NCBI RefSeq assembly: GCF_000238335.3
Contig: NZ_AHCB03000007.1
Coordinates: 248,001-312,000 of the forward strand
Origin: Pseudoalteromonas marina
GTDB lineage: Bacteria > Pseudomonadota > Gammaproteobacteria > Enterobacterales > Alteromonadaceae
Length of the DNA: 64,000 nt
Direction of reading: 5' to 3'
The first letter of the stretch is position 1, and the number at the start of each line of letters is the position of its first letter. The notes beneath the pieces were generated by a model, which was given only the letters and a program-made list of their open reading frames with translations, was not told where the DNA came from and did not search any database. Shown here one piece after another: positions 1 through 64,000 of the stretch. Made by a program: the position numbers and the translations under genes.

Positions 1-1486
1 ATTGTGCCAATTCACCGCCCAATCGTGTCACAATTTTAGTGTCTATGTTATAAACAAACGCGCCATGGTCACGGTGCATAAAATATAAATCGCCATTTGG
101 CATTAAAGCAACACCGTGTACCCACCCTGAGATATGATCTTGGTTTGCCACATTTTTTGTTTTAGGTTCAGTGACTTGATACGTATTTGGATCAAAAATA
201 TACAAGCCTCGATTTGTATTAAGCCAAAGCATATTTTTATAGGGCATAATTTGCCAAACGCTAAACTCACGTGTGTAAGCGTCAGCTTTATAATCTTTTA
301 AATATACATTGCTGGTATTGGTTTTTAAATCAACCTCAGTTAAGCCATTATTGGTTGCAAGCCAGAGCTTTTCGTTAAATTCGGTTATTCCCCATATTGA
401 ATGGTGAGATAAACCTGCGCCACCCAGCACACTGCCATCAACATTGTTAAAATGATACGTATCTTTTGATAGATAAAAGGCACCATCACTTTTTGTGGCC
501 ACCCATACGCCACCAGACTTATCTTTGGCCATATCAATAATGCTGGTGTCGGCTAAGGTATATTTACTTTGAGTGATTCGTGTATTTTTTATTAACTCAC
601 CACTATTTAAATCAAATTTGAATAACCCTTTGTCTGTCGCAAGATCGATTTCACCTTGGTTGTACTCTATTTTCCACACATTTAGGTCGGCAAGTAATAC
701 TTTATTTTTGAATGCAATATCGGGACGTTCAAACATGCTTGGTAAATCACTAATATCAACCTGATACATACCTTTAACCGCACCGACTAATAACTGGTTA
801 TTTTCACCCAGCTCAAACGACTTAACATTATTTTGGTAAACATGCGCCGCCTCACCTTTTAAATGCTGTAATGGACGAGTTAGATCATTAGCAATATCAT
901 GAACGTAAGCACCGTGAGAGGTCGCTATAAAAATGTAACCGTTATAATGAAACAAGCTTCTTACTAATGTATTTTTGTATTCTTTAGGCAGCTCAAAAAC
1001 AGATTCAATCACACCGCTTTGAATATCGAGCTTCGCAAAATCTCGACCTCGTCCAATCCACAGTGTTTTTGAATCAGCCGCTAGCATGGTAAATACTGAT
1101 TGGTTAAAAATTTGCTCTTCGTTGCTTGGAGGACTTAAAAATTGCTTGTAAGTATCTGTGGCTGGATCATATCTAAAAAGGCCCTCGAGTAATGAGGCAA
1201 TCCAAATATAACCGTCTACGTCTTGGTATATTCTGTCAATAATTGCTTCTTCTAGTTCTCCATTTGGGCCATTAATCGGGGTTACTTGATACCCATCGTA
1301 ACGGTTTAATCCCCCTTCGGTAGAAAGCCACAAATACCCGTTGTTATCGATGAGTATGGTATTAACGTAGCTTTGTGATAGGCCTTCGCTAGGTGATAAA
1401 CGCTTAACTTGTGCACCAGCCTGGCAACTCACTATAGTTATTAAAACTAAGCAGCAACTTAAAATCCAATTAACGCCCTTACTCAT
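1..1486 (-). CDS. beta-propeller (reg_prop) sensor protein, 3' end outside window
   Basis: An uninterrupted reading frame runs from an ATG at 1486 off the left edge, giving about 495 N-terminal residues. It opens with a hydrophobic signal segment and a possible AGA|Q cleavage site; IVSC just before it could also act as a lipobox. The first propeller text is typical of two-component regulator propeller repeats: LSPSEGLSQSYVNTILIDN followed by NGYLWLSTEGGLNRYDG, then DGYIWIASLLEGLFRYD. Such periplasmic propellers usually sit in front of a Y_Y_Y domain, a membrane helix and a histidine kinase, GGDEF or HTH output module. That part lies outside the window, so the output is unknown. Confidence 0.8.
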   Translation of the reverse strand, partial: MSKGVNWILSCCLVLITIVSCQAGAQVKRLSPSEGLSQSYVNTILIDNNGYLWLSTEGGLNRYDGYQVTPINGPNGELEEAIIDRIYQDVDGYIWIASLLEGLFRYDPATDTYKQFLSPPSNEEQIFNQSVFTMLAADSKTLWIGRGRDFAKLDIQSGVIESVFELPKEYKNTLVRSLFHYNGYIFIATSHGAYVHDIANDLTRPLQHLKGEAAHVYQNNVKSFELGENNQLLVGAVKGMYQVDISDLPSMFERPDIAFKNKVLLADLNVWKIEYNQGEIDLATDKGLFKFDLNSGELIKNTRITQSKYTLADTSIIDMAKDKSGGVWVATKSDGAFYLSKDTYHFNNVDGSVLGGAGLSHHSIWGITEFNEKLWLATNNGLTEVDLKTNTSNVYLKDYKADAYTREFSVWQIMPYKNMLWLNTNRGLYIFDPNTYQVTEPKTKNVANQDHISGWVHGVALMPNGDLYFMHRDHGAFVYNIDTKIVTRLGGELAQ

Positions 1487-1511
1487 GGTCATTCCATATG
1501 GTTTTTTATTT

Positions 1512-1913
1512 TTATGGGTACTCTAGTGCGACAATATTACGGTGCTTATACATATCAAAAAGTACGTGTAGATCAGCAGTATATGTTAACACTTGGTTAA
1601 AACCAATACTGAGGTATAAATCGACTATGTTTTTAAATGCAAAGGTATAAACATGCATGTGTTGATGCTTCAAAAGATCAGTTATTAATTGCTTTGCTAG
1701 CCCTTTTGAGCGGTGTTCTTTAGCAACATAAACCGTGGATAAAAACAAAAAATTGGATTTATGTTGCACCCTACATGCAGCCACTATTTGCTCATCTAAG
1801 TATATAACCCATACTTGATCTTGCTTATTAGCGCGCCCGCTAGCCCCATGTAGTTTGTAAAATTTATTTACTAAGGGTGTTTTTACTTTATCTAATAATT
1901 GGGTGGTATACAT
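1512..1913 (-). CDS. GNAT family N-acetyltransferase
   Basis: This 133-residue protein has the GNAT fold core. The acetyl-CoA-binding motif is in VYVAKEHRSKGLAKQLI (R-x-x-G-x-A), preceded by the strand VAACRVQHKSNFLFLSTVYV, and a C-terminal segment IVDLYLSIGFNQV resembles the usual motif B region. It would transfer an acetyl group from acetyl-CoA to an amine; the substrate cannot be read from sequence. Its start lies two bases after the stop of the upstream small gene at 1916-2119, so the two are probably co-transcribed and translationally coupled. Confidence 0.8.
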   Translation of the reverse strand: MYTTQLLDKVKTPLVNKFYKLHGASGRANKQDQVWVIYLDEQIVAACRVQHKSNFLFLSTVYVAKEHRSKGLAKQLITDLLKHQHMHVYTFAFKNIVDLYLSIGFNQVLTYTADLHVLFDMYKHRNIVALEYP

Positions 1914-1915
1914 TT

Positions 1916-2119
1916 TTAACTAAGCATTAGTGCCAAATATTGCTCAAATTTTTGTTTTAATATCGTTTGCTCTGCTACTGGACGGCTATGGATTGTATTA
2001 TAAACTTGCTCGCGTGTTTTTTTATTACGCTTAATTTGGTATGCCCAAAATGAGGCTTCATAGTCGAGCTGGATCTGGTACTTATCTTCACGTGGTAATA
2101 AACATAGGTTAAAACTCAC
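1916..2119 (-). CDS. small conserved protein, DUF3283-like
   Basis: A 67-residue acidic/basic mixed protein without signal peptide or membrane segment. It begins at GTG, supported by a GAGG ribosome-binding site seven bases upstream. The opening MSFNLCLLPREDKYQIQLD followed by EASFWAYQIKR resembles small gammaproteobacterial proteins of the DUF3283 type as I remember them; I cannot confirm this without a search. The function is unknown. It is the first gene of a two-gene unit with the GNAT acetyltransferase. Confidence 0.65.
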   Translation of the reverse strand: MSFNLCLLPREDKYQIQLDYEASFWAYQIKRNKKTREQVYNTIHSRPVAEQTILKQKFEQYLALMLS

Positions 2120-2237
2120 AGGATTTCCTCATTCTTTATATGACTTAGGGTGTAATACATAGCTTGCAGTGCTGGGCAAAAAGCAAGCACCTTGCTATTA
2201 TACGCCTCTTATTAATTTATCTCAGCAGTAATTGGAA

Positions 2238-2942
2238 ATGATAATGCAAAGCCGCTTTAGTGTATTGTTTCTATTAACGTGTTTTATGTTGAGCACGGCA
2301 TGTTTTAGCAATCAAAACACGCTCACATTTAACCGTCCTGATAACGTACCGCAAGCAAATTATGTTCTTGAGCTTCTTACACTCGCCTACAAGGACATAG
2401 GCTACGAAATACACCTTATCGATTTTAATCCCCAAAATGCTCTTCGCGCTGCTAATAATGGCACACTAGACGGACAGTTGGGTCGAGACAACAGTATAGA
2501 GGTAGATTTTCCTAATTTGCTGCCTGTTAACTACCCATTGTTCAAGTTTAAATTAATACTGTATAAAAACTGCCAGCAAAGCATATTAAACCGGCTCGAT
2601 AACGTCGCTATTTTAGCTGATTGCCCCATACAAGCACAGTACATAAAAAATACGCAATTTGATGGTAATGTAATTGAAGTAAAAAATATAAGTACGCAAC
2701 TAAACCTGCTTACTCAAGAAAAAGTAAAAGGTATATTGCTACTCGATTTTGCATCTGACAGTCTACCAATCCAGCATCCTGATGTTTGCTACCAAAAAGA
2801 GACACTACGTGTAACACCTGTTTATCATTACTTAAACAAACAAAATGCGCACCTAATTGAAGGCTTAGAAGCGGCACTCAATAAACTTCATAACAATGGC
2901 ACGGCTTATGCGCTTAAAGCTAAATACAATATGTATGATTAA
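2238..2942 (+). CDS. periplasmic substrate-binding protein, SBP_bac_3-like
   Basis: A secreted protein of about 234 residues. The N-terminus (RFSVLFLLTCFMLSTACFS) is a signal peptide, and the body has the pattern of family 3 solute-binding proteins: LTFNRPDNVPQANYVLELL, then LDGQLGRD near the hinge. No permease gene is adjacent, so it may be an orphan binding protein or a sensor-type protein rather than part of a transporter. The start could be ATG 2238 or ATG 2244; a TTG at 2232 is less likely. It converges with the small gene at 2939-3184 and overlaps its 3' end by four bases. Confidence 0.7.
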   Translation: MIMQSRFSVLFLLTCFMLSTACFSNQNTLTFNRPDNVPQANYVLELLTLAYKDIGYEIHLIDFNPQNALRAANNGTLDGQLGRDNSIEVDFPNLLPVNYPLFKFKLILYKNCQQSILNRLDNVAILADCPIQAQYIKNTQFDGNVIEVKNISTQLNLLTQEKVKGILLLDFASDSLPIQHPDVCYQKETLRVTPVYHYLNKQNAHLIEGLEAALNKLHNNGTAYALKAKYNMYD

Positions 2943-3184
2943 AAATCGAATCCGTGCTGCTTTGCCGTGTTAGTTGCACTTTCAGCTTGCTGTTTTTTGA
3001 GAAGATATCGCTTGTAGCGTTGCTGACATAGGCTCAGCACTTTTTTCTTTTGTGCATTGGTTAAAGAGTTCCATAAAAATCGCTCGTCACGACTACGGTA
3101 ACACCCTTTGCAATACCCTCTATTGTTAACTAAGCAAATACTTTTACAAGGACTTGGAATATCAAATATTTCAATTTGTTGCAT
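2939..3184 (-). CDS. DUF1289 domain protein
   Basis: A short cytoplasmic protein (81 residues from ATG 3184; a GTG at 3193 is an alternative start). It has the DUF1289 cysteine pattern: PSPCKSICLVNNRGYCKGCYRS, with four closely spaced cysteines, followed by a basic tail rich in Lys, Arg and Gln. Four Cys in this layout suggest a metal or Fe-S site, but no function is established for the family as far as I know. Its stop overlaps the convergent binding-protein gene. Confidence 0.8.
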   Translation of the reverse strand: MQQIEIFDIPSPCKSICLVNNRGYCKGCYRSRDERFLWNSLTNAQKKKVLSLCQQRYKRYLLKKQQAESATNTAKQHGFDF

Positions 3185-3241
3185 AGCATACACCGCTTAG
3201 TTAAGGTCATACTTGCAGTATAGCGTTATTTTTAAACAAAA

Positions 3242-3270
3242 AAAAAGTAGCAATACTATTGCTACTTTTT
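3242..3270 (-). terminator. rho-independent terminator of the acyltransferase gene
   Basis: A perfect 13-bp stem (AAAAAGTAGCAAT paired with ATTGCTACTTTTT) around a 3-base loop. On the minus strand it is followed by a run of T, and it lies 18 bases after the stop of the acyltransferase gene. Confidence 0.85.
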
Positions 3271-3287
3271 ACTTTATATACTTAATG

Positions 3288-4424
3288 CTAAAGCGATTCA
3301 GGGCTTTTAACATTTATTTGTGCTTTACGATGAAATGGTTTTGCATACATAGCCAATACAAGTGGCTTAAGCTCTTCAGGTACCTGCGCAATACGTTGTT
3401 CAAATGTTGCCGTATCTGGAGAGTTAATTACCGACTCTTTACAACCACCAGCAATATAATTGCCTGGGTGTAAGTAAAATGAATCTATTATTTGCTGGTC
3501 AATAGTGTTAGCAAGTTCCTCGGCGCTATCGCATTGTGACTCAATAGGCTGCCCAAAAGCTAAATGAACATGGCCCTTTGCCGTACTAAAGCCCTCAACA
3601 ATGCTTAAAATATCTTCACCCACCGACTTAACATATTCACCATGTTGTTGCTTATGATAAAGCTCTTTAGCTTTTGCTATAGCACATGGCTCATATTGAT
3701 AAGAAATAGACACAGGCACAACTTTTAACTCTTTAATGTATTCACCAAACTCTTTCTTTTGCTTACGGCCATTAAGTTGTAACATTTTTAGTAATGCAGG
3801 ATCGGTTTGATCAAAGCCATCTTTAGCGCGCCCTTCTTTTTGTGCAATCCAAATTGAGTGCCCGCCCATTAGTGAGTCATAAATATACGATGACAATTGC
3901 GTAAGGGCTTTTAGCATTTCTTTAGGAGCTTTAGCTGAGCGCTTAACAATAAAGCTTTTATTTAAACGCATCAGCTCTGTTATGTAGGGTATTTGCAGTA
4001 AATTATCGCCAATAGCTATTCGTACCGTTTTCATTTTATGTTGGTATAACCCCCAGTTAACAAGCGCAGGATCAAGCACTATATCGCGGTGGTTAGAAAC
4101 AAATAAATAAGCTTGATTAGGATCTAATTTATCTAAACCTGAAAAGGTGACTTTTGACGTGGTGCGTTTTATAAGTTTATCTAAATACGTAGCAACTTCA
4201 TTTTGAACATCTTCAACGCTCGTTACTTTTCCCCACTTTTTGCGTAGTTGGCTTCTTACCAATGGGCGGGCAATAAATGGCACTGCTGATAGAAAGCGCG
4301 GTAGATTATACTTAGCAATGACATCTATAAATGCATCATCACTCATTAAACGCGCTAATGATGCGTTAACCTCATTGTCGTTGTAAGGTCTTATGTCTGC
4401 GTACTTGTCTTCTAATTCACTCAT
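3288..4424 (-). CDS. PlsC-family acyltransferase (1-acylglycerol-3-phosphate type)
   Basis: This protein of about 378 residues contains the PlsC acyltransferase motifs in order: the catalytic HX4D box in VSNHRDIVLDPAL, a block around RLNKSFIVKRS, and EGRAKDG in the position of the EGTRS block. It should transfer a fatty acyl chain from acyl-ACP or acyl-CoA to a glycerophospholipid precursor at the inner membrane. The long N-terminal extension (ADIRPYNDNEV) is seen in relatives that are larger than the 240-residue PlsC. I chose ATG 4424; GTG 4454 adds ten residues and neither has a strong ribosome-binding site. It is an additional PlsC-like enzyme rather than the essential one. Confidence 0.8.
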   Translation of the reverse strand: MSELEDKYADIRPYNDNEVNASLARLMSDDAFIDVIAKYNLPRFLSAVPFIARPLVRSQLRKKWGKVTSVEDVQNEVATYLDKLIKRTTSKVTFSGLDKLDPNQAYLFVSNHRDIVLDPALVNWGLYQHKMKTVRIAIGDNLLQIPYITELMRLNKSFIVKRSAKAPKEMLKALTQLSSYIYDSLMGGHSIWIAQKEGRAKDGFDQTDPALLKMLQLNGRKQKKEFGEYIKELKVVPVSISYQYEPCAIAKAKELYHKQQHGEYVKSVGEDILSIVEGFSTAKGHVHLAFGQPIESQCDSAEELANTIDQQIIDSFYLHPGNYIAGGCKESVINSPDTATFEQRIAQVPEELKPLVLAMYAKPFHRKAQINVKSPESL

Positions 4425-4583
4425 TACTGCATCTATAAAGTTAAAAAACGGCACGTAAAATACGTACCGTTTGTTTTATTGGTTTGAGTATAACTCAGGC
4501 AAACTGAAATGCGAACTAAGTCAGGCTATTGCATTTTTATAAAAACTAATAAGCACTCTTAAAAGTATATATATAACAAACAA

Positions 4584-5675
4584 TTAAGTAATGCTCTTAC
4601 CAGTTACCTTTCGCTTTGCTTGTAATGCTATGACAACTAAACGCAGAATAAGTGCGATTAAAATTACACCACAAATAAAGCTTAGCCAATATGGCAGCAC
4701 CTGATGCTCTTCACCAAGTTGCGGGGAAACAACAAAGCCAAACTCAGTTACTAAATAATCCGTTAAAAACCCAAAAATCAATGCAACCCCAATAACCCCT
4801 GTCAAATAAGCGAATACAGCACGCTTGCCAAGCTCATTAGCTACAACACCTAACGTAGCAATATTTGTTGCCGGCCCTGCGAGCATAAACACTAACACCG
4901 CTCCAGGCGATACTCCACTCAATAACAAGCCTGCAGCAATAGGCGTAGAAGCAGTGGCACAAATATACATGGGTATACTGATCAAAATCACCACAAGCAT
5001 GGCAACAATGCCACTGCCCCACTGTGTTAAAAATGACTCTGGAACATAGGTCTGTACCAACGCGGCAAAGAATAAACCAATCATTAACCAGACCATGGTA
5101 TCCGACAGAAGTTTATTGCAGCTAAAACTTATCGCTTGTTGTACTTTCTGCCATTGACTTTGTAATGCCTTGTTTGGTTTATCACCACAACTGGTTTGAA
5201 CTTTAGGCTCCGCCGTTTTAGACGCACAACAACTGGTTTTTGTTTGAGCATCTGCGACTGGCTTAGTCTGCAGCCTATCGGTATCTCGCCCAACTAACAC
5301 ACCTGCAACAATAGCACTGCAGATAGCAGCTATGGGACGAATAATAGACATAAACGGACCTAATAACACATACGATACTGAAACAGAATCAACCCCTGTT
5401 TCAGGCGTCGACACTAAAAACGCAGTAGTGGCACCTTTTGAAGCACCGGCGCGTCTCAATCCTATTGCAGCAGGAATAACACCACATGAACACAAAGGCA
5501 TTGGCGCACCAATTAAAGCCGCTTTCACTGTGGTCAAAAAGCCTTCTTTACCTAAATGTTTATTTAAAAAATTTGCCGGTAAATATACATTTAATAACCC
5601 AGCAATCAGCAAACCAAGCATTAACCAAGGGGCAGATAATAAAAATAACTGCCAAAAATTATTAAGTAAGTCCAT
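4584..5675 (-). CDS. metal-efflux permease, SO_0444/DUF318 (ArsP-like) family
   Basis: An inner-membrane protein of 363 residues with about eight hydrophobic segments in two halves. The signature APMPLCSCGVIPAAIGLRR (Cys62, Cys64) followed by STPETGVDS is typical of the DUF318 permease family, members of which export Cu, Zn or organoarsenicals. A central cytoplasmic loop (about residues 132-170) is rich in Cys (TSCCASK, QTSCGDK) and likely binds a soft metal. The second half repeats the motif as CATASTPIAAGLL. It overlaps the end of the upstream MerR-type regulator by 14 bases, so the pair is an operon and the substrate is probably the metal sensed by that regulator, with Zn/Cd/Pb or Cu most likely. 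Confidence 0.85.
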   Translation of the reverse strand: MDLLNNFWQLFLLSAPWLMLGLLIAGLLNVYLPANFLNKHLGKEGFLTTVKAALIGAPMPLCSCGVIPAAIGLRRAGASKGATTAFLVSTPETGVDSVSVSYVLLGPFMSIIRPIAAICSAIVAGVLVGRDTDRLQTKPVADAQTKTSCCASKTAEPKVQTSCGDKPNKALQSQWQKVQQAISFSCNKLLSDTMVWLMIGLFFAALVQTYVPESFLTQWGSGIVAMLVVILISIPMYICATASTPIAAGLLLSGVSPGAVLVFMLAGPATNIATLGVVANELGKRAVFAYLTGVIGVALIFGFLTDYLVTEFGFVVSPQLGEEHQVLPYWLSFICGVILIALILRLVVIALQAKRKVTGKSIT

Positions 5676-6072
5676 CGATGTCCTCCAAGGTTGTTAATAT
5701 TGAACAGTTATAAGCGGGTTCTTGTCCACCACAGCACTTATCTGCCAGTATCGATAGCGATTGATGAAAACGTGTTAGCTCAGCAATACGCTCTGCAACT
5801 AGATCGCGTTTTTGTATCGTTAAATCTTTCACTTCACGGCACGAATGCTGGTGTTTTTTAAATTTAATTTGCAGTAACTCTCTGATCTCTAACAGGCTAA
5901 AACCAACATTTTTAGCACGCAAAATAAACTTCATTTGTTTGAGAGCTGCCTTATCATAATCGCGATAACCTGCCTCGGTTCGACTTGATGGCGTTAACAA
6001 ATTGTGTTTTTCATAGTATCTTAGGGTATCTGTTGAGACACCTAACTGATTTGCAAACTCACCTATTTTCAT
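5662..6072 (-). CDS. MerR-family metal-responsive regulator, ZntR-like
   Basis: A 136-residue regulator with an N-terminal winged helix (KIGEFANQLGVSTDTLRYYE), a dimerisation helix, and a C-terminal metal loop. Cys78, Cys113, Cys114 and Cys123 align with the four Zn-binding cysteines of E. coli ZntR (C79, C114, C115, C124 from memory), but the ZntR ligand His119 is Glu118 here. The start ATG 6072 begins the HTH directly; the longer frame to 6129 would run through the operator and is rejected. It should distort and activate its own promoter (6109-6140) when metal binds, driving itself and the permease. Confidence 0.88.
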   Translation of the reverse strand: MKIGEFANQLGVSTDTLRYYEKHNLLTPSSRTEAGYRDYDKAALKQMKFILRAKNVGFSLLEIRELLQIKFKKHQHSCREVKDLTIQKRDLVAERIAELTRFHQSLSILADKCCGGQEPAYNCSILTTLEDIDGLT

Positions 6073-6108
6073 TTGTTTCTCCAATGAGTATATTCTCAAC
6101 TGATGCCA

Positions 6109-6140
6109 ACTATAAACCTTAGAGCACACACCAAGGTCAA
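6109..6140 (-). promoter_or_regulatory. MerR-type promoter with overlapping operator
   Basis: On the minus strand a -35 TTGACC (6135-6140) and a -10 TATAGT (6109-6114) are separated by 20 bp, the over-long spacer typical of promoters activated by MerR proteins. The spacer carries an interrupted dyad, ACCTT-N12-AAGGT (6116-6137). The ATG of the regulator follows about 37 bp downstream of the -10. Confidence 0.85.
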
Positions 6141-6175
6141 GTATTAAAATTTATTTTATTTAATTAGGACACATC

Positions 6176-7120
6176 ATGAAAATTACTGTTCTCGATAACG
6201 CCACATTAGCAAATACATCACTTGCCTGTTTAGAGCAACTAGGGAGCCTTAAAACCTACGAACTTACTAGCCCAGAGCAAGTTGTTGAGCATAGCCAAGG
6301 GGCTGATATTTTAATTACCAATAAGGTCGTGTTAAACCGCGAAACAATTAGCCAACTAAAAAATCTAAAACTAATATGCGTGAGTGCTACGGGAACTAAT
6401 AATGTTGATCTAGAGGCTGCAAAAGATCACGGCATTGCAGTTACAAACGTTGCAGGTTATTCAACACCTTCGGTTGTTCAACATACCTTCTCTTTAATCA
6501 CAAACCTGCTAGGTAATACACACCGATATCAAGCTGATTGTCAGCAAGGTGCTTGGCAGAAAAGTGAAATGTTTTGCCGTCTTGACTACAGTTTTAATGA
6601 TTTACAAGGCAAAACACTAACAATCATAGGCGGTGGTACACTAGGACACGCTGTTGCAAATGTAGCCGAGGCTTTTGGTGCAAATGTAGTTATGTCTGAG
6701 CGCAAAGGCGCACCATGCCGCGATGGCAGAACGCCTTTTGACGAAGCCATAAAAACCGCAGACATAATTAGTGTGCACTGTCCGTTAACAGAAGAAACGC
6801 GCAATTTAATTACCATAAACGAATTTAAAGTCATGAAACCAAGCTGCATCATAATAAACACAGCTCGAGGCGGTATTATTAATGAGGCGGATTTAACCAG
6901 TGCACTAGAGCAAAATATAATTGCTGGCGCAGGCGTTGATGTATTAACAAAAGAGCCTGCTGAGCTTTCAAATCCACTGGCAAATTATAAAAGGAGTAAC
7001 CTATTGCTAACGCCGCATATTGCGTGGGCAAGCACCGAATCAATTGTGCGATTAGTTAAAGAGGTAAGTTTAAATATTAAAGCATTCAAACAAGGGGAGT
7101 CTCGTAGCCGCTTAGTTTAA
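6176..7120 (+). CDS. D-isomer-specific 2-hydroxyacid dehydrogenase (glycerate dehydrogenase-like)
   Basis: A cytoplasmic NAD(P)H-dependent oxidoreductase of 314 residues. The Rossmann motif is IIGGGTLGHAVA, followed by the family signatures VHCPLTEETRNLI and NTARGGIINEADL; the catalytic Arg (NTARGG), Glu (AGVDVLTKEP region) and His (TPHIAWAS) are all present. The sequence resembles HprA-type glycerate/hydroxypyruvate reductases more than SerA, because it lacks any C-terminal ACT domain. It is transcribed away from the MerR regulator, with only about 100 bp between the two start codons, so it could share that control region. Confidence 0.85.
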   Translation: MKITVLDNATLANTSLACLEQLGSLKTYELTSPEQVVEHSQGADILITNKVVLNRETISQLKNLKLICVSATGTNNVDLEAAKDHGIAVTNVAGYSTPSVVQHTFSLITNLLGNTHRYQADCQQGAWQKSEMFCRLDYSFNDLQGKTLTIIGGGTLGHAVANVAEAFGANVVMSERKGAPCRDGRTPFDEAIKTADIISVHCPLTEETRNLITINEFKVMKPSCIIINTARGGIINEADLTSALEQNIIAGAGVDVLTKEPAELSNPLANYKRSNLLLTPHIAWASTESIVRLVKEVSLNIKAFKQGESRSRLV

Positions 7121-7348
7121 TACTCGCATTAGCGAAGTAACCTGAGCTCTGAATAGTAAATACCTTAATCATTGCTTGGGTTAAATAAACTAAAAAGTGG
7201 CTGTTTTTACTAATTTTTTTATTTTTTAAAATTAACGAAATACCCCACACAACGTAAGCAATTGATTATAAATAAAATTTAAACTTGGCGTATACTTTGC
7301 GTTACTATCATTAATAATTAAGTAAAAATGATTAAGGTACATACAAAA

Positions 7349-7729
7349 ATGAATAAATCTCTACTAGCAGCGGCACTTATTACTCCATTTTTAACGGGTT
7401 GTGTTATCGCCGTATCTGATGGTGAAGCAGAAACGCACTGGGCAGGTAATGACTCAACTAGCTGGCAAACTAAGCACAAAAATAATCGCGAAGCGATTTC
7501 TGAATTAAAAATGGATAGCAGCTACCAGTCGGTATTAACAACACTTAAAACCCCTAATTTTACCGAGTTACTAAAAAAAGGGGATGATGTGTATCAAGTT
7601 TTATTTTATGCAACTCATAGCATTCATTCTGATGGTAAAATGACTAAAGATGAGTGTACGCCACTTGTATTCAAAAACGATAAACTTGTCGGTATTGGTG
7701 ACAGCGCATTAAATATGGTTAGCCACTAA
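7349..7729 (+). CDS. small lipoprotein, DUF3192-like
   Basis: The start ATG 7349 is chosen because it places a short charged N-terminus before the lipoprotein signal: MNKSLLAAALITPFLTGCVIA, with lipobox LTGC. The frame extends seven codons further upstream to 7328. The 126-residue product has a mature part with NNREAISELKMDSSYQSVL, DDVYQVLFYATH and DECTPLVFKNDKLVGIG, a pattern of small Alteromonadales/Vibrio lipoproteins (DUF3192) that resembles SmpA/BamE-type folds. The function is unknown. A strong palindromic terminator follows ten bases after the stop. Confidence 0.75.
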   Translation: MNKSLLAAALITPFLTGCVIAVSDGEAETHWAGNDSTSWQTKHKNNREAISELKMDSSYQSVLTTLKTPNFTELLKKGDDVYQVLFYATHSIHSDGKMTKDECTPLVFKNDKLVGIGDSALNMVSH

Positions 7730-7738
7730 AATACAAAA

Positions 7739-7760
7739 AGGCCAGTAACGTTACTGGCCT
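7739..7760. terminator. bidirectional terminator
   Basis: A perfect 22-bp palindrome (AGGCCAGTAAC and its complement) lies between two convergent genes, the lipoprotein and the GGDEF regulator. A-rich sequence on one side and T-rich on the other let it work in both directions. Confidence 0.8.
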
Positions 7761-7766
7761 ATTTTA

Positions 7767-8666
7767 TTAGTGAGCGACCACTCTATTACGGCCAGCCTCT
7801 TTTGCTTCATACAACCCTAAGTCAGCTTCTTCTAATAATGAATGCTCTGAGGTTGAGCGGCCATTTTCCATGGTTGCAACGCCAATACTGATAGTTATGC
7901 ATTGTGCATTTAACGATGTTTTGTGCTCTATATTTAATTTGTTTACAGCGCTTCTAAGCTTATTTGCAAACGCAATTGCTTCCTCTTTAGATACATCAGG
8001 TAAAATAGCCGCAAACTCTTCCCCACCGTAGCGGGCAATAAAGTCACTTCCACGTTTACATTGTGCCAATAAAGATTGTGCTACTTTTTTTAAACATTCA
8101 TCACCGGCTCTGTGACCATATGTGTCGTTGTATCGTTTGAAGTAATCTATATCCATTAGCAGTACAGATAGCACTGAGCCCCCTCGTTTACTTCTTCGCC
8201 ACTCTCGAGACAAATTTTCATCAAGGTAGCGTCTGTTGGGTATTTCGGTTAATCCATCTATGGACGCTAACATTTCAAGTAAATCGTTTTTTTGTTTTAT
8301 CAGTAATTGATTTCGTACTCGCACTCTAACAATAGAAGCGCTGAATGGCTTAGTAATATAGTCCATCGCGCCTAGCTCTAATCCTTTTGATTCATCAGCA
8401 TGCTCTTGATTAGCAGAAATAAAAATAACTGGAATAGCCTGGGTAATAGGATTTTCTTTTAACTTAACAATAAGCTCAAAGCCGTTCATAACGGGCATTA
8501 CAATATCAAGCAGAATCAAATCAAACTGTGTAGTTCTTACAAAAGCAAGTGCCTCTTCTGCACTTTTAGCTAAAAACACGTCATGCTCTTCACACAACGT
8601 TTTTTCAAGCACTAACCTGTTAAGTGGATCGTCGTCAACTACAAGCACTTTAGCTTTTTTTGACAT
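7767..8666 (-). CDS. response regulator diguanylate cyclase (REC-GGDEF)
   Basis: A PleD-like protein of 299 residues. The receiver domain (residues 5-120) has the acidic pocket VVDDDP, the phosphoacceptor Asp54 in LILLDIVMP and Lys106 in YITKP. The C-terminal GGDEF domain has an intact active site RYGGEEF (214-218) and an RxxD product-inhibition site RGSD (205-208) at the canonical five-residue distance. It should make cyclic-di-GMP when phosphorylated. The start ATG 8666 fits the receiver domain; the longer frame adds ten unrelated residues. It overlaps the end of the hybrid kinase gene by 17 bases and is therefore probably its cognate output. Confidence 0.92.
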   Translation of the reverse strand: MSKKAKVLVVDDDPLNRLVLEKTLCEEHDVFLAKSAEEALAFVRTTQFDLILLDIVMPVMNGFELIVKLKENPITQAIPVIFISANQEHADESKGLELGAMDYITKPFSASIVRVRVRNQLLIKQKNDLLEMLASIDGLTEIPNRRYLDENLSREWRRSKRGGSVLSVLLMDIDYFKRYNDTYGHRAGDECLKKVAQSLLAQCKRGSDFIARYGGEEFAAILPDVSKEEAIAFANKLRSAVNKLNIEHKTSLNAQCITISIGVATMENGRSTSEHSLLEEADLGLYEAKEAGRNRVVAH

Positions 8667-11600
8667 CCACCGCCTCCAAACCTCTAATAAATACAATAAC
8701 CTGCTTCAACTGCATAATAAGCTCTTTTATGATTTGATCTTCAGGGTCATTGGTTGCTTTAAGACTTTGTTCGCACTGAAGCGCACAAGACGATAACCGC
8801 TTAAAACCCAAGTTACCCGATACTCCTTTGATACTATGCACTAAACGTACCAATTCACCTTTAACGGTACATTCGTCAATTTGTTGTAATTGGGTCTCAC
8901 ATAGGCTAGAAAATTTATCAATCATAGTATTAAGTAACGCCTCATCAGCACTAAATTGAGCTAAGGCAAATGCCCTATCAAAAAATACCGTTTTAGTGAT
9001 CTGCATATCTGCAATAGCATCAAGTAGTACTTTTGCTACAACGGGCTTTGTTAAATGTTTATTCATACCGCATTTTAACGAACGCTCTATATCCGCAGGT
9101 TCACAATGCGCTGTCAATGCAAATATAGGCAATTGCTTATCGTCAAACTGTTGACGAATCAACGTAGTAGCTTGGCAACCATCTATATGCGGCATTTGCA
9201 CATCCATTAAAATCAGATCTGGTTTTAAAACTTGTAGCAGCTCCATACCATCAGATGCATTGGTTGAGGTTACAACATTTACATTAGCTTTTTCTAAAAC
9301 ACTACTTATAATTTCTAAGTTTAGTTTATTATCATCAATTGCCAAGATCAGTAAACCTGACACCTCTCTACTCGGTTGCTGTGCCTGTATATTAGCGTCA
9401 CTTGCAATTTGCTTTAATGCAAAACCACTACTTAAATCAAATAATCGCTGCCCAAGTGCAGATGCTTTAACATGCTGCGCTAATAAGCCTTTACTCATAG
9501 ATGAACTAAAGGTTAGCTGATGATTAACGATAATGGCCGATACAGTGTGTGAAGTAAGCGAGTCATATATTGCTTTTACACTTAATAGCTCAGGTAAATC
9601 AGCTTCATCAACAATAAGCTGATTATATCCCGAAAGTTTGATTGGGTAATTCAATGCTTCATCTAAATCAATACTGGTCAACTCTGAATAGGCTGCTACA
9701 GCGCGTTTTAAAGCTCGGCTTCGCTGGGATATAATAGCCAGAGCATCAACAGGCAACAGCTGATTTTTTGTATCGTCTACCTGTAAACTAATGCTGAAAT
9801 AAAACTCACAACCATGGCCTTTCTCACTGTTTACGGCTATCTCGCCGCCCATGAGCGATACAGCATGTTTTACAATAGCCAACCCTAACCCTACACCTTG
9901 ATGGGCGCGTGTTGATGATTCATCGCCTTGTGTAAAGGCATCGAATAAACGTAATTGGTCAGCCTCATTAATCCCGCTGCCAGTATCTTTTACACTAAAA
10001 CAGATCGCTTGCTCGGTACTATCTCCCTCAATTAGCTCCATTTTTAAGGTAATACTGCCATTGTGAGTAAACTTAACAGCATTAGTTAATAAATTACCCA
10101 ACACCTGCTGTAGTCTTATGCTATCGCAAATCAAACTAGGTGCGATTAAAGGGTCAACATCAATAATAAATTCAACCCCTTTTTGCTCACACAAGGGCCC
10201 TGTTAAGCTATCGCAAATATCAACAAGTTCCACAACCGTAAATGGGGCTAGTTTTAACTCAGCCTGTGCGCTTTCAACTCTGGCAAAATCGAGCATGCGG
10301 TTGAGCATTAAGAGTAAACTTTGCGCAGCTTGCTTAGCTTGATCTGTTTGCTGAATTTGTCTTTGCGTAAGCCCTTGCTCTATAAGCATGTCAAGCAAAC
10401 CTAACACCGCATTCAAAGGGGTACGTATTTCATGACTTAAGTTAGCAATAAAGCGACTTTTAGCAAGGGTTGCGCGCTCAGCATTATGCTTAGCTTTAGT
10501 TAATGCACTCACATCTTGTAAGTGGATAACATAATACGAAGGATCTCGCTTTTCATCCCACACGAGCGATACACTGAGTTGAAGCCAGCTAGTCAAATTT
10601 CCTCGTGCTAATGTTAAATGATAAACCTCTTTCTTATCATCAAGCAGCTGAGCTAGTCTTGTTTTAATTTCTTGCCACTGACTATCATCAAATAGCAGTT
10701 TAAGTTGCTCACCTACCAACACATCTTGCTCAGTAAATAGTTTTCTTGCTGCTTTGTTTACTTGCAATATAGTCTGATCAAGCGAAAGAAGCACAACACC
10801 GTTTGCAGCAAATTCAATAGCACTTCTAAATTTAGACTCAGACGCTTTTAGTGCATGTAAAGTTTGCTGCTGTTCTGTTATGTCTCTACCGATCCCCATT
10901 GTGCCTAACAAGTGCTGCTGCTCATTGTAAAAAGGGGCAATCGTCAGTTGGTAAGACTTATCATCTGTATCAACGCGTTGCTGAACATTACTGCGGTTTT
11001 GTAAAACCTGTTTTTCAAGAATACTTATTTGTTCGTATTCGTCAGTTATATCTTGTATACGCCTACCCACTAGCGCGCTTTGATCGCACCCAATGTACGC
11101 TTCGAACGCCTTGTTACACCCTAAAAAAGACCCATCAATATTCTTAAAATATATAAAATCAGGAACACTGTTTAACATTGTGTTTAGTAAAGCTAAATGT
11201 CGCTCTTTAGCTTGATAACTGCGTGTTAGTTTTTCTGATTGCAATTGCAGCTTTTCGTCAAGCTCTCGGTTTACATCTTGCAGCGAATCGACTAGTTGTC
11301 TGTTTTTAGCAAATACTAGTTTTATTTTAGTGAACCATGGCTGCCAATTAATAGGGATTTGATAATTAGACTCTTTGCTGTTATCGCTATTACTTTGCTC
11401 TAAGTAATGCATGAGATGTGTCATAGGTTTTAAAAATATGCGCTGACTTAACCAAAAGAACACACAAAACATTAAACTTAGAAACAGCGTTAAAAATGTA
11501 AACTCGAGTAAAATTTCATACCGAATAAGATTTACAAAACCGGATTTAGACTCATAAAATGCAGCATGTATTGGGAGGTTGCTTTTTGGCTGCATAAAAA

Positions 11601-12456
11601 AGTTTGTGCCACTGGTTAACACCGTTAATTTTTGTTGTGATGCCGCCATTTCAGGCCAGTATTCTTTAAGTGTGATCCCCTCAGCTATTGCATTTTTTGT
11701 GCTTGCAACAACCTGATCAAACCGATTAACAAATATATATTCTCCCTGATTTGGCGTAACTTTTTTTAGCCAGGCAGAAATAACCTCCACATCGTAAATA
11801 ACAATAATATAATCACGCGAGCCAAGTTCTCGCTGGCGTCCGATTGAGTAGTAAGCCTTCCCGTCTATATTTACAATCGGGCTTGAAGATAAAAGGCTGC
11901 CTGAAAAGTCTGGTTTAAATCGCCCTTCAAGAATCTCTGTTAGTAATAAACTCTTGCTCTTATTACGCCTCGCTACAAATGCAGCGCCATTTTCATCAAC
12001 ATACGCAACGGCGCTAAGCGACTGCATAAGTGCCAGAGTTGTATTAAACGAAGGACCTAATTTAACTAACTGTTGCCACTTTGAAAGTTCATTTGGTGAA
12101 AGATTAAAATCCCCTTTACCTACAATCTCGGTGCCTTGTTGAGTAAAATGACGATAGTAATAACCTTCATACTGATTAATACCTTCAAATAAATTACGAT
12201 TAGCAAGACTCAGTGCAGGCTGCTCGTATAAGTTAAGCATATTAGCCATTAAATCACTGATTGATTGCATGCCATGATTTATTTGGGCGGATATATTAAG
12301 AAAATCAGCGTCACGTTTTTCTACTGTGCGCTCAAGCTTGATATTGTAAAGATGTAAACACAGTAAAAAAGCAACGATTAAAGGCACCAACAGGGCAACA
12401 ATTAAAGAGCGATAATAATGTTTGAGAGGTAAAAAATTCAACGTGCAGTCTGCCAT
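8650..12456 (-). CDS. hybrid sensor histidine kinase (sensor-PAS-PAS-HisKA-HATPase-REC-HPt)
   Basis: A 1268-residue inner-membrane kinase. One membrane helix near residues 15-37 and a second near 310-335 bracket a periplasmic sensing region. Two PAS domains follow (about 425-530, containing NTMLNSVPDFIYFKNIDGSF, and 540-655). The HisKA box NLSHEIRTPLNA carries the phosphorylated His675; the ATPase domain has NLLTNAVKFT, DTGSGI and GVGLGLAI. A receiver domain has Asp1085 in LILMDVQMP, and a C-terminal HPt has His1207 in LVHSIKGVSG. This is the ArcB/BarA-type phosphorelay layout. The overlapping downstream REC-GGDEF gene is the likely recipient. The ligand is unknown. Confidence 0.93.
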   Translation of the reverse strand: MADCTLNFLPLKHYYRSLIVALLVPLIVAFLLCLHLYNIKLERTVEKRDADFLNISAQINHGMQSISDLMANMLNLYEQPALSLANRNLFEGINQYEGYYYRHFTQQGTEIVGKGDFNLSPNELSKWQQLVKLGPSFNTTLALMQSLSAVAYVDENGAAFVARRNKSKSLLLTEILEGRFKPDFSGSLLSSSPIVNIDGKAYYSIGRQRELGSRDYIIVIYDVEVISAWLKKVTPNQGEYIFVNRFDQVVASTKNAIAEGITLKEYWPEMAASQQKLTVLTSGTNFFMQPKSNLPIHAAFYESKSGFVNLIRYEILLEFTFLTLFLSLMFCVFFWLSQRIFLKPMTHLMHYLEQSNSDNSKESNYQIPINWQPWFTKIKLVFAKNRQLVDSLQDVNRELDEKLQLQSEKLTRSYQAKERHLALLNTMLNSVPDFIYFKNIDGSFLGCNKAFEAYIGCDQSALVGRRIQDITDEYEQISILEKQVLQNRSNVQQRVDTDDKSYQLTIAPFYNEQQHLLGTMGIGRDITEQQQTLHALKASESKFRSAIEFAANGVVLLSLDQTILQVNKAARKLFTEQDVLVGEQLKLLFDDSQWQEIKTRLAQLLDDKKEVYHLTLARGNLTSWLQLSVSLVWDEKRDPSYYVIHLQDVSALTKAKHNAERATLAKSRFIANLSHEIRTPLNAVLGLLDMLIEQGLTQRQIQQTDQAKQAAQSLLLMLNRMLDFARVESAQAELKLAPFTVVELVDICDSLTGPLCEQKGVEFIIDVDPLIAPSLICDSIRLQQVLGNLLTNAVKFTHNGSITLKMELIEGDSTEQAICFSVKDTGSGINEADQLRLFDAFTQGDESSTRAHQGVGLGLAIVKHAVSLMGGEIAVNSEKGHGCEFYFSISLQVDDTKNQLLPVDALAIISQRSRALKRAVAAYSELTSIDLDEALNYPIKLSGYNQLIVDEADLPELLSVKAIYDSLTSHTVSAIIVNHQLTFSSSMSKGLLAQHVKASALGQRLFDLSSGFALKQIASDANIQAQQPSREVSGLLILAIDDNKLNLEIISSVLEKANVNVVTSTNASDGMELLQVLKPDLILMDVQMPHIDGCQATTLIRQQFDDKQLPIFALTAHCEPADIERSLKCGMNKHLTKPVVAKVLLDAIADMQITKTVFFDRAFALAQFSADEALLNTMIDKFSSLCETQLQQIDECTVKGELVRLVHSIKGVSGNLGFKRLSSCALQCEQSLKATNDPEDQIIKELIMQLKQVIVFIRGLEAVDVKKS

Positions 12457-12507
12457 TTGGCCCGAAAATCAATCATTAGACTATCGAGCCAAATAGTTAA
12501 GCGCAAG

Positions 12508-13905
12508 TTATAAATTTTCTTCTGCAAATGAAGCCAACCGACTCCTTACAACACCATTAAGATTTATAGTTGCACTGCCTTCAAAGTTTTTAAAACGCTC
12601 CACTATGTAGGTTAAACCTGATGTGACTGGCGTTAAATAATTACTGTCTATTTGCGCTAAATTACCGGTGCAAATGAGCTTGGTGCCTTCTCCGCATCGA
12701 GTAATAATTGTTTTAAGTTGAGACGCTGTTAAATTTTGGCTTTCATCTAAAATTACCACCGCATTTTGAATACTGCGCCCACGCATAAAATTAACCGACT
12801 TAAACTGTACATTGGCCTTTTCCATGATGTAATTTCGGCTCGATATTGGGTTCTCGTCACCTTTATGGAGTACTTCTAGCGTATCGGTAATAGCAGCGAG
12901 CCACGGCGCCATTTTTTCCTCTTCCGTACCGGGTAAAAAACCAATAGACTCTGCAATTTCAGGGGTATTTCGGGTCACAAGCACTTTATCGTAAATACCT
13001 TTTTCTATAACCAACTCAAGTGCACAGGCAAGCGCTAATAACGTTTTCCCACATCCAGCGGGGCCCGTTAAAATCACCAGTTCAATGCTAGTATCAAGTA
13101 ATGCATCAAGCGCCATCCCCTGATAAATGTTTTTGGGCTTAACGCCCCATGCATGATGATGCATTAACCGCTCAACACTAATATCTTTTATGGTAATGTG
13201 CTTATCATCAAACGACTTTACCCTGGCCGCAAAGTGATTACTCTCGTCAAGTAAATACTCATTACAAAATACATCGGGTATTAAATTTTTAGGCACATGA
13301 TGAAATGTATCTCGCCCGTGCTGCTCTGTATTGCATTGCCCTACATGTCCCCAAAAATCACCCTCTACTTTTTTATAACCGCTAGTGAGCAAATTAATAT
13401 CATCAATAAGCTGATCTGTTCGGTAATCCTCTACATATTTAAGCCCTGCGCCTTTAGCTTTTAAGCGCATGTTTATATCTTTGGTAACCAATATTACTTT
13501 TGAATCGCTATGCTGCTTTTGTAAATATACAGCACAGTTAATAATTCGATGATCGTTTTCATTGCCTGGCAAACCCGAAATTGAGTCTGCGAATAAATGG
13601 TCGTTAACAATAATGAGCGTACCGGCAGAGCTCGACTTCGCTTTTTTATTACTGGGTAAGGCTACACCTTGTAGCATTTGTTCAGGGGTTGCGTTTTTGA
13701 GTACCTCATCTAAACCACGAATTGCAACGCGGGCATCGCGGCTTACATCGTGTTTTCTATCTTTAATATGATCAAGCTCTTCAAGTACGGTCATCGGAAT
13801 AACCACGTTATGTTCTTGAAAAGACAAATAAGCGAGGGGCTCGTGGAGGAGTACGTTGGTGTCTAGCACATACATTTTACTTTCAAGGTTCGAAGCTTTT
13901 TCCAT
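12508..13905 (-). CDS. PIN-PhoH family ATPase/ribonuclease
   Basis: This 465-residue protein joins an N-terminal PIN nuclease domain (MYVLDTNVLLHEP, with acidic residues in TVLEELDHIKD and VTKDINMRLKA) to a C-terminal PhoH ATPase domain. The Walker A is GPAGCGKT (281-288) and the Walker B region is NAVVILDESQNLT. PhoH2-type proteins of this layout unwind and cut RNA in an ATP-dependent way. The start ATG 13905 has GGAAAG four bases upstream. No toxin-antitoxin partner is visible next to it; it stands alone and diverges from rapA across a 307-bp gap. Confidence 0.88.
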   Translation of the reverse strand: MEKASNLESKMYVLDTNVLLHEPLAYLSFQEHNVVIPMTVLEELDHIKDRKHDVSRDARVAIRGLDEVLKNATPEQMLQGVALPSNKKAKSSSAGTLIIVNDHLFADSISGLPGNENDHRIINCAVYLQKQHSDSKVILVTKDINMRLKAKGAGLKYVEDYRTDQLIDDINLLTSGYKKVEGDFWGHVGQCNTEQHGRDTFHHVPKNLIPDVFCNEYLLDESNHFAARVKSFDDKHITIKDISVERLMHHHAWGVKPKNIYQGMALDALLDTSIELVILTGPAGCGKTLLALACALELVIEKGIYDKVLVTRNTPEIAESIGFLPGTEEEKMAPWLAAITDTLEVLHKGDENPISSRNYIMEKANVQFKSVNFMRGRSIQNAVVILDESQNLTASQLKTIITRCGEGTKLICTGNLAQIDSNYLTPVTSGLTYIVERFKNFEGSATINLNGVVRSRLASFAEENL

Positions 13906-14212
13906 AGCACTTTCCTTACGTTTTATGATTTTTATGCTATACCAAAATAACTAAGTAAAACGGGCAAAAATCAAAACCAGCAATACTTAATTGCCAAGGC
14001 ATATTGAAAGTTTAGTCTATTTGTCATAAAAGTCCGTTTTATTACAACCTGAATTTAGTTTTTATTTACCTTTTTAATAGGTTAAAAAATGGCGGTTTTA
14101 TTCTTTATAATTAACACTTATAAAATTAATTAAAAGTGAGCTAAATAGCGCCTTGCAGTGGTGTTAGCTTACAGGTAACATAGCCGCCCTTTTCATCATA
14201 GACGAGACATAC
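13906..14212. other. intergenic region between divergent PIN-PhoH gene and rapA
   Basis: AT-rich and gene-free. It must hold promoters for both divergent genes. A TATAAT at 14106-14111 with a weak TTAAAA 18 bp upstream is a candidate rapA promoter. I see no hairpin, repeat or conserved operator of note. Confidence 0.5.
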
Positions 14213-17107
14213 ATGAATTTTTCCTTAGGTCAGCGTTGGATCAGTGATACAGAGTCAGATTTAGGATTAGGCACCGTTGTTGCCATTGAAGGCCGCCAGG
14301 TCAGCATATTATTTCCAGCCAGTGGTGAAAACCGTGTTTACTCTACAGCAGAAGCACCCGTTACCCGTGTGGCATTTAATCCAGGCGATGTGATCAAAAG
14401 CGTTGAAGAATGGGAATTAGAAGTCGAATCTATTGAAGTACAAGGCGAGTTACTTTGCTATGTGGGCACCCGTGTTGATAACGGCGAAGAAGCAAAGTTA
14501 AAAGAAACCTTTTTAGATCATTTTATAAAATTTAATAAGCCACAAGACCGTTTATTTGCCGGCCAAGTAGACCGTTTTGATCGTTACACGCTTCGTTACC
14601 AAACATGGCAACATAAATTTGAACGCGAGCAATCACCTATAAAAGGATTGATTGGTCAACGCGCTAACCTTATTCCGCATCAGCTTTACATTGCCCAAGA
14701 AGTGGGTAAACGTTTTGCACCACGCGTATTATTATCTGACGAAGTAGGCTTAGGTAAAACCATTGAAGCAGGCATGATACTGCATCAGCAAATTATTAGT
14801 GGTCGCGCCAGCCGTGTACTTATTGTTGTACCTGAAAACCTTCAGCACCAGTGGTTAGTCGAAATGCTACGCCGCTTTAACTTACGTTTTTCTATTTTTG
14901 ATGAAGAGCGTTGCGACGAAGCCTTTGCCGACTCGCCAAATGTATTTGATACAGAGCAGCTAGTCCTTACTAGCCTTGAGTTTTTAACCAAGAAAAAGCG
15001 CTGGTTTGAACAAGCAACATTGGCTGATTGGGATCTATTAGTTGTTGATGAAGCGCACCACTTAAGCATTAATAACGGTAAACCAAGTACTGAATATCAA
15101 CGTATGGCTGAGCTAAGCCAAGATATTCCGGGCCTTATTTTACTTACAGCAACGCCTGATCAACTAGGCCATAGCAGTCACTTTGCTCGCTTACAATTGC
15201 TCGACCCAGACCGTTTTTACGACTACGACGTATTCAAAGAAGAAGAAGCCAATTACAAAGATGTAGCGCAAGCGGCAAATCAGTTATTGCAAGAGCAAGC
15301 TCTTGACGACAATGCAAAAACAACGCTAATTGAGCTATTAAAAGAAACCGACATTACCGTCATTCTTGAAAAAGCACAGCAAGGTGATTTACCTGCGCGT
15401 AAAGAAATACTTAACATGCTACTCGACAGACACGGTACAGGGCGTATATTGTTCAGAAATAGCCGCAGTGGCATTGATGGCTACCCAAGTCGTAAATTGC
15501 ATGCCTATCCAATGGCATTACCAAAGCAATACAAAACGGCCATGTCGGTATTAGGTAACATGAGTGGTATTCAAAACGCTGAGCTGAGCGCGCATCGTGC
15601 TCTTTTTCCTGAAAAAATATTCCAAGAGTTTGAAGGTGAAAGCGCAAGCTGGGGCGCCTTTGACCCTCGCGTAGATTGGTTAATTGAAACACTTAAAACG
15701 CTTAAACACGAAAAAGTACTCCTTATTTGTGCCAAGGCCGAAACGGCTATTAGCCTTGAACAAATACTGCGTGAACGTGAAGCGATTAAAGCTTCGGTTT
15801 TTCACGAAGGTATGTCGATTATAGAGCGTGACCGCGCGGCCGCCTTTTTTGCAGACGAATACGATAACGCGCAAATATTATTGTGTTCAGAAATTGGCTC
15901 CGAAGGTCGTAACTTTCAGTTCTCACATCACTTAGTGTTATTTGATTTACCATTAAACCCAGATTTACTAGAGCAACGTATCGGCCGATTAGACCGTATA
16001 GGGCAAACACAAGATGTAAACATTCACGTGCCATACTTTGAAAACACGGCACAAGAAGTGTTACTACGTTGGTACAACGAAGGCCTTGATGCGTTTGAAA
16101 CCACATCAACGACTGGCCAGCTATTGTATAAAGAATTTCGTGATGACTTACTCGAGTTTATTTCAGCCCATAACTGTGATGAAGACGAACTTGACCCACT
16201 CCTTGAGCAAGTAGCTCAGCAAAATACTGTGCTACGTAAAAAAATGGAAAGTGGACGAGATCGTTTATTAGAACTGCACTCATCGGGACAAGGCGCCGCC
16301 GACTCATTAGTTGCTGATATTGAAAAGCTCGACAACCAGTTTGAGCTGCCCAGCTACATGATTAACGTGTTCGACACCTTTGGTGTAAGCCAAGAAGACA
16401 AAGGCGAAAATACAATTATATTAAAGCCTACAGAGCATATGTTAAGTGCGTCATTTCCATCGCTTAAAGATGACGGCATGACAGTGACCTTTGACCGTGA
16501 TACTGCACTTTCACAAGAAGATGTACATTTTATCAGTTGGGATCATCCAATGGTGCAAGGCACGATGGATATGATTTGTGATGATGACTTTGGTAGCGCA
16601 TCGGTTGCTTTACTCAAAAACAAAAAACTCCCTGCGGGCACCTTTTTTGTTGAGCTAATTTTTGTAGCCGAAGCAATGGCGCCTAAAGCATTACAAGTGG
16701 GTCGCTTTTTACCGCCAACGCCTATTCGTATATTGCTTGATAAAGCCAGTAATAACTTAGGCGAAAACGTCGCATTTGACGGGTTTAACCAACAGCTTTC
16801 AGCCGTTGGTCGTCAAACAGCAAGTAAACTCGCGGGTGCGCTACAAAGCGCAATTCACCCTATGATCACAACTGCAAAAGACATGGCACAAGAAAAACTC
16901 GAGGTTATTCGTTCACAGTCGCTAGCTAAAATGCAAACGTCTCTTAGCGAAGAGCAAGAGCGATTAAGCGCGCTTAAGCAAATTAACCCTAATATTCGCC
17001 AAGAAGAAATTACCTTTTACGATAAGCAACGCACCGAGCTAACTGCACACATTGAAAAGGCGCAGTTACAACTAGATGCAATTCGCTTAATCGTGGTTTC
17101 TCACTAA
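14213..17107 (+). CDS. rapA: RNA polymerase-associated ATPase RapA
   Basis: A Swi2/Snf2-type ATPase of 964 residues (E. coli RapA has 968) that binds RNA polymerase and promotes its recycling after transcription. The N-terminal Tudor-like region begins MNFSLGQRWISDTESDLGLG. Helicase motif I is DEVGLGKT (176-183), the DEAH box is at 279-282 (VVDEAHHL), and motif VI is EQRIGRLDRIGQ. The C-terminal RapA-specific region ends LQLDAIRLIVVSH. Length and motifs match the family along the whole protein, with no frame damage. It is a single gene closed by its own terminator. Confidence 0.97.
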   Translation: MNFSLGQRWISDTESDLGLGTVVAIEGRQVSILFPASGENRVYSTAEAPVTRVAFNPGDVIKSVEEWELEVESIEVQGELLCYVGTRVDNGEEAKLKETFLDHFIKFNKPQDRLFAGQVDRFDRYTLRYQTWQHKFEREQSPIKGLIGQRANLIPHQLYIAQEVGKRFAPRVLLSDEVGLGKTIEAGMILHQQIISGRASRVLIVVPENLQHQWLVEMLRRFNLRFSIFDEERCDEAFADSPNVFDTEQLVLTSLEFLTKKKRWFEQATLADWDLLVVDEAHHLSINNGKPSTEYQRMAELSQDIPGLILLTATPDQLGHSSHFARLQLLDPDRFYDYDVFKEEEANYKDVAQAANQLLQEQALDDNAKTTLIELLKETDITVILEKAQQGDLPARKEILNMLLDRHGTGRILFRNSRSGIDGYPSRKLHAYPMALPKQYKTAMSVLGNMSGIQNAELSAHRALFPEKIFQEFEGESASWGAFDPRVDWLIETLKTLKHEKVLLICAKAETAISLEQILREREAIKASVFHEGMSIIERDRAAAFFADEYDNAQILLCSEIGSEGRNFQFSHHLVLFDLPLNPDLLEQRIGRLDRIGQTQDVNIHVPYFENTAQEVLLRWYNEGLDAFETTSTTGQLLYKEFRDDLLEFISAHNCDEDELDPLLEQVAQQNTVLRKKMESGRDRLLELHSSGQGAADSLVADIEKLDNQFELPSYMINVFDTFGVSQEDKGENTIILKPTEHMLSASFPSLKDDGMTVTFDRDTALSQEDVHFISWDHPMVQGTMDMICDDDFGSASVALLKNKKLPAGTFFVELIFVAEAMAPKALQVGRFLPPTPIRILLDKASNNLGENVAFDGFNQQLSAVGRQTASKLAGALQSAIHPMITTAKDMAQEKLEVIRSQSLAKMQTSLSEEQERLSALKQINPNIRQEEITFYDKQRTELTAHIEKAQLQLDAIRLIVVSH

Positions 17108-17159
17108 GGTTTTGAGCTTTTAGTTGTTAGTAAAAATTGCAAACAACAGCAGCTAAGTA

Positions 17160-17187
17160 AAGCGTGGTATTTATACCGCGCTTTTTT
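17160..17187 (+). terminator. rapA terminator
   Basis: A 9-bp stem (GCGTGGTAT with ATACCGCGC, one G-T pair) over a TT loop, followed by six T, 53 bases after the rapA stop. Confidence 0.85.
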
Positions 17188-17324
17188 ATATTCAAAAAAG
17201 TATATAAATTAGAAGCCTTCGTACAGGCTATCAATGTTTTCCTTGAGCCTTTGCCCTTGCTACCCTAAAATAGCGTCCTTCAAAATCATTAAGGTCGGCC
17301 GTGTTAGTTAATTACAATCCCCCA

Positions 17325-17954
17325 ATGAACCCGTATTTAACCATACTTTTTCAAGACGACGACTTGCTCATTGTTAATAAACCCAGCGAATTATTGACCG
17401 TACCGGGTAAAGATCCTAAGCATGCCGACAGCTTAATTAACCGCGTTAATCGCGTGTTTCCAACCGCACGAATTGTTCATCGTCTTGATATGGCAACGTC
17501 TGGCATACTCTGCCTTGCTATGAATAAAGCTGCACACCGACATTTAAGCATGCAATTTCAAGATCGCGAAACCGCTAAGCGTTATATAGCTCGCGTTTTT
17601 GGTAAGCTTGAACAAAACAATGGCTCGGTTGATTTACCTCTTATTTGCGACTGGCCTAATCGCCCAAAGCAAATGGTAGATCATGAAAATGGCAAGCCAT
17701 CACTCACTCATTTCAAAGTACTTGAACGAGAAGAAAACGCCACACGCGTAGAGCTCACTCCAATTACGGGGCGTTCACATCAATTGCGCGTACACATGCT
17801 AAGCCTTGGCCACCCTATTTTAGGTGACCGACTCTATGCTCATAAAGAGGCGCTTGCAGCCGCACCGCGTTTACAACTCCATGCACAAATGTTGCAACTA
17901 AAACACCCGGTAACCGAACAAGTAATGACCTTTGAAGCAGAGCCCGAGTTTTAA
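17325..17954 (+). CDS. rluA: dual-specificity tRNA/23S rRNA pseudouridine synthase RluA
   Basis: A 209-residue pseudouridine synthase, which isomerises U746 of 23S rRNA and U32 of some tRNAs in E. coli. The catalytic Asp is in HRLDMATSGILC, the second motif is RYIARVFGKL, and the substrate loop is ITGRSHQLRVHM. It lacks an S4 domain, which separates RluA from RluC and RluD. I chose ATG 17325 (MNPYLTILFQDDDLL), because the upstream GTG at 17301 would add residues not seen in the family. It lies downstream of rapA, as in many enteric and marine gammaproteobacteria. Confidence 0.93.
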   Translation: MNPYLTILFQDDDLLIVNKPSELLTVPGKDPKHADSLINRVNRVFPTARIVHRLDMATSGILCLAMNKAAHRHLSMQFQDRETAKRYIARVFGKLEQNNGSVDLPLICDWPNRPKQMVDHENGKPSLTHFKVLEREENATRVELTPITGRSHQLRVHMLSLGHPILGDRLYAHKEALAAAPRLQLHAQMLQLKHPVTEQVMTFEAEPEF

Positions 17955-18034
17955 TGGGCTCAATTACTTAGGAAAAATTAAACTTTTAAACAAGCATGCC
18001 GATACCTAACTAATGACGACTGGTTGAGCGTGTT

Positions 18035-18979
18035 ATGGTGTTTTTGCAATTATTTAAAAAGGTTCTGTGTTACATGGCATTTAGCTGTGTAGCCCTTTTA
18101 GCACTCTGTACAACGGCTGCAGAACATATTGCCCCGCCTTCTTTATCAAGTATTGAAAATAGCGATATTAAACGCCTTTTACCTACCGACGAAGTAAAAA
18201 CAATGCTAGCAGGTGAAACTGAATTTTTAAGTTTACGTAGTGAATACATGAGCGCTGATTTTAGAGGGATTGTATTACTTATTCCCGATTGGCAATCAAC
18301 CCCTACCAACAATGCTGGAATGAGTTACTTACGCAAAGAGCTTAACAATTTAGGCTACACCACCTATGCGATGACCACCCCTGATATTGATTGGCAAGCG
18401 AGTAAAATAGCTGAGCCTGCTGCAGAAACAGCACCAAGTGCCGCCACTGAAACAGAGAGTCAAGCCAACAGTGAATCAGAGCAGCCTGATGCTTCAAGTA
18501 AAAATGAAGCGCCTCATCATGTGGATGCCATTGAAACCATCAGCGACGAAATACTCGATAACTACAAACTAAATTTACTTGCTCGCTACAAAGCGCTTTA
18601 CCAAACCGCGATGCAAGAACCCACTAATATCGTTGTAATTGCGCAAGGCACCAGCGCAGGGGTTTTAACTGAGTACTATGCAGACTTTCCACAGGAGCGT
18701 ATTGATGCGTTTATTAGTGTAAGTAGCTATCTGCCCAATGCAAAGCGCAATAAAAGCTTAAGCCAAACAACGTCTCTTGTTACGCCTGCATTTTTAGATA
18801 TTTATTACGCCAGCGACAACCGTGATATTTTAATTAACTTAAAAAATCGCCAGCGCTGGGTTAACCGAAACGCTAAGTTTGACTACCGCCAGCGCCAGTT
18901 ATTTGGGCTTCGTGATCAACCTCAACAACATGCTCGGCTAACAAAAGAAATAGACGGCTTTTTACGCCGCCTTTTTTAA
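18035..18979 (+). CDS. DUF3530-like secreted protein (alpha/beta-hydrolase-like)
   Basis: A 314-residue exported protein. The N-terminus has a hydrophobic stretch (MAFSCVALLALCTTAA) that ends in a probable signal cleavage; the start may be ATG 18035 or ATG 18074. The body reads like an alpha/beta hydrolase: GIVLLIPDWQSTPTNN, LRKELNNLGYTTYAMTTPD, then VVIAQGTSAGVLTEYY, where G-T-S-A-G resembles a nucleophile elbow. A Ser/Glu/Ala-rich linker (about residues 125-165) is inserted in the middle. This fits the DUF3530 family found next to djlA. No substrate is known. It converges with djlA, overlapping its 3' end by 18 bases. Confidence 0.75.
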   Translation: MVFLQLFKKVLCYMAFSCVALLALCTTAAEHIAPPSLSSIENSDIKRLLPTDEVKTMLAGETEFLSLRSEYMSADFRGIVLLIPDWQSTPTNNAGMSYLRKELNNLGYTTYAMTTPDIDWQASKIAEPAAETAPSAATETESQANSESEQPDASSKNEAPHHVDAIETISDEILDNYKLNLLARYKALYQTAMQEPTNIVVIAQGTSAGVLTEYYADFPQERIDAFISVSSYLPNAKRNKSLSQTTSLVTPAFLDIYYASDNRDILINLKNRQRWVNRNAKFDYRQRQLFGLRDQPQQHARLTKEIDGFLRRLF

Positions 18980-19819
18980 ATACTCATAGGCTGCTTGAAT
19001 GTCTTGGCTTTTTTTAACCGCCAATTCCATCATATGTTTTGGTAAACCTTGCGATACTAATTTATCAGGGTGATGTTGCGCCATTAACTTTCGGTACGCT
19101 ACTTTTACTTCCCGCTCGGTTGCCCCATCGTTAAGTCCTAAAAGCCCAAGCGCTTGCGCACGATTCATATTATTGTTGGGGGGTACATGGTGCCCTGAGC
19201 CTTCTTTATAACTGCTACTTTGCCCTTGCTGCTGTTGGTAACGCTGTTGCTGTTTTCTAAAGTTAAATTCAGCTTGATAGCGTTTAAGTACAAACGCAAA
19301 ATGAGTTTTAGAAATACCTAACTGCTTGCTTACTTCACTTAATAACTGCTTTTCTCGCTCAGCTAAAATGCCATCAGAAAACGCCATTTGAATTTGTATT
19401 TCTAAAAATAATTGCAGTAAGTCATGACGCTTAGCAAAGCGTTCTTTAAAATCATAGACGGTTTCTTTTAATGAAAAGTCGCTTTGTTTACCCGCTTGAA
19501 AAGCATGCTGTGCTTCACGGCGTTCTTCGCCTTTCAACCCCATTTCGTCCATAAATAAGCTAGCGGCTTTAATGTGTACCTCGCTTACTCGGCCATTAGA
19601 CTTTGCAATATGCCCCATCACTGCAAAACAGTTTGAAAAGAATAGCGCTTGGCGCTCGTGGACATCATCACCATTAAATAAACTTGAAAAACCACCCGCC
19701 TTATCAAAATTATTTTTTAAGCTTTTATCAAATAAATGACCAAGGTATAACCCTAAAATAGCACCAAAAATTTTGCCAAACATAAAACCAAAACAAAATC
19801 CGAGTATTTTTCCCCACAT
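18962..19819 (-). CDS. djlA: co-chaperone DjlA
   Basis: A membrane-anchored DnaJ-like protein of 285 residues. The N-terminal helix is Gly-rich (GFCFGFMFGKIFGAILGLYLG), the form typical of DjlA, and a TerB-like middle region follows (FFSNCFAVMGHIAKSNGRV). After a Gln-rich linker the C-terminal J domain contains YRKLMAQHHPDKLVSQGLP, including the HPD tripeptide that stimulates DnaK. Having the J domain at the C-terminus is the family hallmark. It sits with murU and amgK on the minus strand, 33 bases downstream of murU. Confidence 0.93.
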   Translation of the reverse strand: MWGKILGFCFGFMFGKIFGAILGLYLGHLFDKSLKNNFDKAGGFSSLFNGDDVHERQALFFSNCFAVMGHIAKSNGRVSEVHIKAASLFMDEMGLKGEERREAQHAFQAGKQSDFSLKETVYDFKERFAKRHDLLQLFLEIQIQMAFSDGILAEREKQLLSEVSKQLGISKTHFAFVLKRYQAEFNFRKQQQRYQQQQGQSSSYKEGSGHHVPPNNNMNRAQALGLLGLNDGATEREVKVAYRKLMAQHHPDKLVSQGLPKHMMELAVKKSQDIQAAYEYLKKAA

Positions 19820-19852
19820 GTAAACGACTACTCCTATTAATTATGTGTCGGC

Positions 19853-20506
19853 TTACGCCAAGCGCTCATTTAATGCCGTTAAACGCGCTGGTGTGCCTAT
19901 GTCATCCCAATTACCAATATAAAGCTCGGTAGACACTAAATGCTTACTTAATTTTTCTCGTAATAACGGCCCAAGCGGACGAATGCCCGGCTCTAAACCA
20001 TTAAAAAAGTCAGCCTGATAACGGCCAATACCCGAAAACGTATATTTTTGACTATCTGGCGATAAGTGGCTCAATGTAAAATCCCCATCAAGATTATGTG
20101 GGGGATTTTCAATAAGCACCAAATGTGCCTCACCTGGTTGCAAATGTAATTGCATAAGCGAGCTTACATCGTAATCGGTAAATACGTCGCCATTTATCAC
20201 AATAAACGACTCTCCCAATAAAGGAAGTGCCTGAATAATACCACCCGCGGTTTCAAGGCCGCCTTCAACTTCTTGGCTATAAACAATATTTACACCAAAT
20301 TGACTGCCATCTTTAAAGTACGCTTTAATTTTATCACCCTGCCATGCAAGGTTTATCACTATGTCGGTAATGCCAGCAGCCTTTAAGTTATTAACATGGT
20401 GCTCTATGAGTGGTTTATTTTGCACTTTAAGCATAGGTTTAGGCATAGCTTGAGTGAGCGGCATCATGCGCTGCCCACGCCCTGCGGCTAAAATCATGGC
20501 TTTCAT
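19853..20506 (-). CDS. murU: N-acetylmuramate alpha-1-phosphate uridylyltransferase MurU
   Basis: A 217-residue nucleotidyltransferase with the motif MILAAGRGQRMMPLTQAMPKP at the N-terminus and VINGDVFTDYD for metal binding. In the Pseudomonas-type peptidoglycan recycling pathway MurU converts MurNAc-1-phosphate and UTP to UDP-MurNAc, by-passing de novo synthesis. Assignment to MurU rather than RmlA or GlmU rests on short length (no left-handed helix) and on the immediate upstream neighbour AmgK, with which it shares a four-base ATGA-type overlap. Confidence 0.92.
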   Translation of the reverse strand: MKAMILAAGRGQRMMPLTQAMPKPMLKVQNKPLIEHHVNNLKAAGITDIVINLAWQGDKIKAYFKDGSQFGVNIVYSQEVEGGLETAGGIIQALPLLGESFIVINGDVFTDYDVSSLMQLHLQPGEAHLVLIENPPHNLDGDFTLSHLSPDSQKYTFSGIGRYQADFFNGLEPGIRPLGPLLREKLSKHLVSTELYIGNWDDIGTPARLTALNERLA

Positions 20507-21504
20507 AAATTTACCTGCTCTAATCTTTTAGTCACTTTTGGCACTATCGTATTTTTAACCCATTCACTGAGTGCATTAAGTTCAGGATAGCGTTCAGCAA
20601 CATCTACAATATATTCAAGGGTAGGCAAAATATTAGCTAAATAACCTGTCTTACCGTCACGCAAATACAGGCGACAAAATATACCGGCGGCTTTTAAATG
20701 ACGCTGTAAACCCGTTAAGTCAAACCAAACTTTAAATTGTTCAAACGACGTGTTAGTGACTAAGCCTTCGCGTTTAAACTCGTTATATCCAAATACTAGT
20801 AACTGAGCGAGTTCATTATTAGGGAGCTTAAAATAGCAATCGCGTAACAACGAAACTAAATCGTAACAAAGTGGCCCGCGTACGGTGTCTTGGTAATCAA
20901 TTATTGCCCACTGAGAGTCGCTGTGCATAATATTACGGCTGTGGTAGTCGCGATGTACAGTTACCGTGGGTTGTTCAAGCATGGTTTGAGTGAGTAGATC
21001 ACAGCTCGACTCCCACATTATAAGTTGTTTTGTATCAACGCGTTCTGCAATAAACTCTTTTACTAACCATTGGCTGAATATCGATAATTCAAGCGCTATA
21101 AAGTCTTTACCATAGGCCTGCATATCTGAAGCCTCAGGCGTTTGTGCCCACTTGGCTGATAAACTTATTAACTGTGTGTAGTAGTCGGTTCTATTTGCAT
21201 CATTAAGCATGTCGGCTAAGTGTGAGCAGCCTAAATCAGTTAAAATAAAAAAGCCTTGTTGTTCATCACTTTTAATAATATGCGGTAACAAAAAACCCTG
21301 GTCAGTAAAAACTTGATTCAAAGATAAGTACGGTGCGTTATTGACCTTTTGTGGATCGGAGTCCATTACAATAAAGTGCTGATTATTAATTGTTAAGCGA
21401 AAATACCGCCTAAAACTCGCATCTCCGGTTATCGCCTCAAGTTTATCTGGCTGTTTGCCAAAGTGGGTCGTTATGAAGTGTTGTAAATTATCAAAGCGTG
21501 TCAT
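20503..21504 (-). CDS. amgK: anomeric N-acetylmuramate/N-acetylglucosamine kinase AmgK
   Basis: A 333-residue aminoglycoside phosphotransferase-fold kinase. The catalytic loop is VTVHRDYHSRNIMH and the metal-binding Asp is in WAIIDYQDTVRGP; ITGDASFRRYFRL is the nucleotide-binding N-lobe. AmgK phosphorylates recycled MurNAc at the anomeric carbon, and MurU then activates the product. The pair diverges from the lptD operon through a 112-bp promoter region, the same layout known in Pseudomonas, which ties sugar recycling to envelope assembly genes. Confidence 0.92.
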   Translation of the reverse strand: MTRFDNLQHFITTHFGKQPDKLEAITGDASFRRYFRLTINNQHFIVMDSDPQKVNNAPYLSLNQVFTDQGFLLPHIIKSDEQQGFFILTDLGCSHLADMLNDANRTDYYTQLISLSAKWAQTPEASDMQAYGKDFIALELSIFSQWLVKEFIAERVDTKQLIMWESSCDLLTQTMLEQPTVTVHRDYHSRNIMHSDSQWAIIDYQDTVRGPLCYDLVSLLRDCYFKLPNNELAQLLVFGYNEFKREGLVTNTSFEQFKVWFDLTGLQRHLKAAGIFCRLYLRDGKTGYLANILPTLEYIVDVAERYPELNALSEWVKNTIVPKVTKRLEQVNL

Positions 21505-21616
21505 TTTATAAGATATCTATTTTTAACTAAGTTAATTAGGTCAATTACTGTATTTGCCATTATTTTCCTTTATTATGTATAAATTATATTTATACACACA
21601 GTATTAGGGTCAATAA

Positions 21617-23863
21617 ATGAGCAAAACCTGGGGCATTTTGATGCTAAGCGTAGTTAGCGCACCATCGCTTGCCGAAACTGAACTGACACACAAACTTTGT
21701 GGCACTTCAATGCAAACCAGAGCTTGGCAACCGCTACCTGGCGTAAAACTCGGTAATGTTGACATTAAAGCTGATGATGTAGAACTCCTTGGTACTCAAA
21801 GCGCCGAATTTACCGGCAATGTTGATATTAACACCGTTAATATGAGTTTGTCCGCACAAACTGCATTGATAGACAAGCAACGTGGTTTACTTAATGCCAC
21901 AGGTCCTATTGTATATCGCGATACTGTTAGTAACGTAAATAGCTCAGGGTTAAATGCCGATTTAAATAATTCAGAAATTAGCCTGTTAGGTGCTGATTAC
22001 AAGCTAACAGAACAACAAGGTAAAGGCGGTGCTGAAAAGCTCACTATAAATGATTCTGGCTTAGTACTGATGAATGCAAGCTTTACTGCTTGTCCGGGCG
22101 AAACCCCAGCTTGGGAAATTGAAGCCGACGAGATTAATTTATCTCGCGAAGAAGGTTGGGGCGAAACTCACAACGCCATACTTCGAATTTTAAATACCCC
22201 TGTTTTGTATTTACCTTATTTTACTTTTCCATTAGACGAGCGCCGTAAATCGGGATTACTCACGCCTAGTATCTCAAGTTCAGACAAGTATGGCTTAGAA
22301 ACCATTACTCCTTATTATTGGAATATTGCGCCTAACTTAGATGCCACCATCACGCCGCGTTATATGGCTAACAAGGGTTTGCAATTAAAAACAGAGCTTA
22401 GATATTTAACCAAGCAACATGAAGGCCTAGTGGGTATAGAATACCTAAACAAAGACGACTCAGAGCCAGCGCTTGGTGAGCGCTACATGTTTCATTGGCA
22501 GCAAAAAAGTTACTTAAACGAAAATTGGCGAGCAAGTGTTGACGTTACCAATGTAAGCGACGATAACTACATTACTGATTTAGAATCTAATTATGCGAGT
22601 AAAACCGACACCCAACTTTATCGTACCGGCGTACTGACTCATTTAGGAGACACATGGCGGACCGATATAAAAGTTCAAAACTTTGAGGTACTGGGTGATC
22701 ACTTAGAGTCGTACACTGCTATACCACAAATTAATTTCACACAAACAGCACCATGGAAATTTGATCATTTTGATTTTAGCGTGTCTGGTGAGTTGAGCCA
22801 TTTTACCAACAGCTCTGCAATTATTGATCAAGCAACTCGAGTTCATATTGAGCCAAAAGCACGGTTTGATTACGACCAATACGCATGGTCATTTTTATCT
22901 GAAGTAAGCTTATTACAAACAAATTACGATCAACAAGGTGACCTATCTGGCACACAGTTTAAGCAGAGCGTATCGCGTACTTTGCCAAAAGTACGTTTAT
23001 ATTCACAGCTTAATTTTGAGCGCGATACTTCCTACCTTGTCCAAGACGGTATTCAAACACTAGAACCGCAAATACAGTATTTATATACGCCTAATAAGGA
23101 TCAGTCTGATATTGGTTTATACGATACAACCAAATTACAAGACGATTATTACGGCTTATTCAGAGACACACGCTTTTCTGGTGTTGATAGAATAGCTGCT
23201 GCAAACCAGTTTACGCTCGGTGCAACAACGCGCTTATTTGATAAAAAACAAGAAGAGATTTTTAACTTTAGTGCCGGACAAATATTTTATTTATCTGATG
23301 ATGCCAAGCCAACCGAGCAAAGCTTAAACTCAGATACCAATTACAATGCATTATTTGCAGCGCAAACCATGGTACATTGGCATCGTCGTTGGTATTTTTC
23401 TGCGGGTATACAGTACAACACTGATAGCAAACAAATGATTCAATCAAATGCCACTTTAGATTACAAAGGTGATAATAATCAGCTAGTGCAATTGAACCAT
23501 CGCTATGCAAATGATGTCTCAGGAAATACAATCGAGCAAACAGGTGTGTTTACAAGTATTCCAATAAGTGACGAATGGCAGTTTATTGCAAGCTATCATC
23601 GCGACCTTGAAAACAACCGAAGTGTCGAAATATTAAGTGGATTGCAGTATGAATCGTGCTGTTGGGCGTTTCAAATTACTGGTCACCGCCAAATCGAAAC
23701 TGATTTAAATCAGTCAATAGGTACAGAGCAAGCCACCTTTGATTCAGGTATTAGTTTTAATTTTGTACTAAAAGGACTGGGAAGTAAAAGCCGCTATGAT
23801 GCACAAAAACTATTACAACAAGGTATTTTTGGCTATCGTAGACCGTATTTTCTTAATAACTAG
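21617..23863 (+). CDS. lptD: LPS-assembly protein LptD
   Basis: The outer-membrane beta-barrel that inserts LPS, 748 residues (E. coli 784). A short signal peptide (ILMLSVVSAPSLA) is followed by the OstA-like periplasmic domain, then the large barrel. Four cysteines are placed like those forming the inter-domain disulfides of E. coli LptD: Cys28 and Cys159 in the N-domain (KLCGTS, FTACPGETP) and adjacent Cys681-Cys682 (ESCCWAF) near the C-terminus. It leads the operon with surA, whose product folds LptD. Confidence 0.96.
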   Translation: MSKTWGILMLSVVSAPSLAETELTHKLCGTSMQTRAWQPLPGVKLGNVDIKADDVELLGTQSAEFTGNVDINTVNMSLSAQTALIDKQRGLLNATGPIVYRDTVSNVNSSGLNADLNNSEISLLGADYKLTEQQGKGGAEKLTINDSGLVLMNASFTACPGETPAWEIEADEINLSREEGWGETHNAILRILNTPVLYLPYFTFPLDERRKSGLLTPSISSSDKYGLETITPYYWNIAPNLDATITPRYMANKGLQLKTELRYLTKQHEGLVGIEYLNKDDSEPALGERYMFHWQQKSYLNENWRASVDVTNVSDDNYITDLESNYASKTDTQLYRTGVLTHLGDTWRTDIKVQNFEVLGDHLESYTAIPQINFTQTAPWKFDHFDFSVSGELSHFTNSSAIIDQATRVHIEPKARFDYDQYAWSFLSEVSLLQTNYDQQGDLSGTQFKQSVSRTLPKVRLYSQLNFERDTSYLVQDGIQTLEPQIQYLYTPNKDQSDIGLYDTTKLQDDYYGLFRDTRFSGVDRIAAANQFTLGATTRLFDKKQEEIFNFSAGQIFYLSDDAKPTEQSLNSDTNYNALFAAQTMVHWHRRWYFSAGIQYNTDSKQMIQSNATLDYKGDNNQLVQLNHRYANDVSGNTIEQTGVFTSIPISDEWQFIASYHRDLENNRSVEILSGLQYESCCWAFQITGHRQIETDLNQSIGTEQATFDSGISFNFVLKGLGSKSRYDAQKLLQQGIFGYRRPYFLNN

Positions 23864-23902
23864 TATCACAAACGTACTATTAGCAAGAGTAGTAAATAGA
23901 AC

Positions 23903-25198
23903 ATGACTTTAAAAAAATTATTAGTATCAACCGTTTTAAGTATCAGCCTGTGCCAAAATGCATTTGCTGAACCAGTAGAAATTGACAAAGTTGTTGGCAT
24001 TGTAAACCAAGGTGTTATTTTACAAAGCGAAGTAAACTCCATTGTTGATCGCGTAAAAAAGCAAGCCCAAGAACAAGGTCAACAATTACCTAAAGACGAA
24101 ACTTTACGTGTGCAAGCCATGGAACGTTTAGTTAGCCAAGCACTGATGATGCAAATGGCTGAGCGCATGGGTTTACAAATTTCTGACAGCCAATTAGATC
24201 AAACGCTTGCTAACATTGCAAAAGAGCAAGGCGGTACAATTAGCGATTTACGACGTACGGTTGAAGCATCTGGCGATAGCTTTCAAGCATACCGTGAAGA
24301 AATACGTAAAGAGATCACAACACAACAAGTTACCCGTGCAAACGTTGACCGCCGCATTTATATTAGTGAGCAAGAAGTCGATAATTTATTAAAAATAATG
24401 GCTAGCCAAGGTCAAAGTGCGGAAGAGTATGATATTGGCCACATCCTGATCGATATTCCTAACGAAGCAACAGCAGATGAAATATCAGCGGCTAAAACAC
24501 GTGCTGATAAAGTTATTGAATTACTTAACGACGGCCAAGAATTTAAACGCATTGCAATTTCATCATCAAGCGGCTCAAAAGCACTTGAAGGCGGTCAATT
24601 AGGTTGGATGGGTATAAATGAGATGCCTTCTCTTTTCGCTGAAGCTGTAAAGAGTAAAAAGAAAGATGCTATCGTAGGGCCACTTCGCTCAGGTGCTGGC
24701 TTTCATATTATTAAAGTTCAAGATGTGCGTGGCCTACAAGTAGTTGAAACAACAGAAGTGCGCTCACGCCACATACTTATTGAACCTTCAATTATTTTAA
24801 GCGAAGAAAAAGCACGTAATATGCTTGCTGGTTTTGCTAAAGACCTACGTGCTGGCAACGCTGATTTTGGCGAGCTCGCCAAAGAATACTCTGAAGATCC
24901 AGGCTCTGCACTTAAAGGCGGTGAATATGATTGGACTGATCCAACTACCTATGTTCCTGCGTTTAGAGATACATTACTATCGCTCAAACAAAACGAGATT
25001 AGCGAGCCTTTTAGAACCCAGTTTGGTTGGCATATAGTACAGCTACTCGACAAACGTGTTGCTGATAAAACTGAGTTAGCAAAACGTAACCGCGCACATG
25101 GCATGCTATTTAACCGTAAATTTAAAGAAGAAAGCTTCAACTGGCAGCAAGAAATGCGCGAACAAGCCCATGTTGAAATTTTCCCTACAGACGAATAA
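23903..25198 (+). CDS. surA: periplasmic chaperone/peptidyl-prolyl isomerase SurA
   Basis: A 431-residue secreted chaperone for outer-membrane proteins. After the signal peptide (cleavage near NAFA|EPV) comes the N-terminal chaperone core, then two parvulin domains, each with its start motif: [14 protein letters not shown] and [11 protein letters not shown], and a C-terminal helix. GGQLGWMG and GGEYDWTDP are the matching parvulin core motifs. The order lptD-surA-pdxA-rsmA-apaG-apaH equals the E. coli operon. Confidence 0.97.
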
Positions 25199-25200
25199 AT

Positions 25201-26193
25201 ATGACCTTAAGAATAGCAATTACACCAGGTGAACCTGCCGGTATTGGTCCAGATTTGCTTATTACGCTTGCTCAGCAAGCGTGGGACGCACAACTTGTTG
25301 TGCTTGCTGATGCCAAACTATTAAAAGAACGAGCGAAGCTGTTAGGTCTACCTATAAACCTCATTGAGTTTGATGAAAACGCTCCTGCTAAAGCAACACC
25401 CGCAGGCAGCGTGTATATTTATCAAGTCAATTTAGGTGATGATGTAGAGCTAGGCGTACTTAACGATGCTAATGGCCAATATGTGTTAGACACCTTGCGT
25501 ATCGCAAGCGAAAAAAACATGGATGGCACGTTTGACGCTGTAGTTACAGGCCCTGTTCATAAAGGCATTATAAATAAAGCCGGCATTTCGTTCAGTGGCC
25601 ACACAGAATATTTTGCACAACAATCAAACACCGCAGATGTTGTCATGTTATTAGCCACTGAAGGACTTCGTGTTGCACTTGTGACAACACATATCCCGCT
25701 GGCTTATGTATCGCGTGCAATCACCGAAGACCGCCTTACCAAGGTTGCCACTATATTAGATCACGACTTACGAACTAAGTTTGGTATTGAAAAGCCACGT
25801 ATATTAGTCTGTGGGTTAAATCCGCACGCTGGTGAAGATGGTCACTTGGGCCGTGAGGAAATAGACACAATTACCCCTACCCTTGATATTTTAAGAAGCC
25901 AAGGGATGAATTTAATTGGTCCACTACCTGCCGATACATTATTTCAGGATAAATACCTTTCAGAAGCCGATGCCGTACTTGCTATGTATCACGATCAGGG
26001 TTTACCTGTGCTAAAATACAAAGGATTTGGTAAATCGGTGAATATCACGCTGGGTTTACCTTTTATTCGCACTTCAGTTGACCACGGTACAGCGCTAGAT
26101 TTAGCTGGTACAGGTACCGCCGATGTTGGAAGTTTTGAATTAGCGATCCGCGAAGCAATCAAGCTCGCCCATGAAAAAGCACAGAATCAATGA
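25201..26193 (+). CDS. pdxA: 4-hydroxythreonine-4-phosphate dehydrogenase PdxA
   Basis: A 330-residue enzyme of pyridoxal 5'-phosphate synthesis that oxidises 4-phosphohydroxythreonine with NAD. It starts with [15 protein letters not shown]; metal-binding His residues are in FSGHTEYFA and [14 protein letters not shown], and [13 protein letters not shown] contains a further ligand. The start lies two bases after the surA stop, and its stop overlaps the rsmA start by four bases. Confidence 0.97.
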
Positions 26194-26996
26194 CCGATAA
26201 AGTACACTTAGGACACCGCGCCCGAAAACGTTTTGGACAAAACTTTCTATTTGATGAAATGATCATCGATAAAATAGTTTCAGCAATCGATCCTAAACCA
26301 GAAGATAATTTAGTAGAAATAGGCCCAGGCCTAGGTGCGATCACCGAACCTGTGGCTGAACTTAGCGGACACCTAACAGTTGTAGAGCTAGATAAAGACC
26401 TTGCGAAACGCTTAATTGAACACCCATTTTTAGGGCCAAAATTAACGGTAAACCAAGGCGATGCAATGAAGTACGACTTTGCAAGCTTAGTTAAAGACGA
26501 CAAAAAGTTAAAAGTGTTTGGTAATTTACCTTACAACATCTCCACGCCATTGTTATTTCATCTTTTTGAGTTTGCCGATAACATTGAGCACATGCACTTT
26601 ATGCTTCAAAAAGAAGTTGTAAAGCGCATGGTTGCAGGTCCTGGCAGTAAAACATTTGGTCGTTTAAGTGTAATGACTCAGTACTACTGTAATGCAATGC
26701 CTGTAATTGAAGTGCCACCAGAGTGCTTTAAGCCTGCCCCGAAGGTTGACTCTGCAGTTATTCGCTTAATACCAAAAAAGCCAGAGCAACGTACAGCCAA
26801 AAGCGTAAAAATACTCAACACCGTCTGTTTAGAAGCGTTTAATCAACGTCGTAAAACATTACGAAACAGTCTTGGCAACTTACTAACAGCTGATGAAATG
26901 GCAAGCATAGGTATTGATGCTACATTACGCGCTGAAAGCTTGTCTCTACAACAATTTATCGATATAGCTAACTGGATTTATGACAAAGAGCAGTAA
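26190..26996 (+). CDS. rsmA: 16S rRNA dimethyladenosine transferase RsmA (KsgA)
   Basis: A 268-residue SAM-dependent methyltransferase that dimethylates A1518 and A1519 of 16S rRNA late in 30S assembly. Motif I is [13 protein letters not shown], and the catalytic motif IV is NLPYNIST. The N-terminal KRFGQNFL is conserved in the family, and the C-terminal small domain has [12 protein letters not shown]. Start overlaps pdxA by four bases and the end overlaps apaG by 17 bases, so translation is coupled through this stretch. Confidence 0.97.
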
Positions 26997-27369
26997 CATT
27001 GGGTCGCCTGTAAAGGTGTCTGTAGAAACATTTTATGTTGAAGGTCAATCGCAGCCTGAAATCGAAAAGTACGTATTTGCTTACTCTGTAACAATAAAAA
27101 ATCATAGCTTATGCAGTGCTAAGCTATTGCACCGTTATTGGTTAATTACAGACGCAAACGGCAAAGAAGTTGAAGTTGAAGGCGAAGGCGTTGTTGGCGA
27201 AACCCCAACAATTGGCCCAGGTGAAAGTTACAAATACACCAGTGGTGCTATCCTCGACACTCCAGTAGGTACAATGCAAGGCCACTACACGCTACGCAAC
27301 GAGTTTGGTGCAGAGTTTGAAGCGCCTATTAATGTATTTCGTTTAGCTTGCCCTAATATTTTGCATTAG
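26980..27369 (+). CDS. apaG: ApaG protein
   Basis: A 129-residue fibronectin type III-like beta-sandwich protein. The family core is clear: [40 protein letters not shown] and [14 protein letters not shown]. The molecular role is not settled; it is linked to Co2+ resistance and often travels with apaH. The start ATG 26980 lies inside the rsmA coding region. Confidence 0.95.
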
Positions 27370-27381
27370 TAAAAACGCTAC

Positions 27382-28182
27382 ATGGCCGATTATGCAATAG
27401 GTGATTTACAAGGGTGCTTCAAAGAATTCAGCACCTTGTTACAACGGGTTGATTTTAATCCAAGTAAAGATCACCTATATTTAGTGGGTGACATTGTTGC
27501 CCGTGGTCCAGATTCACTTGCTTGTCTTGATTTCATCTATCAACATCAAGATAGCATGACCATCACACTGGGTAATCATGACTTACACATGATTGCTTGC
27601 TACTTTTTAAATAAGACGACTAACCCAAAAGATAAATTAGCCCCTATTTTTAAAAGCAGCTTACTTAAGCGTTATATCTCTTTTTTACAAACCCAACCAC
27701 TCGCTTTATATTTAAAAACACATAATTGCTTTATCTCCCATGCAGGCTTAAACCCTGATTGGTCAATTGAAGAGGCATTGCAACACGCACAATTTGCTCA
27801 AGATTGCTATCAATCAAAGAATGCAAAAAACTTTTTTGAGCATATGTACTCTCCTCACCCTAAAACGTGGTCAACAACACTTAATGACTATGAAAAATTT
27901 AGATACATAGTCAATTACTTTACCCGAATGCGTTTTTTAACCCGCAATAATATGCTTGACCTTAATGCAAAAGGCGCAATAGCAGATAGCAAAATGTTAA
28001 CACCTTGGTTTATGCACCCTAACATTTCCATACTTAAGAATGAGATTGTTTTTGGTCACTGGGCATCACTTGAGGGTAAAACAGGGGTTAACCATGTTCA
28101 TGCTTTAGACACAGGCTGTGTATGGGGTAACGGGATGACGTTAATGGAACTTAAAACAAAAAATCTATTTATAGAAAAATGA
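27382..28182 (+). CDS. apaH: symmetrical bis(5'-nucleosyl)-tetraphosphatase ApaH
   Basis: A 266-residue metallophosphoesterase that splits Ap4A into two ADP and also removes Np4 caps from mRNA. The metal-binding motifs appear in order: GDLQGCF, GDIVARGPDSL, LGNHDLHM, and the C-terminal histidines in FGHWASLEG. It is the last gene of the lptD operon; the spacing of 12 bases after apaG supports one transcript. Confidence 0.96.
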   Translation: MADYAIGDLQGCFKEFSTLLQRVDFNPSKDHLYLVGDIVARGPDSLACLDFIYQHQDSMTITLGNHDLHMIACYFLNKTTNPKDKLAPIFKSSLLKRYISFLQTQPLALYLKTHNCFISHAGLNPDWSIEEALQHAQFAQDCYQSKNAKNFFEHMYSPHPKTWSTTLNDYEKFRYIVNYFTRMRFLTRNNMLDLNAKGAIADSKMLTPWFMHPNISILKNEIVFGHWASLEGKTGVNHVHALDTGCVWGNGMTLMELKTKNLFIEK

Positions 28183-28337
28183 CTCTTTTTACCTAAATAA
28201 CCTGAAAAATTCCAATACATCTGTTAGATTTATAAACTAATAGTTAAAATTAATTAAAGTAATTGATTTTAATTACTTAACTTATCCGAATAAAAGCCGA
28301 TAAGTTTTAATTAAAGTATCTTTGAGTGGAAATCCAT

Positions 28338-30353
28338 ATGAATCTAACAGTGAGCCAACGTATTTGGGGTGGTTTTATATTTATCACGCTATTACTTTTA
28401 ATTATTGGCGGCAATTCGTTAATTAAAATAGCGAATATAGACCGTTCTACTCAACAGGTGAACCAGCTATCATTACCGGCATTAAACAAAAGTTCAGAGC
28501 TACAAGCTGAATTCATATTAATGAGTAAGGCAGCACAAGCAAGTTTTTATACTTCATCTGCAAGTGAGCTTGAACCCATTAAAAAAAGAGTATTCGAACA
28601 AAAAAAATCATTCAACGAACTCCATGCACAGCTTCAGAGCGTTGTTAAAAACGACCCTGAACTAAGTAAAAGTAGTCAAAGTGTTGAGCAAACCTATGAA
28701 AACTTTTTAAGTATTGTTGAAAACTTACTCGAAGATAAAAATAAACAACTGGCATTAAATAAAACACTCACTGCACAAATTGAAGCCATTGAGCTTAGCG
28801 CAGAAGATGCTAACTCAGTAGTTTTAGACATAATTGATATAGATGGTTTTGAACAAGACCACCCTCGTGCTTTTCAAGCTGCAAATAACTTGGAAAATAA
28901 CTTTATGTCGGTGGTTACCAACAGTACCGACATGTTAACAGTAAAAACATTAACCACATTAGATATCGTTAAAAGCGAGCAAACTTACTACCTTGAAGAA
29001 GTAACACGCACTGTTGCTCTAATTAAACCGGCTATTGAGCAAAGCCATAGCGACTTGTTTAATGACCTCAAAGAGCATGTTGAAGCACTTGAAAGTAACG
29101 TAAAAGGTAATAACAGTTTAGCCGCCAATAAAAAACGTTTAATTGATTCAATTGCGCTCACTGAAAAAGAGCTAGCCGACTCAGAAGCCGCAACAAAAAT
29201 AGCACTTAATCAAATTGACGAGTTAGTTTCGCAAGCAAGTAATGTTGCCTTTGAGCTTCAAAAAGGCGTTCGTAATGACGTAGACTCAGCAAATTTATGG
29301 ACATGGGTTGGTATGGTTATCGCAACTCTACTCGCCATCGCTATTGCATATATAACCGTAAGCCGTATTACCAAGCCACTTGCCGAAGTAAACAGAATTT
29401 TAGATATTGTAGCCAGTGGTGATATGACTCAACGCTTGGATGACAGCGCTAAAGACGAATTTGGCGAGCTATCAAAAAGCTGTAATACTTTAATAGACAG
29501 CTTACGCAGCTTAATTAAAGGTATTATTTCTCGCTCGACTCAATTAGCAGCTGCATCAGAAGAGACTTCGGCAATTACTGCAGAATCAAGCCAAGCTATC
29601 AGTAACCAGCAGGCACAAGTACAGCAGGCAGCAACAGCAACGACTGAAATGAGCAGCACATCGCAAACAGTAAGCAATAGTGCACAGCAAGCATTAAGCG
29701 AAATTAAAAACGCAGATAAAGAAGCTGAACGTGTTAAAGGTATTTCCAACAATAACAAATCAACTATTGAGCAATTAGCTCGCGAGGTTGATGATGCCTC
29801 TCAAGTTATTAATAAGCTTCACCAAGATAGCGCATCGATTGGCAGCATACTTGATGTTATTCGTGGCATTGCAGATCAAACTAACTTACTCGCGCTTAAC
29901 GCCGCAATCGAAGCCGCCCGTGCAGGTGAATACGGCCGTGGCTTTGCCGTTGTAGCAGACGAAGTACGCTCACTGGCAAGTAAAACTCAAGAGTCGACAC
30001 AAGAGATCCAATCAATGATTGAATCGCTACAAACGGGCGCAGAAGCGGCTGTAACAGCAATGACCAAAGGTAAGCAGCGTGCTGTATCGTGTGTAGAGCA
30101 AACTGACTTAGCAAGTACAGCGCTTGACTCAATCACCTTTGCGGTATCACAGGCCCATGACGTGAGTGAAGAAATATCTACAGCAGCACTTGAGCAACAA
30201 CAAGTGGCTGAAGAAATTAGTGAACGATTAGAGTCTATTGTTGCTATTGCAGAACAAACAGCTGAAGGCGCAAGCCAAACTAATATCTCAAGCTCTGAAG
30301 TAGCAAAACTAGCCGAAGAGCTGCGTTTATCGGTAGACGAGTTTAAAGTTTAA
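28338..30353 (+). CDS. methyl-accepting chemotaxis protein
   Basis: A transmembrane chemoreceptor of 671 residues. ATG 28338 is preferred over the GTG at 28326. Membrane helices lie near residues 8-30 and 321-345 and enclose a helical periplasmic sensor. A HAMP domain ([20 protein letters not shown]) follows, then the cytoplasmic signalling domain with the conserved tip [20 protein letters not shown] and [13 protein letters not shown]. The C-terminus ends DEFKV with no CheR-docking NWETF-like pentapeptide. The long, coiled periplasmic domain contains no named ligand pocket I can identify. Confidence 0.95.
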
Positions 30354-30370
30354 AACGCTTTGTATATACT

Positions 30371-30407
30371 AAAAACCCCGTTAGCACCATGTGTTAACGG
30401 GGTTTTC
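30371..30407. terminator. bidirectional terminator between MCP gene and mutM
   Basis: A 12-bp stem (AAAACCCCGTTA with TTAACGGGGTTTT) around a ten-base loop, with A and T tracts on either side; it serves the convergent chemoreceptor and mutM genes. Confidence 0.88.
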
Positions 30408-30433
30408 TTTATAGCATTAGAAAGTAAAGGTAG

Positions 30434-31243
30434 TTACTTTTGGCAATGTGCACAAAAAACGGTACTACGCTGCCCCAGCCTTATTTCTTCCAGCTCATTA
30501 TCACACGTTAAACAGGGCTTTCCTTTTCGCCCATATACCAATAGCTCTTGAGCAAAATAACCCGGCTTACCATCACTTTGTGCAAAGTCTTTAAGCGTGG
30601 TACCACCTTGAGTTATAGCGGCAGCAAGCGTGTCTTTTATTATAGGGATAAGTGCTTGATAGCGCTTAAGTGACACCTTCCCCGCTTCGCGCTTTGGATG
30701 AATCCCAGCTTTAAACAATGACTCGTTAGCGTAAATATTCCCAACCCCTACTACCACAGCGTTATCCATAATAAACTGTTTTACAGGTACTTTTTTATTG
30801 CGTGACTGCTCGTATACGCGCTTTGCGAAAAAGTTATCCGTTAAGGGCTCTGGGCCAAGCTTTGAGAGTAACTTATGCACCTCACCTGGCTCTTGCCATA
30901 AGCAACACCCAAAGCGGCGAGGATCGTTTAAGCGCAGCGCTTTATCATTAGCAAATACAAATTCAACATGGTCGTGCTTTTTTAAAGGCTCACTCTTATC
31001 TACAACTCGTAAGTTGCCCGACATACCTAAATGTAAAATAGTGCTACCAAGCTCACAATGCAGCAATAAATATTTTGCACGGCGCTCAATATTGGTAACA
31101 GTTAACCCCTCTAGCTGGTAAACATCGTCAGGTACTGGCCAGCGCATACTCGCATTATAAATATTAACCTTGGTTACAACTTGGTTTTTTATATGAGGAG
31201 TAATGCCCATTCGGCTCACTTCTACCTCTGGTAATTCAGGCAT
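30434..31243 (-). CDS. mutM: formamidopyrimidine-DNA glycosylase MutM (Fpg)
   Basis: A 269-residue DNA repair glycosylase/AP lyase that removes 8-oxoguanine. The N-terminus [13 protein letters not shown] carries the catalytic Pro2 and Glu3 (after Met removal Pro1/Glu2). The H2TH region is [14 protein letters not shown] and the C-terminal zinc finger is [19 protein letters not shown] with two CxxC pairs. Its ATG shares one base with the stop codon of the upstream gene, so the two are translationally coupled. In many gammaproteobacteria mutM follows rpmB-rpmG; here it does not. Confidence 0.97.
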
Positions 31244-31758
31244 TAATTAGACCCACTTTGTGAAAAATCAAAACTAGGAAACAACTGTGTAGCTATAGTT
31301 ATATCAAGTGCAAACACGCGCTGAGTACTTTTTTCGAGTAAATAATACTGATTATTTCCTTTGTAAAGTAAATATACCCAAGGCAAACTTTCTCCAGCTA
31401 ATTCAAATGTGGCAACAAACAAAGGCGCATTTGGGTTAAAAACCACAGACTCATTAACTACAGGCAACTGTATTCCTTGCCAAATATTGACAAGTTCTTG
31501 TAGTTGTTGCTCTGACGGTTGCCAAAAAACAGGCACATCTTTCTTTATTGCAGTTGTACGCCAACTAGTACCAATACGCTCAATTTTTTGATCAACAAAA
31601 CTAAGGGTTAAAACAAAGCTTTGTGCAGGTAACACCGCTTGCAATGTGGGCTCTGGTTCACCACTTAAAAACTGCTTATGCCAACCATTTAAAAAGAAAA
31701 TCATAATCAGCATCGAGAAGATTATAACGTTATTCCACCCCTTACGGCCCAGTCGCAT
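31243..31758 (-). CDS. hypothetical membrane-anchored protein coupled to mutM
   Basis: An unrecognised 171-residue protein. It has a basic N-terminus and one membrane segment ([16 protein letters not shown]), then an exported domain of about 140 residues with strands such as [21 protein letters not shown] and [20 protein letters not shown]. The pattern looks like a small periplasmic beta domain held by an N-terminal anchor. The stop codon overlaps the mutM start by one base. I do not know a function; the coupling with mutM may simply be positional. Confidence 0.8.
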
Positions 31759-31876
31759 ATTTATACACCTAGTAAATTCAAGATTTTAAAGTGTAACTAA
31801 AACTTAATTGCACTGTCTATATGTTAAAGGGCGCAGACTTTGTTAGAATATCGGCAAATTTAAAGGAGTTCCGTCA

Positions 31877-32803
31877 ATGTCTATGTATGTAGTGGGCCAT
31901 AAAATCCCAGATTCAGATTCTATTTGTGGTGCAATTGCACTGGCTTATTTAAAAAACCAAATCGATGAGCCTGCAATACCAACTCGTCTTGGTGAAGTTT
32001 CACCAGAAACTCAATTTATCCTTGATAAGTTTGGCTTCGAAGCACCTGAGCTTAAACTAAGCTACGCGGGTGAAGATGTGTATATTGTCGATCACACAGA
32101 AAAAACACAAGCCCCTGATGATATCGACCAAGCCCGTGTTGTTGGCGTGGTAGATCACCATAAATTAGGTGACTTAACATCATCTACTCCGCTTGAATGT
32201 TGGATCCGTCCTGTTGGCTGCTCAAATACCATTATTAAAATGATGTACGATTTTTACAGCGTAGAAATCCCTAAAGACATCGCAGGTATTATGATGTGTG
32301 CAATTTTAAGCGACACCGTAATATTTAAATCACCGACATGTACCACTGCCGATATTAAATGTGTTGAAGCACTTGCTGAAATTGCGGGTGTTGAAGACTT
32401 TAAAGAACTAGGCATGGATATGTTCCGCGTTAAGTCTGCAGTAGAAGATACACCTGCACGTGACTTAGTTATGCGTGACTTTAAAGATTTCAACATGAAC
32501 GGTAACCTAGTAGGTATTGGCCAACTAGAAGTAATCGACCTTGCTGTGTTTGACGATATTAAAGCTGACCTTGAAGCTGATATTGCAAAGCTTAAAGCCG
32601 AAGGTAATCGTCACTCAGTATTTTTGCTGCTTACCGATATTATGAAAGAAGGCTCACAAATGCTCATCGTATCTGACGATGCAAACTTAGTTGAGCAGGC
32701 TTACGGCGTAAAACCAGAAAATGATAAAGTATGGTTAGATGGTGTATTAAGCCGTAAAAAGCAAGTAGTACCCCCACTACAAGATGCCTTTGCTAAAGCC
32801 TAA
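31877..32803 (+). CDS. ppaC: manganese-dependent inorganic pyrophosphatase (family II)
   Basis: A 308-residue DHH-family phosphoesterase that hydrolyses pyrophosphate using Mn2+ or Co2+. The metal ligands are in VVGHKIPDSDSICGA and VVDHHKLGD; the C-terminal DHHA2 domain contains LDGVLSRKKQVVPPL, including the substrate-binding S-R-K-K-Q motif. Family II enzymes are the minority type in gammaproteobacteria but are found in marine genera. AAAGGAG lies nine bases before the start. A clear terminator follows. Confidence 0.96.
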   Translation: MSMYVVGHKIPDSDSICGAIALAYLKNQIDEPAIPTRLGEVSPETQFILDKFGFEAPELKLSYAGEDVYIVDHTEKTQAPDDIDQARVVGVVDHHKLGDLTSSTPLECWIRPVGCSNTIIKMMYDFYSVEIPKDIAGIMMCAILSDTVIFKSPTCTTADIKCVEALAEIAGVEDFKELGMDMFRVKSAVEDTPARDLVMRDFKDFNMNGNLVGIGQLEVIDLAVFDDIKADLEADIAKLKAEGNRHSVFLLLTDIMKEGSQMLIVSDDANLVEQAYGVKPENDKVWLDGVLSRKKQVVPPLQDAFAKA

Positions 32804-32823
32804 TAGCTTTAATAAATAACACT

Positions 32824-32860
32824 AAAAAGCCGATATTGCATATGCATTATCGGCTTTTTT
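32824..32860. terminator. terminator between ppaC and the TPR gene
   Basis: A stem of AAAAGCCGATA with TATCGGCTTTT and an internal ATGCAT-containing loop, followed by T6; it serves ppaC and probably also the convergent TPR gene. Confidence 0.85.
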
Positions 32861-32888
32861 GTTTTTAAATTTAAAGAGCAAACTAGCA

Positions 32889-33815
32889 TTAGATTTTACT
32901 TTTTATTTCATCATAAACTTTTGCATGGCTTTTTGAGAATTCCACATTAGTTCTATCTATTTTATTTAACCACAAAGCCGCTTGTGTTTTGTTACCCAAC
33001 TCCCAATACGATTGCGCTAAACGTAAACTATAGGTTGCTTGGTAAATGCTATCCGGTTCGATGTAGTCGAACGCAGTTTTATAATATTTTACTGCGTTAT
33101 TAAAATCATTATGCTTAAAATATGAAAAAGCTAAGTTACCTAGCGCAATTACAGTTTTAGCATGATGTTTTGTTCTTTTTATAGCGTTGTAGGCTTTTAA
33201 ATTACTTTCTATCGCTTGAGGGTACTGTTGCCAATTGTAATAAATGTGCCCTTTATTGATGTGCAGCTCAAAGTGAAAAATAGCATCACTACTTTTTGCA
33301 TAACGCTTTTCAGCATCAAGCAATACCCTTAGTGCCTTTTTTTTATCACCAAATATGTGCTGTAAATTAGCCAGCTCAACAAGCCTTAAAGGATCACCAA
33401 ATACATTATAAATTTCATCAAGTTGAGCAAATGCTTTTGCCGCATAGGCTTTCGCTTGTTGCTTATCACCCAAGTAATTAAGCGATTTAGCATAATAAAA
33501 ATAAACTTGTATTTTAAATGCCCCTGGTAATTCTTCTTGGTCAACAAAGGGGCTTAATGCGCTATGAAGATTATCGAATTTTTGATAATCAAAATAATAG
33601 TCAAACTCGTAAGTTTTCAATTTATACCAATTAGAGGAGTTCTTTTGTGTATTTAAAAGGCGAGATTGAATATAGGTTAAGCAATCTTGGTCTGTTTTCA
33701 TACAAAACACTTCATGATCACTTAAGTTTTCAGAGGCTTTTGCACCCATGCTTACATATAAAAGTAAAAAAACAATTAAAACATGCTTCAGCATTAGAAC
33801 ACTCATATTAGCCAC
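32889..33815 (-). CDS. secreted tetratricopeptide-repeat protein
   Basis: A 308-residue protein with a signal peptide (MLKHVLIVFLLLYVSMGAKA) and a chain of TPR-like helical pairs. Recognisable repeats include AKSLNYLGDKQQAKAYAAKAF, FELHINKGHIYYNWQQYPQA, LGNLAFSYFKHNDFNNAVKYY and LRLAQSYWELGNKTQAALWL. It probably acts as a periplasmic protein-interaction scaffold. Similar domains form the sensory half of some GGDEF or histidine kinase proteins, but no output domain is attached here. No function is assigned. Confidence 0.82.
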   Translation of the reverse strand: MANMSVLMLKHVLIVFLLLYVSMGAKASENLSDHEVFCMKTDQDCLTYIQSRLLNTQKNSSNWYKLKTYEFDYYFDYQKFDNLHSALSPFVDQEELPGAFKIQVYFYYAKSLNYLGDKQQAKAYAAKAFAQLDEIYNVFGDPLRLVELANLQHIFGDKKKALRVLLDAEKRYAKSSDAIFHFELHINKGHIYYNWQQYPQAIESNLKAYNAIKRTKHHAKTVIALGNLAFSYFKHNDFNNAVKYYKTAFDYIEPDSIYQATYSLRLAQSYWELGNKTQAALWLNKIDRTNVEFSKSHAKVYDEIKSKI

Positions 33816-33867
33816 ATAAGCTTTAAGTGTAATATGAGTGTGCTCTATTTAACAATGGATAAAATAA

Positions 33868-35052
33868 CTACGCGTATTGCCCGGCTGCAAATCCACAGCT
33901 CCAAGCGTACTGAAAGTTATACCCTCCAAGCCAACCGGTTACATCCGTTACTTCCCCTATAAAGTACAAGCCTTGTGATTTTTTGGCTTCAAACGTTTTA
34001 GAGCTTAGTTCGTCAGTATTTACACCACCCAGGGTTACTTCTGCAGTTCTATAACCTTCGGTTCCGTTGGGTTTTATTTGCCACGCATGAATGTAGTTAG
34101 CAAGGTCTTCAATTTGACTATGGGTAAGCTGATTAATATTGCAATCAGGTATTGCATTGCTTTCATGTAGTATTTCAATGAACCGTTTTGGCAATATTGT
34201 CGTTAGGCTATTTTTTAGTGATTTTTGAGGTTGCGTTTCTCGCCAGTCTGCAAGCCGCTGTTTTAAATCTAGCTCAGGAAGTAGGTTAATAGTAACAGCC
34301 TGCCCTGCACGCCAAAATGAACTTATTTGTAATATAGCGGGGCCAGATAAACCACGGTGCGTAAATAATATATTTTCTTTAAATGTGGTACCGTCTTCAC
34401 TTGTTACTTCGCACGGTATGCTAACGCCTGATAATCCTTCAAAGCGTTCTTTGTCGTGTTGGTGAAGGGTAAATGGTACAAGCGCGGCCATAGTAGGTAG
34501 TACGTTTAAACCAAACTGCTCAGCAATTTTATAACCAATAGGTGTAGCACCAAGCTTGGGCATAGTAAGCCCCCCCGACGCAACCACTAACGACTCACAA
34601 TGCAAAGTCTCTTGCTCTGTGGTAACGCTATAACCCGACTCTGTTTTTTGTACATTAATCACTTCACTGCGCAAGGCTATATTTACACCTGCCCACTCGC
34701 ATTCAGTAAGAAGTATATTCACAATATCTTGCGCACTATTATCACAAAACAGCTGGCCTAACGTTTTATGATGGTATGCCAAACCGTGGCGGTCCACCAG
34801 CTCGATAAAGTCATGTTGCGTATAACGGCTCAAACATGATTTAACAAAATGTGGATTACCGCATAAATAGTTTTCTGGTGCGGCGTTTTCGTTTGTAAAA
34901 TTACAGCGCCCGCCACCACTAATTAAAATTTTACGACCCGGCTTTTTACCCATGTCTAGCACTGTAACACGTCGGCCTCGGTATCCAGCTTGCGCCGCAC
35001 ACATTAATCCAGCCGCTCCCGCGCCAATTACAATTACATCTACCTGGGTCAT
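33868..35052 (-). CDS. BaiN/RdsA-family NAD(P)/FAD-dependent oxidoreductase (HI0933-like)
   Basis: A 394-residue flavoprotein. The FAD-binding N-terminus reads VDVIVIGAGAAGLMCAAQAG, followed by the family signature GRKILISGGGRCNFTNENA and the C-terminal motif YFIGEVTDVTGWLGGYNFQYAWSCG. This places it with the YhiN/HI0933 group, to which the bile-acid enzyme BaiN belongs. The physiological substrate in gammaproteobacteria is unknown. It is complete and in normal length for the family. Confidence 0.9.
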   Translation of the reverse strand: MTQVDVIVIGAGAAGLMCAAQAGYRGRRVTVLDMGKKPGRKILISGGGRCNFTNENAAPENYLCGNPHFVKSCLSRYTQHDFIELVDRHGLAYHHKTLGQLFCDNSAQDIVNILLTECEWAGVNIALRSEVINVQKTESGYSVTTEQETLHCESLVVASGGLTMPKLGATPIGYKIAEQFGLNVLPTMAALVPFTLHQHDKERFEGLSGVSIPCEVTSEDGTTFKENILFTHRGLSGPAILQISSFWRAGQAVTINLLPELDLKQRLADWRETQPQKSLKNSLTTILPKRFIEILHESNAIPDCNINQLTHSQIEDLANYIHAWQIKPNGTEGYRTAEVTLGGVNTDELSSKTFEAKKSQGLYFIGEVTDVTGWLGGYNFQYAWSCGFAAGQYA

Positions 35053-35382
35053 CTATTTATCTCACTTAACAATTTGCTCGATTATAGCAAAATTTAATCG
35101 CCAGCAATGTACAGAATTCATTATTACAAATAACACAACAAATATATTTTCTACTTTTTAAAAGTATTAAAAATACAAATTAAAAAGCAATACCTTTATA
35201 TCATTTTTATTTTATATGACAAATACAAAACAATGACAAACCCCTTTAAAACACTCGTTATAACTAAATGAAATAGGGACATAATGATTTAGTATTTTAA
35301 CTTTATTAACACATAATTTACCTTTGTACCTGCATTGTGACAATTCATCACGATATAACTAATAAAAAATCTAGGGAAAATT
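35053..35382. other. intergenic region upstream of the S8 protease gene
   Basis: 330 bp of AT-rich sequence between divergent genes. It must contain the promoter of the protease. I see no clear hairpin or dyad; the last 20 bases include an AGGGAAA ribosome-binding site six bases before the start at 35383. Confidence 0.5.
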
Positions 35383-37518
35383 ATGACAACAAGTAAAACA
35401 TTTAATAAGTGTGCAATTGCACTTACCATTAGTACGCTTTTTGCTACTGCATCAAGCATGGCTAACCCAGCACAAGCAATCGGCCCTTCAGTGGCAGATA
35501 CAACAGCTAAACTTCAAAATCAAAGTGGCTTTGAAACGCAATTCATCATTAAATATAAAAATAACAACGTTGATGCACTGAGTTACTCTACTGCAGATGA
35601 AAGCCCTGTAAACATGAAAGCGCGTGCAAAAAACTTTGTTAAAAACTTTGCCTCTAAAAAAGGAAAAGTTAAAGCAAAGTACATTCGCGCAATGGCACTA
35701 AATAACCACCATGTTATGCGAGCAGATAAAAAACTTAGCGCAGCAGAAGCACAAGAGTTTATGCAAGAAATGGTTGATTCAGGCAACGTTGAGTACATTG
35801 AAGTTGACCAAATGTTAAAACCTTTTGCGACACCTAACGATCCGCGCTATGGCGACCAGTGGCACTACTATGAGCAAGCTGGCGGTTTAAACTTACCAAC
35901 AGCTTGGGACACCGCAACAGGTAGTGGTGTAGTAGTAGCTGTTCTTGATACAGGTTACCGCCCTCATGCCGACTTAAACGCTAATATTTTGCCAGGTTAC
36001 GATATGATTTCTAACCTATCGGTTGCTAACGATGGCGGCGGCCGTGATAGCGATGCACGTGATCCGGGCGATGCAGTAGCAGCCGGCGAATGTGGTAATA
36101 ATGGTGCGCAAGGGTCTAGCTGGCATGGTACGCACGTTGCGGGTACTGTTGCAGCCGTTACAAATAATGGTGAAGGCGTTGCCGGTGTTGCTTATGACGC
36201 AAAAGTAGTTCCAGTGCGTGTACTTGGTAAATGTGGTGGTTTAACGTCTGATATTGCCGACGGCATTATTTGGGCATCTGGCGGTAACGTATCGGGCATC
36301 CCTGGAAACCCTAACCCAGCTGATGTTATTAACATGAGCTTAGGCGGAAGTGGCTCTTGTAGTTCTACAACACAAAATGCAATCAATACAGCTCGCAACA
36401 ATGGCGCTGTTGTTGTTATTGCTGCTGGTAACGATAACGATAACTCAGCAAACTACAACCCAGGTAACTGTAACGGTGTTGTTAATGTAGCATCAGTTGG
36501 TCGAAATGGTGGCCGTGCTTATTACTCAAACTACGGTAGTAACATTGATGTTGCTGCACCCGGTGGTGCACAAAGCTTTGCTAACGATTCTGAAGGTGTT
36601 CTGTCTACGTATAACTCAGGATCGTCTTCTCCATCAACCGATAGCTATTCATTCTCTCAAGGTACATCTATGGCCGCTCCGCACGTAGCGGGTGTAGCTG
36701 CACTTATCAAGCAAGCAAAACCAAATGCTACGCCTGATGAAATTGAGAGTATTTTAAAATCGTCTACTCGCTCATTCCCTGCAACATGTAACAACTGTGG
36801 TACAGGTATTGTTGATGCTGCAGCTGCTGTTGCCGCAGCAAGTGGCGGTACAACACCACCTACAACAGGTGATAGTGAACTTGTTGATGGCGAAGCTAAA
36901 ACAGGCTTAAGTGGTGGTGCTAACGCACAAGACTTTTACACCATGACCGTACCAAGCGGAGCAACCAATGTGACGTTTACAATGAGCGGTGGTACAGGTG
37001 ATGCCGATTTATACGTTCGTGCTGGCAGCCAACCAACTACATCAAGCTACGACTGTCGTCCGTACAAAGGCGGCAACAGCGAAGAATGTTCTATCGATAA
37101 TCCAACGGCAGGTACATACCATGTAATGCTTCGTGGTTACTCTGCTTACTCTGGTGTGAGTTTGGTAGGTAATATCACAGGTGCATCTTCTGGTGGCGGT
37201 TCAGGCACACCTGAAGCTGGTGGTGGTACTGTTAGTGACGTAAGTGCCAGTGCTGGTCAGTGGAAACACTACACACTAGATGTGCCTGCTGGTATGTCTA
37301 CATTTACTGTAACTACTTCTGGTGGTACAGGTGATGCTGATTTATTTGTGAAGTTTGGTAGTCAGCCAACATCGTCTAGCTACGATTGTCGTCCATATAA
37401 AAATGGTAATGCTGAAACATGTACCTTTAATAATCCACAAGCCGGTACATGGCATTTAAGTGTAAATGCTTACAGAACTTTCTCTGGTTTAACTATTAGC
37501 GGACAATACCAACCATAA
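35383..37518 (+). CDS. secreted S8 (subtilisin-like) serine protease with two PPC domains
   Basis: A 711-residue exported protease. A signal peptide and an inhibitor-like propeptide (about 45-150) precede the catalytic domain. The triad is Asp189 (VAVLDTGYRPH), His248 (WHGTHVAGT) and Ser429 (GTSMAAPHVAG), with the oxyanion Asn in AAGNDND. Two pre-peptidase C-terminal (PPC) domains follow, about 497-597 and 612-711, each with GGTGDADL and SSYDCRPYK and paired cysteines. PPC domains are normally removed after secretion or help bind insoluble protein. The architecture matches extracellular proteases of marine Pseudoalteromonas that feed on protein particles. Confidence 0.95.
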   Translation: MTTSKTFNKCAIALTISTLFATASSMANPAQAIGPSVADTTAKLQNQSGFETQFIIKYKNNNVDALSYSTADESPVNMKARAKNFVKNFASKKGKVKAKYIRAMALNNHHVMRADKKLSAAEAQEFMQEMVDSGNVEYIEVDQMLKPFATPNDPRYGDQWHYYEQAGGLNLPTAWDTATGSGVVVAVLDTGYRPHADLNANILPGYDMISNLSVANDGGGRDSDARDPGDAVAAGECGNNGAQGSSWHGTHVAGTVAAVTNNGEGVAGVAYDAKVVPVRVLGKCGGLTSDIADGIIWASGGNVSGIPGNPNPADVINMSLGGSGSCSSTTQNAINTARNNGAVVVIAAGNDNDNSANYNPGNCNGVVNVASVGRNGGRAYYSNYGSNIDVAAPGGAQSFANDSEGVLSTYNSGSSSPSTDSYSFSQGTSMAAPHVAGVAALIKQAKPNATPDEIESILKSSTRSFPATCNNCGTGIVDAAAAVAAASGGTTPPTTGDSELVDGEAKTGLSGGANAQDFYTMTVPSGATNVTFTMSGGTGDADLYVRAGSQPTTSSYDCRPYKGGNSEECSIDNPTAGTYHVMLRGYSAYSGVSLVGNITGASSGGGSGTPEAGGGTVSDVSASAGQWKHYTLDVPAGMSTFTVTTSGGTGDADLFVKFGSQPTSSSYDCRPYKNGNAETCTFNNPQAGTWHLSVNAYRTFSGLTISGQYQP

Positions 37519-37545
37519 TAGTAATTTCATAATCTTTGGGATAGC

Positions 37546-37576
37546 AAAGGCCAAACTGACTGTTTGGCCTTTTTTG
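37546..37576 (+). terminator. S8 protease terminator
   Basis: GGCCAAAC pairs with GTTTGGCC over a short loop and is followed by T6, 30 bases after the stop. Confidence 0.88.
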
Positions 37577-37794
37577 TGAATAAGATAATTTTTTAGTTTA
37601 ATGAGGCTTAATACTAACGAGCTATTTTTAGACAACTAAGCCTCGTCAATTACTAGAGGAAGCTTTTTTATATACCTGTTTTATATAAAGATTAAACGAA
37701 AAATATCGGTTTTATTCCCTAAAACTAGTTAGGTATAGTTGCTAATGAACATACGTATTAGTTCAAATATATTGCTAACTTATCACCAGAAAAC

Positions 37795-37822
37795 AAAAAA
37801 CCCAGCCTAAGCTGGGTTTTTA
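37795..37822 (-). terminator. rpmB-rpmG terminator
   Basis: AAAAACCCAGC and GCTGGGTTTTT flank CTAA; on the minus strand it ends in a T-rich run directly downstream of rpmG. Confidence 0.85.
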
Positions 37823-37840
37823 AATTCTAAAAAACTAAAA

Positions 37841-37996
37841 TTACTTGATTTTAGCTTCTTTGAAAATCACGTGTTTACGAGCCTTAGGATCGAACTTTTT
37901 GATTTCCATCTTTTCAGGCATGTTACGTTTGTTTTTGTCAGTAGTGTAGAAAAAACCAGTACCGGCAGTTGAAACTAAACGGATTTTATCGCGCAT
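37841..37996 (-). CDS. rpmG: 50S ribosomal protein bL33
   Basis: A 51-residue basic protein read on the minus strand from ATG 37996 to TAA 37841. It begins [19 protein letters not shown] and ends [13 protein letters not shown], a near copy of E. coli L33. It has no cysteines, so it is the zinc-independent form. It follows rpmB by 11 bases, the usual rpmB-rpmG pair. Confidence 0.97.
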
Positions 37997-38007
37997 GATT
38001 CAGTTCC

Positions 38008-38244
38008 TTAAACTTTTTCGCCGCGAGCACGGATTTCTGTAAGAACCGCGTCGATGCCTTTTTTATCGATAATACGCATACCTTTAGTAGTAGTGCGTAA
38101 TGTTACAAAACGTTTTTCACTTTCAACCCAAAAACGGTGTGTTTGTAGGTTAGGTAGGAAACGACGTCTAGTCGCGTTTCTCGCGTGTGAACGGTGGTTA
38201 CCAACCGCTGGACGCTTACCTGTAACTTGACATACTTTAGACAT
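38008..38244 (-). CDS. rpmB: 50S ribosomal protein bL28
   Basis: A 78-residue ribosomal protein starting [20 protein letters not shown], with the family motif [29 protein letters not shown] lies about ten bases upstream of the start as ribosome-binding site. First gene of the rpmB-rpmG operon; the 270-bp region before it, shared with the end of radC, carries its promoter. Confidence 0.97.
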
Positions 38245-38514
38245 GTCTATATATCTCCAATAACTTCGCTCGAGCTTAATTTAATCTAAGGCCGTGTATT
38301 TCTGCCCTAGATAAATCGAAGGGCGCTCTTTATACAGCTTTTACAGGCAAAGATCAAATACTGATCTATCCAACCAGCTCATATGTAAATTTGATAGCGG
38401 CCAATTATAAAGATCGAATGCCCTTAGGGAAAGTAAAAACTGCATTTAAATTAAACTAATTTGCTAAAATGTATTAAACCGCTCATTTTTAGCACATTTC
38501 TATATCAAAGAGAG

Positions 38515-39189
38515 TTAAATAAGGCCACGCTCGGCAAACGAAACACACGTTTCACCTCCCACAATGATATGGTCAAGCACATTTATGTCTACTAATTGCA
38601 GTGCTTGCTGCAATTTATTGGTAATAAGCTTATCTGCTTGGCTTGGTTCAGCAATCCCACTTGGATGGTTATGGGCAAAGATAACAGCCGCTGCATTATT
38701 TTTAAGTGCCGCTTTAACAACCTCCCGCGGATATACACTTGCGGCATTTATTGTGCCGTAAAAAAGAATCTCATCTTTTACTAAGCGGTTTTGACTATCA
38801 AGATAAAGCACCATAAATACCTCTTGCTGTAGACCCCGCATTTGAATGGTTAGGTAATCGTACACTGAACTAGGGGAGTTAAACACGGCATCTCGTTGGC
38901 AGCGCTCCTGCATATAACGCTGACTTAATTCAAGTACCGCTTGTAATTGAACATACTTCGCCGTTCCCAACCCTTTTTGCGAACAAAATTCGTCCATGCT
39001 GGCATTAAACAAGTTATGTAATGTTTTATTTTCGTTCAGTAAGTGCTGAGCCAACTCTATTACGTTCATCCCCGGCAACCCGGTACGTAAAAATATGGCG
39101 AGGAGCTCTGCATCACTTAGCGCTTTAGCGCCTTTTTCGATAAGCTTTTCTCGTGGGCGTTGAGCATTGGGCAGTGAGGTTAGTTGCAT
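38515..39189 (-). CDS. radC: RadC family JAMM-domain protein
   Basis: A protein of 224 residues from ATG 39189 (AGGA eight bases upstream); the frame extends to 39234 but the extra 15 residues are not family-like. The N-terminus has RPREKLIEKGAKALSDAELLAIFLRTGLPG, a helix-hairpin-helix part, and the C-terminal JAMM metalloprotease-like site is FAHNHPSGIAEPSQAD. Its biochemical role is unclear despite the historical DNA-repair name. It lies between rpmB and coaBC, the standard gammaproteobacterial order. Confidence 0.94.
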   Translation of the reverse strand: MQLTSLPNAQRPREKLIEKGAKALSDAELLAIFLRTGLPGMNVIELAQHLLNENKTLHNLFNASMDEFCSQKGLGTAKYVQLQAVLELSQRYMQERCQRDAVFNSPSSVYDYLTIQMRGLQQEVFMVLYLDSQNRLVKDEILFYGTINAASVYPREVVKAALKNNAAAVIFAHNHPSGIAEPSQADKLITNKLQQALQLVDINVLDHIIVGGETCVSFAERGLI

Positions 39190-39332
39190 TTTTTCATCCT
39201 TGAATAACTCATGTGTCTTATAAATGTAATGCAAAATAAAAATTTAGCTTGTAATTTTAAATTAAAAACTTAGCTGAACGAGTAAAGATTTGTTATTTTA
39301 GGCGCCATATTTAATAAGATTGACAGACAACC

Positions 39333-40526
39333 ATGATGACGTTAACAAACAAAAAAATTGTACTGGGTATTAGCGGTGGAATTGCAGCCTATAAATGCGC
39401 TGAGCTCGTAAGACGATTAAAAGAGCATGGTTGTGAAGTAAAAGTTGTCATGACTGAGTCAGCTAAGCATTTTATTACGCCACTCACAATGCAAGCCGTT
39501 AGCGGCGAGATAGTATCGGATTCATTGCTCGACCCTGCCGCCGAAGCGGCGATGGGACACATTGAGTTTGCCAAGTGGGCTGATCTTATTTTAGTCGCTC
39601 CTGCAACATGTAATATCATTGCAAAAATGGCGACCGGCATTGCAGACGACTTACTGACGACTTTACTACTTGCGACCCCAGCAAAAGTTGCAGTAGCCCC
39701 AGCTATGAACCAGCAAATGTATGCACATGCTGCAACGCAAGCAAACCTAGCCACCTTGAAAGCGCGTAACGTACTTATTTGGGGCCCGGGTAAAGGAGAG
39801 CAAGCGTGTGGAGATGTCGGCTCAGGACGTATGCTTGAACCACATGAGCTTGTAGCGTTATGTGTTGAAAACCAACCTCCTCAAATTTTAGCTGGTAAAA
39901 CAATTACGATCACCGCAGGCCCAACCCGTGAGCCGCTTGACCCTGTTAGGTTTATATCAAACCATAGCTCTGGAAAAATGGGTTACGCACTTGCAGAAGC
40001 CGCGTTGTTACTCGGTGCTAACGTTAATTTAATTTCTGGCCCTGTAACTATTAAAGCACCTATTGGTGCAAACCTAATAAATATAGAAAGCGCAGAGCAA
40101 CTATTAAATGAAGCACTAGTATATGCACCGCAGTCGGATGCGTTTATTGGCTGCGCAGCTGTTGCCGATTACAGAGCTGGCGAAGTAGCAACTCAAAAAA
40201 TGAAAAAGCAAGGCGACGAGCTAACACTAACGTTAGTTAAAAACCCAGATGTAATTGCAGCGGTTGCTAATATAGAAAAAAACCGCCCTTACACTGTGGG
40301 TTTTGCCGCTGAAACGCAAAACGTTGAGAGTTATGCTAAAGGTAAATTAGTTAATAAAAACCTAGATATGATATGCGCAAACGATGTATCGCAAAGTGGT
40401 TTAGGGTTTAATTCTGATCAAAACGCGTTGACTCTGTATTGGCAAAATAAACAGTTAGAATTGCCTGTTAGCAGTAAAAGTACAATTGCTTTAAAAGTGA
40501 TCGAACAGCTGGCTAAACATCTATAA
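39333..40526 (+). CDS. coaBC: bifunctional phosphopantothenoylcysteine decarboxylase/synthetase CoaBC
   Basis: A 397-residue fusion of the FMN-dependent CoaC decarboxylase ([16 protein letters not shown] at the N-terminus, PAMNQQMY for the substrate loop, and the active-site Cys in [14 protein letters not shown]) with the CTP-dependent CoaB synthetase ([25 protein letters not shown]). It carries two successive steps of coenzyme A synthesis from 4'-phosphopantothenate. In many relatives dut follows directly; here slmA does, with no dut between. Confidence 0.96.
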
Positions 40527-40626
40527 AAGGCTGGAAACAAACTGAATAAAACATTAACATATGCTTTTCATTTGAACAAAAAATGATTAACCCCAGCCAA
40601 GAATAACTAATAAAAAAGGAATGTTC

Positions 40627-41214
40627 ATGCCTGCGACAAAAAGAAGTAATCGCAAAGAGCAAATACTGCAAGCACTCGCACAAATGTTAGAAACAAGCCC
40701 TGGCCAACGAATCACCACAGCTAAACTAGCTGCTGAGGTTGGTGTATCTGAAGCGGCTCTGTATCGTCATTTCCCTAGCAAAGCGCGCATGTTTGAAGGC
40801 TTAATCGAGTTTATTGAAGACACTCTTTTATCGCGCATTAACCTTATTTTAGAAAACGAAAAAGAAAGCCAAACCCGTGTTTATAATATTTTACTTTTAC
40901 TTTTAACATTTGCCGAAAAAAACCCTGGTATTACTCGTATTTTAACCGGTGATGCGCTGCAAGGTGAACAAGAGCGCTTACGTGAACGCGTTCAAAGCTT
41001 TTTTGAAAAATTAGAAACCCAACTTAAACAAGTACTCAGAGAACGTAAGCTCCGTGAAGGTAAAAACTTCCAAAGCGATGAGCTTACACTGGCTAACTTT
41101 TTACTTGCCTATGTTGAAGGAAAGATGAATCAATTTGTGCGCAGTGACTTTAAAACTAAGCCAAGCGTGCAATTTGAAAAACAATGGCCTGAATTGCAAA
41201 AAATTTGGCTCTAA
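40627..41214 (+). CDS. slmA: nucleoid occlusion factor SlmA
   Basis: A 195-residue TetR-fold protein that binds specific chromosomal sites and antagonises FtsZ polymerisation over the nucleoid. The HTH reads [31 protein letters not shown], which is strongly conserved in Slm[18 protein letters not shown] is also typical. I chose ATG 40627 because AAGGA ends six bases before it; ATG 40621 would leave no spacing. A 22-bp terminator palindrome follows. Confidence 0.95.
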
Positions 41215-41246
41215 CATAATTATACCCACTAAATTAATTTTAAAAT

Positions 41247-41268
41247 AAAACGACCAAATGGTCGTTTT
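41247..41268 (+). terminator. slmA terminator
   Basis: AAAACGACCAAATGGTCGTTTT is a short palindrome with flanking A and T tracts, 33 bases after the slmA stop. Confidence 0.8.
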
Positions 41269-41376
41269 ATCGTTTATACCTGTTACTTATCGCCACTACC
41301 TGCCTTCTATCCTATCTGGTCGAAATATTAGTCAAACTCGTTACAATAAAATAATGTTAAAAAACGAGATTCAATA

Positions 41377-44151
41377 ATGAAAACAAAGCTCACTCTCCTA
41401 AGTAGCGCACTTATTACTGGCTTAGTCAGCACCGCGCCTAATGCAAAAGAGGCATTAGAATTTACAGATGTATTTAACTTTAAATCAGCCAAAGGCACAC
41501 AACTATCTGAAGATGGACGTATTTTATCTTTAAGTGCCACGCCATACCGCGGCAATGCTGCAGGTCAGGTTTACTCTTTAACCTCAAATAGTTTAATCAG
41601 CGAAGTGGACCGCGGCACCAAGCCGTTTATAAACAAAGCAGCCAACTGGACTGCATTTACACAAGTACCCACATTACTCGAAAAAGAAACCACCAAGAAA
41701 AAAAACACGCTTAAAAATAACTTAGTACTAGTAAATACAGAAACAGGTGAGCAAAAACGTTTTGAGAATGTAAAAGACTACGCATTATCAAACGACGGGG
41801 TATGGCTTGCTTATCGCTTAGATAAAAAAGCAGATAAAACTGATAATGTAGAAAAAAATACCAAAAATGAGAGTGAATATGAAGACAGCAACGCCATTTC
41901 ACCTGACAAAAAAGACAAGGTTTACTCGCTCGTTATTGTTAATTTAAAAAACCAACAAAGTGAAACTATTGATAATGTTTTTAGTTACAGTATAAGTGCT
42001 ACCAATGATCAGCTTTTGCTAAGTCAAAGTTACCCTGATGGTAACGACAACCAAATAAAGCTAATCACACTAACATCTTTTAAAAGTGAAGTGCTAATTG
42101 ATGAACCCGGTGTTATTGCTAATAAAATAGCATGGCACCCAATCGAAGCAACCGTAGCATTTACATTGGGTAATTATGTAAACGAAGATACCCGCCGTCG
42201 AAACCACTCACTACAATTGTGGAAAAACGAAACACTTTCAACTATTGAATCTACAAACAAAGAGTGGACTATAGGCAAAACCGCAAAACTAAGCTGGTCA
42301 GAAAACGGCGAACGCTTATACTTTGAAAACCGACCAAAACTTGCAGCGAAAGTAAAAGCCAAAGAATTCGTAGATGAAACCTCACTCTATGACATTGATA
42401 CCATTCGCGAGCAAAAAGGCTTGGATGTTTGGCATAATAAAGACCCAGAGATAAAACCACGAGAAAAACAGCAATGGAACGCGGTTAATAAGCACCGTCA
42501 TTACGAAGCCGTATACCATGTAAATTCACAAAAAGTGGTTCAACTGAGTACCCCTGCAATGCCTAGTGTTGCTCTTAATACAGAACGCGATACTTCCTTG
42601 CTGGGCTCGTCAAATTCTCCCTATTTAGAAAAAATAATGTATGGCGGCTTTTTTGCAGATTACTACGCCGTAAACATCAATACAGGCAAGCAAACTCCTA
42701 TTGTGGCTAACAGCCCTTTTAGACCTTCTCTTTCTCCTAATGGCTTATTTGCGGCTTACTTTGCTGACAACGAAATACAACTAAAAGAATTAGCTAACAA
42801 TAAAGTTACTCCGGTTACAAAAGCCATAAAAGCAACTTTTGCCGACGACAAACACGATTACCCATCAGATCAACCTGGCTATGGTTTTGCAGGCTGGATG
42901 AGCGATAGCAGCCAAGTACTTGCTTATAGCAAATATGATATTTGGGCGTTTAATGTAAACACCAATCAAGCTAAACGCTTAACAAATGGAAAGCAGACTA
43001 ATACACAGTATCGCGTCATTAAGCTTGATAGAAACCAGGTAGGCTTTAAACAAGATGAAACACTGCTAGTTACTGCTGTTGACCTTCAAACAAAGCAAAG
43101 AGGGATTGCAAAGCTTGATTTAGAAAACACGACCATTACTGAAGTACTCAGTGGTGATAAACGTTTTGATATTGTTAAAAAAGCCAAGAAAGCAGATAGA
43201 TACCTATTTACGGAACAGAGTTATCATCAGTTCCCAGATTTCTATCAAACCGACTTAAGCTTTTTAACCACACAAAAAGTAACTGATTTGAACCCTCAAA
43301 CCGCAAATTTTGCTTGGGGTGAAAAACCTGAACTGATTAGCTACAAAGGCTTTGATGGAGAAGACTTACAAGGTGTTTTAATAAAACCTGACGGTTACAA
43401 AAAAGGCGATAAAGTACCTGTTGTCGTTTATTTTTATCGTTACATGAGCCAGCGTATGTTTGATTTTCCTAAAATGGAGTTAAATCATCGCCCTAATTTC
43501 CCAATGTTTACATCAAATGGCTACGCCATCTTTTTACCTGATATTCGTTTTGAAATAGGTCACCCGGGCAAATCGTCAACGCAAACCATGATCAACGCTA
43601 CCCAAAAGTTAATAGATCTTGGTATTGCCGATCCAAACAAAATTGGCTTGCAAGGTCACTCATGGGCCGGGTACCAAAGTGCATTTATGATCACCCAAAC
43701 AGATATGTTTAAAGCGGTTGTATCAGGCGCGCCGGTATCTAACATGACCAGCGCATACAGTGGCATACGCTTAAAGTCAGGCCTTGCTCGCCAGTTTCAA
43801 TACGAAACAGGACAAAGCCGCATAGGTAAAAACTTATTTGAGGCACCAGAGTTATATATTGAAAACTCACCCGTATTTTTTGCTGACAAGGTCAATACAC
43901 CAATTTTAATCATGTTTGGAGACAAAGATGATGCGGTGCCTTGGCACGAAGGCGTACAGTATTATTTAGCACTTCGTCGTGCAGGCAAAGATGCCACTTT
44001 TTTACAGTATGAAGGTGAACCGCATCACCTTAAAAAATTCCCAAATCAGGTCGATTTTTCAGTTCGTATGATGCAGTACTTCGATCATTACCTAAAAGGT
44101 CAGCCTGCAGCTAAATGGATGATTGAAGGTGAAGCATTTATAAGTGAGTGA
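41377..44151 (+). CDS. secreted S9 family peptidase (prolyl oligopeptidase superfamily)
   Basis: A 924-residue protein with a signal peptide (LLSSALITGLVSTAPNA), a long beta-propeller-like N-terminal part, and a C-terminal alpha/beta-hydrolase peptidase domain. The nucleophile is Ser762 in GHSWAGYQ, the acid is Asp851 in FGDKDDAVPW, and the base is His883 in EGEPHHL. The fifth position of the GxSxG elbow is Ala764 instead of Gly, which is unusual. It probably degrades peptides in the periplasm. A lysine/glutamate-rich, low-complexity insert (about residues 150-185) sits in the propeller. Confidence 0.92.
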   Translation: MKTKLTLLSSALITGLVSTAPNAKEALEFTDVFNFKSAKGTQLSEDGRILSLSATPYRGNAAGQVYSLTSNSLISEVDRGTKPFINKAANWTAFTQVPTLLEKETTKKKNTLKNNLVLVNTETGEQKRFENVKDYALSNDGVWLAYRLDKKADKTDNVEKNTKNESEYEDSNAISPDKKDKVYSLVIVNLKNQQSETIDNVFSYSISATNDQLLLSQSYPDGNDNQIKLITLTSFKSEVLIDEPGVIANKIAWHPIEATVAFTLGNYVNEDTRRRNHSLQLWKNETLSTIESTNKEWTIGKTAKLSWSENGERLYFENRPKLAAKVKAKEFVDETSLYDIDTIREQKGLDVWHNKDPEIKPREKQQWNAVNKHRHYEAVYHVNSQKVVQLSTPAMPSVALNTERDTSLLGSSNSPYLEKIMYGGFFADYYAVNINTGKQTPIVANSPFRPSLSPNGLFAAYFADNEIQLKELANNKVTPVTKAIKATFADDKHDYPSDQPGYGFAGWMSDSSQVLAYSKYDIWAFNVNTNQAKRLTNGKQTNTQYRVIKLDRNQVGFKQDETLLVTAVDLQTKQRGIAKLDLENTTITEVLSGDKRFDIVKKAKKADRYLFTEQSYHQFPDFYQTDLSFLTTQKVTDLNPQTANFAWGEKPELISYKGFDGEDLQGVLIKPDGYKKGDKVPVVVYFYRYMSQRMFDFPKMELNHRPNFPMFTSNGYAIFLPDIRFEIGHPGKSSTQTMINATQKLIDLGIADPNKIGLQGHSWAGYQSAFMITQTDMFKAVVSGAPVSNMTSAYSGIRLKSGLARQFQYETGQSRIGKNLFEAPELYIENSPVFFADKVNTPILIMFGDKDDAVPWHEGVQYYLALRRAGKDATFLQYEGEPHHLKKFPNQVDFSVRMMQYFDHYLKGQPAAKWMIEGEAFISE

Positions 44152-44205
44152 ACTGAGACATTCATAAATAAACATGATAAAAGCTGATCAGAGTACTCAG
44201 ACTGA

Positions 44206-44240
44206 TAGAGGCCGATATTACTCAGTAATATCGGCCTCTA
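44206..44240 (+). terminator. strong hairpin after the S9 peptidase gene
   Basis: A 16-bp perfect stem (TAGAGGCCGATATTAC and its complement) with a three-base TCA loop. The next bases are AT-rich but not a T run, so it may be a terminator, an RNase barrier or both. Confidence 0.7.
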
Positions 44241-44265
44241 AATAGTCAATTATTTTTCCAGCAAC

Positions 44266-44294
44266 AAAAAAGCCGCGATAATCGCGGCTTTTTT
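44266..44294 (-). terminator. terminator of the DUF3718-like gene
   Basis: AAAAAGCCGCGAT and ATCGCGGCTTTTT form a near-perfect palindrome with T-rich end on the minus strand, about 15 bases after the stop of the following gene. Confidence 0.85.
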
Positions 44295-44308
44295 TAAATT
44301 ACTAATAA

Positions 44309-44683
44309 TTACAAACCAGCACGGTCTTTAATTACAGGAATAAGCGCAGAACCTGCGTGATTGCCTTCAGCCCAGGCTATGTCGGCACCGTCTGACAATG
44401 AACTTTTAGATAAGTTTTTAACAATATACTCACCTGCATTTACTGCATTGCTGGCAACAGCATGACGCAATAAGTTATTACCGTTACATTGAATAGAATC
44501 ATATATGTTACGAATTTTTACACGAGAGCTTTTTAACTTACTACGTAAACGGTTTTTATCATCTGCTGCGATATACTCGCAAATAGATATTGCTAGTTGA
44601 TCATCAGCTTTTACTGGAGCTGTGTACGAAAGTGAAACTGCAGCGATAGCAGCAATAACAACTAACTTTGATAATTTAAACAT
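44309..44683 (-). CDS. small exported protein, DUF3718-like
   Basis: A 124-residue secreted protein: signal peptide with cleavage near PVKA|DDQ, then a basic helical domain with two cysteines (SICEYIAADDKNRL, YDSIQCNGNNLLRHA) likely joined as a disulfide. The text matches small DUF3718 proteins of Alteromonadales as I remember them. The function is not known. It stands alone between the S9 peptidase and folA, with its own terminator. Confidence 0.75.
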   Translation of the reverse strand: MFKLSKLVVIAAIAAVSLSYTAPVKADDQLAISICEYIAADDKNRLRSKLKSSRVKIRNIYDSIQCNGNNLLRHAVASNAVNAGEYIVKNLSKSSLSDGADIAWAEGNHAGSALIPVIKDRAGL

Positions 44684-44762
44684 TGTTGACCCTTGTTTGG
44701 TACTTTATTCCTACGTTAACTGGTTAATATTGTACCAACCTAGTTAACCTTACGCAATAATG

Positions 44763-45254
44763 TTAGCAGTATTTATACAAAGTTACGAATTTATAACTAT
44801 GTTTATTTTTTTCGTCTGGCAGTTTAACTTGCTCTTCTTTCACTTCCCAATTTGCAATAGCTTGATAATCAGGGAACTGTGTATCACCTTCAACATCGAG
44901 ATCAATAAAGGTTAAATATAAGCGCTCAGCTTGTGTTAAAAACTGCTGATAAACATTTCCACCGCCTATAATCATGACCTCTTCAACACCACAAACCAAG
45001 CTCAGCGCGGCCTCTGGACTTGTTACAGTTTCAATACCCTCGGCCTTATATTCAGTGTTGCGCGTAATAATAATATTGCGTCTACCAGGTAAAGGACGAC
45101 CAATAGACTCAAAAGTTTTACGACCCATGATCACAGGCTTACCTGTAGTAACGGCTTTAAAATGTTGAAGATCTGCGGGTAAATGCCACGGCATTTTATT
45201 ATCAAGACCAATAACACGGTTATTTGCCATAGCGGCAATCATTGAAATAATCAC
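44763..45254 (-). CDS. folA: dihydrofolate reductase FolA
   Basis: A 163-residue NADPH-dependent reductase that makes tetrahydrofolate. The catalytic Asp is replaced by the usual acidic position in MPWHLPADLQHFK; VIMGRKTFESIGRPLPGR and EVMIIGGGNVYQQFL are the NADPH-binding signatures. It is full length, with the same N-terminus as the E. coli enzyme. It is read in the same direction as obg but is separated from it by a terminator. Confidence 0.96.
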   Translation of the reverse strand: MIISMIAAMANNRVIGLDNKMPWHLPADLQHFKAVTTGKPVIMGRKTFESIGRPLPGRRNIIITRNTEYKAEGIETVTSPEAALSLVCGVEEVMIIGGGNVYQQFLTQAERLYLTFIDLDVEGDTQFPDYQAIANWEVKEEQVKLPDEKNKHSYKFVTLYKYC

Positions 45255-45286
45255 ACTAAATACCTAGTACTTTATTATTAAAAAAT

Positions 45287-45311
45287 AAAAAAGGAGCCAC
45301 TGCTCCTTTTT
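45287..45311 (-). terminator. obg terminator
   Basis: AAAAAGGAGC and GCTCCTTTTT pair around CACT; on the minus strand this lies just downstream of the obg stop at 45326 and upstream of folA. Confidence 0.8.
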
Positions 45312-45325
45312 ATATTTAATGAAAA

Positions 45326-46483
<1,158 letters not shown>

Positions 46484-46517
46484 TCACTTTAGGGATTGGC
46501 TTGCTAATTTATACATT

Positions 46518-46560
46518 ATATACCGAAGCCAAGCCGATTGCAGGCTTGGCTTTGGTATAT
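46518..46560. repeat. 18-bp inverted repeat upstream of obg
   Basis: Arms at 46518-46535 and 46543-46560 (ATATACCGAAGCCAAGCC and its complement) match at 17 of 18 positions around a seven-base spacer. It lies between the rpmA terminator and obg, in the obg 5' region, without a T run on the obg-proximal side. Confidence 0.8.
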
Positions 46561-46576
46561 ATTTTTGTCTCAAAAC

Positions 46577-46604
46577 AAAAAACCCCGCAAAGGCGGGGTT
46601 TTTT
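46577..46604 (-). terminator. rpmA terminator
   Basis: CCCCGC pairs with GCGGGG around AAAG, with six A before and six T after; it lies just after the rpmA stop on the minus strand. Confidence 0.88.
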
Positions 46605-46618
46605 AACTACCTTACTGA

Positions 46619-46876
46619 TTACTCAGTTACGATAGTTACGTATTTACGGTTTAAAGGACCTTTTTGTTCAAATTGAACTTTACCATCTGCTTTTGCAAAG
46701 ATAGTGTGGTCTTTACCGATACCTACGTTTGTACCAGGGTGGAAACGTGTTCCACGCTGACGAACAATGATGCTACCCGCTAGAACTGATTCGCCACCAA
46801 AACGCTTAACACCTAGGCGTTTGCTTTCTGAATCGCGACCGTTACGAGTACTACCAGCTGCTTTTTTATGTGCCAT
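46619..46876 (-). CDS. rpmA: 50S ribosomal protein bL27
   Basis: An 85-residue protein with the L27 signature [27 protein letters not shown] and [19 protein letters not shown]. Its N-terminal tail reaches into the peptidyl transferase centre. It follows rplU by 16 bases in one operon. Confidence 0.97.
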
Positions 46877-46892
46877 TTCTAAGTACCTCTAA

Positions 46893-47204
46893 TTAAGCGC
46901 TAATGCCAGTGATTTTAACTTCTGTGAACCATTGACGGTGGCCCATTTGCTTACGAGAATGCTTACGGCGTCTAAATTTAACAACCTTAATCTTCTCACC
47001 GCGACCATGTGAAACAACCTCAGCTGTTATCTTACCACCGTTTACGAACGGTACACCGATCTCGATCTTCTCACCATCAGCAACTAAAAGCACTGAATCA
47101 AATTCAACTGCCGCACCAGTTTCAACGTCTAATTTTTCAAGACGAATCGTTTGACCTTCAGTCACACGATGCTGTTTACCACCACTTTGGAAAACCGCGT
47201 ACAT
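46893..47204 (-). CDS. rplU: 50S ribosomal protein bL21
   Basis: A 103-residue protein starting [19 protein letters not shown]; the start ATG 47204 is preceded by GGAG, and the longer frame to 47240 is rejected. [20 protein letters not shown] is the conserved C-terminal part. It leads the rplU-rpmA operon and is divergent from ispB, the same arrangement as in E. coli. Confidence 0.97.
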
Positions 47205-47626
47205 AATTAACTCCGTCTGTGCACCCTCAAATCGGCGCAACTAAAATATTCTTCGATAGGGCGCGAAGTTTACGCTAACGCGAAATAACTAGCAAGCCTA
47301 TTTTGTAATTAAAATGAATAAAAAGTAGCTGCTTTGAGAGCAATTCAATATTTTCTCTATTTTATATTAATTAAGCCTTTTGCCAAGCGCTTTTTAACTC
47401 TTTGCAAAAATAACCCTACTAATAAAATTACAACCTGCGTTGTACATTATTCAAACTCAAAAACCATCTTTCATCGTCTAGTAATTAAACACATTTGTGA
47501 TTGAATTAAGCACTTATTAAGCACTTTAGGTAGGTTTTTTAAATCAATCGTCACAAAATATCGAGCTAGTGCGTTTTTTGTTGTACAATCTGCGCCGTTC
47601 ACACATAAAAATTGGCTCGGAGATCA
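47205..47626. other. divergent control region rplU-ispB
   Basis: 422 bp with no reading frame. A good rplU promoter sits at 47359-47386. On the plus strand a TACAAT at 47584-47589 is a candidate -10 for ispB. No further hairpin was found. Confidence 0.6.
47359..47386 (-). promoter_or_regulatory. rplU-rpmA promoter
   Basis: On the minus strand: -35 TTGGCA (47381-47386), 16-bp spacer, -10 TAAAAT (47359-47364). This is about 155 bp before the rplU start, giving a leader of roughly 150 nt. Confidence 0.7.
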
Positions 47627-48598
47627 ATGGATATAAAAGCTATCCAGGCGTTAATAGAAAGCGATATGAATGACGTCAATCAACTTATACATGCGCAAAT
47701 GCGCTCAGAGGTGGCGTTAGTAAACCAACTTGGTTTATACATAGTTAATAGCGGCGGCAAACGCGTTCGCCCTATGTTGGCTATTTTAGCTGCCAAAGCG
47801 CTAGGATATACTGGTAAAGACCACATTACACTTGCGACCATTGTTGAGTTTATTCACACCGCTACCTTATTACACGACGACGTTGTTGATGAGTCAAACT
47901 TACGCCGAGGCACCCCGACCGCTAACGCTGAATTTGGTAATGCTGCTAGCGTATTAGTTGGCGACTTTATATACACGCGCTCATTCCAGTTAATGGTTGG
48001 TTTAGGCAAAATGCAAATTATGCAAATACTCGCCGATGCTACCAATATCATTGCTGAAGGTGAAGTGCTGCAACTTATGAATTGCAACGATCCAGACACA
48101 ACCGAAGCCAGCTACATGCAAGTTATTTACTCCAAAACGGCTAAGCTGTTTGAGGCTGCTACCGGGCTTGCTGCTATTATTACCAATAATGATGAAGCCA
48201 CGCTCAATGCATTAAACTTATACGGTATGCACTTAGGTACGGCATTTCAGCTTGTTGACGACGTGCTTGATTATAACGCCGATGCAGACCAGCTAGGTAA
48301 AAATATAGGCGATGATCTAGCCGAAGGTAAGCCTACCCTACCACTTATATATGCAATGCAACACGGTAATGCGCATCAAACACAGTTAATTCGTGATGCT
48401 ATTGAGCACAGTAATGGTATGGAACATTTAGAAGAGATTTTATCTACGTTAAAACAAACCAATGCGCTTGAGTTTACAATGCAAAAAGCAGAGCTTGAAG
48501 CCGATAAAGCAATTGCTTGCTTAGATTTTCTACCAGAATCTGAATACAAGCACGCATTGGTAAGCTTAGCCCGTATAGCCGTTGACCGTGATCACTAG
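47627..48598 (+). CDS. ispB: octaprenyl diphosphate synthase IspB
   Basis: A 323-residue trans-isoprenyl diphosphate synthase (same length as E. coli IspB) that builds the ubiquinone side chain. The first Asp-rich motif is LLHDDVVDESNLRRGTPT, the second LVDDVLDYNADADQLGKN. I chose ATG 47627 with GGAG before it; the upstream TTG at 47612 is rejected. Side-chain length (C40) is inferred from homology only. Confidence 0.95.
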   Translation: MDIKAIQALIESDMNDVNQLIHAQMRSEVALVNQLGLYIVNSGGKRVRPMLAILAAKALGYTGKDHITLATIVEFIHTATLLHDDVVDESNLRRGTPTANAEFGNAASVLVGDFIYTRSFQLMVGLGKMQIMQILADATNIIAEGEVLQLMNCNDPDTTEASYMQVIYSKTAKLFEAATGLAAIITNNDEATLNALNLYGMHLGTAFQLVDDVLDYNADADQLGKNIGDDLAEGKPTLPLIYAMQHGNAHQTQLIRDAIEHSNGMEHLEEILSTLKQTNALEFTMQKAELEADKAIACLDFLPESEYKHALVSLARIAVDRDH

Positions 48599-48647
48599 CC
48601 TTAACGAGCCTGTTATTTAACACTAATAGTAAATAACATTCGAGCAA

Positions 48648-48677
48648 CAAAAAAGCCTGCAAATGCAGGCTTTTTTA
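48648..48677. terminator. bidirectional terminator ispB/mdh
   Basis: GCCTGC pairs with GCAGGC over AAAT, with A6 before and T6 after, between two convergent genes. Confidence 0.87.
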
Positions 48678-48693
48678 ATGCTCATTCTGGCTA

Positions 48694-49626
48694 TTACGCC
48701 ATGAAATCAACACCTTCTTTGATGTCTTTTTTCAGTGTCTCAAGCATATCGTTCTTCGCTTTTTCTTCAAATGCGCTTAGCTCGCCGTAAGAAAGAATTT
48801 CTTCAACGCCGTTTTTACCTAAACGTACTGGGTGTGCAAAATACTCTGCATCACCATCTTCAACAGCAACGTATGCGTAATCTACAACATCTTCACCTTG
48901 TAGGCCTTTAACTAAAGACATACAAAAACGTGCTGCAGCAGCACCCATTGATAATGTAGCTGAACCACCACCTGCTTTAGCATTTACTACTTCAGTACCT
49001 GCATTTTGGATACGTGGAGTAAGTGCAGCAACTTCGTCTTCAGTGAAAGTTACGCCTTCAACTTGAGAAAGTAGAGGAAGAATAGTTGTTCCAGAGTGAC
49101 CACCAATTACTGGTACTTTAACTGTAGCAACGTCTACGCCTTTAAGTTCAGCAACAAATGCTTCTGAACGAATCACGTCAAGCGTAGTAATACCAAATAC
49201 ACGGCTTGCATCGTATGTACCTGCTTTCTTGAACACTTCAGCAACAATCGGTACTGTGCCGTTTACTGGGTTAGTAATGATACCCACAAGTGCTTTAGGA
49301 CAACTAGCTACAATGCCTTCAGCTAGTGTTTTGATGATACCGGCATTTACGTTAAATAAATCTGCACGATCCATACCTGGTTTACGTGGCATACCCGCTG
49401 GGATTAAAACAATATCAGCACCGTCAAGCGCTTTGTTTAAATCGTCTGCGCCAAAACCTGCTACTTTAACATCAGTTGGGATGTGTGATAGGTCAACAGC
49501 AACACCTGGTACAACTGGTGCAACATCGTAAAGTGATAATTCAGAACCAGCTGGTAAGCCTGTTTTTAATAGTAAAGACAATGCTTGACCGATACCGCCT
49601 GCAGCACCTAATACAGCAACTTTCAT
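48694..49626 (-). CDS. mdh: malate dehydrogenase
   Basis: A 310-residue NAD-dependent TCA-cycle enzyme. The dinucleotide motif is [16 protein letters not shown]; the substrate arginines are in [12 protein letters not shown] and the catalytic His is in [14 protein letters not shown]. Length and sequence match the E. coli-type mitochondrial-like enzyme. It diverges from argR through a 224-bp region, an arrangement conserved in gammaproteobacteria. Confidence 0.97.
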
Positions 49627-49789
49627 TGGAATTCTCCGTCATTTGAGGTAGGAAATACTTGTGGCCCTTAAGATAATGAAATTAGCGCCTAAAAACAAAT
49701 TTATCGGGCCTATTTTGCGATATTTTCGACCATAGTTGTAAACTTTGGTGGTTTATCGCATCAAACTGTCAAGTTGACTAAACAACTGC

Positions 49790-49803
49790 TGCATAATTAT
49801 TCA
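49790..49803. promoter_or_regulatory. ARG box upstream of argR
   Basis: TGCATAATTATTCA matches the core of the arginine repressor consensus (TGAATWWWWATTCA) at all but one position. It lies 48 bases before the argR start, so autoregulation is likely. A second box usually lies next to it, but I see only weak candidates. Confidence 0.65.
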
Positions 49804-49850
49804 TTTTTGTGTACTATTTACAGCATAAATAACAATAATGAATAAAGACT

Positions 49851-50318
49851 ATGCAACCTCAAGATAAACAAGAAGCATTGGTAAAAGCGTTTAAATCACT
49901 TTTAAAAGAAGAAAACTTTGGCTCTCAAGGCGAAATAGTTGATGCGCTTAAAGAGCAAGGCTTTGACAATATAAGCCAGAGTAAAGTGTCACGCATGTTA
50001 AGTAAGTTTGGTGCTGTGCGAACCCGCAACGCTAAACAAGAAATGGTTTACTGCCTACCCGCTGAAATGGGAGTGCCGACAGCTAAAAGCCCATTACGCC
50101 AGTTAGTCATTGATATTATGCATAATGAAATGATGATTATTATTCGCACCAGTCCAGGCGCTGCGCAGCTTATTGCCCGCTTACTTGACTCGTTAGGAAA
50201 GGCCGATGGTGTATTAGGTACTATTGCCGGAGACGATACTATATTTATTGCCCCAGCAAAAATTTCTGAAATAGACGTTACGCTTGAACGAGTACGTATT
50301 TTATTTGATACGGTTTAA
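49851..50318 (+). CDS. argR: arginine repressor ArgR
   Basis: A 155-residue repressor/coactivator. The winged-helix part contains [33 protein letters not shown]; the C-terminal hexamerisation and arginine-binding domain has [14 protein letters not shown] and [15 protein letters not shown]. It represses arginine biosynthesis genes and acts in Xer recombination in E. coli. It converges with the DyP-like gene, overlapping by four bases. Confidence 0.97.
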
Positions 50319-51214
50319 ATTTGCTTTAAAAACCCAACTGAGGGGGCAAAAAAAGCTGACCCCATATCGGCTTGAGTAAAATCAAGCCAATGGTCGTAAC
50401 ACTCCCCCTCCCCTAAACGGCTATTTAATACAGCCTCAAATGCAGTACCAGTACTTGCGCAGCTTATGCATAACATACCTTGCTCATAAACATCGCCATA
50501 AGGCATGCTTTGATTCAACAAAAGGGGTTGCCCCTCTTCATCTTTTAACTCACTACGCGTGGCATGACTGGTATTTAGTGCTGGGGTTATAAGCGTATTA
50601 TCAAGTCGTGTACGGCCCATAATTTGCTCTTGCTCACTGAGCGATAAGTGCTGCCAAACAGTTAAGTCGTGTTTATAGCGCTGAACATGAATATAACTTC
50701 CCTGATCTTCAAAACAACCAGGTTTATTAATTAAAGCAGTTAAACGCTTTTTTCTTCCGTGTGGCATATCACCACCATAAATAAAACCATTAAAATCTCG
50801 GCCATCTAAAAAACGAAAGTTACGTATTTGCTCCACCAGCTCTACATCAGGTGCAAAAAGCTTTAAAACTTGTAATGCAAATAAGTGGTTTACGTCTTCC
50901 CTGTCTGAACGTACCTGAACAAACAAGTCACACGGCTGAACACTCATTTGGTGATCTGTATGATTTATATTGGGAAAGCTTTGCAGCTCACTAGGGATAT
51001 ACTCAGGAAGAATATGAGGCCAATATTGGGCGCCAATGGCAACAACGCACGACAACATCGACTCTGAAAACTGATCATTAAACTCTTCTTCAATTGCGCT
51101 TACTTGTTTTAATTTAGCGCGCAATGATTCGTCTTGACCATCAAACACATTAAAAAATAAATGCAAACCATGCAGGTTTGCTTCAGCACAAATCCCAGAT
51201 TGCGCTTGCGCCAT
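50315..51214 (-). CDS. DyP-type heme protein with altered distal residues
   Basis: A 299-residue cytoplasmic protein that aligns with E. coli YfeX along its length. The proximal heme ligand is present (TSHATR, His217), and so are [25 protein letters not shown] and [12 protein letters not shown]. However the catalytic GFVDG motif reads GFIYG, so the distal Asp is Tyr146, and the distal Arg in RQSLPYG is Asn234. Both are confirmed in the codons (TAT, AAT). Peroxidase activity is therefore doubtful; heme binding, dechelation or sensing are options. It lies 46 bases after fbpC with no terminator between them, which suggests iron-regulated co-expression. Confidence 0.85.
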
Positions 51215-51260
51215 TGTTATTCCTCAGTTTTACAGATATATACACAGTGAATCACATTAA

Positions 51261-52310
51261 CTATGATTCAAAAAAATTCACTGTGTGGGGTTTTATTTTT
51301 ATTATAACCTGCTCATTGATTTCAAATGATTGGCCATATTGCGCTTCAACTTCAAGCGTTTGTTCGGCTATAACAACTTTATAAACATACGCAGAGCCAA
51401 TAAAGCGACGACTTAATATTGTAGCCCGTTTACTGAGTTTGTCACTTTGACACTCTTGCACAAGTTCAATTTGGTGAGGTCGCACATATAACTCACCACT
51501 ACATGGATAGCAGCTCGTTTGCATATCTGACTCAACGGTGCCAAAAGGTGTTTTATATTCAGTAGCCGTTAATGCTTCTGCGGATAAGTATATGCCTTGA
51601 CCTAGAAACTCTGCAACCACCTTTGACCTAGGAGCAGCAAAAAGCTGCTCTGGCGTGCCTTGTTGAGCAATATTACCGCGGTCCATAATGGCAAGCGTGT
51701 CAGAAAAAGCAAAAGCTTCTTCTTTTGAATGGGTAACAAATACCGCTGATACTTGTTGAGCCTTAATAATGCGGCGAATATCTGCAATTAATTCAAAACG
51801 AACTTGAGTATCTATATTTGAAAACGGCTCATCAAGAAGTAGTAAACTTGGTTTATAAGCCAATGCACGGGCAATTGCAACGCGTTGCTGCTGCCCACCA
51901 GAAAGCTGGTGAGGAAACCTATCTGCACAGCCTGACAAATGCACTAACTGAAGCATTTCATCCACACGCTGTTGTTTTTCGGATTGGCTCATTTTACCCA
52001 ACCCAAACGCAATGTTATTTGCTACGCTTAAATGAGGAAACAACGCGTAATCTTGAAACATCATACCTATATTTCGGTGCTCTGGTGCAATAAATGTTGA
52101 CTCATCACTTACCAGCTTGCCATCTATAAATACACTTCCATGCTTGGCCTCAACTAAGCCTGCAATGGCTTTTAATGTGGTGGTTTTACCGCAGCCACTG
52201 GCACCAAGCAAGCACACAATCTCATCTTTACCCACGGTTAAGTCTAAGTTTTCGATCACCTTTGTACCGTTATAGTGATAGCTGACACCTTGCAAAATTA
52301 AACTACTCAT
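51261..52310 (-). CDS. fbpC: ferric iron ABC transporter ATPase FbpC
   Basis: A 349-residue ATP-binding subunit. Walker A is GASGCGKTT, the signature is LSGGQQQRVAIARAL, Walker B is LLLDEPFSN with the His switch in VFVTHSKEEA. A C-terminal TOBE-like regulatory region follows. It energises iron uptake through FbpB. Its ATG abuts the fbpB stop. Confidence 0.92.
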   Translation of the reverse strand: MSSLILQGVSYHYNGTKVIENLDLTVGKDEIVCLLGASGCGKTTTLKAIAGLVEAKHGSVFIDGKLVSDESTFIAPEHRNIGMMFQDYALFPHLSVANNIAFGLGKMSQSEKQQRVDEMLQLVHLSGCADRFPHQLSGGQQQRVAIARALAYKPSLLLLDEPFSNIDTQVRFELIADIRRIIKAQQVSAVFVTHSKEEAFAFSDTLAIMDRGNIAQQGTPEQLFAAPRSKVVAEFLGQGIYLSAEALTATEYKTPFGTVESDMQTSCYPCSGELYVRPHQIELVQECQSDKLSKRATILSRRFIGSAYVYKVVIAEQTLEVEAQYGQSFEINEQVIIKIKPHTVNFFES

Positions 52311-53942
52311 TTAAGTGTGTTGCTCCATAGAACGATTAATAAAATACAAGGGGATAAATCCAACAATAACAATAGATAAAGCAGATATAGAAGCCAGCTC
52401 TAACTGCTCATCACTCACGTACTGAAAAACATGCGTTGCTAGACTTTCAAAGTTAAATGGTCTGAGTAATAACGCAGCAGGAAGTTCTTTCATGCATTCA
52501 ATAAAAACGAGTAAGGCAGCTGTCAGTAAGCCTCTTCTTAATAAAGGTAGGTGCACTAAACGCAATGTTTGGCCTTGGCTTTTACCCATAGACTGACTTG
52601 CCATATCAAGTGATGGACTAATACGCACAAAGCTCGACTCTATCGCTCCGTGAGCAATGGCATAAAACCGAACGACATAAGCAATCACAATAGTAAACAC
52701 ACTGCCTGTTAGTAACAAACCTATGTCTAAATTATAAGGCTCTAATACATTATTAATACTACTTTCTAACAGTGTTAGAGGTAATAAAACGGCAATTGCT
52801 AATACGGTGCCAGGCAGTGCATAGCCCGTACTCGCTAGTCGCCCAGGAACGAGAGGGTAAGACTGTGTTGCTATACGCTGATAAAAAACAACAAAAACAC
52901 CTAATGCAATTGTTATTACGCTCACAACGCCTGCCACTTTTAGGCTTTGCCACGCATAATTAAAAAACTCAGCACTCCATGCTTTTTCAAAGTAGGTAAT
53001 GGCGTAATTAAGTAATACTGCAATCGGAATCACAAAAGATACAAGTAAAACCGTGCCACAAAATGCCGTTGCTAACCAAGCCGACTTTCCCTTTAAAATA
53101 TAAAGTGCTTCACTATTTACGCCCGATTGGCGTTCAAATACAGCTTGATTACGACGACTAAAGCGCTCTGCCATAAGCGCTAAAAATAGAAGTAACAGCA
53201 TGACACCTGATATTTTTGCAGCAGCAGTCAAGGAGTAATAACCAAACCATGTATCGTATACCGCGGTTGTGAGCGTGCTAACAGCAAAATAACTTACTGT
53301 TGCAAAATCGGCCATTGTTTCCATACTAATAAGCGCAAGGGCGGCAACAATAGAACCACGAGATAATACAAGACTCACTTTAAAAAAACTTTTAGTTGGG
53401 GAAAGTCCCATTAATTGACTTGCCTGTACCAATTTAAAAGACTGCTCTCTCAAAGCCGTTTTAAAAATTAAAAATAAGTATGGGTAAAGCACCAAGGCAA
53501 TCATGACTATTGCGCCCGGCAGGGTACGTATATCAAAAAACCAATAGTCACTGGGAGATTGCCAGCCAAACCACTCCCTTAGAGTTATTTGCACGGGTCC
53601 TGCGTAATCAAGTAAATCAGTATACACGTAGGCAATAATGTAAGTAGGCATAGCAAGGGGCAGCATGAGCGCCCATTCAAAATGTTTTTTACCGGGAAAG
53701 TTACAATAAGCAGTTAGCCAACCAAGTGGCAACGCTATAACACTACTGAGTGCACACACACCTAATATAAGTAGTACAGTATTAGAAATGTAATCCCAAA
53801 GCACAGTGTCCCAAAGGTGAGTAAAAACCTCTGAGTTGCCTTGTAGCGATTCAAAAAGAAGGAAGAACAACGGGGCCGACAAAACTAAACCTGTCGACCA
53901 CGCGAATAGCTGCCATTTAGACAGCTTAAATTTATAAGTCAT
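52311..53942 (-). CDS. fbpB: ferric iron ABC transporter permease FbpB
   Basis: A 543-residue inner-membrane permease made of two fused halves, about 12 membrane segments. Each half carries an EAA-type loop contacting the ATPase (ASQLMGLSPTKSFFKVSL and ASQSMGKSQGQTLRLVHL). This duplicated layout is typical of FbpB/SfuB iron permeases. The start shares one base with the fbpA stop. Confidence 0.92.
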   Translation of the reverse strand: MTYKFKLSKWQLFAWSTGLVLSAPLFFLLFESLQGNSEVFTHLWDTVLWDYISNTVLLILGVCALSSVIALPLGWLTAYCNFPGKKHFEWALMLPLAMPTYIIAYVYTDLLDYAGPVQITLREWFGWQSPSDYWFFDIRTLPGAIVMIALVLYPYLFLIFKTALREQSFKLVQASQLMGLSPTKSFFKVSLVLSRGSIVAALALISMETMADFATVSYFAVSTLTTAVYDTWFGYYSLTAAAKISGVMLLLLFLALMAERFSRRNQAVFERQSGVNSEALYILKGKSAWLATAFCGTVLLVSFVIPIAVLLNYAITYFEKAWSAEFFNYAWQSLKVAGVVSVITIALGVFVVFYQRIATQSYPLVPGRLASTGYALPGTVLAIAVLLPLTLLESSINNVLEPYNLDIGLLLTGSVFTIVIAYVVRFYAIAHGAIESSFVRISPSLDMASQSMGKSQGQTLRLVHLPLLRRGLLTAALLVFIECMKELPAALLLRPFNFESLATHVFQYVSDEQLELASISALSIVIVGFIPLYFINRSMEQHT

Positions 53943-54946
53943 TAAAGATCGAACTTCACCTCATCAATTAACTTAAGCGCTAACGGACGATATTTACTGA
54001 TCTCATCAAGTGGCAAGCTATCTTCTTTAAAGCTGCCCCATGATGCAACCAAACTGGATAATTGCACACCAGGCTTAACTGGGTATTCCATATTAAGCGA
54101 TGCATACATGTTTTGCGCTTTATTGTCGGTCATATACTCTATGAGTTTCAAGGCATTTTCAGGGTTTTTAGCATATTTAGTGATAACAGCCCCCGAAACA
54201 TTAATATGTGAACCACGATTAATTTGATTAGGGAAATTAATGTGTACCGCCTCAGCCCATGCTTTTTGTTCTTCGTCTTGCAACATTTTACCCAAGTAGT
54301 AACTATTGCCTAACGCAAGATTACATAGCCCCTCTTTAACGGCTTTAACTTGAGCACGGTCATTGCCTTGTGGTTTACGTGCTAAATTAGCCTTGACGCC
54401 TTCAAGCCATGTTTTAGTTTGCGCTTCACCGTGATGAGCAATCATTGAAGCAACTAACCCTAGGTTATACGGATGTTTACCTGAACGAGTACAAATTTGC
54501 CCTTTATACTTTGGATCGGCTAGTTCTTCGTAAGTGAGCTTTGGTAATGCGCCCAAACGATCTTTCGACGAATATACATTTCGCACGCGTTTTGTTAGCG
54601 CAACCCATTGACCATCTCCATCTCGAAAAGCAGAAGGTACGTTAGCATTTACATTAGTGCTATTAATTGTTTGAGTTAAGTTTAAATCTTCCAATTGAAT
54701 GAGTGCACTAAAATTAGAAGTAAGAACTAAATCAGCTTTACTATGTTTACCTTCGCGTTTTACACGCTCGATTAAGCCTTTTTTAGCAAACACAACATTT
54801 GTTTTAATACCGGTTTGTTTTGTAAAATCGTCTAAAATAGGTTGTATTAAAAAAGGTTGGCGAAAAGAGTAAATATTAACAACATCATTTGCAAAGGCTG
54901 GCGCCGATACGATAAATCCTAAAGCGATAGCGAGTGTTTTCTTCAT
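53942..54946 (-). CDS. fbpA: periplasmic ferric iron-binding protein FbpA
   Basis: A 334-residue binding protein from ATG 54946, which has AGGTGG four bases upstream. The signal peptide is KKTLAIALGFIVSAPAFA, followed by VNIYSFRQPFLIQPILDDF, the FbpA/FutA-type N-terminus, and LALGNSYYLGKM with the two adjacent Tyr that hold ferric iron. The longer frame to 55006 would run through the Fur box and is rejected. First gene of fbpABC. Confidence 0.93.
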   Translation of the reverse strand: MKKTLAIALGFIVSAPAFANDVVNIYSFRQPFLIQPILDDFTKQTGIKTNVVFAKKGLIERVKREGKHSKADLVLTSNFSALIQLEDLNLTQTINSTNVNANVPSAFRDGDGQWVALTKRVRNVYSSKDRLGALPKLTYEELADPKYKGQICTRSGKHPYNLGLVASMIAHHGEAQTKTWLEGVKANLARKPQGNDRAQVKAVKEGLCNLALGNSYYLGKMLQDEEQKAWAEAVHINFPNQINRGSHINVSGAVITKYAKNPENALKLIEYMTDNKAQNMYASLNMEYPVKPGVQLSSLVASWGSFKEDSLPLDEISKYRPLALKLIDEVKFDL

Positions 54947-54959
54947 TATTCCACCTAAA

Positions 54960-54974
54960 TAGTAATTATTATCA
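54960..54974 (-). promoter_or_regulatory. Fur box upstream of fbpA
   Basis: On the minus strand TGATAATAATTACTA matches the 7-1-7 Fur consensus TGATAATnATTATCA at 12 of the 14 defined positions. It lies 14 bases before the fbpA start, so iron repression of the whole operon is expected. Confidence 0.8.
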
Positions 54975-55055
54975 ATAATTCTACCGTGAACAGTTAAAAA
55001 GTGCACACCCTAAATACCCATAAATACTAAAAAAGCGTCCAAAACAGAAATACCC

Positions 55056-55073
55056 TGTAAGAGATATCTCACG
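55056..55073 (+). promoter_or_regulatory. GacA/UvrY-type upstream activating site
   Basis: TGTAAG-AGATAT-CTCACG is an 18-bp imperfect palindrome that matches the GacA consensus TGTAAG-N6-CTTACA at 10 of 12 positions. Its centre is about 168 bp before the predicted csrB start, the usual distance for rsmZ/csrB genes. Confidence 0.75.
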
Positions 55074-55219
55074 GAAGTGGCAGCTTATAAGTAAAACACC
55101 GATTAAAAACCTACCAAAAAAAACATAAACCATTGATATTAAATAACTATATAATATTTAACAATAATAATACATAAACTATTTAGCGTTTTTGTCCTAC
55201 TTTAGTTGGACCATCCACC

Positions 55220-55225
55220 TATAAT
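55220..55225 (+). promoter_or_regulatory. candidate -10 of the Csr-type RNA gene
   Basis: A perfect TATAAT; TACTTT 16 bp upstream (55198-55203) is a weak -35, as expected of a promoter that needs an activator. Transcription would start near 55232. Confidence 0.6.
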
Positions 55226-55231
55226 TAACAC

Positions 55232-55707
55232 ATCAACTAAGCAATGACGCTTAACGAGTAAAAGGACAGGGATTAATTACTCGCAAACCAGTGACTGGTT
55301 ATTAAGGATAACACGGAGTTAGGACAGGCTCAGGATGAGCATCGCAACGGAGTGTTAATAAACGGACAGCATCAGGAAGATGCATAAAGGAGTGCAACAT
55401 TGGAGTGTTGCTTAACAGGAAGTTGAAGGAATATAAAGGACAGGTCTTAACAGGCAACACAATGGACTGATAACAACACGGAAGCACTAGGACGTGCAAA
55501 TGAAGGATTTGGTAATAGGTTTTACCGCAACAGGACGTTTAGGAATAAAGGAGATAAGCCCGGATTGGCTTATATTGCATAGAACTAAAAAGTAATATAG
55601 CAATAAACATGGAACAGTAAAAATTGGAGTTGATTAAGTTCAATTGCAGGATGCAGAAAATTAGAAGATTCCGCAAGCGCGCCTAGAGATAGAGCGCGCT
55701 TTTCTTT
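55232..55707 (+). ncRNA. csrB: CsrB/RsmZ-type regulatory RNA
   Basis: A region of about 475 nt without credible reading frame. Between 55261 and 55660 I count 25 GGA trinucleotides, mostly as AGGA or ACGGA. Many are in hairpin loops: GCTC-AGGAT-GAGC (55328-55340), GCATC-AGGAA-GATGC (55369-55383), GCAACA-TTGGAG-TGTTGC (55394-55411), GCAC-TAGGAC-GTGC (55484-55497), ATAAGCC-CGGATT-GGCTTAT (55554-55573). This is the binding pattern of RNAs that titrate CsrA/RsmA. A G+C-rich terminator ends it and a GacA-type box lies upstream. The ends are estimates. It lies between divergent fbpA and convergent tapT. It is probably under BarA-UvrY control. Confidence 0.88.
55677..55707 (+). terminator. terminator of the Csr-type RNA
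   Basis: GCGCGC (55677-55682) pairs with GCGCGC (55694-55699) across an 11-base loop, followed by TTTTCTTT. Confidence 0.88.
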
Positions 55708-55738
55708 GCCCTAAATTTAATACTCAATACAATCGGTA

Positions 55739-56431
55739 TTAGAGAGACTCTGGTCTACCTTTATTTCGTTTTCCCATAAGATACGCATCTCTAAACTTTA
55801 TAAAGTGATCCTCAAGCTTTTTAGCTGCATCCATTTCACCCGCGAGTGCTAGCACTAAAATACCCACTTCAGCTGTGCCTAATTGATGCGCATGAGGCGC
55901 AACTCGTAAGCGATAATCTGATAACTTATCAGCTGTAATAGACAATACGGGCAAGTTATCTAAATATGGGCTTTTACGAATCATTTTTTTCGCTTCACGC
56001 CATGTACCATCTAAAAATATGAATAGCGGCTTTTTATTAGGCTCAATATTCACTTGCGTAATAGCTCGCCCCTCTTCTACATCCTCAGCAGGAAAAATAA
56101 CCATTGGCTGATATTGCTCATCATTAATAAGCGCTATTAGCGCATCATCTGGATTAGTTCTATCCCATTTAAAAGCATGGTTATCGGGTATAATTTCGGC
56201 AATTAAACGCCCCGTATTTGAAGGTTTAAAACTTTCGTTATGGTACATCAATAAACACACTGCAGCATCGCACTGCGCTTTCTCTACGCCTTCACAAATA
56301 CAGTAGTGCTTTGCAATTAAGCATTGCTCACAACGTGCTAACTTAGCGCCACGGGCATTAAATTCGCGACGAGATTCACTAATTTGCTGAGCGCGTAATA
56401 CCAGTACTGAATTATGGGAAGAGTGAGTCAC
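55739..56431 (-). CDS. tapT: DTW-domain tRNA-uridine aminocarboxypropyltransferase
   Basis: A 230-residue protein (E. coli TapT/YfiP has a similar length) that would transfer the aminocarboxypropyl group of SAM to U47 of tRNAs, forming acp3U. The DTW-family site is FLDGTWREAKKMIRKS. A cysteine cluster near the N-terminus (CEQCLIAKHYCICEG) probably binds zinc. The upstream region carries a heptanucleotide minisatellite that begins about 60 bases before its start. Confidence 0.88.
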   Translation of the reverse strand: MTHSSHNSVLVLRAQQISESRREFNARGAKLARCEQCLIAKHYCICEGVEKAQCDAAVCLLMYHNESFKPSNTGRLIAEIIPDNHAFKWDRTNPDDALIALINDEQYQPMVIFPAEDVEEGRAITQVNIEPNKKPLFIFLDGTWREAKKMIRKSPYLDNLPVLSITADKLSDYRLRVAPHAHQLGTAEVGILVLALAGEMDAAKKLEDHFIKFRDAYLMGKRNKGRPESL

Positions 56432-56491
56432 TGTGATTAATTACCTTAAATTTGATCGGCGCATATTGTAGCTAAAAACGTGATGAATAGA

Positions 56492-56624
56492 TATCAGCTA
56501 TCAGCTATCAGCTATCAGCTATCAGCTATCAGCTATCAGCTATCAGCTATCAGCTATCAGCTATCAGCTATCAGCTATCAGCTATCAGCTTCAGCTATCA
56601 GCTATCAGCTATCAGCTATCAGCT
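56492..56624. repeat. TATCAGC heptanucleotide tandem repeat
   Basis: Fourteen perfect TATCAGC units (56492-56589), one six-base unit lacking an A (TTCAGC, 56590-56595), then four more perfect units and a final T. Total 133 bp with about 19 copies. It does not lie in a gene, and the seven-base unit shows near-perfect homogeneity, which suggests recent slippage. Confidence 0.97.
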
Positions 56625-56686
56625 CAAAATAAAATGGCATTTTATTAAAGCAAGTTTTGTTTATGTTTGGATTAACAGCTATAAAA

Positions 56687-56716
56687 CAAAAAACCCAAGC
56701 CGAAGCTTGGGTTTTA
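56687..56716 (-). terminator. lpdA terminator
   Basis: AAAACCCAAGC pairs with GCTTGGGTTTT around CGA; on the minus strand it lies 26 bases after the lpdA stop. Confidence 0.88.
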
Positions 56717-56741
56717 AAAAAGCGTTGCTAGTTAAAAGAAC

Positions 56742-58169
56742 TTACTTCTTCTTTTTAACTGCTTTTTTGTTTGGTAAATCAGTGATTGAACCTTCAAAAA
56801 TTTCAGCTGCAAGGCCAATTGATTCGTTCAATGTTGGGTGAGCATGAATAGTAAGTGCTAAGTCTTCACCATCTGCACCCATTTCAATACCTAAACCGAT
56901 TTCGCCAAGCATTTCGCCCGCGTTAATACCAATCATAGCACCACCAATTATACGGCCGCTTTCTTTATCAAAGATAAGCTTAGTAGAACCCTCAGTACGA
57001 GAAGATGCAATTGCACGACCTGAAGCAGCCCACGGGAATACCGCAGTTTCAATGCTTAAACCTTGCTCTTTAGCTTCTTTCTCAGTAACACCTACCCATG
57101 CAATTTCTGGGTCAGTGTAGGCAATTGAAGGAATACATTTAGGGTCGAAGAAATGCTTCTGACCAGAGATAACTTCTGCAGCAACATGACCTTCATGAAC
57201 CGCTTTATGCGCAAGCATAGGCTGGCCAACTAAGTCACCAATTGCAAAAATATTGCTTACATTAGTACGTAACTGTTTATCAACGTTAATAAAACCACGC
57301 TCATCTACATTTACGCCTGCTTTTTCAGCATCAAGTAAATTACCGTTAGGCGTACGACCTACTGCAACAAGTACTTTGTCGTAACGTACTGGCTCAGCTG
57401 GTGCATTTTTACCTTCAAATGTAACGTATAAGCCATCGTCTTTCGCTTCAACAGCAACAACTTTAGTTGAAAGCATAACGTTAAACTTATCGCTTACGTA
57501 TTTTTGGTAAATTTTGATAATATCTTTATCAGCTGCAGGAACTAATTGATCAGCAAATTCTACTACATCAATGGCAGAACCTAATGCGCGGTAAACAGTT
57601 CCCATTTCAAGACCGATGATACCACCGCCTAAAACAAGTAGTTTTTCAGGAATATCTTTAAGCTCTAATGCGCCAGTTGAGTCAATTACACGGTCATCTT
57701 CTGGGATGAAAGGTAAATTAACTGGTTTTGAACCTGCGGCAATAATAGCATTGTCGAATGTGATAGTAGTTATACCGTCAGCACCTTCAACAGCTAAAGT
57801 GTTGCTACCAGTAAATTTACCATAGCCTGGTACAACTTTAACTTTACGCATTTTAGCCATGCCGTCTAAGCCGCCCGTAAGCTGACCAACAACAGACTCT
57901 TTCCAAGAACGGATTTTGTCTAAGTCAATTTGCGGTGCACCAAAAGTAACACCATGAGATGACATTTCTGCAGCGTCATCAATTACTTTAGCTACGTGTA
58001 AAAGTGCTTTTGAAGGAATACAACCAACATTAAGACATACGCCGCCTAATGTTTCACGCGATTCTACTAATGTAACTTCTAAGCCCAAGTCAGCAGCACG
58101 GAAAGCCGCAGAGTAACCACCAGGACCACCGCCTAGTACAACAACTTGAGTTTTTAATTCGTTGCTCAT
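56742..58169 (-). CDS. lpdA: dihydrolipoyl dehydrogenase (E3)
   Basis: A 475-residue flavoprotein that re-oxidises dihydrolipoamide in the pyruvate and 2-oxoglutarate dehydrogenase complexes. The redox disulfide is in GGVCLNVGCIPSKALLH, the FAD motif is VLGGGPGGYSAAFRA, the NAD motif is LVLGGGIIGLEMG and the catalytic His-Glu pair is in HAHPTLNE. A Lys-rich tail closes it. A hairpin and 175 bp separate it from aceF, so it may also have its own promoter, as in E. coli. Confidence 0.97.
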   Translation of the reverse strand: MSNELKTQVVVLGGGPGGYSAAFRAADLGLEVTLVESRETLGGVCLNVGCIPSKALLHVAKVIDDAAEMSSHGVTFGAPQIDLDKIRSWKESVVGQLTGGLDGMAKMRKVKVVPGYGKFTGSNTLAVEGADGITTITFDNAIIAAGSKPVNLPFIPEDDRVIDSTGALELKDIPEKLLVLGGGIIGLEMGTVYRALGSAIDVVEFADQLVPAADKDIIKIYQKYVSDKFNVMLSTKVVAVEAKDDGLYVTFEGKNAPAEPVRYDKVLVAVGRTPNGNLLDAEKAGVNVDERGFINVDKQLRTNVSNIFAIGDLVGQPMLAHKAVHEGHVAAEVISGQKHFFDPKCIPSIAYTDPEIAWVGVTEKEAKEQGLSIETAVFPWAASGRAIASSRTEGSTKLIFDKESGRIIGGAMIGINAGEMLGEIGLGIEMGADGEDLALTIHAHPTLNESIGLAAEIFEGSITDLPNKKAVKKKK

Positions 58170-58289
58170 GCTATTACCTTAATTGTTTGAACGGGACACT
58201 GCCCTAAAATTTAACTGCCATGTTTCTGCATGGGCAGAAAATCAGAGCAATTCACAAATAGTGCAAAGATTGTATCATTGCATATAGTA

Positions 58290-58323
58290 AAAATCCCAGC
58301 TAAAAACAACTGGCTGGGATTTG
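58290..58323 (-). terminator. hairpin between aceF and lpdA
   Basis: AAATCCCAGC and GCTGGGATTT pair over a 12-base loop, just downstream of the aceF stop. The following T tract is weak, so it probably reduces rather than ends transcription into lpdA. Confidence 0.65.
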
Positions 58324-58344
58324 ATTTTGTTCATATTGTAGCGA

Positions 58345-60252
58345 TTACATCACTAATTGACGTATGTCGCTCATGTAGCTAGCAAGCGTTGCGGTAAAGC
58401 GTGCAGCTAGTGCACCGTCAATCACGCGGTGATCGTATGACATAGACAACGGAACCATTAATTTAGGCTCAAAGTCTTTACCGTTCCACTTAGGTTTCAT
58501 TTCAGATTTAGATACACCTAAAATAGCAACCTCTGGTGCGTTAACAATTGGCGTAAATGCCGTACCACCAATACCGCCTAAACTTGAAATAGTAAAACAA
58601 CCGCCTTGCATATCTGATGCAGTTAGCTTGCCTTCACGCGCTTTTTTAGATACTTCCATAAGCTCACGAGATAGCTCAATAATGCCTTTTTTGTCCACAT
58701 CTTTAAACACTGGAACAACTAAGCCATTAGGCGTATCTACCGCAACACCAATATTGATGTACTTTTTAAGAATCAAGCTTTCGCCATCTTCAGACAGCGA
58801 CGAGTTAAACGTTGGGAACTCAGCAAGTACTTTAGCCGCAGCTTTCATCACAAACACTAGAGGTGTGATTTTAACGCCAAGCTTTTTCTTCTCGCTTAAT
58901 ACGTTTTGTTCTTTACGGAATACTTCAAGGCTTGTGATATCTGCTTCGTCAAACTGTGTAACATGCGGGATTTGTACCCAGTTACGGTGTAAGTTTTTAC
59001 CCGATAGCTTTTGAATGCGAGACAGTTTTTTCTCTTCAATTTCACCAAATTTAGCAAAATCTACTTTTGGCCAAGGAATTAAGCCAAGCTCACTGCCACC
59101 AGCATTACCTGCTGATGCTGAAACTTGACCAGACTCAACTTGCTTTACTAAGCTTTTAACATAGTTTTGCACGTCTTCTTTAACCACACGGTTTTTACGA
59201 CCCGTGCCTTTTACGTTCGCTAAGTTAATACCAAACTCACGTGCTAAACGACGAACAACTGGCGATGCATGAGCATACGCGCTATTGTTTTCAAAACTTT
59301 CAGAGCTTGCTTTAGCAGATGATGCTGGTTTTGACTCTGCCTGAGCTGCCGGCTTAGATTCTGCTTTAGGCGCTGGTGCTGATTTTTCTGCAGGTGCTGC
59401 AGCTGGTGCACTACCCGCCACTTCAAATACAAAAATCAATGAGCCAGTTTTAACTTTATCGCCCGCTGCTACTTTGATTTCTTTAACTGTACCTGCAAAT
59501 GGCGCTGGTACTTCCATAGCCGCTTTGTCGCCTTCAACGTTCAAGATAGATTGCTCTTCTTCAACGGTATCACCAACAGCAACCATGATTTCAGTTACTT
59601 CAACTTCATCATCGCCAATATCAGGGACGTTTACTTCTTTAGTGCTTGGCTCAGCGCTTTGAGCAGTCTCTGCTGGCGCAGATTCTTGCTTAGGCGCATC
59701 TGATGCGGGTACGCTCGAACCTGCAACCTCAAAAACAAATACTAATGAACCTGTTTTTACTGTATCGCCAGTAGCTACTTTTATTTCTTTTACTGTACCA
59801 GCAAACGGTGCAGGTACTTCCATAGCCGCTTTGTCGCCTTCAACGTTTAAGATAGATTGCTCTTCTTCAACTGTATCGCCAACAGCAACCATGATTTCTG
59901 TTACTTCAACTTCGTCATCACCAATGTCTGGTACGGTTACTTCTTTAGTTGAAGAACCTGAAGCGCGAGCTGGTGCTGCCGATTCAGCAGGTGCTTCAGG
60001 TGCTGAATCAGCACCTGCGCTTTCGCCTTCAAATATAAATACTAAAGAACCCGTTGTTACTGTATCGCCAACATTTACTTTAATTTCTTTTACGGTACCC
60101 GCTTGCGCAGCAGGTACTTCCATTGAGGCTTTGTCGCCTTCAACTGTCAGTAAGGATTGGTCAACATCTACTTTGTCACCAACGCTTACTAAGATTTCGG
60201 TTACTTCTACGTCATCGCCACCGATATCTGGAACATTAATTTCAATACTCAT
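58345..60252 (-). CDS. aceF: pyruvate dehydrogenase dihydrolipoyl acetyltransferase (E2)
   Basis: A 635-residue core subunit. Three lipoyl domains (about 1-75, 105-180, 205-280), each with the modified Lys in GDKASMEVP or GDKAAMEVP, are linked by Ala/Pro-rich hinges. A peripheral-subunit-binding domain ([16 protein letters not shown]) and the catalytic acetyltransferase domain with [12 protein letters not shown] follow. Lipoyl domains 2 and 3 are almost identical in sequence, a sign of recent duplication or gene conversion. It follows aceE by ten bases. Confidence 0.97.
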
Positions 60253-60262
60253 TGCAAACCTC

Positions 60263-62929
60263 TTATGCGTACAGTGGGTTTAGTTTATTTGTGTCGATGT
60301 CGAATTTCTTAAGCGCGTCAACAACAACAGACTTTTCAACTTCACCGCGTTTAGCAAGTTCAGATAACGTAGCAACAACCACGTAGCTTGCGTTAACTTC
60401 AAAATGACGACGTAAGTTTTCACGGCTATCAGAACGACCGTAACCATCTGTACCTAACACTTTATAGTTGTTGCTAGGGATAAATGAACGCGCTTGTTCT
60501 GCGTAGTTTTTCATGTAATCGGTAGCGGCAACAGTTACTGAGTCGTTTAATACGCTCGTGATATAAGCAGTTTTTTGCTCGCTTTCAGGGTTAAGCATGT
60601 TGAAACGTTCAACATCTTGACCATCACGCGTAAGCTCATTGAATGACGTTACAGAGTAAACGTCTGATGCAATACCGTAATCATCACTTAAAATTGCAGC
60701 CGCTTTACGCACTTCAGTCATGATAGTACCTGAGCTTAATAGCTGTACGTTGGCTTTTTTACCTTCGTAGCTTTCAAGCTTATAAATACCTTTACGAATA
60801 CCTTCTTCAGCACCTTCAGGCATAGCTGGCTGATGGTAGTTTTCGTTCATTAGCGTTAGGTAGTAGTAAATATTTTCTTGGTCGTCACCGTACATACGAC
60901 GAATACCATCTTGTACAATTACGGCAACTTCAAATGCGTAAGTCGGGTCGTAAGAAATACAGTTAGGAACCGTATTTGCAAGAATATGGCTGTGACCATC
61001 TTCGTGCTGTAAACCTTCACCATTTAGCGTAGTACGACCAGCCGTAGCACCTAGCAAGAAACCACGTGCTTGTTGGTCACCCGCCATCCATGCCATGTCG
61101 CCAACACGTTGGAAACCAAACATAGAGTAGTAAATGTAGAATGGGATCATTGGTAAATCATTCGTGCTGTATGATGTTGCAGCAGCAACCCATGACGACA
61201 TTGCACCTAACTCATTAATACCCTCTTGAAGTACTTGCCCAGATGTAGCTTCTTTATAGTAAGAAACAATATCACGGTCTTGAGGGGTGTAGTTTTGGCC
61301 ATGTGGGTTGTAAATACCAATTTGACGGAATAAACCTTCCATACCAAAGGTACGCGCTTCATCGGCAATAATTGGTACAATGTTTTTACCAATACCTTTG
61401 TCTTTCAATAAAATATTAAGAGCACGAACAAAGCCCATTGTGGTTGAAATATCACGTTTTTGCTCTTCAAGTAGTGGCTTAAATGCTGCTACTTCTGGCA
61501 ACTGTAATTTTTCAGAAAACTTAGCTATACGTGTTGGTGTATAACCTTCTAAGTCTTTACGACGAGCGTGTAAGTACTTGTACTCTTCAGAGCTTTTATC
61601 AAGCTCTAAGTATGGTAAGTCTTTAATTGCTTCTTCAGAGACTAAATCTTGTAGGCCTAAACGGTCACGTAAGTGTTCAACATGACTCATGTCCATTTTT
61701 TTCACTTGGTGCGCAATGTTTTTACCTTCAGCTGCTTCACCCATGCCGTAACCTTTTACAGTTTTAGCAAGTATCACAGTAGGACGGTCGTTAGTTTGCT
61801 CGGCCTTTTTAAATGCAGCATAAAGTTTTGATGGTTCATGACCACCACGCTTAAGTGCAAAAATTTCGTCATCCGTCATATCAGCAACAAGGGCTGCTGT
61901 TTCTGGGTAACGACCAAAGAAATGCTCACGAACGTACGCGCCATCTTTTGCTTTATATGTTTGGTAATCACCGTCAATTGTTTCGTTCATCAATTGTAGT
62001 AATTTACCTGTTGTATCTTTGGCTAGCAGAATATCCCAGCCGCTTCCCCATACAACTTTAATCACGTTCCAACCAGCGCCTTTAAATAGGCCTTCTAGTT
62101 CTTGAATAATTTTGCCATTACCCATTACTGGGCCATCTAGACGCTGTAAGTTACAGTTAATTAAGTAACATAGGTTGTCTAACTTTTCACGTGCAGCAAA
62201 AGAGATTGCGCCGCGTGATTCTGGCTCATCCATTTCACCATCACCTAAAAACGCGTATACACGTTGGTTTTTAGTGTCTTTTAAACCGCGGCCGTCTAGG
62301 TATTTTAAGAAACGCGCTTGGTAAATAGATGCAATTGGGCCTAAACCCATTGATACTGTAGGGAACTGCCAAAATTCAGGCATTAATTTAGGGTGTGGGT
62401 ACGACGGTAAACCTTTACCATCTACTTCTTGGCGGAAGTTGTCTAGTTGAGCTGCGCTTAAACGCCCTTCAACAAATGCACGCGCGTAAATACCCGGAGA
62501 AATATGGCCTTGGTAATAAACTAAGTCACCACCGTCTACCTCGTTTGGCGCTTTAAAAAAGTGGTTAAAACACACTTCATAAAATGCTGCTGACGATTGG
62601 TAAGACGCCATATGGCCGCCTAAGTCGAGATCTTTTTTAGATGCACGCAGAACGATCATAATCGCGTTCCAACGAATAATTGAACGAATACGGCGTTCAA
62701 GGTTCACATCACCTGGGTAAGCAGGCTCTTGATCTACAGGAATAGTATTAACGTAGTTCGTGGTAATACCCGTTGGCATATCAACGCCGTCTAAACGGGC
62801 TTGCTCTAATACTTGCTCAAGTAAGTACTGAGCTCGTTCAACACCTTCTTCGCGCACAACTGATTCAAGAGCTTGTAACCACTCTTGTGTTTCTAGCGCG
62901 TCTACGTCAATTTTATTGACTTCAGACAT
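60263..62929 (-). CDS. aceE: pyruvate dehydrogenase E1 component
   Basis: An 888-residue homodimeric thiamine-diphosphate enzyme (E. coli 887). The ThDP motif is [13 protein letters not shown] ... [28 protein letters not shown] is near the N-terminus, and the C-terminal part includes [20 protein letters not shown]. It decarboxylates pyruvate and passes the acetyl group to AceF. It is transcribed with aceF and preceded by pdhR in the same direction. Confidence 0.97.
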
Positions 62930-63019
62930 ATGGAGGTTTCCTTATGTTTAAAATACGAATGTTGTTAATTTAATACAACTGATACTTAAGTTAGTGTGTT
63001 CAAGTAATAGAGTATTAGC

Positions 63020-63769
63020 TTAATTTTGTTTTGTGCGTCTTAAACTACGTTCAATTCGCGAATATTCTTTGCCCGCTTCAAGTAATGCTTCTTCAATAAA
63101 CGCTAAATGCGCATTACTTGCTAAACGAGCTTGTTCTGGATTGCCGTCAATAACCGCATCCATTAACAAACGCCTGTGCTCGGCTAACTGACTGCTAATA
63201 TCAGGTTTTTCTAATAAAACCGTTAAATTTTGCAATACGTTTTGCTCAAGCAGCGCCTGCATACCTCTCACCAAGTGCAATAACACAACATTATGTGAGG
63301 CCTCAGCCACACTAAAATGAAAGGCATTAATTGCTTTTGCTTTTTGCTGTAGGTCATCATGCGAAAGCGCAATTTTATCAAAGCTTTGTTTTACTTTAGT
63401 AAAATCGTTACTTGTACCTCGCAGTGCTGCGTAGTAAGCAGCAATACCTTCTAAAGCATGACGAAATTCGAGCAAATCAAATTGTGACTCAGGGTGTTTA
63501 CTTATCAGTTCAAACAACGGATCAGTTAACCCTTCTTCCAGCTGATTTTTTACAAACGTACCACCGCCTTGACGACGCGTAACTAGCCCTTTTGCTTCTA
63601 GCTTTTGAATGGCCTCGCGCAGCGAAGGACGAGACACTTCAAACTGTTTGGCTAGTTCACGCTCTGGAGGCAGCTTTTCTCCTGGTGCTAACGATCCCTC
63701 AAGAATCATATTCTCAAGTTGCTGTAAAATAACATCAGATAGTTTTGCTGCTTTAATCTTTAAAGACAT
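63020..63769 (-). CDS. pdhR: pyruvate-responsive GntR-family regulator PdhR
   Basis: A 249-residue regulator. The winged HTH is GEKLPPERELAKQFEVSRPSLREAIQKLEAKGLVTRRQGGGTFV, and an FCD ligand domain follows (LEFRHALEGIAAYYAAL, FHFSVAEASHNVVLLHLVRG). It should repress pdhR-aceEF in the absence of pyruvate. A matching operator overlaps its own promoter region at 63846-63860, giving autoregulation as in E. coli. Confidence 0.95.
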   Translation of the reverse strand: MSLKIKAAKLSDVILQQLENMILEGSLAPGEKLPPERELAKQFEVSRPSLREAIQKLEAKGLVTRRQGGGTFVKNQLEEGLTDPLFELISKHPESQFDLLEFRHALEGIAAYYAALRGTSNDFTKVKQSFDKIALSHDDLQQKAKAINAFHFSVAEASHNVVLLHLVRGMQALLEQNVLQNLTVLLEKPDISSQLAEHRRLLMDAVIDGNPEQARLASNAHLAFIEEALLEAGKEYSRIERSLRRTKQN

Positions 63770-63845
63770 GAATCAACGTCCGCGTTGTATAAATACCAAG
63801 CCCTAAAACTGGAGCTTAAAGTTATAAGATTTACCCAAAAGGTAA

Positions 63846-63860
63846 ATTGGTCATACCAAG
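63846..63860 (-). promoter_or_regulatory. PdhR operator
   Basis: ATTGGTCATACCAAG matches the PdhR consensus ATTGGTnnnACCAAT at 11 of 12 defined positions. It lies just downstream of the promoter below, where a bound repressor would block initiation. Confidence 0.8.
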
Positions 63861-63870
63861 AATTTGCAAT

Positions 63871-63899
63871 ACGTTATCAAAAACCCATATAGCTGTCAA
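63871..63899 (-). promoter_or_regulatory. pdhR-aceEF promoter
   Basis: On the minus strand a perfect -35 TTGACA (63894-63899), a 17-bp spacer, and -10 TAACGT (63871-63876). The transcript would begin near 63864, inside or next to the PdhR operator. Confidence 0.75.
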
Positions 63900-64000
63900 T
63901 TTACAGGTTACTCGTACGGGGATATTAGCGTAACGCATTTTTAACGAAGATCAAACAATACACAATATAGCTTAGTTTTGAGAGGCTAGTAAGATTAACA

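Follow-up and report, generated by a model that had tools for sequence, protein, structure and literature searches.

The closest described systems are the sRNAs Pf1, Pf2 and Pf3 of Pseudoalteromonas fuliginea BSW20308, reported in two papers (PMC9927453, PMC11882849). Pf1 carries 25 GGA motifs according to the 2025 paper (PMC11882849) and 21 according to the 2023 paper (PMC9927453), Pf2 has 21 and Pf3 nine, and their promoters are described as driving GFP (PMC9927453, PMC11882849). Like CsrB, Pf1 altered glycogen in E. coli, and CsrA gel shifts were reported for Pf2 and Pf3 (PMC9927453, PMC11882849). In CsrA RIP-seq of wild-type P. fuliginea, Pf1 gave the top peak and showed the strongest enrichment among the three sRNAs; Pf1 matches were counted in 252 of 672 Pseudoalteromonas genomes, and E. 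coli CsrB is listed with 22 GGA (PMC11882849). The GacA box published for Pf1 reads CGTGAGACATCTCTTACA (PMC9927453).

The window, the whole 64-kb stretch of P. marina DNA analysed here, contains a predicted Csr sRNA gene of about 477 nt with 25 GGA on its plus strand (positions 55231–55707), with the 5′ end predicted from where the −10 element lies and from a conserved CATC(A/G) at the start. We are highly confident in reading this region as the gene of a Csr sRNA, most likely the Pf1 orthologue, that would be switched on by UvrY and would sequester CsrA. The earlier note on this DNA had proposed the same core reading, a CsrB-type CsrA sponge with its own GacA/UvrY box, and it draws good support from sequence and conservation, from covariation of moderate strength, from CsrA and UvrY genes in the genome and from the published Pf1 experiments. 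Its description of the region as unannotated-looking is right for Rfam but not for the literature, in which Pf1 of P. fuliginea is published. An RNA of this kind is already known, and the window copy is unremarkable among Pseudoalteromonas; its relatives form a notable series.

The count of 25 GGA in about 400 nt given in the earlier note was reproduced. The plus strand of 55234–55707 contains 25 GGA and 15 AGGA, against one GGA on the opposite strand, and within 55250–55650 the GGA counts of the two strands are 24 and 0. Dinucleotide-preserving shuffles of 55234–55660 averaged 11.3 GGA (sd 2.3) and none of 2000 reached 25. The richest 400-nt stretch of the 64-kb window contains 25 GGA, the next best elsewhere containing 7 on the plus strand and 7 on the minus strand. 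Folding of 55234–55707 as RNA gave a minimum free energy (MFE) of −114.2 kcal/mol (z = −4.76 against 100 shuffles), and the hairpin loops of the MFE structure hold seven GGA (55264, 55270, 55333, 55375, 55428, 55490 and 55562), so the earlier figure of at least five in loops stands. The ensemble GGA-in-loop value was 6.5, compared with 1.8 ± 0.8 in 150 shuffles with GGA fixed, none of which was as high and which contained more GGA than the real sequence (mean 29). Two of these hairpins, both on the plus strand, are GCUC-AGGAU-GAGC at 55328–55340 (loop probability 1.0) and GCAUC-AGGAA-GAUGC at 55369–55383 (loop probability 0.87). Many GGA, part of them within hairpin loops of the predicted fold, are a feature of the Csr/Rsm class that this sequence shares.

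The canonical GacA/UvrY box has CTTACA as its right arm. Motif search and conservation identified a GacA/UvrY-type box, the near-palindrome TGTAAGAGATATCTCACG, at 55056–55073 on the plus strand; it reads TGTAAG-AGATAT-CTCACG, its right arm lying two positions off the canonical form. In its own genome this box is the sole match without mismatch to the genus form TGTRAGANATNTCTYAC. That pattern was derived from the same Pseudoalteromonas loci to which it was then fitted, 51 of 64 loci (63 Pseudoalteromonas plus the window) having no mismatch and 13 having one; all 17 loci from other genera have five to six. The −10 element TATAAT was found by motif search at 55220–55225 (plus strand), and no −35 element was recognised by eye upstream of it. 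TATA[AC]T occurs 163–167 nt past the box start in 57 of the 64 loci, the window included, the exceptions being L023, L034, L035, L045, L047, L079 and L080. The predicted start at about 55231 is 175 nt beyond the beginning of the box and 158 nt beyond its end, in keeping with the spacing of about 168 bp claimed earlier. An intrinsic terminator, AAGCGCGC-loop-GCGCGCTT followed by TTTTCTTT, closes the gene at 55675–55707 (plus strand); its helix (helix 16) is paired in 99.5% of alignment cells and, being nearly invariant, adds little covariation. The TATAAT, the palindromic box and the terminator with its T tract were all located where the earlier note had placed them. Judged from sequence only, the locus thus has two further features of the Csr/Rsm class, namely a free-standing non-coding gene with a predicted promoter and intrinsic terminator, and a putative upstream GacA/UvrY-type site in a genome that carries UvrY.

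Directly before the terminator, alignment revealed a strongly conserved 3′ element at 55626–55673 (plus strand) that ends GCAGGAUGC...AGAAGAUUCCG. This element (end GCAGGATGC...AGAAGATTCCG in the window) is better conserved than the remaining RNA. Of 63 Pseudoalteromonas loci, 59 contain AGATTCCG and three (L076–L078) its one-base variant AAATTCCG, and the remaining locus, L064, ends at its contig end before the site; conservation of the element's 5′ portion, GTTGATTAAGTTCAATT, is confined to the window's own subgroup. A search of 295 genomes of the order with the 3′-element pattern matched 15, against 6 of 295 for the reversed control, and those 15 are both sampled Pseudoalteromonas genomes and 13 others. 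At 12 of the 14 places in non-Pseudoalteromonas genomes the matched strand does not exceed 10 GGA per 300 nt, compared with 21–22 in the two Pseudoalteromonas genomes; the other two, both in one genome, have 16 (L156) and 11 (L161) per 300 nt.

At the Rfam gathering cut-off nothing was called in the window, and the 63 Pseudoalteromonas loci and a second Csr-type sRNA of this genome (L135, described below) likewise gave no call. A covariance search with the CsrB model had been proposed in the earlier note, and it fell short: in a relaxed search of an 811-nt stretch CsrB (RF00018) was the best family, at 18.8 bits (E 0.0053) against a gathering score of 71, so the RNA is CsrB-like, yet no RF00018 match. 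In a genome-wide CsrB scan at E ≤ 10 the window locus was absent, the sole hit lying elsewhere in the genome (9.4 bits, E 4.4). The RNA therefore falls outside RF00018 CsrB/RsmB membership, which takes at least 71 bits, while resembling E. coli CsrB in its many GGA, AGGA in hairpin loops, terminator and UvrY-type box.

To the left of the sRNA and divergent from it lies a gene for an ABC-transporter solute-binding protein (53942–54946, minus strand; Pfam SBP_bac_6/8), which served as the synteny anchor. The best 80 of its 463 relatives provided 80 loci, 63 from Pseudoalteromonas and 17 from other genera. Upstream of the solute-binding protein gene, every one of the 63 Pseudoalteromonas loci has a GGA-dense stretch (15–30 per 400 nt) and none of the 17 others does; 16 of the latter have 5–8 GGA per 400 nt on that strand, and L093 has 5 GGA in the 303 nt available upstream. 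Since the loci were chosen by the neighbouring gene, this is a measure of constancy of place and not of how common the element is across genomes. A DNA search matched 18 of the 25 genomes of this genus (own included) and missed seven; none of the 16 from other genera matched. Sequence similarity at the same locus throughout the genus places the RNA in the Pf1 family. By the neighbouring protein, the nearest named locus among the best 80 of 463 relatives is that of Pseudoalteromonas sp. H71 (98%), whose sRNA is 94% identical.

Across 27 aligned loci, the window included, 19 of the 25 GGA are retained in at least 23, the other six being retained in only 10 to 21, and identity to the window RNA drops to 67%. 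Covariation was assessed in alignment A1, the 22 sequences left after removal of five loci: L038, extracted without its full 3′ end, and L026, L040, L041 and L042, each 95–99% identical to a retained row. The consensus structure, which was derived from the very alignment tested and is biased in its own favour to that extent, has 12 pairs with changes on both sides, against 7.7 ± 1.4 in shuffles, of which one in 500 attained 12. Cells changed on both sides number 46, compared with 16.7 ± 2.7 in shuffles, none of 500 attaining 46. Further pair types in this 22-sequence consensus are no more numerous than in shuffles, 379 of 500 of which had as many or more. The hairpin at 55369–55383 (helix 5) shows both-side changes in three of five pairs with 100% of cells paired, and that at 55328–55340 (helix 4) has all cells paired and no both-side changes. 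Covariation thus lends moderate support to several hairpins, foremost the GGA-loop hairpin at 55369–55383.

Comparison through the published 18-nt box makes the window RNA most likely an orthologue of Pf1 of P. fuliginea BSW20308, because the genus is the same, the GGA count of 25 is alike, and the published box, taken as its reverse complement, is identical to the one that strain EB27 (L027) carries at this locus. The EB27 locus is 81.1% identical to the window RNA. P. fuliginea KMM 216 (L023) has an sRNA gene at the same place that is 79.5% identical, with a box two positions off the published one. The window RNA and Pf1 also have a GacA-type box, a promoter and a terminator in common; they differ in species, and the window box is one base off the reverse complement of the published box. 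Pf2 and Pf3 belong to the same functional class, but their loci differ from the window locus.

The genome contains one CsrA match (89.6 bits) and one UvrY/GacA match above the NCBI cut-off (393.9 bits against 280). Box search and GGA counting located a second Csr-type sRNA (L135) on the minus strand of G000:C5 at about 51.28–51.71 kb (region to about 51926), with 21 GGA, a terminator-like hairpin followed by a T run, and a one-mismatch box about 210 nt ahead of the first GGA. It is likely the counterpart of Pf2, its 21 GGA equalling the published Pf2 count, a likeness by count and not by alignment. With a second such RNA in the genome, the window RNA is one of at least two predicted sponges, and the designation 'main CsrA antagonist' in the earlier note stays conjectural; by analogy with the RIP-seq ranking of Pf1 in P. 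fuliginea, it is plausible that the window RNA is the chief sponge. A genome scan with TGTRAGANATNTCTYAC gave 11 places (reversed control: 9 forward, 6 reverse), of which the GGA-rich flanks are those of the window (L134, L136), the Pf2-like place (L135, L141) and L140. The last exceeds the GGA line and was rejected as a Csr sRNA, its GGA being scattered among four tRNA genes. The plain box TGTAAGN6CTTACA with up to two mismatches proved too loose, with 230 places per strand genome-wide against 98 for the reversed control; among 24 such places inspected (L102–L125), L120 alone exceeded 9 GGA per 300 nt, and it was discarded as an sRNA candidate as it lies inside a 302-codon open frame. Among the box-selected places of this genome, none was recognised as a counterpart of Pf3.

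Several relatives of the window RNA, which itself has no internal tandem repeat, are enlarged. In P. aurantia 208 (L069, about 2730–3720, minus strand) the syntenic RNA contains a tandem repeat with a period of 66–67 nt in 7.7 copies, as determined with TRF, and in Pseudoalteromonas sp. MSK9-3 (L068) the same repeat is present in 6.8 copies; counted by an anchor motif, the units number 9 and 7, respectively. The predicted transcripts are 968 nt with 52 GGA (L069) and 898 nt with 51 GGA (L068). A single unit of about 66 nt folded alone is predicted to form two hairpins, the first with its GGA entirely in the loop. In the P. aurantia group this two-GGA-hairpin unit, present about 7–9 times, gives one predicted RNA of about 900–970 nt, with box, 3′ element and terminator kept in place. 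A strict scan found no internal terminators in the L068 and L069 RNAs, a result of little weight since the scan also missed real terminators. The 66–67-nt repeat also occurs in P. aurantia S3788 (L064), in 4.3 copies up to its contig end, and P. neustonica (L038, 347–625) has an internal duplication of 126 nt in 2.2 copies, with 31 GGA in the run. No paper on such expansion of a Csr sRNA was found in a literature search by titles and abstract starts, and in the accessible text of PMC11882849 'tandem repeat' appears solely in one retrotransposon reference. It is a tentative suggestion, credible though short of probable, that the Pf1 family is a sponge that evolves capacity by copying CsrA-binding modules and that its 3′ element (GCAGGA...AGATTCCG) may serve some purpose besides CsrA binding, for instance in processing or turnover.

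Other explanations of the region were weighed. It is scarcely credible that the GGA richness reflects compositional chance or a purine-rich repeat: a local purine bias is the one point in its favour, and plain shuffles (n = 2000) went no higher than 21 GGA, against 25 in the real sequence, but the shuffle controls speak against chance, a like element occupies the same place in all 63 congeneric loci among the best 80 of 463 relatives, and this conservation, in a family whose window copy is free of tandem repeats, already contradicts it. Nor is the region at all likely to be the leader of a protein gene or a small-protein gene. A 65-codon open frame does run along the minus strand at 55302–55499, but among the 22 aligned relatives the longest open run varies in length and frame, and once in strand; moreover, the terminator closes the transcript and the flanking genes are both on the minus strand.

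An unlikely but less remote alternative is a Csr sRNA driven mainly by a regulator other than UvrY/GacA, the palindrome being the site of another factor. The deviating right arm of the box would fit this, as would the genus form TGTRAGANATNTCTYAC with its conserved AGANATNTCT core, which the plain TGTAAGN6CTTACA does not demand. Against it, the genome carries a UvrY orthologue, a similar box with one mismatch precedes the Pf2-like sRNA, and the placement of the box agrees with csrB promoters, in which it is likewise located upstream of the start. The reading as a UvrY-switched Csr sRNA is preferred because GGA enrichment and loop placement exceed shuffles, because box, −10 element and terminator are conserved genus-wide, and because most GGA are kept while identity falls and both-side changes exceed shuffles; it is weakened by the CsrB score below gathering, the lack of excess in pair types and the six less conserved GGA.

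On this UvrY-switched reading, transcription, UvrY activation and CsrA sequestration are predicted for this organism. Phosphorylated UvrY/GacA would most likely bind the box at 55056–55073 and, once bound, would most likely turn on the promoter at 55220. To judge from the Pf1 experiments in P. fuliginea, the RNA of about 477 nt would present some 25 GGA sites, several in stem loops, to CsrA dimers, and their capture would release mRNAs from CsrA. Binding and antagonism of CsrA, in print for Pf1 only, are expected of the window RNA by analogy.

On its other side the sRNA converges with a gene for a DTW-domain protein (55739–56431, minus strand; Pfam PF03942, E 2e-55). The divergent ABC-transporter set comprises the solute-binding protein, a permease and an ATPase. 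For the transporter, every NCBIfam substrate model scored below its cut-off, with phosphonate transporters matching best; for the solute-binding protein all matches were below cut-off, phosphonate and thiamine binders being the best, and for the ATPase a ferric model was just second best, also below cut-off. A weak Fur-like site at 54955–54973, before the transporter gene, matches the Fur consensus at 13 of 19 positions, a score reached at 19 places in the window. These results lend no support to an iron link, and the coupling of carbon storage to iron suggested earlier is left with adjacency to an ABC transporter as its sole support.

The standard Rfam cut-off misses the Csr sRNA in 63 Pseudoalteromonas loci and the window despite its constant place and box. 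Annotation by locus, box and GGA density would capture the RNA and ease testing of the Csr circuit in these marine bacteria, and the repeat-expanded relatives form a natural series in which to study the effect of site number on CsrA titration.
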